Source: an uncultured Lachnospiraceae bacterium
GTDB lineage: Bacteria; Bacillota; Clostridia; Lachnospirales; Lachnospiraceae
NCBI GenBank assembly: GCA_949840465.1
Contig: CATKXE010000001.1
Coordinates: 1-64,000 of the forward strand
Direction: 5' to 3'
Length of the DNA stretch: 64,000 bases
Shown here piece by piece: positions 1-64,000 of the stretch (position 1 is its first letter; each line of letters starts with the position of its first letter). Made by a program: the position numbers and the translations under genes. Under the pieces are notes generated by a model. It made no database searches and was not told the origin of the DNA. It was given only the letters and a program-made list of their open reading frames with translations.

Positions 1-60
1 CTCTCTTTAGAAATTTTCAAGGATCGTTGTCTATTGTTTAATTATCAAGGTTCGTTGTTG
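1..60 (-). other. Leader of an rRNA operon lying left of the window
   Basis: Read on the minus strand this stretch contains CCTTGATAATTAAACAAT and then GATCCTTGAAAATTTC, which resembles the boxA-type antitermination leader found ahead of 16S rRNA genes in Lachnospiraceae. It lies directly downstream of two tandem strong promoters. The 16S gene itself would start beyond position 1, so the identification of the transcript as rRNA is inference from leader and promoter style; a tRNA array is the alternative. Confidence 0.5.
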
Positions 61-81
61 TTCTTTCGCAACAGCTCATTT

Positions 82-111
82 ACTATATCACATCAGCTAT
101 TTACTTGTCAA
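82..111 (-). promoter_or_regulatory. Strong sigma-A promoter, proximal of a tandem pair
   Basis: On the minus strand a perfect TTGACA (-35) is followed after 18 bases by TATAGT (-10). It fires leftward out of the window and sits about 93 bases downstream of a second promoter of the same build. Tandem consensus promoters in an AT-rich setting are typical of rRNA operons. Confidence 0.7.
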
Positions 112-174
112 GAACTTTTTTATTTATTTTTTTAATTCTTTATTTTTGCTTTTCTCTTGCGAGTCAGCTTAGAT

Positions 175-204
175 ATATTACCATTTCTTCATCCTATTTG
201 TCAA
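175..204 (-). promoter_or_regulatory. Strong sigma-A promoter, distal of a tandem pair
   Basis: Perfect TTGACA and TAATAT with an 18-base spacer on the minus strand. Together with the proximal promoter it would drive the stable-RNA operon beyond the left edge. The stretch between this promoter and tRNA-Ser (205-341) holds no gene that I can see. Confidence 0.7.
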
Positions 205-341
205 GAGTTTTTTTCATTTTTTTACATTTTTTTCTTTTCCATCATAACGGCTGATTTTATGTCCAATAATCCAGCGTATAATATAGGAAAAAAGAATGCT
301 ATGTTTTCAACAAAATAAACTCTCCATGAGTCCATGGCAAA

Positions 342-431
342 CGGAGAAGGAGGGATTTGAACCCTCGCGCCGCTATCAACGACCTACTCCCTTTCCAGGG
401 GAGCCCCTTCGGCCAGCTTGGGTACTTCTCC
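342..431 (-). tRNA. tRNA-Ser (GGA)
   Basis: The minus strand folds as a class II tRNA: acceptor stem GGAGAAG with CTTCTCC, anticodon arm CTCCC-CTGGAAA-GGGAG giving anticodon GGA (reads TCC and TCT), a long variable arm, and the T-loop TTCAAAT. The discriminator base is G, as is usual for serine tRNAs. CCA is not encoded (TTTG follows). Length 90 nt is right for tRNA-Ser. Confidence 0.97.
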
Positions 432-447
432 AAAATGTCCGCTATTT

Positions 448-476
448 AATATACACGATTCTTCCACATTTGTCCA
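448..476 (-). promoter_or_regulatory. Promoter of tRNA-Ser
   Basis: Minus strand TGGACA, 17 bases, TATATT, ending about 16 bases before the mature 5' end of tRNA-Ser. The rest of the gap up to the chemoreceptor gene (477-731) contains no convincing ORF, only a palindromic element described separately. Confidence 0.7.
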
Positions 477-620
477 GTACTTTTTTCATTTATTTTAAAA
501 AATTTGCTGCGGGCTGTCAAAAAACCGCAATTCAAAATCCCCGTCGGCTGCGGCGCCTTTGGTTTACACACCGTTTCGGCCGTTGCTGAACAAATGCCAC
601 GGACACTTAGCTGCCCTTAT

Positions 621-666
621 GGCAGTCGCCAAATGGACACGTTTGCATGTCCATTTGATAACTGCC
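621..666. repeat. 46-bp composite palindrome downstream of the chemoreceptor gene
   Basis: Nested perfect inverted repeats: GGCAGT / ACTGCC outside and AAATGGACA / TGTCCATTT inside, separated by symmetric 4-base bulges around an 8-base loop. It lies in the 3' flank of the minus-strand chemoreceptor gene. No U-tract follows on either strand, so it is not an ordinary intrinsic terminator; it may stabilise the mRNA 3' end or be a small repeat element. Confidence 0.55.
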
Positions 667-731
667 GAGAAGGCGGCCTGCTGCGCCGGACATCTGATGC
701 CCCGTCAGTTTGCCGTAACGGCTTTGATCTC

Positions 732-2726
732 TCATCTTTTATTGATATCCTGCGCAAGCGTAAACTGCCCTACCAGCTGTTTCAGTGTCTGTGCCTCTGC
801 CGAAAGCTCTTCACTGGCTGCCGCGCTCTGCTGAGCCGTAGCACTGTTTGTCTGGACGACACTGGAAATCTGATCGATACCGCTGGAGATCTCGGTCACT
901 CTGTCTGACTGCTCGTGGGATGCCGTGGCAATTTTATCAATAGAATCCACGACTGACTGCATACTATTGACCACTTCGGAAAGCGCATCCGCTGTATTGC
1001 TTGAAATCTCGCTTCCTTTATGTACCGCATTTGTAGATCGCTCAATCAATTCCGCAGTGCTCTTAGATGCCTTGGCGGATTTACTCGCCAAATTACGCAC
1101 TTCATCCGCAACCACGGCAAAACCTTTGCCTGCCTCGCCTGCCCTTGCTGCCTCTACGGCTGCGTTCAGAGCCAAAATATTGGTCTGGAAAGCAATATCT
1201 TCAATCGTCTTAATGATTTTTCCGATTTCATCTGAACTTCTGTTGATTTCTTCCATTGCTTTCATCAGTTCATTCATCTGCCGGTTACACTTATCCACTT
1301 CTTCGCTTGCATAATTTGTCTGGCTGCGCGCTTCTAAGGCACGGTCTGCAGTGCCCTTCACCTGTTCGGATATTCCTTCTATTGCAGCGGCAAGCCGCTC
1401 CACGGAACTTGCCTGCTCTACAGAACCCTGGCTTAACGCCTGCGCGCCGATGGAAACCTGGTCGCTTCCGCCGGAAACCTGCTCTGCCGCAGTATTGATC
1501 TGGAAAAGTGTCTGGCTCAATTCCAGCCTCAAATGGCGGATTGACTTTAAAATATTCTTAAACCCGCCGATATAAGAAGCTTCGTGCTGCGAATGGATTT
1601 CCAGATTCTGCTCGGCGATTTCCGTAAGCAGCTGGTCAATATCGCCAATAATTGTGCGCAGCCCTTCTACCAGTTCAGTGGTTGCCTCTGCGAGTACCCC
1701 CGTCTCATCCTGTCTTTGGACAACCGGCATCGGAGAATCCAGATCCCCCTGAACCAACGCCTGCATCCTTTGGGCACAAATTTTCATCGGCTCCCCTATA
1801 CCTTTGGACAACTTTGTAGAAACAACAAACGACAGCAGCACAGAAATCAATACAACTGCCATAGTAACCGCGATCGCTTTATAAGTCGAATCCAGATAAT
1901 CCGATTTCTGTGCGGTAACGGCAATACTCCAGCCATTCGTACCCTCCACAGGAGCATAAGCCATGTACTTTGCCACACCGTCAATCTCATAAGAACCAAA
2001 GCCGTTCTCCCCTTCCCGCATTGCGCTATGGAGTCTGGCAAGATCTTTGAGGCTGTCATCGCTTTGGGCTTCCTTCTCTATATTCTGGTTCATTATCGTG
2101 TCTAATGTGATATCGGCAATCGTATCCCCGTTTTGATTGATCATATATGCTCCGCTGTGCTCACTGACACGTATGGCAGAAACGATATCATTTAAAAATG
2201 TTTCCGGTGGGACAAAATAGATGACTCCTGCAACTGTCGAATTTGGATCTCCGTTCTTCCAGATAGGCGCAGCCACAATAATAGAAAGTTCGCCTGTAAC
2301 CTTGCTGATCAGCGGCTCGGATATGGATACGTTCCCTCCCATTGCTTCCTGAATATACTCCCGGTCAGAATAATCATTGCCGTCAAAAATACTGATACCG
2401 TTCAATCCCACGATATTGCCGCGCTGAAAATCATAAATATCTACACGCTGATCCACAATGGCACGTTTCTCGTCCACAGTGGTGGCCGGATCAGAAAGCT
2501 GATAAATATATCCGGCGTCCATCGCGGCGTTTTTGAAAGAAATAATCTCCTGCCCCACAAAATCTGACGCCAGCACGGCACTTTCACGCATCATCTGGTC
2601 TACAGCGGAAACCGTGCTTCGATAATTAAGCCAAATATTGACAAATTCCACGATAAGAAGGGATATCAGGACAGTCAAACCCATGCATAAGGCAATTTTA
2701 GCCCGAATACTTTTTATTTTTTTCAT
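732..2726 (-). CDS. Methyl-accepting chemotaxis protein
   Basis: Transmembrane chemoreceptor that passes ligand binding to CheA/CheW. The 664-residue protein has an N-terminal membrane helix (about 10-32), an extracellular segment of roughly 250 residues in the style of a double-Cache sensor, a second membrane helix (about 283-306), a HAMP linker and a long C-terminal coiled coil. The signalling hairpin tip reads [19 protein letters not shown], diagnostic of the family. A GGGAGG Shine-Dalgarno precedes the ATG. It stands alone: no che or flagellar genes are nearby, so the ligand and even motility cannot be deduced here. Bacterial amino-acid sensing is common for Cache receptors, but that is only a family tendency. 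Confidence 0.95.
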
Positions 2727-2824
2727 CAGTATAGCCTCCCTTTTTTATTCATTTTTTGATAACTACTCTAAAAGACTGTATGCAAAAAGACGAACCTTCT
2801 TGCCTGTCCGATTACCTGCACTCC

Positions 2825-3742
2825 TTAAGAATCCCCAAAATCTTTCAGATTGCCGGCGCCCTCTGGCTTTTCGTCGATTCTCTGAACCATCACAAAAGCC
2901 ACGGCGCCCAAAAATGCACAGGCCGCCACTGTAGCTACAAGGCGAAGAAAAGCAGAGCATATAAAGACAAGCCCTCCTGTTTCCGTAAGGATAAGCGAAG
3001 TCATATTTGCCGTGATATGGAGCAGGACAGCTGCCCTCAGAGATCCATATTTTTCATAAACATATGCCAGCAGCATTCCCAGGCCCATTGCATAGAGAAG
3101 CTGAACCAGATTGCCATGCGTAAAGCCGAACAGAATTGAGATTCCGGCCGCTGCCGGCAAAAAGCCCATCAGTTCCCGGCATCGCTTAAATAGAAGCCCC
3201 CGGAAGATCAATTCCTCGGATATAGGAATGATCACTCCCAGACAAATAACCTGAACAGGAAAGGATGGCTCATAAAATACGGCGGACATATTTTGGTATC
3301 CCTTGCTGGCAAATGCCAGATTCGACATGACAATCAGTACATTCCCGCCAATACAGGCTGCGATTCCAAGTATTACAGTCCAGATATATTTCTGTAGGGG
3401 CGCTTTTTTATTGACCGGAAGCTTCAGAAGCTCCTCCATTTTTCTGTCTCTGTGAAACAGCACCGCCATCACCGGAATCGTACACAAGGCCGCCGCCGCA
3501 AGCATCTGCACTTGATAATGGGCAGCCGTTTCCAGCATGGCAGACTGCATCTGCATGGCTGCTGTGGTGATCTCTTCATTTGTCATAGAGTCCTTCCATG
3601 CCACGGACTGAATCATCTCCGGCACAGAAAAAAGCACCACCACCAATGCCGCCACCATGGCTGCAATCCATTCAATCCCCCAGTATAAGAGAAACGGACC
3701 GAACAGATGCCAGAATTTACTTTTTTTTGGAGTATTATTCAT
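2825..3742 (-). CDS. CPBP (CAAX/ABI) family intramembrane metalloprotease
   Basis: Polytopic membrane protein of 305 residues with the three conserved motifs of the CPBP/ABI family (PF02517): EELIFRG, FGFTHGN and HITAN, which supply the glutamates, histidines and asparagine of the proposed intramembrane active site. Bacterial members include bacteriocin immunity proteins and presumed proteases; no peptide or bacteriocin gene is adjacent, so the role is open. The start is supported by AAGGAGGAGGAAGG ahead of the ATG. A short dispersed repeat sits about 30 bases upstream of the start and recurs in front of the cardiolipin synthase gene. Confidence 0.85.
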   Translation of the reverse strand: MNNTPKKSKFWHLFGPFLLYWGIEWIAAMVAALVVVLFSVPEMIQSVAWKDSMTNEEITTAAMQMQSAMLETAAHYQVQMLAAAALCTIPVMAVLFHRDRKMEELLKLPVNKKAPLQKYIWTVILGIAACIGGNVLIVMSNLAFASKGYQNMSAVFYEPSFPVQVICLGVIIPISEELIFRGLLFKRCRELMGFLPAAAGISILFGFTHGNLVQLLYAMGLGMLLAYVYEKYGSLRAAVLLHITANMTSLILTETGGLVFICSAFLRLVATVAACAFLGAVAFVMVQRIDEKPEGAGNLKDFGDS

Positions 3743-3772
3743 CCTTCCTCCTCCTTGTATTTGTGACCAGTT

Positions 3773-3812
3773 TTCGCAGCAAAGCGGTTACCTGCTGAAT
3801 GTAGCCGCTTGC
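3773..3812 (-). repeat. Dispersed repeat, copy 1 (upstream of CPBP gene)
   Basis: On the minus strand: GCAAGCGGCTACATTCAGCAGG followed by TAACCGCTTTGCTGCGAA. About five-sixths of the positions match a second copy in the cardiolipin synthase leader. The copy folds: AGCGGTTAC pairs with GTAGCCGCT around a 9-base loop. The remainder of the gap between the CPBP gene and the tRNA-editing gene (3813-4030) shows nothing else I can support. Confidence 0.6.
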
Positions 3813-4030
3813 ACAGCAAGCGCTTGGGCACCCGCAATTTGCAAAGCAGATTTTTAATGCGTCGATTCCCGTATTTTTACATACGATACTTTACATTACC
3901 TATAATATTGCAGCGTCCTCTCACCCGTTATTCATCCGCAAACCGCCCAAAAGCATTTTAGGATCTACTTTGCAGACAGTACACCAGTACAGCAATGCAT
4001 TAATAACCGAATAAATAGTGCAACGCTGTG

Positions 4031-5293
4031 CTAGATTTCGCACTTCTCCCGCAGCCATTGCTTCAGTTCCTCTTCATTGCCCTCCAAGGCTCCCTGTGCC
4101 ATCTCCGGCTTGCCGCCTCCGCGTCCTTTAAAAGCGGCGTTCATCTCACGGGAAAGCTTCCGCATATCCAGACTCTTGCTGCCGATCACATAGCGCCAGC
4201 CTCCCTGCGCATTTCCGCAGAATACAGCGCACAATACATGCCCTCTCTCCAAAACCAGATTCATCAATAGTCTGGGAGCCTCTCCGTCCAGCTCCGGCTC
4301 GAACAGACACGCCGCATCCCCCTGCACATCTGCCTCCTGTGCTTTGTATTTCAGCATTTTCCTCTGCTGCTCTGCAAGACGCTGCTTTAACTGCCCATTT
4401 TCTTCTTTGAGATGATCCACAGCCTCCGAAACCTCGTCCTCCTTCGCACAGAGAGCGGCGCAGATGTGCTTCACAGAGGAAAGCTTTTTCTCATAATCAT
4501 CCAGCGCCCGGAAACCACAGAGCATCGTGACGCGAGCCCCGCCTTTATAGCGCTGCACATTCGTCAGCTTGATCATGCCGATCTCGCCTGTCCTTGCCAC
4601 ATGGGGCGCACAGCAGGCGCAGACATCATAGCCCGGTACCGTGACGATCCGTATCTGGCCTTCAATCTCGATCTTGCTGCGATAATTCAATGCCCTGCTT
4701 TCCTCTTTGGAAGGATAAGAAACCTGGATTTCCAGATTCTTTGCCACGGCTTCATTTGCCTGAACCTCGATTTCGCGCAATTCCTCTTTCGTGATTCCAC
4801 CGTTAAAATCCATCGTGCAATCCACGCTGCCAAGATGGAATCCCACATTGTCATATCCAAACCGCCTGTGCACCAGGCCGGACACGATATGCTCTCCTGT
4901 GTGCTGCTGCATCTTCATAAAACGACCCGTCCAGTCAATCCTGCCCGCCACAGGGCTTCCCTCTGCCGCCGGCCTGTCCGTGATATGCCGGATTTTCCCG
5001 CCCGATTCCCGCACATCCAGTACCCGGATTCTATGCGTACTTTTCTGCATGTTCATAGAATGAGCCTTCTCCTTTAAGACGGATTGCCGTGCATTGTCAG
5101 GCGGTACGCTTTCCGGCGCAGATGAGGGGATCTCTTCCAGCCACCCCGTATCCGCATACTGACCCCCTCCCTCCGGGAAAAACGCGGTCCTGTCAAGGAC
5201 GATCTGATACCGTCCGCCGTCAGCGACGCATTCTGAGACTATGGCTGTAAACTCGCGCATATGACTGTCCTGATAAAATAATTTTTCTGTCAT
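4031..5293 (-). CDS. Alanyl-tRNA editing protein (AlaX type, with DHHA1 domain)
   Basis: Free-standing relative of the alanyl-tRNA synthetase editing half, expected to hydrolyse mischarged Ser- or Gly-tRNA(Ala) in the cytoplasm. The N-terminal part resembles the synthetase C-terminal beta-barrel (FFPEGGGQYADTG), followed by zinc and catalytic motifs HTGEH and CCAPH, a coiled-coil stretch around residues 275-315, and a C-terminal DHHA1 domain with the glycine-rich GRGGGKPEMAQGA. At 420 residues it is a long AlaX. There is no synthetase catalytic core. It begins 9 bases after the argS stop, so the two are almost certainly co-transcribed, an unusual pairing of arginine charging with alanine proofreading. 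Confidence 0.9.
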   Translation of the reverse strand: MTEKLFYQDSHMREFTAIVSECVADGGRYQIVLDRTAFFPEGGGQYADTGWLEEIPSSAPESVPPDNARQSVLKEKAHSMNMQKSTHRIRVLDVRESGGKIRHITDRPAAEGSPVAGRIDWTGRFMKMQQHTGEHIVSGLVHRRFGYDNVGFHLGSVDCTMDFNGGITKEELREIEVQANEAVAKNLEIQVSYPSKEESRALNYRSKIEIEGQIRIVTVPGYDVCACCAPHVARTGEIGMIKLTNVQRYKGGARVTMLCGFRALDDYEKKLSSVKHICAALCAKEDEVSEAVDHLKEENGQLKQRLAEQQRKMLKYKAQEADVQGDAACLFEPELDGEAPRLLMNLVLERGHVLCAVFCGNAQGGWRYVIGSKSLDMRKLSREMNAAFKGRGGGKPEMAQGALEGNEEELKQWLREKCEI

Positions 5294-5302
5294 GGCTGCT
5301 GC

Positions 5303-7114
5303 CTACATCCTTTCCGGCGCCTCAAATCCCAGAAGATCTATACAAGTCTCCAAAATCCGTTTTGCCAGCCTGAGCAGTTCAATATACTCTGCCCGCCTCT
5401 GCTCGTCTTCCTCTGCGAGAATCTTCGTTTCATGGTAAAATTTATTAAATGCATTTGCCACATCATAGATATAAGCGCAGATCCTATGCGGAGCAGTCTC
5501 TTCATATACAACGTCAATCATTTCATTAAACTTTGCCATCTCCAGCATCAGCGCTTTCTCACACTCACTGGCCGGCTCCTGAATACGGCATGCCTTTCTG
5601 TCCTCATCCCCTACGTGCGTATCATAATCTACATCCCCCTGGGATGGGCGGACTTCATCCATATACTTATTTAAAATCGATTTGATGCGTACAATAGTGT
5701 ACAGGATATAAGGCCCAGTATTTCCTTCAAAAGAAGTAAACCTGTCCACGTCAAATATATAGTCTTTAGACGCCTGATTGGACAAATCGCCATACTTGAC
5801 TGCGGCAAGCCCTACGGTTTTCGCCGTATTTTCTGCCTCCGCTGTCTCCACTGTCCGGTTGTCCATGATTTTTTTGAGCATCTCTTCCTCAATCTCACGA
5901 AGCAGGTTTTCCAAGCGCATCACACCGCCTTCCCGAGTCTTAAAGGGCTTTCCGTCCTTTCCGTTCATGGTGCCGAAGCCCAGAAATTTTAATTCCAGTT
6001 CCGGACGCACAATCCCTGTTTTCTTCGCGCAACGGAACACCTGTACAAAATGCAGTTCCTGCCGTTTATCTACCACATAAATAATTTTGTCCGGGGAATA
6101 AAGTTTTTCCCGTTCCACCAGAGTGGCAAGATCCGTAGTGTCGTACAGGGCGGCTCCGTCCGACTTCAGGATCATACAGGGCGGCACTGCCTTGTTGTCG
6201 TCCTCCTCGGCCACATCCACCACCAGGGCGCCCTCGTCATAGTGGGCAAATCCTTTTTCTTTCAGCATCTCCACCATATCCGGAATATACTTCTGTACGT
6301 CCGCCTCCCCTTTCCAGAGGTCGAAATCCACCTTCAGGACTTCATAATTTTTCTTTAAGTCTGCCACGGAGACGTTCATGATGTGCTGCCAGACCGCACG
6401 ATACCCCCGGCGTCCGCTCTGCAGAAGGTAAGTGGCCTCCAGCGCTTTTTCCCTGTATTCTTCATGCTCTTTTGCATAAGCGCTTGCAGTGGGATAGATT
6501 TCCTCCAGTTCCCCGATTGTAAACGGAGCTTCTTCGGGATATTCCCCTGTATATTTCTCATCAAAATACGGCAGATCCGGTTTACGCTTTTCCAATTCCG
6601 TAATAATCAGCCCCATCTGATACCCCCAGTCACCCAGATGGATATCCCCGATTACCTGATTTCCCTTGAACCGCATAATCCGCTTCACACTCTCGCCAAT
6701 GATTGCGGAACGAAGATGCCCTACATGCAGCGGCTTCGCCACATTAGGGCCGCCATAATCAACCAGAATGGTTTTAGGTTCTTTTTCCGTCTCCACACCA
6801 AGAGTCTTTGAGAATGCCATTTCATTTAAAAATCCGGCCAAAAACATCGGGGCAAGTTTCAGATTGATAAATCCGGGACGTACTACCTCCACAGAACTTA
6901 GGATCTTGTTGTCCTGTAGATTCCCTGCCACATCTTCCGCAATCAAAAAGGGTGCTTTTTTATATGCTTTCGCGGCGGCTAACGCCCCGTTGCACTGATA
7001 TTCACACAAATCCGGCCTGTTCGACAACGTCACCTTTGCATAAGACGCGTCATAGCCGGCTGTCCGAAACGCCAGTTCCATCTCTGCTGTTATAAAATCC
7101 AGCAATTTCTTCAT
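5303..7114 (-). CDS. argS: Arginyl-tRNA synthetase
   Basis: Class I synthetase charging tRNA(Arg). It has the N-terminal Arg-tRNA additional domain, the HIGH-type motif in NVAKPLHVGHLRSAIIG, and a KMSKS region (DGKPFKTREGG) that lacks the canonical lysines, as in many ArgS enzymes; the C-terminal anticodon-binding DALR domain ends with LGFEAPERM. The ORF track begins at a GTG three codons upstream, but the GGAGA Shine-Dalgarno directly abuts that GTG, whereas it lies 9 bases before the ATG used here, giving the usual MKKLLDFI N-terminus (603 residues). Operon with the downstream tRNA-editing gene. Confidence 0.95.
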   Translation of the reverse strand: MKKLLDFITAEMELAFRTAGYDASYAKVTLSNRPDLCEYQCNGALAAAKAYKKAPFLIAEDVAGNLQDNKILSSVEVVRPGFINLKLAPMFLAGFLNEMAFSKTLGVETEKEPKTILVDYGGPNVAKPLHVGHLRSAIIGESVKRIMRFKGNQVIGDIHLGDWGYQMGLIITELEKRKPDLPYFDEKYTGEYPEEAPFTIGELEEIYPTASAYAKEHEEYREKALEATYLLQSGRRGYRAVWQHIMNVSVADLKKNYEVLKVDFDLWKGEADVQKYIPDMVEMLKEKGFAHYDEGALVVDVAEEDDNKAVPPCMILKSDGAALYDTTDLATLVEREKLYSPDKIIYVVDKRQELHFVQVFRCAKKTGIVRPELELKFLGFGTMNGKDGKPFKTREGGVMRLENLLREIEEEMLKKIMDNRTVETAEAENTAKTVGLAAVKYGDLSNQASKDYIFDVDRFTSFEGNTGPYILYTIVRIKSILNKYMDEVRPSQGDVDYDTHVGDEDRKACRIQEPASECEKALMLEMAKFNEMIDVVYEETAPHRICAYIYDVANAFNKFYHETKILAEEDEQRRAEYIELLRLAKRILETCIDLLGFEAPERM

Positions 7115-7293
7115 CTTATCCACTCTCCATTTTTTCTCTTTTCTTTTGCCATTTTATCACCTATAATGATTTCTAGCAAGTATTCCAACACAAACTTCTC
7201 AAAGAAAGGATATTATGGTTATGGCTGACCAGGGAACTGTACATCGTATTCCGTGTCAATTCCCAGGCAAACTATGATAAAAGGAAATCAATC

Positions 7294-8199
7294 ATGTTAA
7301 AAATCGGTTCTCATGTAGGCATGAGCGGCAAGGAGATGCTGCTGGGTTCTGCAAAAGAAGCTGTTTCTTATGGGGCAGATACATTTATGTTCTATACGGG
7401 CGCACCGCAAAATACCCGGCGCAAAGAACTGGACGAGCTAAATATTGAACCGGCCTGGGAGTATATGAAGGAACACGGCATTGAGGAGATCATTGTCCAC
7501 GCTCCCTACATTATCAATCTGGGCAATTCCATAAAACCGGAGACCTTCCGGCTTGGGGTGGAATTTCTGGAAAAAGAGATTGAGCGCACCATTGCATGCA
7601 AAAGCCATGTACTGATCCTCCACCCCGGCGCCCATGTGGGGGAAGGCGCGGATATCGGCATCCGCCAGATCATCAAAGGGCTGAACGAGGTGATCCGCAA
7701 AGATATGGACTGCCTGATTGCATTGGAAACCATGGCCGGAAAAGGCTCTGAGATTGGCCGCACCTTTGAGGAACTGGCCCGCATCTATGACGGGGTCGCC
7801 TACAATGAAAAGCTGCGCGTATGCTTTGACACCTGCCACACGAACGACAGCGGATATGATATCATCCATCATTTTGATCATGTTATGGAACAATTTGACC
7901 GGATACTGGGAAAAGAACAGATTGCCGTTTTTCATATCAACGACAGCAAGAACCCTGCCGGAGCCGCTAAAGACCGCCACGCCAATATCGGGTTTGGGGA
8001 AATTGGTTTTGATGCGCTGTGCAATATCGTCCACCATCCGGATTTTAAACAAGTACCGAAAATTCTGGAAACTCCTTATGTCCCTGACACGGAAAATGCG
8101 AAAAAGTCTTATGCACCGTACAAATACGAAATTGAGATGTTAAAGAACCGTCAGTTTGACTCTGGCCTGTTGGAAAAAATACGCCATAAAAAGGCATAA
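7294..8199 (+). CDS. nfo: Deoxyribonuclease IV (apurinic/apyrimidinic endonuclease)
   Basis: Zinc-dependent AP endonuclease of base-excision repair, TIM-barrel fold. Visible metal-binding segments include [46 protein letters not shown] and the [11 protein letters not shown] signature. Length 301 is slightly above the usual 280. It is divergent from argS, with a 170-base shared intergenic region, and has AAAGGAA ahead of the ATG. Confidence 0.95.
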
Positions 8200-8205
8200 A
8201 AATAA

Positions 8206-8277
8206 CACGTCTGGGCGGGATCGAACCGCCGCACCTGCCTCCGGAGGGCAGTGCTCTATCCACTGAGCTACAGACGT
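8206..8277 (-). tRNA. tRNA-Arg (CCG)
   Basis: Minus-strand cloverleaf: acceptor ACGTCTG / CAGACGT with G discriminator, D-arm GCTC-AGTGGATA-GAGC, anticodon arm CTGCC-CTCCGGA-GGCAG (anticodon CCG), T-arm GGCGG-TTCGATC-CCGCC. 72 nt, CCA not encoded. It follows the nfo stop by 6 bases on the opposite strand. Reads the CGG codon. Confidence 0.97.
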
Positions 8278-8284
8278 GTACTGC

Positions 8285-8323
8285 ATGCGTTCAGGAAATG
8301 TGACGACATCTTCCTGAACGCAT
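8285..8323 (-). repeat. 13-bp perfect inverted repeat in the tRNA-Arg 5' leader
   Basis: ATGCGTTCAGGAA and TTCCTGAACGCAT flank a 13-base loop, ending 8 bases before the mature tRNA. A weak promoter (TTTACT, 17 bases, TACGAT) lies just upstream on the minus strand, so the hairpin would be in the pre-tRNA leader. It could be an RNase processing signal or a terminator for readthrough; there is no clean U-tract. Confidence 0.6.
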
Positions 8324-8399
8324 TTGTTATCGTAACATAATTTCCGGTAAAAGTAAAGAGTCAATTTGTAAAAAGCCGTGTAAAAAATCAAAAACCAGG

Positions 8400-9326
8400 T
8401 TAACAGTTTCTGTACTTCTGCATGGTCAGCCGCCGGGCTTCTCTTTCATAAATATATGCGTGGTTGCTCAGGATTTCTTCCTCTTCCACCTGCGTCTCAT
8501 TGATCTCTACAACCATTGCATCCATCTCCTCCGGCGCCATCCCCTTAGATTTCGGCACCAGTACCACCTCATGCACACTGCTCGGCAGCACATAATAATC
8601 GTCTTCCAGAATTTTACCTGCCAGATCGAGTACCTCCGGATAAGCGATACACGCTGCGCCCAGGCTACGGATGGGATTGGACAGCACATACATAAACTCC
8701 TCTTCTGTACCCCGCGCTCCTTCCAACAGGTTTTTCTTTCCTCCATGTGCAGAATGCAGAATCTCGTCAACCGCCTGCTGCATAGTAAATAACTGTGCCG
8801 GAAGCAGCCGTTTCACATTTTCACATGCCAGAGAAAATAACTGCTCCTTTGTCACATTCCATCTCTGCATATGCTGGTTGCCCACTGTCATCGTGGCCGT
8901 GCCCTGCCGGCTGATATCCAAAAGCACATAGAATACAATGCTTAAGTCCAGCATCTCCATATGAGGGATATCTTCCAGAATTTCCCGGTTCTTCTCCGTA
9001 TGGATCAGCTTAAACACAATCTTATCCCGAATTGACTCATAACACCCAATCCGTGGCTCATTCCAGGACTGTCCGCATGAGAGCGTTTTATAAAAATTCA
9101 GTATATCCTCCACAATCTCGTCCATGGATTCCCCATCTGTAAAACGCTGGTAATATTCTTCCAGATAGATCGTCGGCGAAATATTGACTCCGGGAGCCTC
9201 TACAAGCATTCCTTTCTTCACTCTGCCGTTGTTTTTAACCGCCGTATACAGGCTTGCCTTAACGCCTCCCTCAAGTCTGCCGTTCATTTTCTTTTCTATA
9301 GCGCATATAAATTCCTGATATTCCAT
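8400..9326 (-). CDS. DUF5688 family protein
   Basis: Soluble protein of 308 residues resembling DUF5688, a family found mostly in Lachnospiraceae and of unknown function. The typical opening EYQEFICAIEKKMNGRL and the central NPIRSLGAACIAYPEVL are visible; I see no catalytic motif, signal peptide or membrane segment. The track start nine codons upstream was rejected because AAAGGAG lies 4 bases before the ATG used here. Monocistronic between tRNA-Arg and efp. Confidence 0.8.
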   Translation of the reverse strand: MEYQEFICAIEKKMNGRLEGGVKASLYTAVKNNGRVKKGMLVEAPGVNISPTIYLEEYYQRFTDGESMDEIVEDILNFYKTLSCGQSWNEPRIGCYESIRDKIVFKLIHTEKNREILEDIPHMEMLDLSIVFYVLLDISRQGTATMTVGNQHMQRWNVTKEQLFSLACENVKRLLPAQLFTMQQAVDEILHSAHGGKKNLLEGARGTEEEFMYVLSNPIRSLGAACIAYPEVLDLAGKILEDDYYVLPSSVHEVVLVPKSKGMAPEEMDAMVVEINETQVEEEEILSNHAYIYEREARRLTMQKYRNC

Positions 9327-9492
9327 ACTACTCCTTTCTTTCTGCGCATCCATCTGAAATTAAAATGAGAAAACTGACACGGAAAACGTGCCTCAGAAAA
9401 ATTGATTTGAAAATATTAGGTGGTTAGATTATACTGGATTGGTGCAAAAAAAGCAACTACTTTTTTGCAGAAACCCTTTTTCAGAAAATACA

Positions 9493-9526
9493 GAAAAAAG
9501 ACATGTTTTGAGTATACAAAACATGT
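9493..9526 (-). terminator. Intrinsic terminator downstream of efp
   Basis: On the minus strand ACATGTTTTG pairs with CAAAACATGT around a 6-base loop and is followed by CTTTTTTCTG. Located about 70 bases after the efp stop. Confidence 0.8.
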
Positions 9527-9594
9527 CCGCCTGGCTCGTTGCTTCGCGTGAATCAGCTACAGCCCACAGCCTGACCGGCTGCGGGCTGCGGGGC
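9527..9594. repeat. Dispersed 3'-flank repeat (GCTTCGCG family), copy after efp
   Basis: Contains TGGCTCGTTGCTTCGCGTGAAT, which recurs nearly unchanged next to pfkA (TGGCTCGCTGCTTCGCGGGAAT) and after ahcY (GGTCGTTGCTTCGCGGGAAT), plus a GC-rich hairpin (CAGCCCGCAGCC / GGCTGTGGGCTG on the minus strand). All copies lie between a stop codon and the next gene. Confidence 0.55.
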
Positions 9595-9597
9595 ATA

Positions 9598-10155
9598 TTA
9601 TACTCTTGACAGATATTCTCCGGTACGTGTATCAATCTTCAATACATCCCCGGTCTCCACAAACAGCGGCACCATGACCGTAGCGCCTGTCTCAACAGTA
9701 GCCGGCTTGGTAGCTCCCTGCGCAGTATCTCCCTTAAATCCAGGCTCGGTCTCTGTGATTGCCAGTTCTACAAACAAAGGCGGCTCCACAGAAAATACAT
9801 TCCCCTTGTGTGAACAGATCTTTACATTCTCATTCTCCTTCACGAACTTCAGCGCATCCCCAACCACATCCGCATTCAAAGCAATCTGATCATAGGTCTC
9901 AACATCCATAAAATTATATAGATCCCCATCCTGATACAGATACTGCATCTCCTTCCTGTCGATATGCGCCTTCGGGAACTTCTCAGTGGGCCGGAACGTC
10001 TTCTCTACGACGCCGCCGCTGATGATATTCTTTAACTTGGTTCTGACGAACGCCGCACCCTTCCCTGGCTTTACATGCTGAAATTCCAAAATCTGAAAGA
10101 TATTTCCCTCAATCTCGACGGTAACACCATTCTTAAATTCTCCTGCTGCGATCAT
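9598..10155 (-). CDS. efp: Elongation factor P
   Basis: Ribosome-binding factor that relieves stalling at polyproline stretches. All three beta-barrel domains are present in 185 residues. The tip loop reads KPGKGAAF with the modifiable lysine at position 32, the same position that carries 5-aminopentanol in Bacillus subtilis; no modification gene is adjacent. The ORF track extends seven codons upstream, but GAAGGAGG lies 7 bases before the ATG that gives the canonical [10 protein letters not shown] start. Confidence 0.97.
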
Positions 10156-10345
10156 TTGTAATCCTCCTTCAACCACGCAAACCCGCGTATGATTATTGTT
10201 AATTCATTCCATTACTTCACTCCTGCCGCTGCCAGCCGTTACTGCCCACGGCCATAGGCAGCATCATAACTACTCACTGTCAACTGCATACCATTCTATA
10301 ATAGATTCATGTTTTTTTCAACCTTTTTTTGTTCATTTCAGCAAT

Positions 10346-10378
10346 GGAAAAACCAGAAACCTCTTTTCAGGCCTCTGG
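10346..10378 (-). terminator. Intrinsic terminator overlapping the yqeG stop codon
   Basis: Minus-strand CCAGAGGCC pairs (two G-U) with GGTTTCTGG and is followed by TTTTTCC. The first arm covers the last codons and stop of yqeG, so the operon ends very tightly. Confidence 0.75.
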
Positions 10379-10870
10379 TCTATTCTTCATATAAAAATAA
10401 AGCACAATCCGTTCCAGATAACGCTTCAGCACAATCTGAATCTCCTCCTTCGGATAAATCGGCTTTACAAGGATATTACGGATCCCACAGCGTTTGGCGC
10501 CCCAGACATCCGTAAAAAGCTGGTCGCCGACAAAAAGGGTATTTGCCCGGTCTGTCCCCATAATCTCCATCGCACGGATATAATTTTTCGTAGACGGCTT
10601 GTGCGCATCATAAATATAATTTGTCCCGATCTCCGCATTAAATAACCTCACCCGGAACTCTTTGTTGTTGGAAATAAGGCATGTGGAAAATCCCATCGCA
10701 TGCAACTGATAAAATAACTTTTTGGCCCTTTCATCCGCAGGCGCACCATGGGGAACCAATGTGTTGTCAATATCAAATATCACACCTCTGAATCCTTCCA
10801 TATATAGTTTTTCAAACGGTATGATATACGTGGACGCCACATAATCATCAGGAAAAAACATCTCAAACAT
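10367..10870 (-). CDS. YqeG family HAD-IIIA phosphatase
   Basis: Small HAD hydrolase of 167 residues. Motif I is DIDNTLVP, motif II LISNN, motif III/IV the lysine and VGDQLFTDVWGAKRCG; the expected activity is phosphatase on an unknown substrate. In Bacillus yqeG lies in a cluster with yqeH and aroE; here it is the third gene of an operon with an aromatic-pathway fusion enzyme, starting 3 bases after that gene's stop. Its terminator overlaps its own stop codon. Confidence 0.9.
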   Translation of the reverse strand: MFEMFFPDDYVASTYIIPFEKLYMEGFRGVIFDIDNTLVPHGAPADERAKKLFYQLHAMGFSTCLISNNKEFRVRLFNAEIGTNYIYDAHKPSTKNYIRAMEIMGTDRANTLFVGDQLFTDVWGAKRCGIRNILVKPIYPKEEIQIVLKRYLERIVLYFYMKNRPEA

Positions 10871-10873
10871 AAC

Positions 10874-11668
10874 CTATGCTCCCCTTGAACTATCCTGCTC
10901 CGTCAGCCGGGTAATCAATTCCTCACAGATACGAAGCACCGTTTTTCCGTCTGTCCGAATCACCACATCTGCGGCCGCTTCATACTTCTCCCGGCGCTTT
11001 TCCATCAATTCCGTAATATATCCTACATTCTTGTTTCCATTTAAAACCGGCCGGTCCGTGCTGTCCTTCACCCGTTCATAGATGGTCTCAGGACTGGCGG
11101 TCAGAAGCACTACGCGTCCGTTTTTCTTCATTTCGGCCACATTCTCTTCCCGAAGAGCCGCCCCGCCTCCGCAGGAAATTACCACATGCTTGTGTTCCTG
11201 CATTTCCATCAGAAGCTGCGTCTCCCTGTTCCGGAAATATTCTTCCCCATAGGTGGCAAAGATATCCGGGATGCTCATCCCTTCCCTCTCTGCGATCACC
11301 TGATCCATCTCCACGACTTCCATGGCAAACATGGTACTCAGATAATCAGAAACCGTGGTCTTCCCAGCCCCCATAAATCCGATAAGCACAATATTATAAT
11401 CAAACAAATGCCTTGCCTGGATCCGCTTGCTGTTCTTGATGATCCTCAAAAATACATCTTCTATCTCGTTTTGATACTGATTGCCCTTGAGCCGCTCCCG
11501 CCTTCTGCGTTCCTGCTTCTCCTCCTGGACCGGTTGCAAAATCGGAAGCCCATATTGCTCCTTATAAGCCATAATCTTTTCAATGATGGAATTACGTTCT
11601 TCCAAAGCATCTATAATCTTATCATCGCACATGGCGAGCCGCTCACGGTACATCTCCAAATCATTCAT
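10874..11668 (-). CDS. Fused chorismate mutase - shikimate kinase
   Basis: Two shikimate-pathway activities in one 264-residue chain. Residues 1-85 form an AroQ-type all-helical chorismate mutase (ALEERNSIIEKIMAYK with following Arg/Lys/Glu-rich helix), and residues about 93-264 a shikimate kinase with Walker A IGFMGAGKTTVS, the substrate Asp in VEMDQVIAEREG, and CGGGAALR. The track start 32 codons upstream is inside the previous gene; AAGGGAG lies before the chosen ATG. The start overlaps the upstream stop by 8 bases (ATGAATGA), indicating translational coupling. Shikimate kinase feeds EPSP synthesis, chorismate mutase leads to prephenate, so the fusion links non-consecutive steps. Confidence 0.9.
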   Translation of the reverse strand: MNDLEMYRERLAMCDDKIIDALEERNSIIEKIMAYKEQYGLPILQPVQEEKQERRRRERLKGNQYQNEIEDVFLRIIKNSKRIQARHLFDYNIVLIGFMGAGKTTVSDYLSTMFAMEVVEMDQVIAEREGMSIPDIFATYGEEYFRNRETQLLMEMQEHKHVVISCGGGAALREENVAEMKKNGRVVLLTASPETIYERVKDSTDRPVLNGNKNVGYITELMEKRREKYEAAADVVIRTDGKTVLRICEELITRLTEQDSSRGA

Positions 11669-12500
11669 GTTCTTCTCCCTTATTCTCGCTGTCTCCTGCC
11701 CCTTTTTCCAACGCGGCATTGACATCTGCCTTAAAAACAGCCCATGCCTCCTCATTCTCCACAAAATACTTGGGACAGTTCTTCCCTGTCACATCATAAT
11801 GACGGATGACTGCATCCGCATTCAGCCCGTACTTGGCGCACAGAAAAGCCGTTAATTTCACAATGGACACATATGTTGCATCTGTAAATTTTCCGGTCTC
11901 ATCCGGATGGCAGCACTCGATGGAAATCGTATCATGATTCCGCTCATTGGAAGCATAGGCAATCTCCCATGTAGGTACGCACTGCACGACCTCGCCATCC
12001 AGACCAACCACAAAATGGCTGCTTACCGAGGTTCCATGCCCATCCTGAAGCCCATTAAAATAGTCCCGGTTCTGCTGCGCCGTACTTCCCGGATTCGCCG
12101 TATAATGGATAACGACCCCTGTAATCGGATCTGCCTCTGTACCCGGCCTGGAATACTCATTAATATCTAAAAGCTGCACGCTTATGTCCGGTTCTGACGC
12201 ATCCACATCCAGGCCGCTCGTCTTTTCCTCCTCTGCAGAACAACGTGAGAGTACCGCCATCACCAGCAAAACACCGAGCACGCCGGCAGCAATGCCAAGC
12301 AATAGGCTTTTCCCGTCCAGGTGAATATGCACAGAGATCTTTCTGGATATTTTTTTCTTTTTCCGCTTTGTCTTTCGTTTTGACTTCCTGTTTTTTTTCT
12401 TCTGTCCTGTATCTTTTAGCCCGGTGTTCCTAAGCCCTGTACCGGTCGACTCCGTACTTCTTAGTTCCGTACTTTTATGCTCCGTACTCTCCTGTTCCAT
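11661..12500 (-). CDS. Membrane-anchored N-acetylmuramoyl-L-alanine amidase (Amidase_2)
   Basis: Peptidoglycan amidase expected to cleave the bond between MurNAc and L-Ala outside the cell. The chain has a repetitive cytoplasmic N-terminus (STEHK, STELR, STEST, GTGLR, NTGLK, DTGQK), a very basic patch, one membrane helix (about 64-86, LLLGIAAGVLGVLLVMAVL) and an extracellular Amidase_2/PGRP domain with zinc ligands in VVIHYTANPG and RHYDVTGKNCPKYF. The N-terminal pentapeptide repeats are encoded by a 15-bp minisatellite that also contributes the GGAG upstream of the ATG. First gene of an operon with the shikimate fusion and yqeG. Confidence 0.9.
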   Translation of the reverse strand: MEQESTEHKSTELRSTESTGTGLRNTGLKDTGQKKKNRKSKRKTKRKKKKISRKISVHIHLDGKSLLLGIAAGVLGVLLVMAVLSRCSAEEEKTSGLDVDASEPDISVQLLDINEYSRPGTEADPITGVVIHYTANPGSTAQQNRDYFNGLQDGHGTSVSSHFVVGLDGEVVQCVPTWEIAYASNERNHDTISIECCHPDETGKFTDATYVSIVKLTAFLCAKYGLNADAVIRHYDVTGKNCPKYFVENEEAWAVFKADVNAALEKGAGDSENKGEEHE

Positions 12501-12518
12501 TCTTCTTTGCTCCGTACA
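12399..12518 (-). repeat. 15-bp tandem repeat (about 8 degenerate units) across the amidase start
   Basis: On the minus strand units such as AGTACGGAGCATAAA, AGTACGGAACTAAGA and AGTACGGAGTCGACC follow in register for 120 bases, decaying toward GATACAGGACAGAAG. The period equals five codons, so the reading frame is preserved, and the first two units lie before or across the ATG. Confidence 0.85.
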
Positions 12519-12692
12519 TCTTTCTGACTTTATATCAGGCTGGCTCAGTAATCATCACATGACTTATTGAACAATAGCAGTTCCGCAAATATACCTGACA
12601 GGCATCAGGTAAATGATGCCCCTGCGGGGCAGGGAGACTTTACCTGATCAGTTCTGCCTTATCGGGTAAAGTCCATGCAGACGCTCAGAGCC

Positions 12693-14195
<1,503 letters not shown>

Positions 14196-14204
14196 TTATC
14201 TGTT

Positions 14205-14233
14205 ATGGTACAAAAATTCAACTTGATTGTCAA
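14205..14233 (-). promoter_or_regulatory. guaB promoter with flanking palindromes
   Basis: Minus strand TTGACA, 17 bases, TACCAT. The -35 hexamer lies within ACTTGA-TTG-TCAAGT, and the start-site region contains the perfect 10-mer GATAATTATC. Either palindrome could be an operator; no factor is identified. Confidence 0.7.
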
Positions 14234-14248
14234 GTGATTTTCGCAAAT

Positions 14249-14279
14249 AAAAAAGAGTTCCAATTCGGAACTCTTTTTT
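14249..14279 (-). terminator. Intrinsic terminator downstream of groL
   Basis: AAAAAAGAGTTC and GAACTCTTTTTT pair perfectly around a 7-base loop; U-tracts exist on both strands, so it can stop transcription in either direction. It separates groESL from the guaB promoter. Confidence 0.85.
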
Positions 14280-14297
14280 ATACTCATGAGCATACTT

Positions 14298-14343
14298 ATC
14301 TGCCAAATGGTTGTTCTTAAATCATTTGGAACTTTTGGCAGAT
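14298..14343 (-). repeat. Inverted repeat in the groL 3' untranslated region
   Basis: ATCTGCCAAA pairs with TTTGGCAGAT over a 26-base loop that itself contains CCAAATG / CATTTGG, giving two alternative folds. It lies between the groL stop and its terminator. Confidence 0.5.
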
Positions 14344-14387
14344 CATTCGGCTCACGGGTATATCTATGATCGTTCAGGTGGCTGATA

Positions 14388-16019
<1,632 letters not shown>

Positions 16020-16128
16020 TCACCTCATTCATTATATTCAAACCGTCTATATATCTCAATAGTTAATCTTGTCAAGCTTCCACAGTTCAAAGGATATTCC
16101 CTGCGTAAATATCCTTTCCGATTATAAT

Positions 16129-16416
16129 TTACGCTTCTACGATTGCCAGAATATCACTTTGCTTTACAATCATAAATTCTTCGCCGTCCAGTTCTACCTC
16201 TGTCCCTGCATACTTGGAGTAGATTACTTTATCCCCGACACTTACCTGCATGGTCACTTCTTTTCCATCTATAGTCCCGCCAGGCCCTACAGCTATCACT
16301 TCCGCTTCCTGCGGCTTCTCTTTTGCCTGCCCCGGAAGAACGATACCGGACTTTGTTGTTTCTTCTGCTTCTAACTGTTTTAATACAATTTTGTCGCCTA
16401 ATGGTACTAACTTCAT
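16129..16416 (-). CDS. groES: Co-chaperonin GroES
   Basis: 95-residue lid of the GroEL chamber, with LVPLGDKIVLKQLEAEE at the N-terminus and the GIVLP mobile loop. It follows the CIRCE operator and precedes groL by about 115 bases. Confidence 0.98.
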   Translation of the reverse strand: MKLVPLGDKIVLKQLEAEETTKSGIVLPGQAKEKPQEAEVIAVGPGGTIDGKEVTMQVSVGDKVIYSKYAGTEVELDGEEFMIVKQSDILAIVEA

Positions 16417-16447
16417 TGTAATTCCTCCTTAATTATATGTTGTTCTG

Positions 16448-16474
16448 TTAGCACTCAATTCATTTGAGTGCTAA
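16448..16474 (-). promoter_or_regulatory. CIRCE operator (HrcA site)
   Basis: Exact match to the consensus inverted repeat TTAGCACTC-N9-GAGTGCTAA, located between the groES promoter and start codon. It predicts heat-inducible repression by HrcA, whose gene is not in this window. Confidence 0.98.
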
Positions 16475-16485
16475 CCCATGAATAT

Positions 16486-16514
16486 AAAATAGCACTCTGT
16501 TTGCAATTTGTCAA
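16486..16514 (-). promoter_or_regulatory. groESL promoter
   Basis: Minus strand TTGACA, 17 bases, TATTTT, ending 12 bases before CIRCE. The spacer contains another GAGTGCTA half-site, so HrcA might contact the promoter as well. Confidence 0.85.
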
Positions 16515-16565
16515 CAATGTTTGTGAATTTTTATAATTAGTTTATAAAAAAGCGGATATACTTTC

Positions 16566-16880
16566 TCAGCTCTCCTTTTTTTCCGATACGCTGTAGAACC
16601 CGTTTTCGATTCGGAAAACCACCATGTTGCCGGACGGCGAACGGTAGCGCTCCTTTACCACCCCGGTGCAGTAAAGGATTTCTTTTTTGGTGGAAATATA
16701 GCACTGGTACTTTGCATCCAGCGAAATCACCGTCAGATCCTCATCTTTTAACTCTAAGTATATGTAATCTTCTTCAATATCATACTTGTAAACCTGACAT
16801 CTGTGCGTCGTATCATCTAATACCGCATCCGCTGAAATTGTCTTCGCCATCTGTAAATCCACAAAATTCCCTTCGTACAT
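16566..16880 (-). CDS. Conserved hypothetical protein, beta-rich, possibly PilZ/YcgR N-terminal-like
   Basis: Cytoplasmic protein of 104 residues downstream of codY. I do not recognise it with certainty. The alternation of short beta strands (CQVYKYDIEEDYIYLEL, TVISLDAKYQCYI, ILYCTGVVKERY, MVVFRIENGFYSV) resembles the N-terminal barrel of YcgR/PilZ proteins, but the PilZ c-di-GMP motif is absent. The track start 24 codons upstream was replaced because AAGGAGG lies 8 bases before the ATG used. Confidence 0.65.
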   Translation of the reverse strand: MYEGNFVDLQMAKTISADAVLDDTTHRCQVYKYDIEEDYIYLELKDEDLTVISLDAKYQCYISTKKEILYCTGVVKERYRSPSGNMVVFRIENGFYSVSEKKES

Positions 16881-17002
16881 CTGCCTTCCTCCTTTTAAAC
16901 CTGACAGCCTCCCGAAAGCCTGTCTGAAATATACTATCCTGAAAACTCCCACGCCTCTATGAAAAAGAAAGGATATCAGTTGTCTGACATCCCCTCCGGC
17001 CC

Positions 17003-17782
17003 TTATGCTCTTTCCTTCTTAATCTTCTCCAGCTCTGTAAAGACATATTCATTCAATACCTTTATGTACGTCCCCTTCATACCGGATGAGCGGGACTCGA
17101 TCACGCCCGCGCTTTCAAATTTTCTCAGTGCATTGACAATGACAGAACGTGTGATGCCTACGCGGTCTGCAATTTTGCTGGCAACTAAAATCCCTTCCAT
17201 GCCGCCTAATTCATCAAAAATATGGAGGATGGCTTCTAACTCGGAAAAAGACAATGTGCTGATCGCCGACTGTACAATATGCTCTTTCCGGGACTCCTCC
17301 GCGTTCTCCTCATTCACGGAACGGAGCATTTCAAGTCCTACCACCGCGGTTCCATATTCACTCAGGATGATATCGTCAATCTCGTAAAATGCATCCTGCT
17401 TGTAGATAAACAATGTACCCAGTCGTTCCCCGGCAATATCAATGGGAGTGATGATGGCCTGATACCCCCTGATGGACTCCGGCGAGAAACCAAGAGTCTC
17501 CAGATTCACATTCTCCTTGGTGGATAAAATGCTCAAAAGGCGCTCATTCAACATCTTGTCAATATGGGAACCCACAGACTCCGTGATCAATTCATGGAGC
17601 CCTGTAATCTGCACAGATCTTCCCACGCCCAGAATCTTCCCCTTTTTACTCACGACCAGAACGTTAGAGTCCAGAATCTCCGTCATCACCGCGCAGATGT
17701 CATTAAACACTACCTTGCTGGAATTATTATTATGAAGCAGTTTATTGATCTTTCTCGTTTTATCTAGTAGTTGTACACTCAT
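17003..17782 (-). CDS. codY: GTP-sensing transcriptional repressor CodY
   Basis: Global regulator of nutrient limitation responding to branched-chain amino acids and GTP. The 259-residue chain has the N-terminal GAF ligand domain starting MSVQLLDKTRKINKLLH and the C-terminal winged helix with ADRVGITRSVIVNALRKFE, in which the recognition helix is intact. It follows topA; in Bacillus codY also lies in this neighbourhood but with clpQY between. GGAGG precedes the ATG. Confidence 0.97.
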   Translation of the reverse strand: MSVQLLDKTRKINKLLHNNNSSKVVFNDICAVMTEILDSNVLVVSKKGKILGVGRSVQITGLHELITESVGSHIDKMLNERLLSILSTKENVNLETLGFSPESIRGYQAIITPIDIAGERLGTLFIYKQDAFYEIDDIILSEYGTAVVGLEMLRSVNEENAEESRKEHIVQSAISTLSFSELEAILHIFDELGGMEGILVASKIADRVGITRSVIVNALRKFESAGVIESRSSGMKGTYIKVLNEYVFTELEKIKKERA

Positions 17783-17922
17783 TACGCTCCTCCGCTTTTG
17801 TTAAAGACAATTCCTTGCTTATCTAATTGTATACACAACTCGTTCCAGTTTGTCAGATAAAACCATGTTATCATACAATTTGTGAAATATCAATGAAATC
17901 CTCGCCCTTTTAGCGACATTTT

Positions 17923-20010
17923 TCAATCTTTTTCGGCTTGATCCTGCTTTTTGTTTCTTACATAACCGCATTTCTCGTCTGCGCAGACCAGCTTGTTCCC
18001 TTTTTCCACCATATAGCCCCCGCAATCCGGGCATTTCTCTGAAGAAGGCTTCTGCCAGGACATAAAATCGCACTCTGGATTGTCCTCGCATCCATAGTAT
18101 TTTCTGCCCTTCTTTGTCTTGCGGAGTACCACTTCCTTCCCGCAGTTAGGGCAAGGTACCCCAATCTTTTCCAGATAGGGCTTTGTGTTGCGGCATTCCG
18201 GAAATCCCGGGCAGGCAAGGAACCTGCCGTGGGGGCCGTATTTGATGACCATGTTGCGGCCGCACTCCTCGCAGACCACATCGGTGACTTCATCCTCAAT
18301 CGTCACGCTTTCCTGTTCTTTTTCCGCAATCTGGACTGCTTCGTCCAGATCCGGATAGAAATTGCGGATGACCTCCTTCCACGTCACACGGCCTTCCTCC
18401 ACCATATCCAGAAGCCCTTCCATATTGGCCGTAAAATGGACGTCCACTATGCTTGGAAAGGACTGTTTCATGATGTTGTTGACCACTTCCCCGATCTCCG
18501 TCAAATACAGATTCTTCCCCTCTTTGGTAATATATCTCCGGGCCAGAATCGTACCGATGGTGGGCGCATAGGTACTTGGCCGCCCAATCCCCTGCTCCTC
18601 CAATGCCTTCACTAACGTAGCCTCCGTATAATGTGCAGGCGGCTGGGTAAAATGCTGTTTGCTCTCAAAATCCTGTCTGGTCAGCACCGTGTCCTTCTGC
18701 AGGGCATTGACCAGCACATTGCTTTCCTCCTTTTCCTCGTCGGCCTCCATATACACAAAGCGGAAACCTTCAAAAGAAACCCGTGAAGTAGAGACCGTAA
18801 ATAGATACTCTCCCGCTCCAATCTTGATGGAAGTCGTCTCAAATCTCGCGGGCTGCATCCTGCTTGCCGTAAAACGCTTCCAAATCAGCTGGTACAGCCG
18901 GAACTGATCCCTTGTCAGGGATTCTTTTAAGGAGGCCGGAGTTCGGGTGATATCCGACGGGCGGATTGCCTCATGGGCGTCCTGGATCTTCTTTTCCGTC
19001 TGCTTCGCCGTACTCCCGGCAGCAGCATATTCCTTACCATAGGTCTCGGCAATATATGCTCTCGCCGCTGCATCCGCCTCCTCGGAAATACGCGTGGAAT
19101 CGGTACGCAGGTAGGTAATAACACCCACAGTCCCGTTCCCCTTGATATCAATTCCCTCGTAGAGCTGCTGGGCAATGCGCATCGTCTTCTGTGTACCGAA
19201 ATTCAGCGCCTTTGCCGCTTCCTGCTGGAGCGTACTGGTGGTAAAAGGAAGGGGGCTTTTACGGATGCGTTCTCCTTTTTTGATATCTTTAATATGATAC
19301 TCCTCATGCTCCACAGCCTGAAGGATACTGTCCAGCTCCTCTCTGGAGCGGATAGTCATCTTCTTTTTTTCCGTACCGTAGAACTTAGCTTTCAGAGGAC
19401 GTTTTTCTCCTTTTATGGAAAATACCGCGTCCAATGACCAGTATTCTTCCGGGATAAATGCGTCGATCTCCTCCTCCCGGTCGGCAATAATGCGAAGAGC
19501 CACGGACTGCACTCTCCCGGCGCTTAAGCCCCTCTTTACCTTTGCCCAGAGAAGCGGGCTGATACGGTATCCCACCATCCGGTCCAGAATTCGGCGCACC
19601 TGCTGTGCATCCACCAGATCCATATCGATCTCCCGCGGCGCTTTTAGCGATGCCTTTACTGCATTCTTCGTAATTTCGTTAAATGTGATCCGGCACATCT
19701 TCTTCTGATCCAATTTCAAGGCAGCCGCAAGATGCCAGGAAATCGCTTCTCCCTCGCGGTCCGGGTCAGTCGCGAGATAGACCTTGTCTGCCTTTTTCAC
19801 TTCCTTGCGCAGGCTTGCAAGGATATCCCCCTTCCCCCGGATGGTAATGTATTTTGGCTCATAATCATGCTCCACATCAATCCCTAACTGACTCTTCGGC
19901 AGATCGCGCACATGCCCGTTGGATGCCGCGACCGTATAATTACTTCCTAAAAACTTTTTAATTGTCTTTACCTTGGCAGGTGACTCCACAATAACCAGAT
20001 AGTGCGCCAT
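17923..20010 (-). CDS. topA: DNA topoisomerase I
   Basis: Type IA topoisomerase relaxing negative supercoils. TOPRIM domain at the N-terminus (LVIVESPAKVKTIKKFLG, and DPDREGEAI), active-site tyrosine in GVITYLRTDSTR, and three C-terminal four-cysteine zinc ribbons (CEECG..., CPNCG..., CPDCG...). 695 residues is typical. Part of the yifB-dprA-topA block. Confidence 0.98.
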   Translation of the reverse strand: MAHYLVIVESPAKVKTIKKFLGSNYTVAASNGHVRDLPKSQLGIDVEHDYEPKYITIRGKGDILASLRKEVKKADKVYLATDPDREGEAISWHLAAALKLDQKKMCRITFNEITKNAVKASLKAPREIDMDLVDAQQVRRILDRMVGYRISPLLWAKVKRGLSAGRVQSVALRIIADREEEIDAFIPEEYWSLDAVFSIKGEKRPLKAKFYGTEKKKMTIRSREELDSILQAVEHEEYHIKDIKKGERIRKSPLPFTTSTLQQEAAKALNFGTQKTMRIAQQLYEGIDIKGNGTVGVITYLRTDSTRISEEADAAARAYIAETYGKEYAAAGSTAKQTEKKIQDAHEAIRPSDITRTPASLKESLTRDQFRLYQLIWKRFTASRMQPARFETTSIKIGAGEYLFTVSTSRVSFEGFRFVYMEADEEKEESNVLVNALQKDTVLTRQDFESKQHFTQPPAHYTEATLVKALEEQGIGRPSTYAPTIGTILARRYITKEGKNLYLTEIGEVVNNIMKQSFPSIVDVHFTANMEGLLDMVEEGRVTWKEVIRNFYPDLDEAVQIAEKEQESVTIEDEVTDVVCEECGRNMVIKYGPHGRFLACPGFPECRNTKPYLEKIGVPCPNCGKEVVLRKTKKGRKYYGCEDNPECDFMSWQKPSSEKCPDCGGYMVEKGNKLVCADEKCGYVRNKKQDQAEKD

Positions 20011-20045
20011 GACAACTTACTCCTCCATCTACAACTGCGAACCGT

Positions 20046-21206
20046 CTATATTCGAACATAATAATTTTTTGAAACCTCTTTAATGTATCCCTTAATCTCC
20101 AGGGATGAAAGCGTCTCCAATACTTTCCGGGGCATAAGCCCTGTCGCCTCCATGATTTCGCCGGCGCTCCTTGGACTTAGAACAACTGAACTATACACCA
20201 ATTTTTCCGTACTTTCAAGCACTTTTTTTACTTCCCTGTTTTTTTCCCGTAAAATATTGCCTGATATCCCCAGCTCCTCTAACAGCATCTCCGGCGACGT
20301 CAGGATTCCCGCTCCCTGCCGGATAAGCTGGTGGCATCCCTGGCTCAGCATGCTGTCTGCAGGCCCGGGCAGGGCATACACATCCTTTCCCTGTTCCAAC
20401 GCCATATCCGCCGTAATCAGGGAACCGCTTTTCTCCCTGGCTTCAATCACAATCACAAGATCTGACAGGCCGCTGATGATCCGGTTCCTCCGCGGAAAAT
20501 GATAAGGCAGCGGCTTCACGCCCGGAGGCAGCTCGGAGAGGATTCCGCCGCCCTGTTCTAAAATATCCTGATAAAGCCCGGCGTGGTCTCTCGGATAACA
20601 GATATCCACCCCATTCCCCAACACGGCAAATGTCTTTCCCCCGCCTGTCAGCGCTCCCCTCTGGCTGATTCCATCAATCCCGAACGCCAGGCCGCTTACA
20701 ATCTGAATTCCATATTCCGAAAGCACTTCCCCAAATTCATAGGCATATTTTTCCCCGTAATGGCTGCACCTTCTTGCCCCTACGACAGCCACACTTAAAA
20801 ATTCCTCATCAGGCAGGCGGCCCTTCACATACAGGGCATAGGGCTTGTCCTGAATATCCATGAGCTTTTTCGGATACTCCGATTCAAAACAAGTGACGAA
20901 ACGGATTCCCTGTTCCTGCATCTTTTCATACTCGCCCTGCAAATCCCATGTTTTTTTCGCCTGAATCATTGTATTACAGTCCTTCTCATTTAAGAACCGA
21001 AATTGGTGCAAATGCGTTTCTTCTATATAATAAACTTCTCTCGCTGATTTCATGTATGCACGGAGCAAAGTTTTTTTACGGTCGGAAATCCCGGCAGCGG
21101 CCAGCCAATAGTCGTAAGCCTTTTCTTTTAGTTGCAGGCTTTTGTTCCTGTCTTCCTTTTCATCTTTACTAATGTTGATGTTCTGATTTACATTTTTGTA
21201 TCTCAA
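20046..21206 (-). CDS. dprA: DNA-processing protein DprA
   Basis: Loads RecA onto incoming single-stranded DNA during transformation. Rossmann-like core with VVGARRCSHYGEKYA, SGLAFGIDGISQRGAL and the FPRRNRIISGLSD signature, and a C-terminal winged helix (about residues 320-386). The start is TTG, supported by GGGGGAG 5 bases upstream and located one base after the yifB stop, so the genes are coupled. Presence of dprA and yifB alone does not show competence. Confidence 0.95.
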   Translation of the reverse strand: MRYKNVNQNINISKDEKEDRNKSLQLKEKAYDYWLAAAGISDRKKTLLRAYMKSAREVYYIEETHLHQFRFLNEKDCNTMIQAKKTWDLQGEYEKMQEQGIRFVTCFESEYPKKLMDIQDKPYALYVKGRLPDEEFLSVAVVGARRCSHYGEKYAYEFGEVLSEYGIQIVSGLAFGIDGISQRGALTGGGKTFAVLGNGVDICYPRDHAGLYQDILEQGGGILSELPPGVKPLPYHFPRRNRIISGLSDLVIVIEAREKSGSLITADMALEQGKDVYALPGPADSMLSQGCHQLIRQGAGILTSPEMLLEELGISGNILREKNREVKKVLESTEKLVYSSVVLSPRSAGEIMEATGLMPRKVLETLSSLEIKGYIKEVSKNYYVRI

Positions 21207-21207
21207 T

Positions 21208-22743
21208 TTATCTCCCCCAATACTTTTTATCCAGCGAGCGATAGCCCACCGCTTCTTTTAAATGCCGTTCCAAAATATGCTCTTCCCCATCCAGATCTGC
21301 GATCGTGCGGGCTACCTTCAGAATCTTATGGTACGTGCGGGCCGTCAGCCCCAGCCTGGCAAATGCCTGCCGCATCAGTTTTTCTTCCTGACCGCCTAAT
21401 GTACAGTACATTTCCAGTTCCCGTGTCCCCAGCATGGCGTTGGTCAGGATCTTTGTCCCTTTATAACGCATATTCTGTATTTCCCGTGCCCTGCATACCC
21501 GCTCCCGGATCGAAGCGGAGCTTTCCTCCTTATGTCCTTTTTGCAAAGCTTCATACTGCACTCTGGGCGCCTCCACGCAGATGTCCATCCGGTCTAAAAA
21601 CGGCTGGCTCAATTTCCCCAGATAATGCTGGATCTGTCCCGGCGTGCAGGTACACCGGTTCATATCAGGATAACAGCCGCAGGGGCAGGGATTCATTGCG
21701 GCCACCAACATAAAATTGGCTGGGAACAGATAATTGCCCTGATTCCGGGTAATCCGTACCTGGTGATCCTCCAAAGGCTGGCGCAGGACTTCCAACACAT
21801 TTTTCTGGAACTCCGGAAGCTCGTCCAAAAACAGCACGCCCTGATGGGCAAGGCTGATCTCTCCCGGTACAGGCACCATCCCCCCGCCCACAAGGGCTGT
21901 TTTCGTAGCGGTATGGTGGACGCTGCGGAAAGGCCTCCTCCGTATCAGAGGGCTTTTATCGTCCAATATCCCCAGAATGCTGTATACCTTGGTCAGCTCC
22001 ATGCTTTCCTCCAATGTCATGGGCGGAAAGATAGACGGGATCCTCTTGGACGTCATGGACTTTCCACTCCCCGGAGGACCCATCAGCAGCAGGTTGTGGC
22101 CGCCTGCCACAGCCACCTCCGCCGCCCGTTTGACCGCAGCTTGTCCGCAGACATCCGCATAGTCCCATTGTTCCTGTTCATCTTCCGGCTCCTTCTCCGG
22201 GTAGGGCTCCGGTGCTATGGATATCTTTTTGCTCAGATGCCCATACGCCTCTTCCAGACTGCCCACACCGATCACCTCAAGGCCTTCCACCAATGCTCCT
22301 TCCGGGGCATTGGCACGGGGCACGATGCAGGAGCACACTCCGGCATTTTTTGCCTCTGATACAATAGGCAGGATGCCCGGCACCTTCCGAACCTTTCCGT
22401 CCAGACTCAGTTCCCCCACGATCAAGGTCGAATTCACCTGATGCTCGCTTAATTTACCCAGAGATACCAGAATTGCCACCGCAATGGGCAAATCAAAGGC
22501 CGCTCCCCGCTTTTTCATAGTCGCAGGAGCCAAATTAATAACCGTCTTTTTGGCCGGGAAATCCAACCCGGAATTTCGAATCGCCGTGCGTACCCTCTCC
22601 GCCGCCTCCTTCACCTCCGACGACAGATACCCCACCATGTGGAACGCCGGAAGCCCATTGCTTACATCCGCCTCCACATTCACAAACTCCACCTTCAGTC
22701 CAAAAACGGACGCAGACAACACTGTGCTAAAACTCATCCGCAT
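21208..22743 (-). CDS. yifB: YifB/ComM family Mg-chelatase-like AAA+ ATPase
   Basis: 511-residue ATPase; ComM orthologues promote branch migration during integration of DNA. An N-terminal Lon-S5-like domain (KKRGAAFDLPIAVAIL) is followed by a Mg-chelatase AAA+ core with Walker A LLMGPPGSGKSM, Walker B VLFLDELPEF and a C-terminal helical domain. Two ATGs six bases apart could start it; AAAGGAAG is better spaced (9 bases) for the second, which gives MSFSTVLSASVFG. First gene of yifB-dprA, with topA downstream. Confidence 0.95.
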   Translation of the reverse strand: MRMSFSTVLSASVFGLKVEFVNVEADVSNGLPAFHMVGYLSSEVKEAAERVRTAIRNSGLDFPAKKTVINLAPATMKKRGAAFDLPIAVAILVSLGKLSEHQVNSTLIVGELSLDGKVRKVPGILPIVSEAKNAGVCSCIVPRANAPEGALVEGLEVIGVGSLEEAYGHLSKKISIAPEPYPEKEPEDEQEQWDYADVCGQAAVKRAAEVAVAGGHNLLLMGPPGSGKSMTSKRIPSIFPPMTLEESMELTKVYSILGILDDKSPLIRRRPFRSVHHTATKTALVGGGMVPVPGEISLAHQGVLFLDELPEFQKNVLEVLRQPLEDHQVRITRNQGNYLFPANFMLVAAMNPCPCGCYPDMNRCTCTPGQIQHYLGKLSQPFLDRMDICVEAPRVQYEALQKGHKEESSASIRERVCRAREIQNMRYKGTKILTNAMLGTRELEMYCTLGGQEEKLMRQAFARLGLTARTYHKILKVARTIADLDGEEHILERHLKEAVGYRSLDKKYWGR

Positions 22744-22918
22744 ACTTCCTTTCTTCTGACACTTCCATTTTTACAGCCTGCATCCACACACAGCGCCCTT
22801 TTAGACATCTGCCGTTTGCCGCAAACCATAAAAATGCCCGATATAGTTGCTCAAAATCAATGAATCTTGGCCGAAACGGCCGGATTACCTAGTGCAGAAC
22901 GCACTGCCTGATGTATGT

Positions 22919-22948
22919 ATCATATTCCACATGCCGCATAATTGTCAA
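22919..22948 (-). promoter_or_regulatory. Promoter of the yifB-dprA operon
   Basis: Minus strand TTGACA, 18 bases, TATGAT. The roughly 170-base leader down to yifB contains two hairpins (AGTGC-GTTCT-GCACT and GGCCG-TTT-CGGCC). The remaining part of the gap (22949-23081) is the sigK upstream region, in which I could not identify a convincing sporulation-type promoter. Confidence 0.7.
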
Positions 22949-23081
22949 CCCTTTTTTGTCCTTGTTTTCGGTGGAAAAGCACAAAATCACCTTTTTTCAC
23001 ATAAACTATATCAAATGTGTTGAGGAACTGTACGGAAATAATCTGACATCCATTATTTTCTCAAAATTCCTGCGAGGTGAC

Positions 23082-23705
23082 ATGTTGAAATCTTTTCCCA
23101 CTCCTCTGACTCCTTCAGAAGAGAAATATTACATCCAGAAATATACGGAAGGAGATCTTCACGCAAAGCATATCCTGATCGAACGGAATCTACGGCTCGT
23201 TGCACATGTAATAAAAAAATACCAGTATCTGGAAGAAGAACAGGAGGATCTTATTTCGATCGGAACCATCGGGCTTATCAAGGCAGTCTCCACATTCAAT
23301 GCCAGGAAGGGAAACCGTCTTGCAGCATACGCCTCCAAATGTATTGACAATGAGATCCTGATGTACCTCCGTTCCAAAAAAAAGACCAGCAAAGAGGTGT
23401 CCCTGTACGAACCCATCGGCACGGATCGGGAGGGCAATGAAATCAAATTATATGATATCATCGAAACGGAGGAAGACGACGTACCGGAACGTCTGTACCT
23501 GAAAGAAAATATCCAGAAGCTCTATGAAAAAGTAGAAAATGAACTTTCCCAGCGTGAAAGGCTGGTGCTAAAGATGCGGTACGGCCTGTATAACGGGGAA
23601 GAATATACACAGCGTGAGATTGCACGCCAGCTCGGCATCTCCCGCTCTTATGTATCCCGGATTGAAAAAAGCGCAGTTGAAAAACTGCGGGTTTTTTTTC
23701 ACTAA
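23082..23705 (+). CDS. sigK: RNA polymerase sporulation sigma factor SigK
   Basis: Late mother-cell sigma factor. Region 2 is intact (EDLISIGTIGLIKAVSTFN, CIDNEILMYLRSKKKTSKEVSLYEPIGTDREGNEI) and region 4 ends with the helix-turn-helix YTQREIARQLGISRSYVSRIE. The track begins 57 codons upstream, but that part lacks sigma homology, and GAGGTGAC lies directly before the ATG chosen. From this ATG the 207-residue protein starts at the mature SigK N-terminus (FPTPLTPSEEKYY), so there is no inhibitory pro-sequence of the Bacillus kind, as in Clostridioides difficile. The gene is uninterrupted (no skin element). An intrinsic terminator overlaps its last codons. Confidence 0.9.
   Translation: MLKSFPTPLTPSEEKYYIQKYTEGDLHAKHILIERNLRLVAHVIKKYQYLEEEQEDLISIGTIGLIKAVSTFNARKGNRLAAYASKCIDNEILMYLRSKKKTSKEVSLYEPIGTDREGNEIKLYDIIETEEDDVPERLYLKENIQKLYEKVENELSQRERLVLKMRYGLYNGEEYTQREIARQLGISRSYVSRIEKSAVEKLRVFFH
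23672..23699 (+). terminator. Intrinsic terminator inside the sigK 3' coding end
   Basis: CGCAGTT-GAAA-AACTGCG followed by GG and eight T residues. The hairpin and the T-tract encode the final residues AVEKLRVFF; the stop codon TAA lies four bases beyond the T-tract. Termination in the U-tract would release an mRNA without a stop codon. Confidence 0.8.
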
Positions 23706-23741
23706 AAAAAGAAGACTGTATAATCCTGAAATTGTACAGTC
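23704..23741 (-). terminator. Intrinsic terminator of the DUF5724/DUF4132 gene
   Basis: Minus strand GACTGTA pairs with TACAGTC over a 14-base loop and is followed by TTC and seven T. It is convergent with sigK; its T-tract overlaps the sigK stop codon. It ends about 115 bases after the large gene. Confidence 0.75.
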
Positions 23742-23854
23742 CTCTCCTTTACATAGCATGTACAGATGCATTTCTTCATTTGCAGCATCACTCCATGGTC
23801 TACCCCATTTTCGATATGACAGGATTCCCTCTTTTCACGGTCTGCCGCAAACGG

Positions 23855-26800
23855 TCATCTCTCCTTCCTTCTCACAATCTGCCGCAGGATCTCCGGGTCT
23901 TTGATCTTCCCATCCTCTGCCAGCATCGCAACCTTTGACAGGATTTCCGCCGTCTTCGGATCCTCGTCCAAAAATGGAAGATACACCTTTCCTCTTTTTG
24001 CGCTGTGTACGGCGACAATATGGATCGTCCCGCCGCCGGACTGATGTATGACGCCGCTTCCTAAATGCACGCTGTAATGGTTCATCCCGCCTTTGATATC
24101 CGCGAAATGCTCCTGCACCGACACATTAGAAAGTTTCATCAGCCGGCACGTATACTCCACGATCGTCTTTCTCAGCTCCATGGTGGAGAAGGACGTCACC
24201 GGATCCACCCCGCCCACATAGGCAGTGCTTACCGCCAGATCCACGTCCCGCATCGTCTCGGAGAAGGTAACCGGGTCTATATCCCTGATCCGAACTTTTT
24301 TTCCATCCTTTCGGGAGCAGAAGGACACATACTCAATGGACGGTGCCTCAATATCGCCGGGCGAGAACCAGTCTGCCTCCGCATACAAATTCACGATCAA
24401 ATTGTCTTTATAATATACTTTTTCCAGACCGCTTTCATAGCCCGCATTCCACTTTCTGCCCCTTAATGCAGCGGCCGCCTTCTTAGCCTGAATCTGATAC
24501 CCCGAATATCTTCTGGATTCAGACATATCCAGTTCATCCTCTAATTTAAGATACAGCTCTCTAAAGACCTGCTTAAAGGGCTGTACAATTCCTGCCTCAT
24601 AAATCTGCTCCTGAAAAACCTGCCACACCTGATGCTCATACAAATCATAAACGTGGGCGATACGCACCGTATTCGCCTTTCCCTCCGGCTCCTGTTCCCC
24701 AAAGTTTCCGTCCCTGTAAAACCCAATCTCCTCTTTGCTTACCAGCACCAGCTTATCCAACATAGGGGATACGATCGGATTACGCATCATGATTCCCAGT
24801 TCTTCCCGGGAAAATTCCGTCCGCTCCTCCATTGCCTGCTCCAGCATCTTTCTGGAACGCTTATACTGCTCGCTCCACCGGTTGTGGATCTCTTTTAAAT
24901 GCAGAACCCTCTCATCCTTTTTCAATACAGCGGGAATGGTTTTCTGTTTCTTTTTGTTTTTCCGAATGCAGATCTCATTCCTTCCCTGCGCGTCAATCTC
25001 AATCCATGCCTCTACGCAATCTTTTTCACCCTCCCTGCCCATTAAAATCTGAGGAGACAGCACGTCCTCATTCTGCCGCACTTCCTCGCTCTCCATCATC
25101 CAGGACAGACGGGCCACGGTCTCAAACCGGGAATTTCGCGCCAGATTCATCAGCGCCATTTCCGCCGCGCGCTTCTCACTGGCCTGACGTTGGGAGCCGA
25201 ACTTTTTTGATTCCTTCAAAAACTGTTGGACAAATAAATACCGCTCCAAAAGGTCTGCATCCCCTTCCAGAGGGCAGATGCAGTATGCATTCAGGGCGTC
25301 CTTGTTCCGCTTTTCCACAACTTCTTTTTTCCAGGCTTCCCTGCCCTTCTTCCCCAGAGAGGCATCCGCATACTTCCTTGCCCTTGTGTGGAATGAATTT
25401 TCGCACAGGAATCTGGATGCCTTATAAAGCATCTGGAAACGCTTTTCACCCAGAGACTCATACACGCTCCTGCACCATTCCATGTCAAATGCACCGTCGT
25501 ACAAATCCTCCGGTTCGAGCTGCGTATATTTTGCGATCTCCGCCTTTTTCTGTTTCAGGTCATACTGTTTCATATGGGCGGTAAAATAATAGCAGGCTTC
25601 CTTAAACCCATCCCATTTTAGCACCTCTTTGACTGCCTCAATCCACTGTGGAGCCAGCATAGCCACCTCCACCAGCCGCTCTTCCTTAACGTGCGCTGCG
25701 GCAAGCGTTTCTGCATCATTGCCGGACGTAGGGTAGCAATGCCGGATCACATTGGAAAACACGATATTCCGGTCATCCCCGGATGCCTGCCTGCGGATGT
25801 CCTCCCCTTCCAGCACCTGCAGAGCCAAAATCAGATATTTCACGCCCCGGATAACCACAAGCCCCTCCACATAATCTGTAACCGCTGTTTTTTCGTTCAG
25901 GCGTTGACATTCCATAGCAAGCAATGTATCTGTAATCGTATCCAAAGCATTCCGAAGGCATTCAATCACCCCTGTACCGCAATGATACCGGGTAGGGCGG
26001 TAGTCCTCAATGTCAAGATGCGGCTTTCCCAAAAATCCCCTGCCTTCAAAATAAGCATCCCGGAAAGCTTCGCTGAGCTGCCCCCTGTTCCTTCTGTAAT
26101 AATACCCGCGGTCTTCCTCCATGTGGTTGTCCATGATCCCTTCATAGAGCGCCTCCACAGGCAGCATACCAAGGAGTACCGCCCTGGCAAGGAGCAGGGG
26201 CGCAATCGTGGGCAGGCTTAACGCCCCGGAATCATTGCCCAGATTGTATTTGTTATACACTTCTAAAATGAGCGGAAAATATTTCCGAAAATGCCCGTCC
26301 TCACACTGCAATAAATGCAGCTGCTCCCGCAAAAACAAAATGCTCCGGCTGGAGGTCACTGCATGGGTCTCCTCCACGCCGTCATACCGCTTTTTCTTAT
26401 AGTTCAGATATTTACCATACCGTGTAAGCATCTGTAAAATCCTGGCTGAATGCCCGGCAAAATCCATATTTTCCAGGATCTCCGCATAGTAATGCCGCAA
26501 AATGCTCTCGAAATGGCCGGCATACGGAATGCTATTCCATTCCTCCCGCTCCAGTGTAAACATCTCTGATTTTGCATCCGTCACTTTTTCCAGATAAACC
26601 GAATCATAGGTAGTCTCCAACAGAAACCGGAGTTCAAAAACAGTTTCCGGGGACAGAGCGTCCTTCTCAAAATACTGTTTCCACGTATCCGCAAGCGGCA
26701 GGGCTGCAAGACCCTTTTCCCCATGGTTCACAGGGTAAAAGCTTCTGTCCCTGACCTGCCTGTATTCATATCCCGTATAGTACTCCTCATCCTCATGGCT

Positions 26801-28798
26801 GGCGATACGGGCGCCCCAGCGCCGGATATAATCCAGCACCTGCTTTTTATTCCAGGGAAACACGGACTTTAAATCCACATGCTTTTCTTTTTTGAGCAGT
26901 CCCTTTTCCGTAACCTGCAGAAATTGCGGGGATTCCATTTCATAAACAGATTTTCGTCTATACAGGCCAAACCCCTCTTCCTTCCCTTTCATGTCCAAGG
27001 GAACCAGAATGTCCGGCATCTTACCCTCTTCTCCCATGGTTTGGAACGGCGGCTCCTCTTTTTCGCATTCTTCGGCGCCTCCCTCTCCCACAAAGAATGT
27101 AGCTCTCTTTTTACGCAATTCCATGGCCGATTCCCGAATGGTCTTGATTGCAGACTCTTTCAGACGGTGATAGCTGGCTCTCACCACATCCCTGTCCTGA
27201 GATGCAAGCACATCCACGATATACGCCCGCGCTTTCGCCTTCTTTGTCTTCAGCCTGCCTTCGAGCTGCAGGATATCCTCCCCGGTAAGTGTGCTTTCCC
27301 GATACTCCTGGACGATCCATTTTCCAAGCGCATCATTGGAGGAAATGATCTCCTTTAGCATAAAACTTTTTCTCTTTGCTTCGGACGCCAACCGGAACAG
27401 TTTTCCCATAAAAAAATCCAGATCTTTCGTTCTCAGAGAAGATGCGACATACGGAAGGAATTTCTCCACCATCTCTGTGGACGGATATTTGTCAAGAAGA
27501 TAGAACAGGCAATAGCACAGGCTGTCTTTTGTAAGCGTCGTCTCAAACCATTCAAAGCCTTTTGAAGAATATACTTTCTTACTGCCCACGGACGGCAGGA
27601 AACCCCATATCTGTGCATAAAGCTTTTCCGTCTGTCCTTTCGTCAAATGCAGTTTTTCTATATCCTTTCCCATGCGGACACACTCGGAGTAGAACAACGC
27701 GAGAATCCACTCGTCGTCCCCGAATTTTTCCGGAAAGTCCAGATAGTTTCCCACATTAAAGCTGTTTGTGAGACGCAGATAGACCAATGCGCTCGCCACC
27801 ACATACCGGCGGCCGCTTTGAAGCAGCAGGCAGGCTTCTTTGATTGCCTCTTCTACATCAAACGCCCCTTTACAGTACAGCGCAATATAAATATCCAGCG
27901 GATTTTCTGATTTTTCAAAGGCTTCCCTGCGCATGTTCTCCTGCCCGGATTTCTCTAATCCCCGCAAATCCAATGTTTCGGCTTCGGGCAGATAACAGCG
28001 GATATGTTCAAAGATATATCGGACGTCCTTTTCTTTCACCTCCTGATATCCAATGCCGATCCAGGTCAGCACTGCCCGCTGGACAGAAGAAAATCGGAGC
28101 AGGTTTTCCCTTTCAATTACATCCAATGTCCTTCGGAAGAAATCCACAGTATTTTCATCCGCAGTTTCTACAATGCTCTGCCGCAGCCCTTCCTGCAGCC
28201 TTGCCGCCAGAAATACCTGTAACAGTATCTGCTGCAGTTCCTGATTGCCGCTTTGCTCCACGGCAATGATAACGCCTCTTGTCAGGACAGCCGTATTATT
28301 TTCACTTGTCAGGACGTCCCTGCAATATTGGACGGCCTCGGGATCCTCCGCCAATAATTCCGAGGCAACCACCGGAGAAAAGTCCGCCCCGTAAAACAAA
28401 TCCCGGTATTCCCCATACACCAAATCCTTCATGGACATTCCTGAGCCATAGAACCAGTAAAAGCAAGCGATTGCCCGAAAGATTTTTCCCTTATAACGTG
28501 AAAATTTTTTGCTTCTTACATCCATACGGACCAGCCCGTCATTACAGGTATATTCCTGAATATGGCGCAGATATCTGCAGAGCTTCTCATAATGTTCTCC
28601 CAGAAGGCCCTGAAATTGCTTCTGCCGCTCCAAAAAGATTCCCACATCCTCCGGAAGTTCCGCCTCATAATTTGAAACAAATAGATAGTCGTGTTCCTCT
28701 ATATATTTCATATATTGTTTTTCCAAATCCGTACATTTTGAAACATTGCGTGTTTTGTTATATTCCCTCAGACGGGAAATCAGCTCTTTTTGATTCAT
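23855..28798 (-). CDS. Giant DUF5724/DUF4132 domain protein (1647 residues)
   Basis: Very large cytoplasmic protein without signal peptide or membrane helix. I recognise it as a DUF5724/DUF4132-type protein (related to the MolR/YehI group); the biochemical role is not known. Residues 1 to about 650 are helical and repeat-like; a DUF4132-like part follows the stretch LDYIRRWGARIASHEDEEYY (about 660-860); the C-terminal 160 residues contain the most conserved-looking block, DPVTFSETMRDVDLAVSTAYVGG to HLGSGVIHQSGGG. No ATPase or nuclease motif is visible. Start ATG has GGAGG only one base away, with AAAGGA further upstream. It is preceded on the same strand, 123 bases away, by a small beta-grasp protein, and these two probably form an operon. 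Confidence 0.8.
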   Translation of the reverse strand: MNQKELISRLREYNKTRNVSKCTDLEKQYMKYIEEHDYLFVSNYEAELPEDVGIFLERQKQFQGLLGEHYEKLCRYLRHIQEYTCNDGLVRMDVRSKKFSRYKGKIFRAIACFYWFYGSGMSMKDLVYGEYRDLFYGADFSPVVASELLAEDPEAVQYCRDVLTSENNTAVLTRGVIIAVEQSGNQELQQILLQVFLAARLQEGLRQSIVETADENTVDFFRRTLDVIERENLLRFSSVQRAVLTWIGIGYQEVKEKDVRYIFEHIRCYLPEAETLDLRGLEKSGQENMRREAFEKSENPLDIYIALYCKGAFDVEEAIKEACLLLQSGRRYVVASALVYLRLTNSFNVGNYLDFPEKFGDDEWILALFYSECVRMGKDIEKLHLTKGQTEKLYAQIWGFLPSVGSKKVYSSKGFEWFETTLTKDSLCYCLFYLLDKYPSTEMVEKFLPYVASSLRTKDLDFFMGKLFRLASEAKRKSFMLKEIISSNDALGKWIVQEYRESTLTGEDILQLEGRLKTKKAKARAYIVDVLASQDRDVVRASYHRLKESAIKTIRESAMELRKKRATFFVGEGGAEECEKEEPPFQTMGEEGKMPDILVPLDMKGKEEGFGLYRRKSVYEMESPQFLQVTEKGLLKKEKHVDLKSVFPWNKKQVLDYIRRWGARIASHEDEEYYTGYEYRQVRDRSFYPVNHGEKGLAALPLADTWKQYFEKDALSPETVFELRFLLETTYDSVYLEKVTDAKSEMFTLEREEWNSIPYAGHFESILRHYYAEILENMDFAGHSARILQMLTRYGKYLNYKKKRYDGVEETHAVTSSRSILFLREQLHLLQCEDGHFRKYFPLILEVYNKYNLGNDSGALSLPTIAPLLLARAVLLGMLPVEALYEGIMDNHMEEDRGYYYRRNRGQLSEAFRDAYFEGRGFLGKPHLDIEDYRPTRYHCGTGVIECLRNALDTITDTLLAMECQRLNEKTAVTDYVEGLVVIRGVKYLILALQVLEGEDIRRQASGDDRNIVFSNVIRHCYPTSGNDAETLAAAHVKEERLVEVAMLAPQWIEAVKEVLKWDGFKEACYYFTAHMKQYDLKQKKAEIAKYTQLEPEDLYDGAFDMEWCRSVYESLGEKRFQMLYKASRFLCENSFHTRARKYADASLGKKGREAWKKEVVEKRNKDALNAYCICPLEGDADLLERYLFVQQFLKESKKFGSQRQASEKRAAEMALMNLARNSRFETVARLSWMMESEEVRQNEDVLSPQILMGREGEKDCVEAWIEIDAQGRNEICIRKNKKKQKTIPAVLKKDERVLHLKEIHNRWSEQYKRSRKMLEQAMEERTEFSREELGIMMRNPIVSPMLDKLVLVSKEEIGFYRDGNFGEQEPEGKANTVRIAHVYDLYEHQVWQVFQEQIYEAGIVQPFKQVFRELYLKLEDELDMSESRRYSGYQIQAKKAAAALRGRKWNAGYESGLEKVYYKDNLIVNLYAEADWFSPGDIEAPSIEYVSFCSRKDGKKVRIRDIDPVTFSETMRDVDLAVSTAYVGGVDPVTSFSTMELRKTIVEYTCRLMKLSNVSVQEHFADIKGGMNHYSVHLGSGVIHQSGGGTIHIVAVHSAKRGKVYLPFLDEDPKTAEILSKVAMLAEDGKIKDPEILRQIVRRKER

Positions 28799-28921
28799 AC
28801 CTCCGCGTATTCCTTTCTGCTGTCTTCTCTATCTTTTTTCATCCGTACAAGCTATGGTTCCGGCATAACAGCTCTTCAGGCATTGCAGGCGGCAGTGCAT
28901 TGGATTTCATTCCCGGCGCCC

Positions 28922-29356
28922 TTACCACATCCGCCCGGCCAGCATGACAAGGCGGATCAGCGCCACTTCATCCCCGTCCTTGATATCCAGCTTTTCTTCC
29001 AGCGCCAGGCATTCCTTTCCATTGAGGTACACACGGAACAATCCGTCTTTAAAATCCTGCAGCATCACCCGGATCGCCTGCTCCAAATCTCCCATATTTT
29101 CCTGATAGGATTCTGAAAACCGGACTCTGCCCAGAGCTGCCTGCTGCCCGATTTCCTCTTTGGAAAGTAAATCCCTCCCGGAATTGAAACCGCCATCCTG
29201 CTGTCCGTCTGCCCTTCCCTGGCTTCGCTTACGGAACTCGGAAACCGTCATTTCCGCCAAAAGTTCTTCCAACGTAGAAACGGCAGGGATCTCTAATGAC
29301 TCCCTGCCTAATTCCCGCAGACTGGAAGCCTTTTTTCGAATTACATTCAGCCTCAT
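28922..29356 (-). CDS. Ubiquitin-like (ThiS/MoaD-type beta-grasp) small protein
   Basis: 144 residues. The N-terminus MRLNVIRKK with following EIPAVSTLEELLAEM looks like the first strands and helix of a ThiS/MoaD fold, and the C-terminus FRVYLNGKECLALEEKLDIKDGDEVALIRLV reproduces the last strands including the KDGDEVAL turn. Between them is a polar insert of about 50 residues. The chain ends LAGRMW instead of the diglycine needed for adenylation and sulfur transfer, so it is unlikely to be a normal sulfur carrier unless processed. The ATG five codons into the track ORF is preferred (GGAGG, 8-base spacing). Family assignment is by eye and tentative. Likely co-transcribed with the 1647-residue protein downstream. 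Confidence 0.65.
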   Translation of the reverse strand: MRLNVIRKKASSLRELGRESLEIPAVSTLEELLAEMTVSEFRKRSQGRADGQQDGGFNSGRDLLSKEEIGQQAALGRVRFSESYQENMGDLEQAIRVMLQDFKDGLFRVYLNGKECLALEEKLDIKDGDEVALIRLVMLAGRMW

Positions 29357-29460
29357 CCGCTTATCCTCCATCCTTCATTCTATAATTTTTAACTTTTTCT
29401 CCGCTTGCCGATTTTTTAAAGTTATGTGTCATAACCGCATCTTTGACTCCCATAAAATAC

Positions 29461-29503
29461 AAAGCGGCGCTTCTCCCTGATTTTACAAGGACGGCGCCGC
29501 TTT
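29461..29503 (-). terminator. GC-rich terminator between the secreted-protein gene and the beta-grasp gene
   Basis: AAAGCGGCGC and GCGCCGCTTT pair perfectly around a 23-base loop. On the minus strand GTATTTT follows; on the plus strand TTTTTAAG. It insulates the beta-grasp operon from the upstream minus-strand gene. No gene is seen in the rest of the gap (29357-29633). Confidence 0.7.
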
Positions 29504-29633
29504 TTAAGCCGTTATAACTGCTATATGGAAAACCCGGCTTACAATTTCTGTTTGCTTGTTGGTTTTCCTTTGGCTGGAAGTTTTTCTAAAGTCAAAACAT
29601 TCAGATTCTATGATTTTGAAAACCATCTTCCTT

Positions 29634-31718
29634 TTACTGAACTTCCACCGTATACTCACATTTCTCTTCCCTATGCAGCGTAGTCGCGGAAGCTGTTGCA
29701 GAAATCGTAGCAGTTCCCGCCCCTACGATATGGACTGTGCCGGTAGCCGCATCTACTGTAGCTACTGCCGGGTCGCTGCTTGCGTAGGTAACCTTGCTGT
29801 CATTAACCTGTCCCCAGGCTGTAATCGTAAAGTCCGGCGCTCCCACTGCCTTAACGATCTTATCCGTGCCTGATTCGATGCAGAAATCAACTTGCGGCAA
29901 TAACTCCGGGCCGGCGCTGCTGCTGACTGACAGACTTCCTATGGAGCCGCCGCCTCCGGTACTTCCGCCGGCACTTCCTCCGGTGTTGCTTCCACCCCCA
30001 CCGTTTCCGCCGCCCGGATTGTTTACCGGCGGCTGATTCGTATTTCCAGTATCCTTAGGCTGAATCACCATCGTATACTTTATCGTTGTCCTCACATAAG
30101 CATCTGTCTCCTCCGCTATTGCCTGAATAACTACGGATACTGCCTCTGTTGCCCCTGTATCGTTCAAATGAATCAGAGCGGCATTATTGCCTAATTCTGC
30201 TTTACGTTCTATCGTAGCAGCCGTCGGATTCGAACTTACAAAATTAACCGTCTCACCAATATTTCCTTCCACTTTTACTACAAGAGTGTCCCCTGCCTTA
30301 CCTGCAGGTTGAGAAACAAAATGAAAACCTGTTTGCTCTGGTCTGTATTTTACAGGGGATGTCGGCACAGGCTTCGTACCTAAATCTGCCTTACCTGGAA
30401 TATATCTGGTTCCATTGCCTATAACATATGACCCGTCCTGCTGCCGTTGTGCACCGACTAAAAAGAACTCTCCGTTTTTTCCAGAGACATGCTTCCCCAT
30501 ATCCACCAGATAATTTTTTCCGTCAATACGCACAATATTCCACGTCCCCGGCGTGCCGTTCACTGTTCCTTCTACAGTGCAACATCTCGTCCCCTTCTCC
30601 GGCGCTCCAAAAGTTCGATCGCAGAAATACTGAAACGCCTCTGTTAATTTGCCTTCCGCAGAATACTTGCAAAGTTCATCTCTAAATCCACACAGTATTT
30701 CATAATCTGACATTCCTTTTGTCTGATTATATTGATCTAAAATGCTATCGATTCCGGTTTTTGAATCTGAAATTCCGTCCGCCCATATCGATTCCGGGTT
30801 ATCCGGAGTATTAAGCCCCCTATAAGATTCTTTTACTGCCAATGTAAACACAAAATGTGCCGACTTATATTGTGTCGTAACATTATCAGAATTAAAATCA
30901 TATTTATAGGACCCCTTGTCAAACTCTTTAAATGACTGATCATACCAGAACAATTCCGAAGGGCAATCTTTTGAAAGACTCTCCATAATCTCTGGTATCA
31001 TCTTTTCCGCCTCTTCCTTCAGTACTTTCGCTTTCGCTTCCGTGTCAATATCATGAAATAGTACTGTAAATGCAGATGTCTGCTGAGCAGGAGCCTCGCC
31101 ATTAACCAGTTTTACTATTGCATTCTTTAATCCGTCATAGAGCGCCTTTCTGATTTCGCCTGACTGTAATTTAGGATCTTCCAGTGCCTTTTTTGTCTCT
31201 CTGATTTGCCATACCCATACTGAATCTGGAACAGACAGACTATAAGGCCATTTATATGAATCCTTTACGGCAAACCGAAAGATAAAGTCTGCTCTTGTAT
31301 CGCTAAATTGAACCTTTAAACCGTATGAGCCATTTTCGAGAACTTTCGATGCCTGATCATACCAAAATAAGTCCGCCGAACAATCCCTCAAAACAGCCGC
31401 CACAATCTCTGATTTCTTTCCTTCTACAGCTTTTCTCAATTCCTCATTCTCACAGTCAATTCCTATATTAAACTCGGCTTTCTCTGTTCCATCTGCCGCA
31501 CTGTCTCCATGAACCAACTCCGATATTTCTTTTTTTAATCCATCAGTTACTTCTTTGACAGCGGCCTTTAACTCGGCATCTGTATATTTTGGCGCGGCCG
31601 TCGCAGCCTTTGCCGCATACGCCGGAAGGCATGCCGTGACATTCACTCCGCTGGCTATCATTCCAACTGTCAATAAAGATGCCAGCCCCCGCCTGAAACG
31701 ATATTTCCATTCTTTCAT
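29634..31718 (-). CDS. Secreted repeat protein with degenerate transglutaminase-like and Big2 domains
   Basis: 694-residue exported protein. A signal peptide (residues 1 to about 35, LASLLTVGMIASGVNVTACLPAYAA) is followed by two related modules of about 120 residues, each with LFWYDQ and a later VKDSY / VKESY, then a transglutaminase-like region ending GTWNIVRIDGKNYLVDMG, a Ser/Gly-rich linker and a C-terminal Ig-like Big2 domain (VTYASSDPAVATVDAATGTV). In active transglutaminase-like domains one expects a Cys in the GVCxGYA helix and HAWN; here the corresponding positions read AEGKLTEAF and GTWN, so it looks catalytically dead. No sortase motif or anchor is visible. Transcribed alone from a near-consensus promoter. 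Confidence 0.8.
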   Translation of the reverse strand: MKEWKYRFRRGLASLLTVGMIASGVNVTACLPAYAAKAATAAPKYTDAELKAAVKEVTDGLKKEISELVHGDSAADGTEKAEFNIGIDCENEELRKAVEGKKSEIVAAVLRDCSADLFWYDQASKVLENGSYGLKVQFSDTRADFIFRFAVKDSYKWPYSLSVPDSVWVWQIRETKKALEDPKLQSGEIRKALYDGLKNAIVKLVNGEAPAQQTSAFTVLFHDIDTEAKAKVLKEEAEKMIPEIMESLSKDCPSELFWYDQSFKEFDKGSYKYDFNSDNVTTQYKSAHFVFTLAVKESYRGLNTPDNPESIWADGISDSKTGIDSILDQYNQTKGMSDYEILCGFRDELCKYSAEGKLTEAFQYFCDRTFGAPEKGTRCCTVEGTVNGTPGTWNIVRIDGKNYLVDMGKHVSGKNGEFFLVGAQRQQDGSYVIGNGTRYIPGKADLGTKPVPTSPVKYRPEQTGFHFVSQPAGKAGDTLVVKVEGNIGETVNFVSSNPTAATIERKAELGNNAALIHLNDTGATEAVSVVIQAIAEETDAYVRTTIKYTMVIQPKDTGNTNQPPVNNPGGGNGGGGSNTGGSAGGSTGGGGSIGSLSVSSSAGPELLPQVDFCIESGTDKIVKAVGAPDFTITAWGQVNDSKVTYASSDPAVATVDAATGTVHIVGAGTATISATASATTLHREEKCEYTVEVQ

Positions 31719-31771
31719 AGGTATACTCCTCTCCTTTATCTTGTGTTTACAGTAACTTTTTTCTACAAGAT

Positions 31772-31800
31772 ATAATACTACCTGAACTGAATAATGTCAA
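31772..31800 (-). promoter_or_regulatory. Promoter of the secreted repeat protein gene
   Basis: Minus strand TTGACA, 17 bases, TATTAT, with the start site about 45 bases before the AAAGGAGAGGAG Shine-Dalgarno. Between this and the ugpC promoter (31801-32038) I see only AT-rich sequence without a gene. Confidence 0.75.
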
Positions 31801-32038
31801 TGTAAACTTTTTTATTTCCACCTCTTCATACATAGCTCCCGGACTGAATATCAAAGATTTCATCGCATGCACGCATCCCTAAATCGCCTGGTTTTTCAGA
31901 GCCAGCACATTTTCTTCCCTCTTTATAAATAGGTACAATCTGTTTTGCAAAGGCCGTCCTGTAACACATTTCACCGCCTTTTTGCACCCTCTGGTCGAAA
32001 TGTACATTTTTTTTTCGTTTTTTTAGTCATTCGTGACA

Positions 32039-32067
32039 TTGTCTCTTCCGGTATTCTCCCGTATACT
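32039..32067 (+). promoter_or_regulatory. Promoter of the UgpC/MsmX ATPase gene
   Basis: TTGTCT, 17 bases, TATACT, with transcription expected to start about 50 bases before the ATG. The gene has its own strong promoter and terminator. Confidence 0.7.
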
Positions 32068-32127
32068 ATACCCCAGAACACGAAAACAAACAAAACAAAC
32101 GAAAACACTTCAAGGAGGCTATTTAAA

Positions 32128-33240
32128 ATGGCAAGTTTATCATTAAAGGGAATTCAGAAAATTTATCCAAATGGATTTCATGCAGTACAGGACTTCAATC
32201 TGGAGATTGAAGACAAAGAATTTATCATCTTCGTAGGACCATCCGGATGTGGAAAATCTACAACGCTTCGTATGGTAGCTGGTTTGGAAGACATCTCCGG
32301 CGGTACTCTCACAATCGACGGCAAGGTAATGAACGACGTTGAACCGAAAGACCGTGATATCGCAATGGTATTCCAGAACTACGCTCTGTATCCGCATATG
32401 ACAGTATACGACAACATGGCGTTTGGTCTGAAGCTCCGTAAAGTACCGAAGGACGAAATTGATAAGAAAGTTCGTGAAGCTGCAAGGATTCTTGATCTGG
32501 ATAAGCTGCTTGACCGTAAGCCGAAAGCTCTTTCCGGTGGTCAGAGACAGCGTGTTGCCATGGGACGTGCAATCGTACGTAACCCGAAGGTATTCCTGAT
32601 GGATGAGCCTCTTTCCAACTTGGATGCAAAACTGAGAGTTCAGATGCGTATCGAGATTTCCAAGATCCATGAGAGCCTGGGCGCTACAATCATCTACGTA
32701 ACACATGACCAGACAGAGGCTATGACTCTTGGTACCAGGATCGTTGTTATGAAAGATGGTATCGTACAGCAGGTAGATACTCCTCAGAACCTTTACAATA
32801 CACCTTGCAACTTGTTCGTAGCCGGATTCATTGGATCTCCGCAGATGAACTTCCTGGATGCGGTTGTGAATATTGCCGGCAATGATGTTACATTGAAGGT
32901 TGGCGACTATGTATTGAAAGTACCGGAGAGCAAGAAGCAGGCTTTGATTAATGGCAAATACAATGGCAAAACAGTTGTTCTTGGTATCCGCCCGGAAGAT
33001 GTACATGATTCCGAAGAATTTATCGCAGCTAATCCTGACAGCGTTGTAAAATCTACCGTTAAAGTTTACGAGCTGCTCGGCGCAGAAGTATATCTGTACT
33101 TCGATGTTGCAGGCACACAGATGACCGCACGTGTAAGCTCACGTACACCTCTGAGAACTGGCGATCAGGCTGTATTCGCTCTGGAAATGGAAAGAATCCA
33201 CCTCTTCGACAAAGAAACAGAGTTGACGATTACGAATTAA
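32128..33240 (+). CDS. ugpC: Carbohydrate ABC transporter ATP-binding protein (UgpC/MsmX type)
   Basis: 370-residue ATPase of the CUT1 sugar-importer class. Walker A VGPSGCGKSTTLRM, Q-loop FQNYALYPHMTVYDN, signature LSGGQRQRVAMGRA, Walker B VFLMDEPLSNLD and the H-loop YVTHDQTEA are intact, followed by the regulatory OB-type domain (VVLGIRPEDVH). The track start 61 codons upstream has no homology; AAGGAGG lies 9 bases before the ATG used. No permease or binding-protein genes are nearby, so it probably serves as the shared ATPase for several sugar importers, as MsmX does in Bacillus. Codon choice looks highly expressed. Confidence 0.93.
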   Translation: MASLSLKGIQKIYPNGFHAVQDFNLEIEDKEFIIFVGPSGCGKSTTLRMVAGLEDISGGTLTIDGKVMNDVEPKDRDIAMVFQNYALYPHMTVYDNMAFGLKLRKVPKDEIDKKVREAARILDLDKLLDRKPKALSGGQRQRVAMGRAIVRNPKVFLMDEPLSNLDAKLRVQMRIEISKIHESLGATIIYVTHDQTEAMTLGTRIVVMKDGIVQQVDTPQNLYNTPCNLFVAGFIGSPQMNFLDAVVNIAGNDVTLKVGDYVLKVPESKKQALINGKYNGKTVVLGIRPEDVHDSEEFIAANPDSVVKSTVKVYELLGAEVYLYFDVAGTQMTARVSSRTPLRTGDQAVFALEMERIHLFDKETELTITN

Positions 33241-33251
33241 TAGGTTACAAT

Positions 33252-33282
33252 AAAAAGGCTGTACGAGTGTGCAGCCTTTTTT
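33252..33282 (+). terminator. Intrinsic terminator of the UgpC/MsmX ATPase gene
   Basis: AAAAAGGCTG pairs with CAGCCTTTTT across a 10-base loop and runs into six T residues, 12 bases after the stop codon. Confidence 0.9.
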
Positions 33283-33394
33283 GCTATCCTTTCCCGATAT
33301 ACGCTTTCCCTGCGGCAGGCTGTGCCCTGTCGGCACAAAGGAAACACGCCCCGGAAAGTTTACGAAAAGTACTTACGAAAGCAGGTAAGGCCCA

Positions 33395-34309
33395 ATGGAA
33401 TATTCCACACAGTTATGCTCCGCACTTAATGAATTGAAGCGGATCACCGGCATCAAGCTGGAAGCTGCGGCACAGACGCCGGAAGAGGAAGAACGTGTGC
33501 TGAATCAGATACGCTGTCTCTGTACCGCATACAAAGAAAAGTATAATAAAAATCATTTTTTAAAAACACTGATGACTCAGAATATGTCTTCCATCGAAGC
33601 CGCGGAACATGCCCAGCGCCTGCATATTGCCCCAGATGAGCGGCGCATCCTTTTTTTATTGGAGAAGAAAGGGCCGTTGGATGATACGGTGATAGAGATT
33701 TTAAAAAATCTGTTTCCGTCCCAGACAAAATCCTATCTGATTCCTATGACAGACTGCAGCATGGCAGTCCTGCGCCCTGTAAAATCCAATGAATCAGAGC
33801 ATGAACTTTCCAAGATCGCCCATATGATCGTGGACACCCTGAACATGGAGGCTCTGGCGCAAATACGGGTGTCATACAGCGCAGTGATGGGACATCTCAC
33901 GGAGCTTGGCGCTGCATGGCAGGAGACCAGCCTGGCTTTGAAGGTGGGGAAGCTTTTCTATTCTGAGCAGACTGTGTTCCCCTATAACCGTCTGGGAATC
34001 GGCAGGCTGGTATACCGGCTTCCTATCTCTATCTGCGAGGGTTTTCTACAGGAGGTTTTCGGGAATGAGATCCCTGAGGCTCTGGATGACGAGACGACTG
34101 CCACGATCAACCGCTTTCTCCAGAATAACCTGAATATCGCAGAGACTTCCAGACAGCTCCATATGCACAGGAACACTTTGATCTACCGTCTGGATCAGGT
34201 AGAAAAGCGTACAGGGCTTGATCTTCGAAAATTTGAAGATGCCATGACCTTCAAGATTGCTTCTCTGGTGATGAATTATCTACAGACAGAAAGGAATACA
34301 CAAACATGA
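33395..34309 (+). CDS. PucR/CdaR family transcriptional regulator
   Basis: 304 residues. The C-terminal helix-turn-helix of the PucR/CdaR type is clear: FLQNNLNIAETSRQLHMHRNTLIYRLDQVEKRTG. The central part is a GGDEF-like degenerate sensor fold as in CdaR; no ligand can be deduced. It overlaps the next gene by four bases (ATGA), so the two are translationally coupled. Confidence 0.85.
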   Translation: MEYSTQLCSALNELKRITGIKLEAAAQTPEEEERVLNQIRCLCTAYKEKYNKNHFLKTLMTQNMSSIEAAEHAQRLHIAPDERRILFLLEKKGPLDDTVIEILKNLFPSQTKSYLIPMTDCSMAVLRPVKSNESEHELSKIAHMIVDTLNMEALAQIRVSYSAVMGHLTELGAAWQETSLALKVGKLFYSEQTVFPYNRLGIGRLVYRLPISICEGFLQEVFGNEIPEALDDETTATINRFLQNNLNIAETSRQLHMHRNTLIYRLDQVEKRTGLDLRKFEDAMTFKIASLVMNYLQTERNTQT

Positions 34310-34806
34310 ATGATGCTTTTTATGAACAACTTGTAACCCGGAAAACAAAGCCAATGGATATTATCCTGCGCATACTCATCATCGTCTTTATCGCAGCGGT
34401 TGCAGTGCTGGGAACCCCGTTCATCGGATTTCTTGCATTCTTTATCGCTGTAATCCTGGCAATGCTGGCATATTATTTCGTCTTCCCACGTTTCAATGTA
34501 GAATATGAGTATACACTTTTGAACTATGATATTGATGTTGCCGCTATTTTCAGCAAAGAAAAGCGCAAGAATCTCACTTCCTTTGATATCCGGCAGGCAG
34601 AGATTATTGCTCCTGCAGGCTCTCCCCGGCTGAACTCCTACCACCCAGGCAAGACCCATGATTTTTCCTCAGGAAGCGCAGACGCCAAAGTGTACGCCGT
34701 CATGATACAGACAGAGCAAAATAATACTTGTTATCTGCTGGAGCCTGACGCGAAGATGAAAGAGCATATGAAGTCCTGGACAGGGATGAAATTTTACGAG
34801 GACTGA
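34306..34806 (+). CDS. DUF6106 family membrane protein
   Basis: 166 residues with two adjacent membrane helices (about 20-60, ILRILIIVFIAAVAVLG and FIGFLAFFIAVILAMLAYYFVF) and a cytoplasmic beta-rich tail containing NVEYEYTLLNYDIDV and DIRQAEIIAPAGS. The family is of unknown function and mostly clostridial. Coupled to the upstream PucR-type regulator, which may control or sense through it; that is inference. Confidence 0.8.
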   Translation: MNDAFYEQLVTRKTKPMDIILRILIIVFIAAVAVLGTPFIGFLAFFIAVILAMLAYYFVFPRFNVEYEYTLLNYDIDVAAIFSKEKRKNLTSFDIRQAEIIAPAGSPRLNSYHPGKTHDFSSGSADAKVYAVMIQTEQNNTCYLLEPDAKMKEHMKSWTGMKFYED

Positions 34807-34814
34807 ACCAAAAG

Positions 34815-34870
34815 AACTGCCGCAAAACAATTTGACTGATTTTTATCAAATTGCTTTGCGGCAGTTTTTT
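34815..34870 (+). terminator. Intrinsic terminator after the DUF6106 gene
   Basis: AACTGCCGCAAA and TTTGCGGCAGTT form a perfect 12-bp stem, with a second stem CAATTTG / CAAATTG inside, followed by six T. It lies between convergent genes and could also serve the sirtuin gene from the other side. Confidence 0.9.
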
Positions 34871-34959
34871 ACCCGCAGGCCAAATGTTCTGCCAAAAAAC
34901 GGCGCCCTTTTGGCAAACAGGGGTTCTCGTGGATATAATGCTTATATGTCCCCTGCCCT

Positions 34960-35688
34960 TTAAACATGAATCTGGTCTAAAACCTGCCCGATGGGCGCGG
35001 CTATCGTCAGATCCGCCCTCACCGCGCGGCCTGTCTCTGACTTGTTGATCACCACCAGATATTTTCCCTGAAAGTAATCAATAAACCCTGCTGCCGGATA
35101 GACTACCAGCGATGTGCCGCCGATAATCAGCATATCCGCCCTGCCAATCGCCTGGATCGTCCCCTGTATAACAGATGCATCCAGGCCTTCCTCGTAGAGA
35201 ACCACATCCGGCTTGATCAGCCCGCCGCACTTCCCGCAATGTGGGATCCCCTCAGATTCCTTTACATATTGCGCGCTGTAGGATGCGTGGCAGTCCATAC
35301 AGTAATTGCGCATAATACTCCCGTGCAGTTCATAGACCCTATTGCTCCCCGCCGCCTGATGCAGCCCGTCAATATTCTGTGTCACCACTGCGGAAAGCTT
35401 TCCTGCCTGTTCCAGCTCTGCCAGCTTCCGATGCGCCGGATTCGGTTTCGCGTCCAGGATCATCATTTTCTCTTTATAGAAATCATAGAACGCCTCTGTA
35501 TGCTGCATGAAAAAGCTATGGCTTACCACCTGCTCCGGTGAATATTTATATGCCTGATGGTAGATGCCGTCCGCGCTCCTGAAATCCGGGATATTGCTCT
35601 CCGTGGATACGCCTGCGCCTCCGAAGAATACAATATTGCCGCTCTCATCGATCATCTTCTGCAGCTTCTCAATTTCCTTCTCATACAT
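34960..35688 (-). CDS. cobB: NAD-dependent protein deacylase (Sir2 family)
   Basis: Removes acyl groups from lysines using NAD. 242 residues with GAGVSTESNIPDFRS, TQNIDGLHQAAG, the catalytic histidine in YELHGS, a Cys4 zinc site (CMDC ... CGKC) and the NAD-binding IIGGTSLVVYPAA. Standard size for bacterial CobB-type sirtuins. AAAGGAGGG precedes the ATG. No acetyl-CoA synthetase gene is nearby. Confidence 0.95.
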   Translation of the reverse strand: MYEKEIEKLQKMIDESGNIVFFGGAGVSTESNIPDFRSADGIYHQAYKYSPEQVVSHSFFMQHTEAFYDFYKEKMMILDAKPNPAHRKLAELEQAGKLSAVVTQNIDGLHQAAGSNRVYELHGSIMRNYCMDCHASYSAQYVKESEGIPHCGKCGGLIKPDVVLYEEGLDASVIQGTIQAIGRADMLIIGGTSLVVYPAAGFIDYFQGKYLVVINKSETGRAVRADLTIAAPIGQVLDQIHV

Positions 35689-35793
35689 CTGTCTTCCCTC
35701 CTTTTGTGGCTACTTTCCGTTACTCTTTTCATACGATACTTAACATCGCTTCTTTTTGCCGACGGGGTTGGATTCCATAGTTCCGCCCTGACC

Positions 35794-36402
35794 TCACCCT
35801 TCTTCTACATGCCCTTTTTCGATATTCTGCCGGATGATGTCCTTCATGCACTCCCATATCTCACCCGAAGTCTCTTTGATCTTCTCATTACGCTTGTATA
35901 TCTGGGATTTTTTCACCTTATGTTCTGTCCAGCTCAAACCGTCCGAAGCGTCATTCAGCAAAAGGGGCTGGAAATTATCCAACAGATGGGCATACTTTGC
36001 ATCTGCGGTCTCATAGTCTTCAAATTCTTCCCACAATTTACGGAAACAGGTTCCCTGATCCTTTGGCAGCAATCCAAAGATCCTGTCTGCCGCAGCCGTC
36101 TCCCTGTCACGCTTCGTCTCAGCCCCGGCTGCGTCATATGCATATGTATCTCCTGCGTCAATCTCCACCAGATCATGGAGCAGCACCATCAGCATCACTT
36201 TGCCGACATCCACCGGTTCGTCTGCATACTCCTGCAGAAGATATGCCATCAGCGCGATATGCCACGAATGCTCCGCATCATTCTCCTTGCGGCCTGCATC
36301 CGCAAGATAAGTCTGGCGGAATATATTCTTCACTTTATCGATCTCCACAATAAACCGGAGCTGCTTTTTCAGCCTTTCCCTGTCTTCCTTCCCGTTTTTC
36401 AT
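35794..36402 (-). CDS. HD domain phosphohydrolase (YfbR/HDDC2-like)
   Basis: 202 residues with HD-domain metal ligands in ENDAEHSWHIALMAYLL, VLLHDLVEIDAGDTYAYD and the later Asp of AHLLDNFQPLL. The arrangement matches the YfbR/HDDC2 group, in which characterised members are 5'-deoxynucleotidases; the substrate here is not proven. Short neighbour of the sirtuin gene on the same strand, with about 100 bases between. Confidence 0.85.
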   Translation of the reverse strand: MKNGKEDRERLKKQLRFIVEIDKVKNIFRQTYLADAGRKENDAEHSWHIALMAYLLQEYADEPVDVGKVMLMVLLHDLVEIDAGDTYAYDAAGAETKRDRETAAADRIFGLLPKDQGTCFRKLWEEFEDYETADAKYAHLLDNFQPLLLNDASDGLSWTEHKVKKSQIYKRNEKIKETSGEIWECMKDIIRQNIEKGHVEEG

Positions 36403-36438
36403 CTGTCCCCCTCTTTTTCATCATATTTCGTTATATAG

Positions 36439-36465
36439 AAAAAACAGGCGTTTTTCAGCCTGTTT
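36439..36465 (-). terminator. Intrinsic terminator of the DUF6465 gene
   Basis: Minus strand AAACAGGC-TGAAAAAC-GCCTGTTT followed by TTTCTATA, about 70 bases after the DUF6465 stop and just before the HD gene. Confidence 0.85.
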
Positions 36466-36536
36466 ACTCTGCATTATTGAATCTGACAGGCCTTCATACC
36501 CAAATAGTATGATACCGCCTCCTATAGCCCACGTAT

Positions 36537-37103
36537 TTACAGATCTATCTTACCGCTCGTATCGTCGTTCACCACATAATAAGCTGCTGATTCCTCCGGC
36601 TTAAGATAAATCTTTACATCCTTCATGTCGCCAACTTTATTCTTCAAAACCTTCGTCCAGACTTCCTTCACCTTCTGGAAAATCTCTTTTTCGCCATATT
36701 CCTTACCTGAAAACTGGAGGAACATCTCAGTCTTTACTTCTGCCTTTGTCGAACTCTTCTTCGCTGCCGGCTTTTTCTCTGCTGCTGCCTTCTTCACCGT
36801 CGGTTTCTTCTCTGCAGGCTTCTTTTCTTCCTTTACGGCTTCCTCTTTTACAGGCTCTGCTTCTACCAGGACTGCTGCCTTTGTCTCAATTGCCTTCGTG
36901 CTGTCTTTTTTTGTCTCAATCGCTTTCTGTGCCGGCTTTGGTTCTGCTTTCTTCTTCTCTGATGCCTTCTTCGCTGCTGTTTTCTTCTCCTCAGCCGCTT
37001 TCTCCTCCGCTTTTTCCACTTTGGCCTCTGCTTCTGTTGCCTTCACTTCCTTTGCAGCCGTATTCTCAGCTGCTGATTTTGTTGATTTCTTTCTCGGCGC
37101 CAT
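36537..37103 (-). CDS. DUF6465 protein with a histone-like Lys/Ala-rich tail
   Basis: 188 residues in two parts. The first 125 residues are almost entirely Lys, Ala, Glu and Thr with repeating KKAA/AEKKPAAKK units, reminiscent of eukaryotic linker-histone tails and bacterial HctB/AlgP-like proteins. The last 65 residues (MFLQFSGKEYGEKEIFQK to DDTSGKIDL) form the compact DUF6465 domain. Function unknown; a nucleic-acid or polyphosphate interaction is plausible from composition only. Good AGGAGGG Shine-Dalgarno; monocistronic with own terminator. Confidence 0.8.
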   Translation of the reverse strand: MAPRKKSTKSAAENTAAKEVKATEAEAKVEKAEEKAAEEKKTAAKKASEKKKAEPKPAQKAIETKKDSTKAIETKAAVLVEAEPVKEEAVKEEKKPAEKKPTVKKAAAEKKPAAKKSSTKAEVKTEMFLQFSGKEYGEKEIFQKVKEVWTKVLKNKVGDMKDVKIYLKPEESAAYYVVNDDTSGKIDL

Positions 37104-37296
37104 ACTTGCTCCCTCCTAAAAACACCCACGTATTCAACTTCTCATACTATAGTGATAAACGCTTTATAACACCTGTATTATACCTCATTTTCAGTGAAAA
37201 GTCAAAAAAACTTATGAAACTCGTAAAAACCGTAATATCCTCTATATTTTCCGAAGGTTTTTAAATAAAAAGAGTCATTTCCACCATAGAATTTTA

Positions 37297-38166
37297 CTAT
37301 GCCACGATTATGTTGTAAGATTTCACAAAAATATCCTTTTCCTCCAGGGATATGATACCTGCTTTTTCAGAAATGTCCCCGGCGAATCCATAATCATCAC
37401 ACCGGCCTTCCCACGGTTCCAGACAGACAAAAGGCGCATCCTTCACGGACCAGATGCCAAAATTCAAAAATCCCCCGCAGCGGAGCCCTACATAGGGAGT
37501 TCCATCCTTGCGGCACAACCATACCTCTTCAATCTGCCCGCCGTCGAAGACGAGCGCATCCTGTTCGAACATCTCCTCTGTGAGCGGACACATCCCATCT
37601 GCCAGTTCCAGAACATACTTCGTCTCAGGGCGGCCTGTTCCTGTATCCGGGTCAATCAGAATGTAGGATAACGACTCTTTTCCCGGGAATTTTAAAGCAT
37701 AATCTTCTTTCTTCTCTTCTTTTTTTGCAAATCGGAATGCCGGATGCCCGCCGATCGTAAAATACATCTGCTTATCGCCGCAGTTCTCCACCCGCCACTT
37801 TACTTCCAATTCCTTCTCCCGAAGCCGGTAATCAATATAGAGCTTAAATTCATAAGGATAGGCTTTTTGGGTCTCCTTTGAAGATACCAGCAGGAATGAC
37901 GCCTCCTCCTTAGAAGAATTCACACAGGTAAATATCTGATCCCTTGCAAATCCATGCTGTGATGTGGGATAAGGTTCTCCATTAATCAAAACCTGATTCC
38001 GGAATGTCTTGCCGACATTAGGGAACAGAACCGGAGAATGCCGCTTCCAGTAAAGGGGATCTCCCTCCCAGAGAACCTCCGTGCCATTCTTCCTGTCAAA
38101 GATCCGTACAACCTCCGCGCCTGCTTCCGCGATTTCCACACACAGGAATTCATTTTCCAATTTCAT
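37297..38166 (-). CDS. Aldose 1-epimerase family protein (LacX-like)
   Basis: 289-residue galactose-mutarotase-fold protein. Visible landmarks are SPVLFPNVGKTFRNQVLING, PTSQHGFARDQ with one candidate catalytic histidine, FTIGGHPAFR with a second, and CLEPWEGRCDDYG with the acidic residue. It resembles the LacX subgroup acting on hexose or hexose-6-phosphate anomers. The track start 15 codons upstream overlaps the preceding gene; AAAGGAG lies about 8 bases before the ATG used. Directly downstream of the trigger-factor-like lipoprotein gene (31-base gap). Confidence 0.9.
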   Translation of the reverse strand: MKLENEFLCVEIAEAGAEVVRIFDRKNGTEVLWEGDPLYWKRHSPVLFPNVGKTFRNQVLINGEPYPTSQHGFARDQIFTCVNSSKEEASFLLVSSKETQKAYPYEFKLYIDYRLREKELEVKWRVENCGDKQMYFTIGGHPAFRFAKKEEKKEDYALKFPGKESLSYILIDPDTGTGRPETKYVLELADGMCPLTEEMFEQDALVFDGGQIEEVWLCRKDGTPYVGLRCGGFLNFGIWSVKDAPFVCLEPWEGRCDDYGFAGDISEKAGIISLEEKDIFVKSYNIIVA

Positions 38167-38197
38167 TCTTTTTCTCCTTTTTACAATGAATCTCCCT

Positions 38198-39283
38198 TTA
38201 TTTTGAATCACTTTCTTCTATCTCAGCGGACTCTACCTGCACACATTTCTCCACGAGATAATCCGCCACTTTTCTCTGACGGATACCGTTCTTTAACATC
38301 TCTTCCCCCAGATTCTTCTTGAATTCCTCTACATCGTCATAACCTGCGTTCTCTGCGTATTCCTGAATCTCTTCCTCATATTCCTTTTCCGTGGGTTCCA
38401 GCTTCTTCTTCTCAGCCAGAAGCCTGCAGGCGAGATTCGCTTTTACAATCCTCTCAGAAGACTCCTGTGTCCGCTTTTCAAAATCCTCCATGGACATATT
38501 CATATATGTACTGAGAAATTCCTCAAACTCCAGCCCATATCCATCCGCCAGCCTTTTATAATTATCCTCTGTTATCTTATACTCCGCCTTGACCTCATCC
38601 TCCGGGAATTTCTTTACCTCAGTTTCTTCCAGAAGCGCTTCCAGCACAGAACTTTGGAGCGCATTGGTCATCTGCTGTTCGCTGTTCTCCTCCAGCCGTT
38701 GACGGATCTCCTCTTTGTACTCCTCCACGGTCCTGGATTCCTCGCTGTTCTCCTTTACCCATTCATCCGTCAATTCCGGCAGCTTATTCTCATAGATTGC
38801 ATTCAGCGTAATATTAAAATTCGCCACTGCGCCTGCCATATTTTCATCCCGGTAAATCTCCGGGAACTGCACTTGAATATCAAAATTGTCCCCAATCTGA
38901 TGCCCTTCAATCTGTTCCTCAAAGCCTTTGTAGTCCCCTGATGCGCCTACAAACTGTCCGGAACCAAGAATCAGCATAACGCCCGAAGCACTTCCACCGG
39001 GAAATTCCACCCCATTGGCCGTCCCTACATAGTCTATGTCGACCGTATCCCCATTCTCAGCAGCCCTTCCCGTTACCTCTTCACGCTCCTGATCCTTAGA
39101 CAGCTGGCCGTTGATCGCATACTCCACCGAATCGTCGGTTACCTCTGTCTTCTCTATCTTCGGGATCTCCAGCTTTTTATACTTTTTAATCGTAATGTAC
39201 TCATCTGATATCTCCTGACTACAGCCTGCCAGGGATAAGGCCATCATACAGCTTACTATCAAAGCCGTCCATCGTTTCTTCAT
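38198..39283 (-). CDS. Trigger-factor-like lipoprotein (extracytoplasmic FKBP-type foldase)
   Basis: 361 residues. A lipoprotein signal peptide ends in LSLAGC-S, so the mature protein should be tethered outside the membrane. Then come an FKBP-type prolyl isomerase domain (GDTVDIDYVGTANGVEFPGG, FKGFEEQIEGHQIGD-like positions about 75-165) and a trigger-factor C-terminal helical chaperone region (about 170-345). The ribosome-binding N-terminal domain of true trigger factor is missing. I infer a foldase for exported proteins, analogous in role to PrsA. Strand order suggests co-transcription with the epimerase. Confidence 0.88.
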   Translation of the reverse strand: MKKRWTALIVSCMMALSLAGCSQEISDEYITIKKYKKLEIPKIEKTEVTDDSVEYAINGQLSKDQEREEVTGRAAENGDTVDIDYVGTANGVEFPGGSASGVMLILGSGQFVGASGDYKGFEEQIEGHQIGDNFDIQVQFPEIYRDENMAGAVANFNITLNAIYENKLPELTDEWVKENSEESRTVEEYKEEIRQRLEENSEQQMTNALQSSVLEALLEETEVKKFPEDEVKAEYKITEDNYKRLADGYGLEFEEFLSTYMNMSMEDFEKRTQESSERIVKANLACRLLAEKKKLEPTEKEYEEEIQEYAENAGYDDVEEFKKNLGEEMLKNGIRQRKVADYLVEKCVQVESAEIEESDSK

Positions 39284-39384
39284 CTTATCACCTCATATCT
39301 CTTATACTCGCGGCCGCCCGGCCGCCGTGTTTAAGTATATCACACTTCTCACATGAAAAAAAGTGGTTTTTCTGTGAAATACAG

Positions 39385-40860
39385 TTACAAAAGCGGAGAA
39401 AGAAGCCTGCTGAACTGTTCCTTTACACGGATCACCAGCCCCCTCTGGTCATAGACATTTCTGGTGACCTGGGTACATTTTACCTGATCTATGGCAAATG
39501 CATTTTCTAACCGCTGAACCGTGCGCTCACTGTAGATGACCGCATTGACTTCAAAATTCAGCCCAAAACTGCGGATATCCATATTGGCCGTCCCCACGCA
39601 GGCAACCATTCCGTCCACGCTCAGCGTCTTTGCATGTAAAAACCCGTTGTTGTAAACATAGCATTTTGCCCCGGCCTGCACAAGCTCCCCTATATAAGAA
39701 TAAGTGGCCCAGTAGACAAACATATGATCCGGCTTACAGGGCACCATGACCCGCACATCTACCCCGGATCGGGTGGCGATCATCAGGGCGTCCAGGATCG
39801 AGTCATCCGGGATAAAGTAGGGAGTCTGGATGTACACATGGTCTTTAGCGCTGTGGATCAGACGCAGATAATTGTCGTGGATTGTCTTTGTCTGGGAGTC
39901 CGGGCCGCTGGAAATAATCTGTACCGGATCATGGCCGTTCCGAATATAGTCGGGTATTGTAAACAGCTTATCCTGCAGGAACAGGTTTTCCTTTGCAGCA
40001 TAATTCCAGTCCAACACAAAACGGACTGCCAGGGAGGTTACCGCCGCCCCTTCAATACACAGATGGGTATCCCTCCAGTAGCCGAATTTCTTATTCTGCC
40101 CAAGATATTCACGTCCAATATTGAATCCGCCCACAAAGCCAATCCGTCCGTCAATGACGACAATTTTCCGATGGTTCCGGTAATTCACGCGGAATTGGAG
40201 CTGTCCTAACAGGGCAGGGAAAAATTCCGCCACCTGCACGCCGGCGCGCTCCAGACGGTTCCAGTCGCGGTTGCGCATAGAACGGCAACCCATACTGTCA
40301 AACAGGATGCGCACCTCGACCCCCTCTCTGACCTTTTGGAGCAGCACAGGCTCGATTTTCTTCCACAGTTCATCATTCCTGATGATATAGTACTGCATAT
40401 GGATATAGCACTTTGCCTGCTTCATCTCATCAATCAGGGCACGGAACTTCTCTTTTCCATCCGTGTAGATCCGCACGTCATTGTTATCTGTAAGGACGGC
40501 CTGCCCTGCCCCCAGATTGTACAGGATCAGATTTTCAAACCGCCGCAGCTCAGGGTTCGCAAGCCGAAGCCGTTTCATATAGATCTTTTCTTCCTGCCGG
40601 CGGACCGCATAGTTCAATTCCCCGTCCACCTCTTTCGCCCGAAACATCCTGCTCTTATGATAATCCTGACCCAGAACCAGATAAAGGACAAATCCGAGGA
40701 TTGGGATAAAATACAGGATCAAAAGCCAGGTCCATACAGTCAGAGGGGATCTTCTCTGAAAAAAAATGATCACCAGTGATAAAAAAATATTAATGATCAC
40801 AAGATGCTCCATCATAAACCGGAATACTACAGTCACTGCATCCAAAATTGTCTCTGCCAT
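39385..40860 (-). CDS. cls: Cardiolipin synthase
   Basis: 491-residue phospholipase D-family enzyme condensing two phosphatidylglycerols. Two N-terminal membrane helices (HLVIINIFLSLVIIFF and WLLILYFIPILGFVLYLVL) are followed by two HKD motifs: NHRKIVVIDGRIGFVGGFNIG and HAKTLSVDGMVACVGTANMD. The track ORF extends 51 codons upstream through a repeat region without homology; GAAGAGG precedes the chosen ATG by 7 bases. The leader carries the second copy of the dispersed repeat seen before the CPBP gene. Confidence 0.95.
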   Translation of the reverse strand: MAETILDAVTVVFRFMMEHLVIINIFLSLVIIFFQRRSPLTVWTWLLILYFIPILGFVLYLVLGQDYHKSRMFRAKEVDGELNYAVRRQEEKIYMKRLRLANPELRRFENLILYNLGAGQAVLTDNNDVRIYTDGKEKFRALIDEMKQAKCYIHMQYYIIRNDELWKKIEPVLLQKVREGVEVRILFDSMGCRSMRNRDWNRLERAGVQVAEFFPALLGQLQFRVNYRNHRKIVVIDGRIGFVGGFNIGREYLGQNKKFGYWRDTHLCIEGAAVTSLAVRFVLDWNYAAKENLFLQDKLFTIPDYIRNGHDPVQIISSGPDSQTKTIHDNYLRLIHSAKDHVYIQTPYFIPDDSILDALMIATRSGVDVRVMVPCKPDHMFVYWATYSYIGELVQAGAKCYVYNNGFLHAKTLSVDGMVACVGTANMDIRSFGLNFEVNAVIYSERTVQRLENAFAIDQVKCTQVTRNVYDQRGLVIRVKEQFSRLLSPLL

Positions 40861-40887
40861 AAAAATACCTCTTCCCTTGCAGCCGCT

Positions 40888-40928
40888 TTGCGAAGCAAAC
40901 TGGCTGCCTGCTGAATGTAACCACTTGC
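40888..40928 (-). repeat. Dispersed repeat, copy 2 (cardiolipin synthase leader)
   Basis: Minus strand GCAAGTGGTTACATTCAGCAGG followed by CAGCCAGTTTGCTTCGCAA, matching copy 1 in most positions. As in copy 1 it ends about 30 bases ahead of the start codon of a membrane-protein gene. The rest of the gap up to the next plus-strand promoter holds a 9-bp inverted repeat (TCTGAAAAC / GTTTTCAGA at 40983-41010) but no gene. Confidence 0.6.
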
Positions 40929-41163
40929 ATATAAGGCGGCTGCGTGCGCACGCTTTACACTGCGGACGACGTCCGAAATGATTCTGAAAACAAAGAATAC
41001 AGTTTTCAGACAATTCCTAACGAAAGAATACTTCCAAAAGCAATATTTGTCAAGCCGTATGAAAAACCGGCTGCGGTTGAAAACGATCTCCGTAAATGCC
41101 TTTTTGATCTCCACAGCCGAAACCTGTAAAAACCGAAAAATCCTCCCTGCCCATAATGTCTGC

Positions 41164-41192
41164 TTGCACTTCCCGGAAAAGAATGATACAAT
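41164..41192 (+). promoter_or_regulatory. Promoter of the small membrane protein gene
   Basis: TTGCAC, 17 bases, TACAAT, ending about 38 bases before the GTG start of the following gene. Confidence 0.7.
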
Positions 41193-41230
41193 ATTTCCCG
41201 AGAGTACAAAAAGAATCAGGAGGGTTTGCC

Positions 41231-41677
41231 GTGAACACAGTAACAATTATATTGCTGGTTGTCTTAGCCGTGTTAATCGCTTCCATAGTTGCGCTCTATA
41301 TCTTTGGAAAAAAGATGGAGAAAAAGCAGGCTGAGCAGAAAGAGCAGATGGATGCCGTCGCGCAGACAGTCACCATGATGGTGATCGATAAGAAAAAGCT
41401 AAGGCTTAAGGATGCCGGTTTTCCGGCCCTCGTTGTGGAGAACACGCCCAAGTATCTTCGAAGATCCAAGGTTCCGGTCGTAAAAGCCAAGATCGGCCCG
41501 CAGATCGTAACCCTGATGTGTGATGCAGAAGTATTTCCCCTGATCCCGGTAGGAGGGAAGCCGGTCAAGGCCGTTTTAAGCGGGATCTACATAACCGGTG
41601 TAAAAGGAATCCGCGGCTCTCTGGAAAAGCCGCAGCCGAAAAAGAAATTTATGGACCGCTTTAAAAAAGAAAAATAA
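41231..41677 (+). CDS. Membrane-anchored hypothetical protein
   Basis: 148 residues with an N-terminal membrane helix (TIILLVVLAVLIASIVALYIF), a charged linker and a compact domain containing LKDAGFPALVVENTPKYL and GPQIVTLMCDAEVFPLIPVGG, ending in a basic tail. I do not recognise the family. The track begins upstream at an ATG without Shine-Dalgarno; the GTG used has AGGAGG 8 bases before it and places the membrane helix at the N-terminus. Confidence 0.75.
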   Translation: MNTVTIILLVVLAVLIASIVALYIFGKKMEKKQAEQKEQMDAVAQTVTMMVIDKKKLRLKDAGFPALVVENTPKYLRRSKVPVVKAKIGPQIVTLMCDAEVFPLIPVGGKPVKAVLSGIYITGVKGIRGSLEKPQPKKKFMDRFKKEK

Positions 41678-41714
41678 TAACCGCTGCCCTGTACCGCCGG
41701 TTATTACTCAGAAA

Positions 41715-41746
41715 CCCCCGCAGCGCAATGCACTGCGGGGGCTTTT
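41715..41746 (+). terminator. Intrinsic terminator between convergent genes
   Basis: CCCCCGCAG and CTGCGGGGG form a perfect stem over a 9-base loop followed by CTTTTG. It separates the membrane protein gene from the convergent DUF1934 gene. The CCCCGCAG core recurs in other terminators of this window. Confidence 0.75.
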
Positions 41747-41775
41747 GCCTCAAGTTCCCTCTGAAAATCTGTAAG

Positions 41776-42243
41776 TCAGATCCCTAATGAAAAATCGCCG
41801 GAGGACCGAGAGACAATATTCATCTTGATCGTACAGTCTGCCATAGGCTCATGATTCACATCCAGCTCATAATCCAGAGAGACGTCGATATTCTTCTCTG
41901 TCACATTCACTTCCATGCTCTTCGTGCTCACGCCAACCAGCATCTGCCCGTAGGGAGTCTGGTAATAAGTAAGGTTTTTCTTATTCTTTTCGAAAATCAT
42001 ATGTGAATTTGCAAGCCCCCGCTTGATGATTTCCAGACTGTCGCTGCCTGTAATCTTGATCTCGTTCTTTGTAACTCCCGGAGTCCCTTCTGTCAATTCA
42101 TCATAAACAACATAATGCTTTCCGTTGCGGCAGTAATAACTTGCCGCCGTCACTACTTCAATCGGTTCATTTTCATCTTCCGGCAGGTCAGACATTGCGT
42201 CCTGATGCAGACCGGAAATACTGACCAGTACATCTTTTGTCAT
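41776..42243 (-). CDS. DUF1934 family protein (YwiB-like)
   Basis: 155-residue calycin-like beta-barrel protein similar to Bacillus YwiB. Landmarks: DVLVSISGLH, YCRNGKHYVVYDE, MIFEKNKKNLTYYQTPYGQMLVGVST and the C-terminal DVSLDYELDVNHEPMADCTIKMNI. Function unknown. It starts 28 bases after murI and is probably in the same transcript. Confidence 0.88.
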   Translation of the reverse strand: MTKDVLVSISGLHQDAMSDLPEDENEPIEVVTAASYYCRNGKHYVVYDELTEGTPGVTKNEIKITGSDSLEIIKRGLANSHMIFEKNKKNLTYYQTPYGQMLVGVSTKSMEVNVTEKNIDVSLDYELDVNHEPMADCTIKMNIVSRSSGDFSLGI

Positions 42244-42271
42244 GTTCTCAAATACACCCCATATCTTTATA

Positions 42272-43117
42272 TTAATATCCTTCGATATTCACCACGTTCG
42301 TCTCCGGCACGTCAAAGGGCATTACCGTGTTGGCAAACTGCCGAAATTTTTCCGCCATATCACTGACATAAAATTCATATTGGCTTGCCTGGACGTCTGT
42401 CCGGTTATTGTCCATCCCCCGTTCTTTCAGAAGCTGCTTCAAATCCATCGCCGTCTCATATGCCGGATTGACGATCTGGATATTCTCACCCATATAGGCG
42501 CGGATCCTTGAGCGCAAAAGCGGATAATGCGTACAGCCCAATATCATGGCATCAATGTCTGTCTCCCGCAGAGGCCCCAGATAATATTCGATCACCTCCT
42601 GCGTTACCGCATGCTCCTTAAACCCCTCTTCCACCAGAGGCACGAACAAAGGGCAGGCTTTCTCAATCACCTGGATCCTAGAATCCATCTTCTGAATGAT
42701 CTTAGTGTACATGCCGCTACGCACTGTGGCATCCGTTCCTGCCACGCCGATTTTTTTGTTCCGGGTGGCCTTCACCGCTGCGCGCGCTCCTGGAAATACC
42801 ACTCCCAGAATGGGCACGTCAAACTCATCCTGCACGGCTTCCAGTGCAAGCGCGCTGGCCGTATTGCAGGCAATGACAATCGCCTTGACCTGCTTGGTCT
42901 TCAGAAAACGGATGATCTGCTCCGAAAAACGGATGATTGTCTTCTGCGACTTGCTGCCATAAGGAACCCGGGCAGTATCTCCAAAATATACAATATTTTC
43001 CTCCGGAAGCTGCCGGATGATCTCACGCACGACCGTAAGCCCGCCTACCCCAGAATCAAACACACCGACCGGTGCCTCTTTTTTACGCTCCATACTCACT
43101 TCATTATCCATTTCCAT
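42272..43117 (-). CDS. murI: Glutamate racemase
   Basis: Provides D-glutamate for peptidoglycan. 281 residues with the catalytic cysteines in VIACNTASALALE and ILGCTHYPLLRSRI, and the N-terminal VGVFDSGVGGLTVV. The first ATG is kept; an internal ATG giving MERKKEAPVGVF is also possible because neither start has a good Shine-Dalgarno. In an apparent operon with the DUF1934 gene. Confidence 0.95.
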   Translation of the reverse strand: MEMDNEVSMERKKEAPVGVFDSGVGGLTVVREIIRQLPEENIVYFGDTARVPYGSKSQKTIIRFSEQIIRFLKTKQVKAIVIACNTASALALEAVQDEFDVPILGVVFPGARAAVKATRNKKIGVAGTDATVRSGMYTKIIQKMDSRIQVIEKACPLFVPLVEEGFKEHAVTQEVIEYYLGPLRETDIDAMILGCTHYPLLRSRIRAYMGENIQIVNPAYETAMDLKQLLKERGMDNNRTDVQASQYEFYVSDMAEKFRQFANTVMPFDVPETNVVNIEGY

Positions 43118-43192
43118 GTATTATATGTACCTATGTACCGTCAGGGATTGCCCTGCCGCCCAAAGCCATGGGCTTCGGGCAGTATATTTTAA

Positions 43193-43228
43193 GTCAGATA
43201 CCCCGCAGCAGGCTGCGGGGTATCTGAC
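43193..43228 (-). terminator. 36-bp perfect palindromic hairpin in the pfkA 3' flank
   Basis: GTCAGATACCCCGCAGC and GCTGCGGGGTATCTGAC are perfect 17-bp arms with a 2-base centre. On the minus strand TTAAAATATAC follows, and a second hairpin (GCCC-GAAGCC-CAT-GGCTTT-GGGC) comes next. It is a plausible pfkA terminator or 3' stabiliser, though without a clean U-tract. Confidence 0.65.
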
Positions 43229-43249
43229 CCTCGCGGCAGCCGCCAGGCG

Positions 43250-43289
43250 GACATGCCCACATGGCTCGCTGCTTCGCGGGAATTAAATA
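43250..43289 (-). repeat. Dispersed 3'-flank repeat (GCTTCGCG family), copy at the pfkA stop
   Basis: ATGGCTCGCTGCTTCGCGGGAAT on the plus strand, preceded by GGCGGACATG which is also found, as ACATGTCCGCC, in the copy after efp. The copy overlaps the pfkA stop codon region. Confidence 0.55.
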
Positions 43290-44305
43290 GCCAGCACCTT
43301 AGAAATCTCATACTGATGGGCGGAGATCTTTTTCTTCATGCTCAGGGCTTCATTGATATCATAATCAACAAACTGGCCTGCCTTATAACCTACCACACGG
43401 TTATACTTTCCGGTCAGGAGAAGCTCTACTGCCATCGCTCCCATCGTAGATGCGTACACCCTGTCCTTACAGGTGGGGCTTCCGCCGCGCTGCATGTGGC
43501 CCAGGATGGTGGCTCTCGTCTCGATTCCTGTGGCTTCCTCAATCCTCTTTGCCAGATTGATGGTATCACCTACGCCCTCTGCGTTGATGATAATATAGTT
43601 CTTCTTGCCGCGCTTTTTATTCTCCATAATATCTCTGATTAATGCTTCCTCATCAAAATTCTTCTTTTCCTCCGGAAGCAGGATTCTCTCTGCACCGTTG
43701 GCAATTCCGCACCAGAGTGCCAGATATCCTGCGTCACGTCCCATAACCTCGATGATACTGCACCGCTCGTGGGATGTGGACGTATCACGTACTTTATCGA
43801 TGGCTTCCATAGCCGTATTCACGGCCGTGTCAAATCCAATCGTATAATCTGTACAGGCAATATCCAGATCAATCGTTCCGGGAAGCCCGATTGTTTTTAC
43901 TCCATAATTTGCCAGCATCTGTGCCCCGGCAAATGAACCGTCGCCGCCGATAACGACCAGGCCGTCGATTCCATATTTTTTACAGATCGCTGCCGCTTTC
44001 TGCTGCCCCTCTGTTGTACGCATTGTCTGGCAGCGTGCAGTCTGAAGGATAGTTCCGCCGCGCTGGATCGTATCTGATACATCACGTGCAGATAAATCAA
44101 TGATTTCTTCTTTTAAAAGTCCATGGTATCCCCTGCGGATTCCCCGCACTTTCAGGCCGTTTGACAGAGCTGTCCTGACAACCGCGCGGATTGCCGCGTT
44201 CATTCCGGGAGCATCGCCCCCGCTGGTCAAAACGCCGATGGTACGAATACGATCCTCCAGCTCATCTAATACCTGTTTGTGTTCATGTTTTTCCATATCT
44301 CCCAT
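43283..44305 (-). CDS. pfkA: ATP-dependent 6-phosphofructokinase
   Basis: Committed step of glycolysis. 340 residues with LTSGGDAPGMNAAIR, VIGGDGSFAGA (Gly104-type, hence ATP rather than pyrophosphate) and PGTIDLDI, where the usual TIDND has Leu in the middle; the two catalytic aspartates are kept. A roughly 20-residue N-terminal extension precedes the first strand. The ORF track adds 17 codons; AGGAGGAGG lies about 6 bases before the ATG used. Downstream of dnaE, an order common in Firmicutes. Confidence 0.95.
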   Translation of the reverse strand: MGDMEKHEHKQVLDELEDRIRTIGVLTSGGDAPGMNAAIRAVVRTALSNGLKVRGIRRGYHGLLKEEIIDLSARDVSDTIQRGGTILQTARCQTMRTTEGQQKAAAICKKYGIDGLVVIGGDGSFAGAQMLANYGVKTIGLPGTIDLDIACTDYTIGFDTAVNTAMEAIDKVRDTSTSHERCSIIEVMGRDAGYLALWCGIANGAERILLPEEKKNFDEEALIRDIMENKKRGKKNYIIINAEGVGDTINLAKRIEEATGIETRATILGHMQRGGSPTCKDRVYASTMGAMAVELLLTGKYNRVVGYKAGQFVDYDINEALSMKKKISAHQYEISKVLAI

Positions 44306-44432
44306 TTTTTCCTCCTCCTGATTGTAAAAATAAACGAACGAACTCTTCTGAATCACCTCCTCAATTTCCTGGATTTTTGTGTGAAGGTTTTTTGCTGCAT
44401 TACAGCACTCTTCCTAACATATTTTAAACTAT

Positions 44433-47400
44433 TTATACTCGGTTTTCAATAGTCTTTTCGACTACTTTTACCCGCTTTTCCCCAAACTGGTTCCTAAGCC
44501 GGCCAAGAATCTGGGGGGTGATCGTAATGTTCCTGTTTCCGGGCAGCCTTTTGATTGCCTGTTCCGCCTGACAGTAGATCACCACCTGATCGCTGCCCTC
44601 AACGTCCGCCAGATGCGCATACACCGCCTGCTCGTTTTCCAGATAAGACGCTTTGTCCGGAAATTGAATCCACAGTTCCCGTATCTTCTTTTCAAAAGGA
44701 ATAACAGATTCACAGATGAGTTTGCTGGGCCGGTCGTCCTCCTCTGAAACCCGGCCTTTGATAAATACCTTCTGATCCAGCTCCAGAAGCGCCCGGTTTC
44801 TCTCATAGTCCTTTGGGAACACCACGATCTCCATGGTTCCCAGAAGATCCTCCACCGTGACAAATGCCATCATCTGGTTTTTCTTTGTAGACTTTACGGT
44901 TTTGTCCGTAATCATGCCGCCCACGGTCTCTCTGGCGCCGTCATGCACCTTGGGCCGCCCGGACTCTTCATCCGGCTGAAAATCTGCCGTGGTGACGGAA
45001 ATATTTTTCCGCCACATCTCTTCATAATCATCCAGAGGATGTCCGCTGATATAGATGCCCAGCACTTCTTTTTCGAAGGCAAGCATATTTTCCCTGGCAT
45101 ATTCTCCCACATCCGGCATCTTGATCTCAAACTGGCTTTTCTCTTCCTTCCCCACAAGTTCATACAATGTCATCTGCCCGCTCATGGCGTATTTTTTTTC
45201 CTGATTCACATGTTCCAGAATCTGGAGGTAGATGCTCATAAACTGCTTGCGGGTTCCCTCCAGACAGTCGAGCGCTCCTGCCTTGATCAGATTTTCAATC
45301 ACTTTTTTGTTCAGCGTATCCTTCATGGACATACGGGTGATAAAATCCTCCAGATTTTTGAATGCCCCGTACTCCTCACGATCCGCCACGATTTCCCCGA
45401 TGACCTGTTTGCCGATGCTTTTGATGGCGGCAAGCCCATAGCGGATCTGTCCCTCATCCACGGAAAAGTCCGCATATCCCCGGTTAATGTCCGGCGGCAG
45501 GATCTGCATATCCATATGGCGGCAGGCGTAGACATATTCCGCCACCTTAGAAGGATTCTCAATCACGGACGTCATCAGGGCCGCCATAAATTCCACCGGA
45601 TAATAGTATTTTAAAAATGCGGTCTGATAGGCAACCACCGCATAGGCTGCGGCATGTGACTTATTAAATGCATATTTTGCAAAATCAATCATCTCATCAT
45701 AGATCTTATTCGCGGTCTTCTCATCAATCCCGTTTTTCACGCAGCCGGGCACATGGGTGGCTTCGTCCCCAAAGACAAAAGTCTGCCTTTCCTTACGCAT
45801 AACCTCGCCTTTTTTCTTGGACATAGCGCGCCGCAGCAAATCGCTTCGGCCCATCGTATACCCCGCCAGATCCCGCACGATCTGCATAACCTGTTCCTGA
45901 TACACGATACAGCCATAGGTAGGGGACAGGATGGGTTCTAACTGGGGGCAGTCATAGGTGATGGAGCCCGCCCCGTTCTTCCCCTTGATATACCGGGGAA
46001 TAAAATCCATGGGGCCTGGACGGTACAGGGCAATCCCGGCGGTAATATCTTCCAGGCTGTGAGGCTTTAATTCTTTCATGAACCCCTTCATTCCAGGGCT
46101 TTCTATCTGGAAGATGCCGTCCGTCTTCCCTGTTCCAATATAGTCAAGAACCGCCTTATCATCATAATCAATCGCATCCATATCAAGATCCGGCGCTTTC
46201 TGCCGTACCATCTTCACTGCGTTCTGAATCACCGTGAGTGTGCGCAGCCCCAGGAAATCCATTTTCAAAAGCCCCAGTTCTTCCAACGTGGTCATAGTAA
46301 ACTGCGTGACAAGGGAACCGTCCTGGGCGCGCGCGAGAGGCACGTACTCATCCGCAGGCTTCTGGCAGATGACTACCCCTGCCGCATGCATGGAACTGTG
46401 CCTGGGAAGCCCTTCCAGACGCCTGGCCATATCAATAACATTCTTCACCTGCTCGTCCGTCTCATACGTCCTTCTAAGCTCCGGATTCATCTCCAATGCC
46501 TTTGAGATCGTAATATTCAATTCTTTTGGGATCATCTTCGAGATGGAATCTACGAATGCATAGGGCAGGTCCATCACCCGTCCCACATCCCGGATCACGT
46601 TCCTTGCCGCCATTGTTCCGAATGTCACGATCTGCACCACCCGTTCCTTACCGTATTTGCGCACCACATAATCAATGACTTCCTGCCGCCGCTCGTAACA
46701 GAAATCCACATCAATATCAGGCATGGAAACGCGTTCCGGGTTCAGGAAACGCTCAAACAGAAGCTGATAGCGCAATGGGTCTATATCCGTGATCCCCAGG
46801 CAGTAGGACACGATGCTCCCGGCCGCCGACCCACGCCCCGGCCCTACCGGAATCCCGTTGTCCTTTGCATATTTGATAAAATCCCAAACAATCAGGAAAT
46901 AGTCCACATACCCCATGTTTTTGATCGTATCCAGCTCATAATGAAGCCGTTCCTGATTTTCTGCGGCTCTGTCGCCGTACCGGCTCTCCAGGCCTTCATA
47001 GCATAATCTGTTCAGGTATTCCCAGGAAGTCAACCCGTCCGGCACGTCGTACCGGGGCAGCTTTGTCACGCCAAACTCGATCTCCACATGGCAGCGGTCG
47101 GCAATCCGCTGGGTATTCTCCACTGCCTGCCGCGCATAGGGGAACAGCGCTTCCATCTCCTCCGGTGATTTCACATAATACTGCCCGCCCTCGTAGCGCA
47201 TCCGGTTTTCGTCGGAAAGTTTTTTTGCAGTCTGGATGCACAGCAGGATGTCATGCGCCTTCTCATCATCCGCATAGGTATAATGTACGTCGTTGGTGGC
47301 CACCAGCTCAATCCCTGATTCTTCCGACATCTGCAGCAGACGTTGGTTCACCAGGGCCTGCTCCGGTATGCCGTGATCCTGAAGCTCCAGAAAATAATTT

Positions 47401-47906
47401 CCTTTCCCGAAGATATCCTGATATTCCAACGCCTTTTCCCTGGCATCCTCATATAACCCCCGGGCCAGATACCGCTGCACTTCCCCTGCAAGGCATGCGC
47501 TCAGGGCGATGATCCCTTCGTGGTATTTACGCAGAAGATCTTTATCCACACGCGGCTTATAATAATATCCGTCCACGAACCCTTTGGATACGATCTTCAT
47601 CAGGTTGGAATATCCCTGATTGTTCTCCGCCAAAAGGACAAGATGATAGTAGCGGTCATCCCCTCCGGTAAGCTCCCTGTCAAATCTGGAATTCGGCGCC
47701 ACATAGACCTCGCATCCCAAAACAGGGTTAATGCCGGCTTTTTTGGCCTCCCTGTAAAAATCGATCACACCGTACATCACTCCATGATCCGTGATGGCAG
47801 CGCTGTCCATTCCCAGTTCCTTTACTCTTGCAACATATTCTGTTATCTTATTCGAACCGTCCAGAAGGCTGTATTCCGTATGGACGTGTAAATGTACAAA
47901 ACCCAT
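44433..47906 (-). CDS. dnaE: DNA polymerase III subunit alpha (DnaE)
   Basis: Replicative C-family polymerase, 1157 residues. N-terminal PHP domain (HLHVHTEYSLLDGSN and ITDHGVMYGVIDF), palm with PDIDVDFCYERR and the upstream GPGRGSAAGSIVSYCL, helix-hairpin-helix fingers (AFNKSHAAAYAVVAYQTAFLK), and an OB fold (GGMITDKTVKSTKKNQMMAFVTVEDLLG). Of DnaE type rather than PolC. Precedes pfkA by about 130 bases. Confidence 0.97.
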   Translation of the reverse strand: MGFVHLHVHTEYSLLDGSNKITEYVARVKELGMDSAAITDHGVMYGVIDFYREAKKAGINPVLGCEVYVAPNSRFDRELTGGDDRYYHLVLLAENNQGYSNLMKIVSKGFVDGYYYKPRVDKDLLRKYHEGIIALSACLAGEVQRYLARGLYEDAREKALEYQDIFGKGNYFLELQDHGIPEQALVNQRLLQMSEESGIELVATNDVHYTYADDEKAHDILLCIQTAKKLSDENRMRYEGGQYYVKSPEEMEALFPYARQAVENTQRIADRCHVEIEFGVTKLPRYDVPDGLTSWEYLNRLCYEGLESRYGDRAAENQERLHYELDTIKNMGYVDYFLIVWDFIKYAKDNGIPVGPGRGSAAGSIVSYCLGITDIDPLRYQLLFERFLNPERVSMPDIDVDFCYERRQEVIDYVVRKYGKERVVQIVTFGTMAARNVIRDVGRVMDLPYAFVDSISKMIPKELNITISKALEMNPELRRTYETDEQVKNVIDMARRLEGLPRHSSMHAAGVVICQKPADEYVPLARAQDGSLVTQFTMTTLEELGLLKMDFLGLRTLTVIQNAVKMVRQKAPDLDMDAIDYDDKAVLDYIGTGKTDGIFQIESPGMKGFMKELKPHSLEDITAGIALYRPGPMDFIPRYIKGKNGAGSITYDCPQLEPILSPTYGCIVYQEQVMQIVRDLAGYTMGRSDLLRRAMSKKKGEVMRKERQTFVFGDEATHVPGCVKNGIDEKTANKIYDEMIDFAKYAFNKSHAAAYAVVAYQTAFLKYYYPVEFMAALMTSVIENPSKVAEYVYACRHMDMQILPPDINRGYADFSVDEGQIRYGLAAIKSIGKQVIGEIVADREEYGAFKNLEDFITRMSMKDTLNKKVIENLIKAGALDCLEGTRKQFMSIYLQILEHVNQEKKYAMSGQMTLYELVGKEEKSQFEIKMPDVGEYARENMLAFEKEVLGIYISGHPLDDYEEMWRKNISVTTADFQPDEESGRPKVHDGARETVGGMITDKTVKSTKKNQMMAFVTVEDLLGTMEIVVFPKDYERNRALLELDQKVFIKGRVSEEDDRPSKLICESVIPFEKKIRELWIQFPDKASYLENEQAVYAHLADVEGSDQVVIYCQAEQAIKRLPGNRNITITPQILGRLRNQFGEKRVKVVEKTIENRV

Positions 47907-48016
47907 GCTCCACCTCTTTTTTTCAACAAAACCTGATCGGACGTAATCCCTCCCCGCAGGGGCATGTATTATGGGACGCCCTTTGAGTATACTTTACTTG
48001 GAAAGCCTGCTATTAT

Positions 48017-48051
48017 GAAAACAGGGCGGCTCCTTTTTAAGAACCACCCTG
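48017..48051 (-). terminator. Intrinsic terminator of the 78-residue protein gene
   Basis: Minus strand CAGGGTGGTTC pairs, with G-U wobbles, with GGAGCCGCCCTG around TTAAAAA and is followed by TTTTC. A second hairpin (GTCTGC / GCAGAC) lies just before. These separate the small gene from dnaE. Confidence 0.75.
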
Positions 48052-48129
48052 CCGTCTGCTTTTTAAGATGGCAGACGCCCGCTGCCACACGCAAATGCAC
48101 GCACACGAATCTGCCGGTGAGCGATAGAC

Positions 48130-48366
48130 TTATTCCCCATTGATCATAAATCCGATCAACCGGTCTGTGTCTTCCTTTTCATATGCGATGATCTCCAGTT
48201 CCGGGATCTCGCCGTTGGAAAAGATATTAGCCATGGATACATACTGTGAAAGCTTGGACTTCAGATTCAGCCTGTCCCCTTCTCCTGTCACCAGTTCTAC
48301 CTTGCCTTTACATTCATCGACTGCCTTAAAGAATGCGTCTATATCCGTGATGTTCTGTACCTTCAT
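48130..48366 (-). CDS. Small conserved hypothetical protein
   Basis: 78-residue acidic cytoplasmic protein (ITDIDAFFKAVDECKGKVELVT ... LIGFMINGE) without a recognised domain. Support for a real gene: an excellent AAGGAGG Shine-Dalgarno, a following terminator and no competing ORF. I cannot assign a function. Confidence 0.75.
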   Translation of the reverse strand: MKVQNITDIDAFFKAVDECKGKVELVTGEGDRLNLKSKLSQYVSMANIFSNGEIPELEIIAYEKEDTDRLIGFMINGE

Positions 48367-48534
48367 AATCTGTTACCTCCTTATTTTTGTAACCAATTTA
48401 CACACCAAAGTGATCGCCTGTCTGTTACGCTATCATTATACATCTTTTTTTTAGGAATGCAATCTTTTTTTCCCGGCCGTACAAAAATCCATGCAATACT
48501 TATTGAAAGCTTCTCCATTTGCAGGAAAATTTAT

Positions 48535-48563
48535 TTGCCGAAATCCATGGAGTATGCTATACT
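48535..48563 (+). promoter_or_regulatory. Promoter of the DHH phosphoesterase gene
   Basis: TTGCCG, 17 bases, TATACT, with an expected leader of about 80 bases before the ATG. Confidence 0.7.
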
Positions 48564-48648
48564 AACAACATTGAAAGCATTCGCATCTTAATCTGTTTTT
48601 TCCTGAAGATGCAGTCTACTACTAAGAGAAGTTCAAGGAGGGAATCTG

Positions 48649-49569
48649 ATGAGATTAATAACACGTTCTGATTTTGATGGTTTAGCTTGCGGTGCATTGC
48701 TGTTGGAGGCAGGAATCATTGACAGTTGGAAATTTGCACATCCGAAGGATATCCAGGACGGTCTGGTGGAAGTTACCGAGAATGACTGTCTGGCCAACGT
48801 ACCTTTCGTGGAAGGCTGCGGATTATGGTTTGACCATCATTCCAGCGAGCATGAAAGGCTGGAGTTGGAAGGAAAGTATAAGGGCGAGAGCCGTCTTACC
48901 CCTTCCTGCGCAAGGATCATCTACGAGTATTATGGGGGAAAGGAAAAGTTTCCTCAGTTCGACGAACTGATGGAAGCTGTAGACAAGGTGGACTCCGGGA
49001 ACCTGACCATCGATGAAGTGATGAATCCCACAGGTTGGATTCTGGTCGGTTTTCTGATGGATCCCCGGACCGGTCTGGGCAGATGGAGACAGTTCTCTAT
49101 TTCCAACTATCAGCTGATGGAAAAGCTGATGGATGCCTGCCGCACCATGAGTACCCACGATATTCTGGAACTTCCGGATGTGCAGGAGCGTATTGAGATC
49201 TACAACGAACAGACAGAAAAATTCAAAAAAATGGTATCGGAATATACCACGGTAAAGGGCAATGTGATCATCACCGATTTAAGAAAAGTGGAACCTATTT
49301 ATACCGGTAACCGTTTCATGATCTACAGCATGTATCCAGAGCAGAATGTATCCGCATGGATCGTCAGCGGACGGGGCGGAAAAGGCTGCTCCGCGGCGGT
49401 GGGTTACAGCATCCTCAACAGGACGGCAACTCTGGATGTGGGAAGCCTGATGTTAAAGTACAACGGCGGCGGACATAAGAAAGTGGGAACCTGCCAGTTC
49501 AGCGATGAAACTATGGATACAGAACTTCCGAAGATGCTGGATGAACTCTGCGAGATGGCAAATCAATAA
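48649..49569 (+). CDS. DHH family phosphoesterase
   Basis: 306 residues. Metal-binding motifs of the DHH superfamily are visible: RSDFDGLACG, FDHHSSEHER and the DHHA1-type C-terminal GGGHKKVGTCQFS. Relatives include exopolyphosphatases, nano-RNases and c-di-AMP phosphodiesterases; there is no membrane or PAS/GGDEF part as in GdpP, so substrate is uncertain. AAGGAGGG precedes the ATG. Monocistronic. Confidence 0.9.
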   Translation: MRLITRSDFDGLACGALLLEAGIIDSWKFAHPKDIQDGLVEVTENDCLANVPFVEGCGLWFDHHSSEHERLELEGKYKGESRLTPSCARIIYEYYGGKEKFPQFDELMEAVDKVDSGNLTIDEVMNPTGWILVGFLMDPRTGLGRWRQFSISNYQLMEKLMDACRTMSTHDILELPDVQERIEIYNEQTEKFKKMVSEYTTVKGNVIITDLRKVEPIYTGNRFMIYSMYPEQNVSAWIVSGRGGKGCSAAVGYSILNRTATLDVGSLMLKYNGGGHKKVGTCQFSDETMDTELPKMLDELCEMANQ

Positions 49570-49613
49570 TATATGGACAATCTGCCGAAAAGGGCAGGAA
49601 AAAACAAAACAGA

Positions 49614-49665
49614 GGCAGCCGGTTCTATCCGCACCGCATAGCGGACAGGACCGGCTGCCCTTATT
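49614..49665 (+). terminator. Terminator hairpin after the DHH gene
   Basis: GGCAGCCGGT and ACCGGCTGCC pair perfectly, with TCCG / CGGA continuing the stem near the loop; CTTATTATT follows. The poor U-tract lowers confidence. Confidence 0.6.
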
Positions 49666-49716
49666 ATTCCGTTCCCTGTTTGCATTGTCAGACCGCAGGA
49701 CGGCACTTAAGATCAT

Positions 49717-49736
49717 ATCTTACAGTTTTGTAAGAT
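49717..49736. promoter_or_regulatory. BceR-like palindromic operator upstream of the Bce-type transporter
   Basis: Perfect palindrome ATCTTACA-GTTT-TGTAAGAT. Its core fits the TnACA-N4-TGTAA form known for BceR-type response regulators that control bacitracin-type ABC transporters. A TATGAT -10 element lies about 50 bases downstream. Half of the box (ACA-GTTC-TGTAAGAT) recurs inside the promoter before ahcY. Confidence 0.75.
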
Positions 49737-49837
49737 GTACATCCCGAAATGTAAGCTGATTCGATGGCTGAATGGTTTTCTTTTTTGTATGATACTTTCA
49801 GAAACATTACATTGTAAAAAAGCAGGAGGAATCATAA

Positions 49838-50644
49838 ATGAGTATATTGGAAGTAGACGGATTGAAGAAAACATATACTACCCGGTTTGGGGGAAATAAG
49901 GTGGAAGCATTAAAGAAAGTGTCCTTCAGTGTGGAAGAAGGGGAGTATGTGGCAATCATGGGTGAGAGCGGTTCCGGGAAGACCACACTCCTCAATATTC
50001 TGGCGGCGCTGGATAAGCCGACCGGGGGCGTCGTAAAGCTGGACGGATGGGATTTTTCAAAAATAAAGGAGTCTGCGGTGGCTGCATTCAGGCGGGATAA
50101 TCTGGGGGTTGTGTTTCAGGATTTTAACCTGCTGGATACATTTTCTCTGGAGGACAACATCTATCTGCCGTTGGTGCTGGCGGGGAAACACCATTCGGAA
50201 ATGAGCCTGAGGCTTGCGCCCATAGCCATGCAGCTGGGGATCACGGATCTGTTGAAAAAATACCCTTACGAGGTGTCCGGCGGCCAGAAACAGCGGGCCG
50301 CGGTAGCAAGAGCCCTGATCACGAATCCGCGTCTGGTACTGGCGGATGAGCCCACCGGTGCTTTGGACTCCAATGCGATGGAAGAACTGCTGCGGTTGTT
50401 TGGCGAGATCAACCAGAACGGCCAGACCATCCTGATGGTGACGCACTCTGTGAAAGCGGCAAGCCATGCGGGGCGGGTACTGTTCATCAGGGACGGGGAG
50501 GTATTCCATCAAATCTACCGCGGGAACAACACGAATGAACAGATGTATCAGAAAATCTCCGATACCCTGACCATGCTGACCACGAAAACTTCATGGCAGG
50601 AGGGCAAACTGGCAGGAAAAGCGGAAGGGGGCAGAAAATCATGA
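49838..50644 (+). CDS. Bce-type peptide-antibiotic ABC transporter, ATP-binding subunit
   Basis: 268 residues with Walker A MGESGSGKTTLLNIL, Q-loop VFQDFNLLDTFSLEDNI, signature VSGGQKQRAAVARA and Walker B LVLADEPTGALDS, in the MacB/BceA subfamily. The partner permease overlaps its stop by four bases. BceAB modules protect against cell-wall peptide antibiotics such as bacitracin and usually sense through a cognate BceRS pair; none is adjacent here. Confidence 0.92.
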   Translation: MSILEVDGLKKTYTTRFGGNKVEALKKVSFSVEEGEYVAIMGESGSGKTTLLNILAALDKPTGGVVKLDGWDFSKIKESAVAAFRRDNLGVVFQDFNLLDTFSLEDNIYLPLVLAGKHHSEMSLRLAPIAMQLGITDLLKKYPYEVSGGQKQRAAVARALITNPRLVLADEPTGALDSNAMEELLRLFGEINQNGQTILMVTHSVKAASHAGRVLFIRDGEVFHQIYRGNNTNEQMYQKISDTLTMLTTKTSWQEGKLAGKAEGGRKS

Positions 50645-52746
50645 AAAAAATATTTTATCCAAGGCTGGCGTGGATGGGAATCTGGAAAAATAAACGCCTT
50701 TACATCCCCTACATCCTGGCAGGCATGGGGATGGCCATGATGTTTTATATTGTAGCATTTTTAAATACCAGCGAAGTGCTCCTGTCTATTCCCGGCGGTA
50801 ATATCCTTCAGGAGATGATGGGCATGGGGCTTTCGGTTATTACCGTATTTTCTCTGCTCTTTTTGTTCTACACCAATTCCTTTCTTAACCGCAGAAGGAA
50901 GAAGGAATTCGGCCTTTATAATATTCTGGGCATGGGAAAATGGAACCTTGCCCGGATCCTGGTGTGGGAAAGCCTGATAAGCGCCGGTCTTTCGCTGGCG
51001 GGCGGACTTGTTTCCGGAATTGTATTTTCCAAATTTGCGGAGCTGGGCATGGTCAACCTCCTCCATGGGGAAATCACATTTTTGCTCACCATTGGGACAA
51101 AAGCGGTTATTGAAACCTTGAAGCGGTTTTCAGTGATATTCCTGCTTCTTTTGCTCTGTACTTTATGGCAGATCCATAAAGCCAGTCCGATGGAACTGCT
51201 CCACAGTGAAAATGCGGGTGAAAAGCCGCCCAGGGCAAACTGGCTGCTTGCATTGGCGGGCGCGGCCATTCTGGGGACGGCGTATTATATGGCAGTCTCC
51301 ATCAAAGAGCCGGTGGATGCCATGCTCTGGTTTTTCGTGGCTGTCATCATGGTGATCCTTGCCACATATTTATTATTCATTGCGGGTTCCGTGGCGATAT
51401 GCAGGCTTTTGCAGAAGAACAAGAATTATTACTATAAGACGAACCACTTTGTGTCCGTATCCTCCATGGTGTACCGCATGAAGCGCAACGGCGCAGGGCT
51501 TGCATCCATCTGTATCCTCTGTACCATGGTGCTTGTGATGGTGTCAGGCACGGCCTGCCTGTATATCGGGACGGAGGACGGCCTGCGCAGCCGGTATCCG
51601 AGAAATATCAATCTGGATATATCGGCGGGCAGTCCGGAATTTCTGGAAAGTGGGACATTTGATGCAGTCCGGGAGCTTGTGCGCCGGACAATCGAGGAGC
51701 AGGGCGCTTTGGATGCACACGGAAAACTTTCGGATGAAAAAAATACGGCAGAAAAGGGAAAAACGAAAGCGGAAAACATATTGGACTACCGTACCGCGGA
51801 ATTTGCAGGATATGTGGACGACGGCAAGATTTATACGGATGATTTCGGGGAGTTGGCATTTCAGGTCAGGTCCTATGCCAAAAGCTGGCAGATCTTTGTA
51901 GTTCCGGTAGAAGATTATAACGACTTGATGGGGGCGGACGAAACCCTCGAACCCGGAGAAGCCCTCCTCTATACAACGAAGTCAGAATATGAAAAAGATA
52001 CGGTCACTCTGAACGGGGAGAAGACCCTGAAAATAAAGAAAGTGGTTCCGGATTTTGTGGACAACGGAGTGGATGCCATGCAGATCATCCCGTCCATGTA
52101 TCTTTTTGTGCCGGATCTTCCAGAGGTTATCAGCCCCTTAGAAGAACTGGTTACGGACAGGGGGACTCCTGTTCTGGGGCTGCATTGGATTTATGGATTT
52201 GATCTGGACTGTAAAGATGAAGTACAGATTCAGATTCAGGATCAACTCCACACGGCATTATCGCAGATGCTGGAATCGGCAGAAAACAGTATGGGCCTGG
52301 CCTTTTCCTGCGAGGGTGCTGCAAAGGAGCGTGCGGGGTTCTACGGACTGTACGGAGGATTGTTCTTCTTGGGGATCCTGCTGGGCATCGTATTTGTATT
52401 TGCCGCAGTACTGATTATCTACTATAAACAGATATCCGAAGGGTATGAGGACCAGTCCCGGTTTGAGATCATGCAGAAAGTGGGCATGACGCAGAAAGAG
52501 GTGAGGCAAAGCATTAATTCTCAGGTGCTGACTGTATTTTTCCTTCCGCTTTTTATGGCCGGGGTACATCTGGCCTTTGCGTTCCCTTTGATGCAGAAAA
52601 TGCTGCTGCTGTTCAGCCTGACGAATATGAAACTGATAATCGGTGTAACGGTGGTATGCTTTCTGATCTTCGCACTGTTCTATATGCTGGTGTACCGGAT
52701 CACATCGAGAGGGTATTACCATATCGTAAGATCCGGCGCCGACTGA
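50641..52746 (+). CDS. Bce-type ABC transporter permease (FtsX domains)
   Basis: 701 residues. About ten membrane helices with an FtsX-type domain near the N-terminus (helices around 65-90, 110-140, 160-185) and another at the C-terminus, separated by a large extracellular domain (about 300-560) that in this family binds the peptide. The ATG overlaps the stop of the ATPase gene (ATGA); the track start 16 codons earlier is inside that gene. The helices LFFLGILLGIVFVFAAVLIIYY and MLLLFSLTNMKLIIGVTVVCF are clear. Confidence 0.9.
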   Translation: MKKIFYPRLAWMGIWKNKRLYIPYILAGMGMAMMFYIVAFLNTSEVLLSIPGGNILQEMMGMGLSVITVFSLLFLFYTNSFLNRRRKKEFGLYNILGMGKWNLARILVWESLISAGLSLAGGLVSGIVFSKFAELGMVNLLHGEITFLLTIGTKAVIETLKRFSVIFLLLLLCTLWQIHKASPMELLHSENAGEKPPRANWLLALAGAAILGTAYYMAVSIKEPVDAMLWFFVAVIMVILATYLLFIAGSVAICRLLQKNKNYYYKTNHFVSVSSMVYRMKRNGAGLASICILCTMVLVMVSGTACLYIGTEDGLRSRYPRNINLDISAGSPEFLESGTFDAVRELVRRTIEEQGALDAHGKLSDEKNTAEKGKTKAENILDYRTAEFAGYVDDGKIYTDDFGELAFQVRSYAKSWQIFVVPVEDYNDLMGADETLEPGEALLYTTKSEYEKDTVTLNGEKTLKIKKVVPDFVDNGVDAMQIIPSMYLFVPDLPEVISPLEELVTDRGTPVLGLHWIYGFDLDCKDEVQIQIQDQLHTALSQMLESAENSMGLAFSCEGAAKERAGFYGLYGGLFFLGILLGIVFVFAAVLIIYYKQISEGYEDQSRFEIMQKVGMTQKEVRQSINSQVLTVFFLPLFMAGVHLAFAFPLMQKMLLLFSLTNMKLIIGVTVVCFLIFALFYMLVYRITSRGYYHIVRSGAD

Positions 52747-52749
52747 ATA

Positions 52750-52778
52750 TTGACAAACACAGTTCTGTAAGATAGTAT
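52750..52778 (+). promoter_or_regulatory. ahcY promoter overlapping a half BceR-like box
   Basis: TTGACA, 17 bases, TAGTAT, 4 bases after the permease stop. The spacer and -10 contain ACA-GTTC-TGTAAGAT, identical in its right half to the palindrome ahead of the transporter genes. Confidence 0.7.
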
Positions 52779-52787
52779 AGTAAATGT

Positions 52788-52919
52788 CCGGCATTGGCTT
52801 TTTAGCCGTTGCCGGGCGGATACGAAGGAATGCGTATCGCAGATTCTATCAGTGATGACAGGACAGACGACCATCACTCTAATAAAAATTCGGCTGGGAA
52901 AAATTGCACGGACGTGCAA
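52788..52919 (+). ncRNA. Structured 5' leader of ahcY (candidate cis-regulatory RNA)
   Basis: Four consecutive hairpins between promoter and Shine-Dalgarno: CCGGCA-tt-GGCT-tttt-AGCC-gt-TGCCGG; GATACG / CGTATC; AGTGATG / CATCACT over a 14-base loop; and TTGCAC-GGAC-GTGCAA ending only a few bases before GGAGAG. I do not see the consensus of the SAM-I or SAH riboswitches. A ligand-sensing or attenuating leader is inference. Confidence 0.55.
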
Positions 52920-52936
52920 AAAAGGAGAGATGGAAA

Positions 52937-54184
52937 ATGAACAGTGAAATCAGAGACATTAGCCTGGCTGAATCAGGCGAGCAGAAAATTGAATGGGTAA
53001 AGAGGAACTGCGATCTTCTGCGCACTTTGGAGGATGAATTTGGCAAGACAAAGCCTTTTGAGGGAAAGAAGATTACACTTTCCGTACATCTGGAGGCGAA
53101 GACGGCATATCTGTGCAAGGTGCTGGCAGCAGGCGGAGCCAGGATGTATGTGACAGGCTCCAATCCGCTTTCCACACAGGACGACGTGGCTGCGGCCCTG
53201 GTAAAAGCAGGTTTGGAGGTTCACGCATGGTATGGGGCGACAGAGGAAGAATACAATTCCCATATCCGTGCAGTACTCCTGGCAGGGCCGAATATCATCA
53301 TCGACGACGGCGGCGATCTGGTTCATATGGTCCATACCGAGATGCAGGAACTGATTCCGGCTATTTTAGGCGGCTGTGAGGAAACGACCACGGGCATCAT
53401 CCGTCTGGAGGCGATGAACAGGGCGGGCCAGCTGAAATTCCCTATGATCCGCGTCAACAATGCGCAGTGCAAACATTTCTTTGACAACAGATACGGGACA
53501 GGCCAGTCCGTATGGGACGGTATCATGCGTACCACAAACCTGATCGTCGCAGGCAAGATCGTGGTGGTGGCCGGCTATGGCTGGTGCGGCAAGGGTGTTT
53601 CGATGAGGGCAAAGGGAATGGGAGCCAAAGTCATCGTAACAGAGATCGACCCGGTAAAAGCCATTGAAGCCGTGATGGATGGATTTGATGTGATGCCCAT
53701 GAAAGAGGCGGCGAAGCTGGGCGACTTCTTTGTGACAGTGACAGGCTGCGATAAGGTGATTGACGAAGAAGATTTTCTGGAGATGAAGGACGGTGCAATC
53801 CTCTGTAATGCAGGCCATTTTGACTGTGAGATCCATATGGCAGGACTGCGCGCCATGGCTGTAGAGACCAAAGAGATGCGCAGGAACATTCAAGGCTATA
53901 AGCTGTCTAACGGCAGATGGCTCTGTGTTCTGGCAGAGGGGCGCCTGGTGAACTTAGCGGCAGGAGACGGACATCCGGCTGAGATCATGGACATGAGCTT
54001 TGCAATTCAGGCTCTTTCCGCAAAATATCTGGTGGAACATGGAAAAGGGATGACAGAAATGCTGATTGACGTTCCAGATGAGATTGATGCCGACGTGGCC
54101 GCCAGGAAACTCCGTTTCCTCGGCAAAGAGATCGACACACTGACCCCGGAGCAGGAGGCGTATCTGAACAAGTCTCTGGTATAA
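52937..54184 (+). CDS. ahcY: Adenosylhomocysteinase
   Basis: Hydrolyses S-adenosylhomocysteine to adenosine and homocysteine, keeping methylation running. 415 residues with EAKTAYLCKVLAAGGA, the NAD-binding VVAGYGWCGKGVSMRAKGMGA and the C-terminal AEGRLVNLAAGDGHPAEIMDMSFA. The track start 11 codons upstream lies in the leader hairpin; GGAG lies 9 bases before the ATG used. No other methionine-cycle gene is adjacent. Confidence 0.97.
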   Translation: MNSEIRDISLAESGEQKIEWVKRNCDLLRTLEDEFGKTKPFEGKKITLSVHLEAKTAYLCKVLAAGGARMYVTGSNPLSTQDDVAAALVKAGLEVHAWYGATEEEYNSHIRAVLLAGPNIIIDDGGDLVHMVHTEMQELIPAILGGCEETTTGIIRLEAMNRAGQLKFPMIRVNNAQCKHFFDNRYGTGQSVWDGIMRTTNLIVAGKIVVVAGYGWCGKGVSMRAKGMGAKVIVTEIDPVKAIEAVMDGFDVMPMKEAAKLGDFFVTVTGCDKVIDEEDFLEMKDGAILCNAGHFDCEIHMAGLRAMAVETKEMRRNIQGYKLSNGRWLCVLAEGRLVNLAAGDGHPAEIMDMSFAIQALSAKYLVEHGKGMTEMLIDVPDEIDADVAARKLRFLGKEIDTLTPEQEAYLNKSLV

Positions 54185-54269
54185 ACCGGATGAATTTAAG
54201 GTATAAAATGACTCAGTGCCAATGATACAATATGAGCCTAAAAGCCATATGATAGTGAAGCGAAAAGTC

Positions 54270-54299
54270 AAAGACCCCGCGGCAAGCTGCGGGGTCTTT
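54270..54299 (+). terminator. Terminator hairpin after ahcY
   Basis: AAAGACCCCGC and GCGGGGTCTTT pair perfectly, with GC / GC continuing inside. T-run is short (three), but the CCCCGC core is shared with other 3'-flank hairpins in the window. Confidence 0.7.
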
Positions 54300-54307
54300 G
54301 GTCTACA

Positions 54308-54336
54308 CTCCGTTTCGGTCGTTGCTTCGCGGGAAT
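54308..54336 (+). repeat. Dispersed 3'-flank repeat (GCTTCGCG family), copy after ahcY
   Basis: CTCCGTTTCGGTCGTTGCTTCG continuing CGGGAATAAA. It matches the copies after efp and at pfkA in the second half, and a partial copy CACCGTTTCGGCCGTTGCT at about 569-587. Confidence 0.55.
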
Positions 54337-54353
54337 AAATTATACCTAAAAGG

Positions 54354-54382
54354 TTGACAAGAGCACTTTTTCACTTTAAAGT
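54354..54382 (+). promoter_or_regulatory. Promoter of the shikimate dehydrogenase gene
   Basis: Perfect TTGACA, 17 bases, TAAAGT, about 45 bases before the ATG. Confidence 0.75.
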
Positions 54383-54428
54383 ATAGAAATACAGGAAATT
54401 ATTTTTATTTTGATAAAAGGAGCTGAAG

Positions 54429-55295
54429 ATGATGAATCAAATTACAGGACACACCAAACTGACCGGGCTTTTAGGAAGCCCGGTTGCACATAGCATCTCC
54501 CCCATGATGCACAATGAAGCTTTTCAGCAATTAGGCCTGGATTATGTATATCTTGCATTTGATGTGGGAACCGATACGCTGGAAAAGGCCGTGGAGGGGC
54601 TGCGTGCGTTAAATGTACGGGGGTTCAACCTGACCATGCCGGACAAAAACCTGATGTGCAGCCTCTGCGACAAGCTGTCCGCTGCCTCTGAGATTTCCGG
54701 TGCAGTCAATACCGTGGTAAATGACAATGGCGTGCTGACCGGATATACCACGGACGGCATCGGTTATATGCGGGCCGCAAAGGATGCGGGTCATGATATA
54801 ATCGGGAAAAAGATGACCCTTTTGGGAGCAGGCGGAGCCGCAACTGCCATTCTGGTTCAGGCGGCACTGGACGGGTTGTCTGAAATTTCTGTATTCAGCA
54901 TCCGCGATGAATTTTTTTCAAGGGCTGAAAAAACCGTGGATGAACTGAATCACCGTACAGACTGCAAGGTACGTTTATATGACTTTGAAGATGAATCCAT
55001 CCTTCGCCGGGAAATCGCAGAAAGCGCTATCCTGACCAACGGAACTTCTGTAGGCATGCTGCCCGGCGCAGACCGCTCCATCATCACAGATACGTCCATG
55101 TTCCATAAAGACCTGATTGTATCCGATGTTATCTACAACCCATGGGAGACCCTGCTGCTGAAGCTTGCCAGAGAAGCGGGATGCGCCACATTCAACGGAC
55201 TTTACATGCTAATGTACCAGGGCGCGGAAGCTTTCAGACTTTGGACCGGCCAGGATATGCCTGTGTCCACAATAAAGGAAGCCTATTTTAGCTGA
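54429..55295 (+). CDS. aroE: Shikimate/quinate dehydrogenase (YdiB-like AroE)
   Basis: 288 residues. Substrate-binding GSPVAHSISPMMHNEA, the catalytic lysine in NLTMPDKN, GYTTDGIG, the nucleotide-binding LLGAGGAATAI and NGTSVGM are present. The wording of many segments (IRDEFFSRAEKT, ILTNGTSVGM, YQGAEAFRLWTGQDMP) is closer to Escherichia YdiB, which accepts quinate and shikimate and either NAD or NADP, than to classical AroE. AGGAG precedes the first ATG by 6 bases. Not clustered with other aro genes. Confidence 0.92.
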   Translation: MMNQITGHTKLTGLLGSPVAHSISPMMHNEAFQQLGLDYVYLAFDVGTDTLEKAVEGLRALNVRGFNLTMPDKNLMCSLCDKLSAASEISGAVNTVVNDNGVLTGYTTDGIGYMRAAKDAGHDIIGKKMTLLGAGGAATAILVQAALDGLSEISVFSIRDEFFSRAEKTVDELNHRTDCKVRLYDFEDESILRREIAESAILTNGTSVGMLPGADRSIITDTSMFHKDLIVSDVIYNPWETLLLKLAREAGCATFNGLYMLMYQGAEAFRLWTGQDMPVSTIKEAYFS

Positions 55296-55387
55296 CAGAA
55301 CTTCCTGCGGCAAGGGGCGTATGATACACGCGCGCGATATGCTCCGACAAGCTTCCAGACTTGTGAGCATAACCATTACACAGAAAC

Positions 55388-55523
55388 AGGAAATACCCTG
55401 CTGATCCGCCAGGGATGATTTTTCGAAGGTACATCTGCAGAGCAGAAAATGCAGCAGATACATTCACTATTTTCCAGTTGTACTATCGTAAAATCGAAGT
55501 GGCAAAGCAGCAGGGTATTTCCT
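55388..55523. repeat. 136-bp long imperfect hairpin (miniature-element-like)
   Basis: The terminal 16 bases AGGAAATACCCTGCTG are repeated perfectly inverted at the other end; after a mismatched stretch the arms pair again (GATTTTTCGAAGGTACA against GATTTTACGATAGTACA, then a CTG), giving two arms of about 50 bases around a roughly 36-base loop. It fills the convergent gap between aroE and the superoxide dismutase gene. No ORF, no U-tract and no obvious target-site duplication are seen. Confidence 0.75.
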
Positions 55524-55590
55524 ATTGATTATTCTGCCGGTAAAATATCCTGCGCGGTTTCATACAATCTATTTCAATACGTTTCATACT

Positions 55591-56091
55591 TTATGTTTCT
55601 TCATCTTCAAATTCCGGGCGCACCATCCACTCCTGAATAACTCCGCATGCGATCTTTTCTCCGCTGTCTCCTGACGGCTGGGAATGCATATCATCTGGGT
55701 GCAGATGAACGACCACTGTTTTTCCGATCACATCCTCTGGATGGAACCTCCCTGTATAAACCGCCAACCATGCGGCTCCCCGGGTAGATAAAAGGGACGG
55801 CAGGTCTCCGGCATGCTCCGGGTGTTCCCTCCCCTGTGGATTATAGTGCCCTTTGGTATCCTTGAGTTCATCAAAAGCGTCCCCTGTACAGGATTTCCCT
55901 TCATGGATATGAAAGCCAAAAAACTGCCCCTCATCTCCGTTTGCTTCATCCGGCAGCCCATAGATCTCTGCCATCAATACTGTACCCCCATAAACATCAT
56001 AAAACGTAACCCTCCCATGGATCTCCGGGTATTCTTTGATTCCCCTGATTTCTGCGTATGCCTCTGGCGCTCCATTTAATTTTTCGACCAT
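55591..56091 (-). CDS. Copper/zinc superoxide dismutase family protein, cytoplasmic
   Basis: 166 residues without signal peptide. Metal-ligand motifs of the Cu/Zn-SOD fold are present: FGFHIHEGKSC, GHYNP, EHAGDLPSL (with the zinc Asp) and VVVHLHPDD, as well as SGEKIACGVI carrying the second half of the disulfide and position of the active-site Arg replaced. Similar proteins occur in some Firmicutes (YojM type), where activity is often uncertain. Its presence in a presumed anaerobe and its cytosolic location are notable. Confidence 0.88.
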   Translation of the reverse strand: MVEKLNGAPEAYAEIRGIKEYPEIHGRVTFYDVYGGTVLMAEIYGLPDEANGDEGQFFGFHIHEGKSCTGDAFDELKDTKGHYNPQGREHPEHAGDLPSLLSTRGAAWLAVYTGRFHPEDVIGKTVVVHLHPDDMHSQPSGDSGEKIACGVIQEWMVRPEFEDEET

Positions 56092-56302
56092 ATCATTTAC
56101 CCTCCTTCTGCCTACTATATGCGAGAGCCCGCACTTTGGTTCCTGATTTCACGACAGCAAAGTTGGCTGCTATGGGATATCTTTTTTCCTCAAAGACTGT
56201 GAAGTATGGTTCAGCGATAAACATGGAACAGAAACAGAATATAGACATACAACCAAAATCCTCCGCATACATTGTAAAAACAATGTTTGCAGGGGGATTT
56301 TC

Positions 56303-56560
56303 TTGAAAGATTACATTGAAGAACGCGCCGTAGAAATCGCCAATTATATCATAGAAAGCAACTCCACTGTACGGCAGACGGCAAAAAAATTCGGAATCAG
56401 CAAAAGTACGGTACATAAAGACGTCACCGAACGTCTCCTCCAGATCAACCCGGCTCTTGCTTCACAGGCCCGCAAGGTACTGGATACGAACAAATCTGAA
56501 CGCCACATCCGGGGCGGACTTGCCACCAGAGAAAAATATCTGCATCTGGAACACCAGTAG
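56303..56560 (+). CDS. spoIIID: Sporulation transcriptional regulator SpoIIID
   Basis: Mother-cell DNA-binding protein that modulates the SigE regulon and is needed for sigK expression in Bacillus. 85 residues; the helix-turn-helix reads STVRQTAKKFGISKSTVHKDVTERL and the C-terminal basic helix is RHIRGGLATREKYL. The start is TTG, with AGGGGGA 5 bases upstream; no ATG fits the family N-terminus. Together with sigK in this window it indicates a sporulating lineage. Confidence 0.96.
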   Translation: MKDYIEERAVEIANYIIESNSTVRQTAKKFGISKSTVHKDVTERLLQINPALASQARKVLDTNKSERHIRGGLATREKYLHLEHQ

Positions 56561-56564
56561 CGGA

Positions 56565-56601
56565 AAAGAGCGCAGAAAATCCAAAATATTCTGCGCTCTT
56601 T
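56565..56601 (+). terminator. Bidirectional terminator between spoIIID and the AIM24 gene
   Basis: AAAGAGCGCAGAA and TTCTGCGCTCTTT form a perfect 13-bp stem over an 11-base loop. T-tracts are short on both sides. Confidence 0.8.
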
Positions 56602-56645
56602 GCATATATCATGCGTGTCTCTTTCTTATATAAATCGACTGCTTC

Positions 56646-57323
56646 TTATTTCGAAGGGATAAACCGTGCGATTTCTCCTGCCACATTGGAGATCGGCATG
56701 GTCTGCAGCCAGATATGTCCCGGACCGCTTATAACTGTATTAAACACTCCTTCTCCGCCGAAGAGCATATTTTTCACTCCCGGCACTGATCGGATATCAA
56801 TGCTGCAGGTGGATTCCATCGCCGCAAGATATCCGGTGTCCACCACGATCTGCTGCCCTGGTTCCAGATCGTACTCAATGATATGGCCGTCAAATTCCAA
56901 AAATACCGTTCCCTGTCCGGACAGGCGCTGCATGATGAATCCTTCGCCGCCGAACAGCCCTGCTCCAAATTTCTTCTGGAAAAATACAGACAGATCCACG
57001 CCGGCCTCCGAAGCCAGAAAACCTGACTTCTGCACTACCAGTTCCCTGCCGGGTGCAATATCATAAGCTACAATCTTTCCCGGGAAGCTGGATGCAAATG
57101 CAATCATCCCGGAGCCGCCCTGTGCCGTATATATATTCTGGAACAGAGCCTCTCCCGCAAACATCCTTCCGATTGCCTTGCCGATTCCGCCATTCGATGT
57201 CGTCTCCATCAACATATTGGGCGACATCCAGCTCATAGACCCCCTCTCTGTAATCATCCTCTCACCGTTGTCCAGATAGCAGAGAACAACCGGCAAGGTC
57301 TCGCCTTTAATCTCATAACGCAT
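56646..57323 (-). CDS. AIM24 / TIGR00266 family protein
   Basis: 225-residue protein of the AIM24 family, built of tryptophan-RNA-binding-attenuator-like beta barrels; function in bacteria unknown. Landmarks: MITERGSMSWMSPNM, FQNIYTAQGGSGMIAFAS, and GLFGGEGFIMQRLSGQGTVFLE. The glycine repeats are typical. Monocistronic on the minus strand. Confidence 0.88.
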   Translation of the reverse strand: MRYEIKGETLPVVLCYLDNGERMITERGSMSWMSPNMLMETTSNGGIGKAIGRMFAGEALFQNIYTAQGGSGMIAFASSFPGKIVAYDIAPGRELVVQKSGFLASEAGVDLSVFFQKKFGAGLFGGEGFIMQRLSGQGTVFLEFDGHIIEYDLEPGQQIVVDTGYLAAMESTCSIDIRSVPGVKNMLFGGEGVFNTVISGPGHIWLQTMPISNVAGEIARFIPSK

Positions 57324-57667
57324 AAAATACTCTCCTTCCTGTTTCCTTCGATCCTTCTATTTTTTATAGCTGTGAACACTCAACAACCGTATATCAGCCA
57401 TTTATGTGCAATGTATAAAGAATAGTTTACGAGGTGTCTTCAAGTTTACTTTTGTTTTCTGCTACCACTCCATTTTGCTCGCATTTCTTCAAAATGTCAA
57501 GAAAATACGAGGGAATAAGTACACCTATTTTGTTCCTTATATGCGGATATACTGTTGATTTCCTGTGGATTTCCTGTGGAAAACTCTTAGTAACCGCATC
57601 CTATGCTTAAGAGATATTTCATGGCAATTCCTTACTCTGACAGATTTCTATACCCGTGAGTATAGCT
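57324..57667. other. Gene-free gap between the AIM24 gene and the histidine kinase
   Basis: AT-rich, no convincing ORF. It holds a direct 11-bp repeat (GATTTCCTGTG twice in tandem, near 57554-57575) and a minus-strand TTGACA with CAAAAT 17 bases later that could serve the AIM24 gene. No RNA gene recognised. Confidence 0.5.
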
Positions 57668-59887
57668 TCAAGGTACAAAATTCCCCTGCGCCTCCTCTTT
57701 GCCCCCGTTCGGAGTATAAGCGGCCAGTTCCTCCGTCCTCTTAGGCAGCCGGATGCTGACCTTGAACAAATCCGCCTCCGTAGTCACCTTCAGCGTCCCA
57801 TACTGCAGTTCCGTAAAACTCTTCGCAATCGCCAGCCCCAGGCCGGATCCTTCCGTATTCCGCGATGCATCGCCGCGCACAAACCGGTCTGTGATCTCAT
57901 CTGCATTAAATTTGAGCTCTGCTGCCGATACATTTTTCATAGAGATGAACACCTCATTCCCTTCATCTCTCAGCTCAATATATACCCTCGTATGGGGAAG
58001 GGCATATTTGGTGATATTCACGATCAGATTTTCGAAAATACGATACGTCTTCTGGCTGTCCAGGAGGAGTACCACCTTCTCCTTTGGCAGGCTCCACCTA
58101 AAGTCCAGCCCCGCCTCCCGGATTCGCGTGCTGTTTTCCAGTTCCACCTGTTTTAGAAGCTCAACAATATCAGCCCTCATAAAATTCATCGTCACATTCC
58201 GGCTGGCCGCCTTACTGATCTCAAACAAATCCTCGATCAGCACTTTCAGCCTCTGCGACTTCCGCTCCAGCACAGAGAGATATTCTTTTCGTTTCTGCGG
58301 ATCCTCCTCGGATTTCAGCAGATCCACATAAGTAATGATGGCAGTCAGCGGAGTTTTCAGGTCATGGGACACATTCGTGATCAGCTCGGTCTTCATCCGC
58401 TCACTCTTGACCTCCTCCTCCACTGCTTTCTTAAATCCCTTCTGAATTCTCTGGATTTCTGTCTTCATAGGATTAAAGATCCCTAAGTCCCCGGCGATCG
58501 GTGCATCCAGAATCCCCTCTGCGAGCAGATTCATGGATTCCAAAAGCATCTTATATTTTCTCTGTATATCATAAAAATACCTCCGAAGGATAATGAACAG
58601 CACCCCAGAATAAATGAGAAGCGCAAAGATCCCATAAAACCAGAAGCAGCTGATCACAGTCAGAAGCATGAAATTAATCAGCACGATCTTAAAAATTGTC
58701 TGGCTCGCCGCTTCCTGGATATCCAGATTGATCAGGCTGTCGTAAATCCTCTTAACATAATTCCGGATTCCTGCCCACATCCTTCGAAACAGTCCTGTAG
58801 CGCCGTCCGCGCCCTGCTTCACCTGCTCTCCAAGCTCCTCTTTCCTGTCCCTTGCCCAGAACAGCAGATGCGCGCATATACTCCGCTCCTTCCAGTATCT
58901 CCCTTTCATCGTAAAGACTGCCCTTAAGCAGGTCGTTCCCCAATAGACAACCGCAAAGACACAGAACCACATCAGCACATTCAACATTCTTTCCGCCCCA
59001 TGGTCAATACCGGACGCGCCCATCTCAGCTACAATATCCGCCAGCGTATGGTTCATCGTATTCCATACGACCGACGCATACCACCCTTCCATCGAACACG
59101 CAATCGCCCACACAATCCCTACAATTTCCAAAGGGCTCCTGAAAATCCAGAATTCCTCAATCCTCCAGCTTTTATTGCAAGGGATGAGAACAGCCGCAAA
59201 TACCACCAAAAAAATCAGGATCCATTCAAAATACAGATACGTACTGTTGTTGCTTAAAAGGAAAGAATATCCATGCTGAGAATTATATTGTGTCCGGATG
59301 TATCTCTGCAGGTTCTCTTCCGTCAGTGCATAGACCATCTTTGCGGAAACAGGCTCTTCAAAAAAATATGCAACATCATATGCTGAATCCGGTTCGTAAT
59401 GATAAACTCTCTGCTCTAATGCATACCGTTCATCTTCATCCGGACAGGTTCCGTCCACCTCCACGCTGATCTGCCCCCCAGAATCATATTCCAGAGCAAC
59501 CCGAAGCCCATAATCGGTGTTTTTGTTTAGAAGCCTTCGTAAATCCTCCTCACTGTTCTTTCCCAGCCGCCCCTTTCCATCAGCGGAAAACACTTCACAG
59601 TCCATATACTTCCGCATCAAAAAGAACGCGTCTTCCCCATAATCCTGCATCACCTTGCTCTGATCCACATTCCTCCTGACCTCATTATACAGATAATATC
59701 CTCCCCGGACCAGGTCATCCATCATATCCTGCATATGCTCCAGCGTAACCCGGCCTTTCAATTCCGGTTCCATCACATCTGCAAATACCGGATAGGCGGA
59801 CACCATGCAAAAAGAACACAAAAGCAGTATCGCCACGATCAATGCCACCGCAAATCTACGGCTGTTTTTCAATTTTATAGCCAACAC
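57668..59887 (-). CDS. Sensor histidine kinase with multi-helix membrane sensor
   Basis: 739 residues. An N-terminal membrane helix and an extracellular region of about 190 residues, then several further membrane helices (about 220-335 and 400-440), a linker, the H-box NVSHDLKTPLTAIITYVDLL and an ATPase domain with N-box NLIVNITKYA and GSGLGLAIAKSF. The sensor part is unlike BceS-type kinases, so it is not the partner of the Bce transporter. GTG start with AAGGTGG six bases upstream; it overlaps the end of the response regulator gene by 32 bases. Confidence 0.92.
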   Translation of the reverse strand: MLAIKLKNSRRFAVALIVAILLLCSFCMVSAYPVFADVMEPELKGRVTLEHMQDMMDDLVRGGYYLYNEVRRNVDQSKVMQDYGEDAFFLMRKYMDCEVFSADGKGRLGKNSEEDLRRLLNKNTDYGLRVALEYDSGGQISVEVDGTCPDEDERYALEQRVYHYEPDSAYDVAYFFEEPVSAKMVYALTEENLQRYIRTQYNSQHGYSFLLSNNSTYLYFEWILIFLVVFAAVLIPCNKSWRIEEFWIFRSPLEIVGIVWAIACSMEGWYASVVWNTMNHTLADIVAEMGASGIDHGAERMLNVLMWFCVFAVVYWGTTCLRAVFTMKGRYWKERSICAHLLFWARDRKEELGEQVKQGADGATGLFRRMWAGIRNYVKRIYDSLINLDIQEAASQTIFKIVLINFMLLTVISCFWFYGIFALLIYSGVLFIILRRYFYDIQRKYKMLLESMNLLAEGILDAPIAGDLGIFNPMKTEIQRIQKGFKKAVEEEVKSERMKTELITNVSHDLKTPLTAIITYVDLLKSEEDPQKRKEYLSVLERKSQRLKVLIEDLFEISKAASRNVTMNFMRADIVELLKQVELENSTRIREAGLDFRWSLPKEKVVLLLDSQKTYRIFENLIVNITKYALPHTRVYIELRDEGNEVFISMKNVSAAELKFNADEITDRFVRGDASRNTEGSGLGLAIAKSFTELQYGTLKVTTEADLFKVSIRLPKRTEELAAYTPNGGKEEAQGNFVP

Positions 59888-60554
59888 CCCACACCACCTT
59901 CAAATATTCAGGATTTTTTGGATCCACTTCAATTTTTTCACGGATATTCCGCACATGCACCATGATTGTATCTGTATTGATGGCACGCTCCTGCCATACA
60001 CGCTCATAGATTTCTTCCGCAGAGAATACATGCCCCGCGTTCTTTGCCAAAAGCAGCAGAATCTTATACTCAATCGGCGTCAGTCGAACCGGATTGCCGT
60101 CCATGGACACCTCCACCGTATCCTCGTTGATCTCCAGCCCGCCGATGACATGGACATTTTCTTTGGGTTCCAGCTTTTCTAAAAATTTCCGGTAACGCCG
60201 AAGCTGGGAATTGACCCGTGCCATCAGCTCCATCGGGGTAAACGGTTTTGTCACATAGTCATCCGCACCGATATTGAGTCCCATAACCTTATCCACTTCC
60301 TCTGATTTTGCTGAAAGCATGATCACCGGAAAATCAAATTTTTCCCGCAGCTTCATCGTCATATGGATGCCGTCCATCCGCGGCATCATAATATCCACGA
60401 TTGCCAGATGGATTTCCTCCTTTTCCAGAACTTCCAGGCCTTCTATGCCGTCTGCCGCCTGAAATACCTCATACCCCTGGCTTTGCAGGTAGATCTGTAC
60501 GCCTTCCCGGATTTCTTTATCGTCTTCCACCACCAGAACATGATTAATCTCCAT
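59856..60554 (-). CDS. OmpR/PhoB family response regulator
   Basis: 232 residues: receiver domain with phospho-acceptor in LAIVDIMMPRMDG and lysine in DDYVTKPFTPMEL, and a C-terminal winged helix (LTPIEYKILLLLAKNAGHVFS, TIMVHVRNIREKIE). The ORF track adds 21 codons; GGGAGG lies 9 bases before the ATG used. Cognate kinase is the overlapping downstream gene. Confidence 0.95.
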   Translation of the reverse strand: MEINHVLVVEDDKEIREGVQIYLQSQGYEVFQAADGIEGLEVLEKEEIHLAIVDIMMPRMDGIHMTMKLREKFDFPVIMLSAKSEEVDKVMGLNIGADDYVTKPFTPMELMARVNSQLRRYRKFLEKLEPKENVHVIGGLEINEDTVEVSMDGNPVRLTPIEYKILLLLAKNAGHVFSAEEIYERVWQERAINTDTIMVHVRNIREKIEVDPKNPEYLKVVWGVGYKIEKQP

Positions 60555-60794
60555 TTCTTCTGTCCTCCCTCTGTTGCCTGAAATTCTCTTCCGTCCTCTT
60601 TTCTTTTTATGTGCCATGGAAACACTTTCACAAACAGACTGTCACAATGCTTCTCATTATTCATCTGCGGGAATATCCCGTCATCCGCGGGGTCATTGAC
60701 TTATGATCCTCCCATAAATTTTATACAGGCGCAGACCCTCCCCACAACGAGTATCATACGAATAAACAGCACAAATGTCAAATTTTTTACTCCT

Positions 60795-61304
60795 TTACGC
60801 TAAAGCATGAATTGCAGCTTCCCCAAAAAAGTACCCTGCGCCGACAAATGCCAGATTCCATAGAAAAATCCCCAACACAGAACTCATCGTATATACTGCA
60901 AAATCCATTCTCACCATCCCTGCCGGAATGGAGATAAGCGTGCGTACCATAGGAAGCAGTTTACTGACAAATACACCGACGCCGCCTTTTTGTCGCAGCA
61001 TTTCTATCTTCTCTTCAATCATCGGCTTTTGTTTGGGAAACTTCTTAAAATAGATGCCCAGAACCTTTGCCCCGCCAAATCTCCCGAGAAAATAGAGTAC
61101 CCAGCTCCCTGTCAGCCCGGCGCCCACAGAAATCAATATTACAAGCGGAAAACTGATCTCCCCTTTCGCCGCCCAAATACCAGCCAGCGGCATGATCACC
61201 CCGGCCGGGAAGCCCGGTAGGTTCAGGTATTCCAAAAATACGATCAGGTAAATAAAGAAAGCGCCATAATCTAAAAAATATTGTGTTAAAGCCTGAATAT
61301 TCAC
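60795..61304 (-). CDS. DedA family (VTT domain) membrane protein
   Basis: 169-residue membrane protein of the DedA family, whose members flip undecaprenyl phosphate or phosphatidylethanolamine. Landmarks: EYLNLPGFPAGVIMPLAG, VLYFLGRFGG and KLLPMVRTLISIPAGMVRMD with the conserved arginines. GTG start with AAAGGAGG 8 bases upstream. A little shorter than the usual 200 residues. Confidence 0.9.
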   Translation of the reverse strand: MNIQALTQYFLDYGAFFIYLIVFLEYLNLPGFPAGVIMPLAGIWAAKGEISFPLVILISVGAGLTGSWVLYFLGRFGGAKVLGIYFKKFPKQKPMIEEKIEMLRQKGGVGVFVSKLLPMVRTLISIPAGMVRMDFAVYTMSSVLGIFLWNLAFVGAGYFFGEAAIHALA

Positions 61305-61538
61305 AGCGCCAACCTCCTTTCATTTGTATTCTGACAAATATGCCCGTTTTATCCATTTCCACAAAATATTTTTTGGATTATCCTTATTCTACCCCACATA
61401 TCTAAAGCAGACAGTTAGAACAAACAAAAGAATTTCTTAAGAAAAGTAAAGAAAAAGTGAACCCTTTATGAAATCCACCCATTCTTTGAACTTGTTTTGA
61501 ATATTTTGAATATTTTTGTCTATTTTTCACAATACGTC

Positions 61539-61567
61539 TTGCTATCATACACAATTTGATATATACT
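61539..61567 (+). promoter_or_regulatory. Promoter of the cobalamin adenosyltransferase gene
   Basis: TTGCTA, 17 bases, TATACT, followed seven bases later by another TATACT. Expected start near 61576, giving a leader of about 310 bases. The stretch 61305-61538 holds no gene that I can see. Confidence 0.6.
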
Positions 61568-61588
61568 ATATACTATAAACGAGACAAT

Positions 61589-61860
61589 ATTCCGGCGTTT
61601 TACTTCATACCCTGTTTAGATCATCCGGATATCGGGATGATCTGTATGTATAGAATTTCCAGCGAATGATTTGCCTGAACAATGTAGAATAGAGATGCCG
61701 GAATTTAATAAACAAAGCCAGAAGATAAGGGGGGTTGATGAACTATGAAAATTTTATAGCCACCGCCGGCAGCCGGGTTTATAGCCCGTGCTTTATCAGG
61801 CAGTGTGCATTTCAGATCTTCGGACAGGCAGCGATCTATAGAGGCTGTCTGGCTTATCTT
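61589..61860 (+). ncRNA. Structured 5' leader of the cobalamin adenosyltransferase gene (candidate riboswitch)
   Basis: Domain 1 is closed by ATTCCGGC / GCCGGAAT and contains AGATCATCC / GGATGATCT. Domain 2 has two mutually exclusive long-range pairings: AAGCCAG with CTGGCTT, or the adjacent AAGATAAG with CTTATCTT, the two right arms overlapping by three bases, plus GACAG / CTGTC. The layout looks like a switch. The motif AAGCCAGAAGA resembles the 3' edge of cobalamin riboswitches, but the core GGGAA...GGTG and the B12 box are not visible, so it is not an obvious class I element. Confidence 0.5.
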
Positions 61861-61890
61861 TGCAAAATGTACTGTTAAGGGGAAATTATT

Positions 61891-62430
61891 ATGAGCATCT
61901 ACACCAAAAAGGGGGATGACGGTAGAACCTCGCTTATAGACGGAATCAGCGTGTCCAAATCCGATGACCGGATTGAACTCCTGGGAACCATCGATGAGCT
62001 GAACAGTGCGATTGGACTGGCAAAGGTCATTGCCGAAAAAACACTTTATGACAATCTCGCCCGTCGGCAGCAGGAACTCTTGCAGATGATGTCCGGCATT
62101 GCCGACCCGCGCAATCCAAAATACCGTTTCAGCAAAGAGGACACCCTGACGCTGGAAGAAGGCATTGACCACATGGAGAATTCGTTTCCACGAGTGAAGG
62201 AATTCGTACTGTATGGCGGCTGTGAACAGTCCGCGCGGCTTGATATGGCGCGCGCAGTTGCCAGACGCGCAGAACGCCGTTTCCGCAAAGCAGCATTAAA
62301 ATACGGCGCTGACCCGAAAGCGATGCAGTATCTCAACCGTTTGTCTGATTACCTCTACGTAGCGGCGCGATATGCCGACTACCGGGCTTCCGTCCGGATG
62401 GATGAACATCCTGGGAAGGAAACCACTTAA
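61891..62430 (+). CDS. Cob(I)yrinic acid a,c-diamide adenosyltransferase, PduO type
   Basis: Transfers the adenosyl group of ATP to cob(I)alamin. 179 residues with the N-terminal ATP-binding YTKKGDDGRTSLIDG, the central IDELNSAIGLAK and the C-terminal RRAERR and LNRLSDYLYVAARYAD signatures. The loop residues match the PduO family, although one helix reads RFSKEDTLTLEEGIDHME, in good agreement. AAGGGG precedes the ATG. Stand-alone gene with long leader; no other cobalamin gene is near. Confidence 0.94.
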   Translation: MSIYTKKGDDGRTSLIDGISVSKSDDRIELLGTIDELNSAIGLAKVIAEKTLYDNLARRQQELLQMMSGIADPRNPKYRFSKEDTLTLEEGIDHMENSFPRVKEFVLYGGCEQSARLDMARAVARRAERRFRKAALKYGADPKAMQYLNRLSDYLYVAARYADYRASVRMDEHPGKETT

Positions 62431-62493
62431 ACAATAACACGATAAATCCCTGCGAATCTGCCGCAGGCACATTCCATGGGATCTGAAAAATTG

Positions 62494-62526
62494 ATACCCC
62501 GCAGCTTGATTTATGCTGCGGGGTAT
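62494..62526 (+). terminator. Terminator hairpin after the adenosyltransferase gene
   Basis: ATACCCCGCAGC and GCTGCGGGGTAT pair perfectly over a 9-base loop followed by TTAAAATAC. The ATACCCCGCAGC core is the same as in the pfkA 3' palindrome. Confidence 0.65.
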
Positions 62527-62535
62527 TTAAAATAC

Positions 62536-62572
62536 GGTACAATTCACGGCCTGATCGGGCATAAATTGTACC
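62536..62572 (-). terminator. Terminator hairpin after the nucleotidyltransferase gene
   Basis: GGTACAATT and AATTGTACC pair perfectly over 19 bases; on the minus strand GTATTTTAAAT follows. Starts 11 bases after the stop codon. Confidence 0.65.
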
Positions 62573-62583
62573 CGAAATTCCTC

Positions 62584-63336
62584 TCACTGAAGGACGCTGT
62601 AAAAATATTGGTTCAATCTGTCCCAGGACGGCTTGCCCTCCTCTTTGACTGACAATACTTCCTGCCCCATGTCTTTTAAGCTCTTCCCGATATATTCAAT
62701 CAGCTTTGTATTCCTCTGCGACTTTCCCAGTTCCGAGGAGATCTTCTTTTTCTGAAGAAGGCCTAATATGTAATCTTTCCACGTATCCTCCAGTTTCTGC
62801 CTTACAAGCTCTTCAAACAGCATGGGAGGAATCCTTCTTTCCTCCAGCAGCCATTTTGCCTGCAGCATCTGGCGGATCACATAAAAATACTTCACCAGCC
62901 AGACTTCATCATCCTGAAAATAGGTCCGATAATCCACAGACGCCGTATGGATATAACTCTGGGCACACTTTTTCACGGAGAAATATTCTGGAAGAAGCAT
63001 CCTTAACTCCACTGCTTCCGGTGTTGAACGATATACTGTGGGGGAAGAAAACCACTCATACACTTCCGGTGTTGAACGGTACACCATACGGAGCACCCGT
63101 CTCAGATCCCACCCTTCAATATCCAAAAGGTCATCCTGCTGCGCATCTATAGAATCCCTGATCTCTTCCAGCCGGAGATACTCCTTTTTATCCCTGATAT
63201 AAACAAACCGCACATCATAGTCACTATTCGGTGAGGCAAAGCCCCATGCCCGGCTCCCTGTCTCCACAGCCCAAATGACCCTGACATGCTCCTTCTGCTC
63301 TATCTCACCTAATTTCGCCCGAATAATTGCTTCCAT
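62584..63336 (-). CDS. RlaP/YcgL-type nucleotidyltransferase
   Basis: 250 residues of the DNA polymerase beta-like nucleotidyltransferase superfamily (PF10127, the T4 RlaP group). The active site is GSRAWGFASPNSDYDVRFVY with the metal aspartates. Two copies of VYRSTPE appear 15 residues apart (residues about 85 and 100), encoded by nearly identical DNA (TTCCGGTGTTGAACG on the plus strand). Biological role unknown; some relatives belong to RNA-repair or toxin-like groups. GGGGAG precedes the ATG. Confidence 0.88.
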   Translation of the reverse strand: MEAIIRAKLGEIEQKEHVRVIWAVETGSRAWGFASPNSDYDVRFVYIRDKKEYLRLEEIRDSIDAQQDDLLDIEGWDLRRVLRMVYRSTPEVYEWFSSPTVYRSTPEAVELRMLLPEYFSVKKCAQSYIHTASVDYRTYFQDDEVWLVKYFYVIRQMLQAKWLLEERRIPPMLFEELVRQKLEDTWKDYILGLLQKKKISSELGKSQRNTKLIEYIGKSLKDMGQEVLSVKEEGKPSWDRLNQYFYSVLQ

Positions 63337-63494
63337 CTCTCCATCTCCCCAAGTCTAAAATTCTGCCGTCGCGCAATGCTTTGGTCTCCCCCTGAAGAAT
63401 CACATCTGTCCGCCAAAAAACAACTGCCGGCCCGACTGACCCCAACTCCGATCCACGCCAAAGCGAAACTATATTCCAGGCTAATATAAAACCA

Positions 63495-64000
63495 TTAATC
63501 CGCTAAAGTTTCCGGTTCAGGATACTCTTCCCCGAACAACTCCGCTGTCACCTTCTTCATCACCTGCGGCGAAAGCGGCCGATCCTGATAGTCCGTCTGA
63601 GTATCTGCAATCTTGTTAACCACATCCATCCCTTCCGTAATCTTCCCAAACGCGGCATATGCGCCATCCAGATGCGGTGATTTCTTATGCATAATGAAAA
63701 ACTGGGAACCCGCGGAATCAGGATGCATTGCACGCGCCATGGATAACACGCCTTCATCATGCTCCAGATTATTTTCAAAGCCGTTCTGCGAAAATTCGCC
63801 GCGGATACTGTAACCCGGGCCGCCCATTCCCGTACCGTCAGGACATCCTCCCTGAATCATAAACCCACTGATCACCCGATGGAAAATCAGCCCGTCATAA
63901 TATCCCCTGTTCACCAGAGATATAAAATTGCGCACCGTGTTCGGCGCGATCTCCGGATAAAGCTCTGCTTTCATAATGTCCCCGTTTTCCATCTCAAATA
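63495..64000 (-). CDS. Cyclophilin-type peptidyl-prolyl isomerase (5' part outside window)
   Basis: Prolyl cis-trans isomerase; visible are YYDGLIFHRVISGFMIQGGCPDG, SMARAMHPDSAGSQFFIMH and DGAYAAFGKITEGMDVV, including the catalytic Arg and the GSQFFI signature. The first in-frame ATG in the window gives MENGDIMKAELYPEIAP, but the frame stays open to the right edge (Phe-Glu precede) and cyclophilins normally have further residues before this point, so the real start is probably outside. Confidence 0.92.
   Translation of the reverse strand, partial: FEMENGDIMKAELYPEIAPNTVRNFISLVNRGYYDGLIFHRVISGFMIQGGCPDGTGMGGPGYSIRGEFSQNGFENNLEHDEGVLSMARAMHPDSAGSQFFIMHKKSPHLDGAYAAFGKITEGMDVVNKIADTQTDYQDRPLSPQVMKKVTAELFGEEYPEPETLAD

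Follow-up and report, generated by a model that had tools for sequence, protein, structure and literature searches.

The two adjacent genes described here, from a 64,000-nucleotide stretch of the genome of an uncultured Lachnospiraceae bacterium (contig CATKXE010000001.1; hereafter, the window), belong to a pair of gene families that is spread over at least seven bacterial phyla, and the pairing is near-universal and far beyond chance. One gene encodes a small protein predicted to adopt the beta-grasp fold of ubiquitin and MoaD, and the other a giant protein carrying the domains DUF5724, DUF4132, and DUF7737. Taking the observations together, the explanation that we consider best, and rather probable without being secure, is that the two proteins form an obligate complex, that the small protein descends from an E1-activated ancestor ending in Gly-Gly, that in the lineage of the window its tail docks non-covalently, and that the complex has a likely role in the stress response.

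Both genes, and all the features located within them below, are on the minus strand. The small gene (28922..29356) starts with the ATG at 29356 and encodes 144 amino acids (an alternative in-frame ATG at 29371 would give 149), and the large gene (23855..28798) encodes 1647 amino acids. The two open reading frames, their common strand, and the intergenic gap of 123 bases (28799..28921) are as an initial annotation of the sequence had reported. The gap is unusually long compared with the spacing across other loci, which is typically -7 to +37 bases, and a search for a minus-strand terminator-like site between the two genes found none. In the large protein, three Pfam matches exceed their cut-offs: DUF5724 (E 3e-217; residues 23-1235; 25094..28732), a region that is variable among homologues; DUF4132 (E 7e-35; residues 1283-1450; 24449..24952); and DUF7737 (E 1e-32; residues 1541-1641; 23876..24178), which was found in all the partnered large proteins scanned. 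None of the neighbouring genes in the window is related to the pair; their products are TopA, DprA, a ComM-like Mg-chelatase, a sigma factor, a Big_2 surface protein, and a MalK-type sugar ABC ATPase.

In a survey of 80 loci from named genomes, anchored on the large protein alone, the small gene lies directly upstream of the large gene in 79, and in the remaining locus the contig starts at the large gene. These loci span the Bacillota, Bacteroidota, Acidobacteriota, Planctomycetota, Myxococcota, and one metagenome-assembled genome (MAG) labelled Pseudomonadota, and the small gene was also found in the Deinococcota and on an alphaproteobacterial plasmid. Among 250 genomes of the family, the small protein is present in 15 and DUF5724 in 15, and these are the identical 15 genomes (Fisher p 2e-24); among 300 genomes of the phylum, each is present in the identical seven (p 2e-14), with one further, eighth DUF5724 match falling under the cut-off. 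Because related genomes are not independent, these p-values are only nominal. Across 90 loci, no further gene accompanies the pair consistently, and the recurrences seen there are common ABC ATPases, regulators, and synteny between close relatives. The initial annotation had proposed that the small protein may be a dedicated partner in a minimal two-gene system, and this proposal is strongly supported by the linkage and co-occurrence; it had also named two outcomes that would refute it, the lack of a beta-grasp fold in a predicted structure and the absence of the pairing from other genomes with the large gene, and neither was encountered.

It could still be argued that the small gene is no more than a neighbour that has been conserved, or a translational leader, and that the two proteins are not partners at all, since contact data are lacking and the gap in the window is 123 bases long. 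We give this idea almost no credence, because the co-occurrence is complete even in a genome that has the pair on separate contigs, and the sequence of the small protein is itself conserved, with invariant residues. The separated pair is in genome G019 (C1:106215-106454 and C17:113008-116757), which retains both genes; the large gene appears to be the one that moved. Other arrangements were also observed. On one contig (G009, C113; L047 258-10752), a single small gene is flanked by two large paralogues. At five loci (L063 on G252:C9, L062 on G397:C20, L121, L122, and L130), the large gene is in two frames and the small gene is intact; a pseudogene, an assembly error, and a real split are all possible. 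A MAG labelled Thalassovita (G547), possibly mislabelled or mixed, contains DUF7737 genes of both forms, three short and one long (the short form is described below).

The large protein had initially been likened to DUF4132 proteins of the MolR/YehI type, which are often associated with MoxR ATPases and VWA proteins. The likeness is real for the DUF4132 domain itself, and not wholly accurate for the type. Among 24 genomes of the family with DUF4132, the small gene is present in all 15 that have DUF5724 and in none of the nine that have DUF4132 only, and the sequences of eight YehI-like DUF4132-only proteins that we inspected end before the DUF7737 region. In other words, DUF5724 and a small partner are absent from the nine genomes with YehI-like proteins that were checked, as is the DUF7737 region from the eight proteins inspected. 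As the initial annotation had noted, there is no MoxR ATPase or VWA gene near the pair in the window.

The beta-grasp fold that had been suspected in the small protein is borne out by structure prediction. Its AlphaFold2 model (pLDDT 74.7) has the topology b-b-a-(helical insert)-b-b-b, in which the helical insert, at approximately residues 50-100, is poorly modelled, with pLDDT below 50 in two stretches. In a Foldseek search of the PDB, the best matches of this model are E. coli MoaD, human MOCS2A, and ubiquitin, the best being MoaD (E 0.014, probability 1.00). With E 0.014 at best for these matches, the fold is well supported yet unproven. At the sequence level, the protein scores 19.7 bits against ThiS/MoaD (PF02597), under the curated cut-off of 22.5, only one of 15 homologues matches PF02597 at any level, and a profile of the small-protein family found no relative with a solved structure. 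In the alignment of the 15 homologues from the family, G76, A94, D104, G105, L139, G141, and W144 are invariant. The small protein resembles MoaD in MoaD-MoaE, and MoaD/ThiS with MoeB/ThiF, in that it is a beta-grasp protein dedicated to a larger partner; it differs from them in its 144 residues, large helical insert, and AG-RMW end, and in that its partner is a DUF5724-DUF4132-DUF7737 protein rather than MoaE or ThiG.

In the window, the small protein ends in LVMLAGRMW, without a C-terminal Gly-Gly, and the last six residues, L-A-G-R-M-W (28925..28942), align where relatives end in Gly-Gly. Across 79 loci the end is mostly [AST]G-[RSG]-[LMI]-W: the position of the second Gly is taken by R, S, or G, and the terminus is aromatic. 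A second G directly after the first occurs in 10 of the 79 (AGG-x-W and similar). The tail after the Gly varies from one to seven residues, and the Gly itself is kept in all aligned members. The small proteins of four Deinococcus loci end in ...LLRLTALAGG, with nothing beyond. There is also a short-form subfamily, whose large proteins of about 830-870 amino acids have DUF4132 and DUF7737 and lack DUF5724; at eight of its loci, they are paired with a related small protein ending in ...LTPLVGG or close variants, and at five others (L161, L170, L171, L198, and L199) no ubiquitin-like gene was detectable.

A tree of 72 large-protein C-termini places the short forms first, followed by Deinococcus as the sister to all tailed long forms (99/86), and it groups the window, whose branch is long, in one clade with members from Bacteroides, Parabacteroides, and the Lachnospiraceae. 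If the root lies between the short and long forms, the Gly-Gly end is ancestral, and the tail is derived and arose once. This rooting is an assumption, and two of the short-form sequences are on long branches.

Some of the Gly-Gly relatives retain what may be the activating enzyme. At two loci, L182 (5827-6534) and L184 (1378-2082), a ThiF-type E1 is the third gene of the operon, directly after the Gly-Gly pair. Both E1s match PF00899 (E 5e-63 and 3e-68, respectively), are only 35% identical to each other, and keep the GxGGxG, NLxRQ, and DC(T/S)DN motifs of the ATP site and one aligned Cys, which is presumed, by analogy with MoeB/ThiF, to be the catalytic one. Each is the sole MoeB/ThiF-type E1 in its genome (G664 and G677, for which completeness was not given), and neither ThiS/MoaD nor MoaE was detected in either genome, so an ordinary molybdopterin operon can be rejected at these loci. 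In three other short-form genomes, there is no E1 beside the pair, and MoaD/ThiS, MoaE, and ThiF-family proteins are found elsewhere. A search near the long-form loci found no E1, and the window's own genome (assembly 93% complete) has no MoeB/ThiF-type E1, ThiS/MoaD, or MoaE, its only ThiF protein being TcdA-like. It should be mentioned that the evidence from E1 adjacency comes from two loci only. Bacterial operons that combine a ubiquitin-like protein with E1, E2, and JAB genes have been described (PMC1779556), and the two E1-containing relatives resemble these in having a ubiquitin-like protein and an E1 in one operon; they differ in that no E2 or JAB gene was recognised beside the pair.

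The Gly-Gly end and the ThiF-type E1 of some relatives are a further likeness to MoaD/ThiS, and they bear on the question of whether the small protein is a sulfur carrier, that is, a MoaD/ThiS-like thiocarboxylate donor for which the large protein would be the sulfur acceptor or synthase in making a modified metabolite or RNA. MoaD is also the closest fold, a likeness that PMC9650054 draws as well. On the other hand, the tailed forms would need processing before a C-terminal thiocarboxylate on the Gly is possible, there is no conserved third gene whatsoever, and the lack of detectable MoaE in the genomes with the E1 operons speaks against ordinary molybdopterin synthesis. We therefore regard a sulfur carrier as quite improbable.

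The large protein offers fewer clues. A model of its last 620 residues reaches pLDDT 86 and has no fold match in the PDB or among viral predictions, and a profile of the large-protein family found no solved relative; since the model matches no known fold, no enzymatic activity was assigned. The residues common to the long and short forms include H1382, K1409, Q1410, R1413, E1414, E1422, R1448, S1513, E1514, R1517, D1518, D1520, R1543, H1578, D1613, and K1622. Among 64 aligned C-terminal halves there is no conserved Cys position, which disfavours a thioester (E2/E3-like) role. From these conserved positions, the C-terminal half looks like a polar functional site that would work without a thioester, and no activity can be named for it; any activity of the large protein is an inference.

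These results also bear on the suggestion of the initial annotation that the small protein might be a tag after trimming, which is neither shown nor excluded. As a pro-modifier, it would be cut by a peptidase that removes R-M-W and exposes LAG (or LAGG), and would then be activated and attached to targets, with the giant protein as a ligase or scaffold. The Gly that precedes the tail in every aligned member, the variable length of that tail, the 10 sequences with a second G in place, the Gly-Gly ends of the Deinococcus and short-form relatives, and the E1 genes in two operons are all in keeping with such a scheme. The invariant Gly with its short tail behind it also recalls UFM1 and Atg8, which are single-Gly, tail-processed modifiers. 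However, the tail does not vary freely and is conserved ([RSG]-[LMI]-W in most); the long-form loci have no conserved E1, E2, or peptidase gene nearby; the window genome has only the TcdA-like E1 relative; the large protein lacks a conserved Cys in its C-terminal half; and, unlike the case of UFM1 and Atg8, no processing or conjugation enzymes were found for this family and there is no evidence of cleavage. We consider a pro-modifier unlikely, and keep it open because the Gly persists in front of a tail whose length varies. For the lineage of the window we prefer non-covalent action of the small protein, because the tail is conserved and no MoeB/ThiF-type E1 is present in the window genome, as far as an assembly that is 93% complete can tell.

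Members of the two families have been partly characterised in Deinococcus radiodurans, in which DRA0165 (DR_A0165) and DRA0166 belong to the small and large families (profile E 1e-29 and about 1e-290, respectively), in the same gene order as in the window; the small protein differs from that of the window in ending in Gly-Gly. A DdrO site is listed for DRA0165, and the DRA0166 protein rises after mitomycin C only when IrrE is present (PMC8533742). We found this site, TTATGCTATTTACATAA, about 80 bases upstream of DRA0165, at the place stated in that paper, and three of the four Deinococcus loci have it exactly; one DRA0165-DRA0166 locus carrying the exact upstream site is L155 5117-10404 (NZ_OV024759.1). 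According to PMC9650054, levels of DRA0165 (SEP068184) increase after irradiation and H2O2, the deletion mutant is more resistant to H2O2, and the protein binds Trx1, with many other proteins in the pull-down, among which DRA0166 is not named in the passages considered here. The paper likens DRA0165 to MoaD and SAMP1, calls it Deinococcus-specific and without a DdrO site, and does not link it to DRA0166 as a partner. The absence of a DdrO site is rejected by the presence of TTATGCTATTTACATAA upstream and its listing in PMC8533742, and the restriction to Deinococcus conflicts with the distribution of the family.

Outside Deinococcus, a stress role is inferred. In the Bacillota, the LexA-box core, an exact GAAC-N4-GTTC, occurs no more than 300 bases upstream of the small gene at 8 of 79 loci (L067, L068, L106, L083, L084, L096, L113, and L138), compared with about 0.4 expected from its density, or about 25 times the expected density. 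A LexA-type box was also sought upstream of the window's own genes and is absent. Because several of the eight loci come from closely related genomes and the window lacks such a box, the signal is suggestive only. The DUF7737 domain, the Gly-Gly and E1 relatives, and the DNA-damage link in Deinococcus had all been missed by the initial annotation.

MoxR-VWA-DUF4132 neighbourhoods provide an analogy for an anti-phage defence module. By that analogy, the pair could itself serve in defence, and its patchy distribution (6% of family genomes and 2% of phylum genomes) and the damage-inducible version in Deinococcus would fit. We hold this to be very improbable, given that the PADLOC models give no match except a weak helical-repeat one (E 0.007) in one homologue, that related Paenibacillus share the chromosomal neighbourhoods of the pair, and that none of 50,697 phage records gave a match and the pair is on few plasmids.

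How, then, might an obligate complex of this kind have arisen and work? On our preferred reading, the small protein is a MoaD-type ubiquitin-like subunit dedicated to the giant DUF5724-DUF4132-DUF7737 protein, their physical contact being inferred. The ancestor would have been a ubiquitin-like protein with a Gly-Gly end, presumably activated by an E1 of the ThiF/MoeB type and working alongside a DUF4132-DUF7737 protein. In the lineage of the window, the second Gly would have been replaced by the short conserved tail AG-[RSG]-[LMI]-W, with no E1 gene accompanying the pair, and the small protein probably acts non-covalently, its tail docking into the conserved DUF4132-DUF7737 half. By analogy with the MoaD tail, which enters MoaE, such docking would assemble the giant protein or switch it on. 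In the cell, the pair would most likely serve in a response to DNA damage or oxidative stress. We also put forward, as a tentative proposal that may well prove wrong, that the E1-activated Gly-Gly beta-grasp protein was attached to, or passed on by, a DUF4132-DUF7737 protein whose fold is new and whose chemistry involves no thioester, and that the derived branch turned it into a permanent, stress-regulated subunit sealed by its tail.

A DUF4132-DUF7737 partner of a ubiquitin-like protein was not found described in the literature that we searched. DUF4132-DUF7737 proteins, whose function is unsolved, thereby gain a dedicated partner, and hence a handle, and DRA0165, published as Deinococcus-specific, is placed in a family of at least seven phyla. 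Although neither function nor contact has been shown, this uncharacterised pair has the appearance of a ubiquitin-like system that is old and can be put to the test. Its members form a series, from a free Gly-Gly with an operon E1, through a Gly-Gly with no E1 nearby, to a sealed tail, and this series allows ordinary laboratory bacteria to be used in studying how ubiquitin-like activation is lost or masked.
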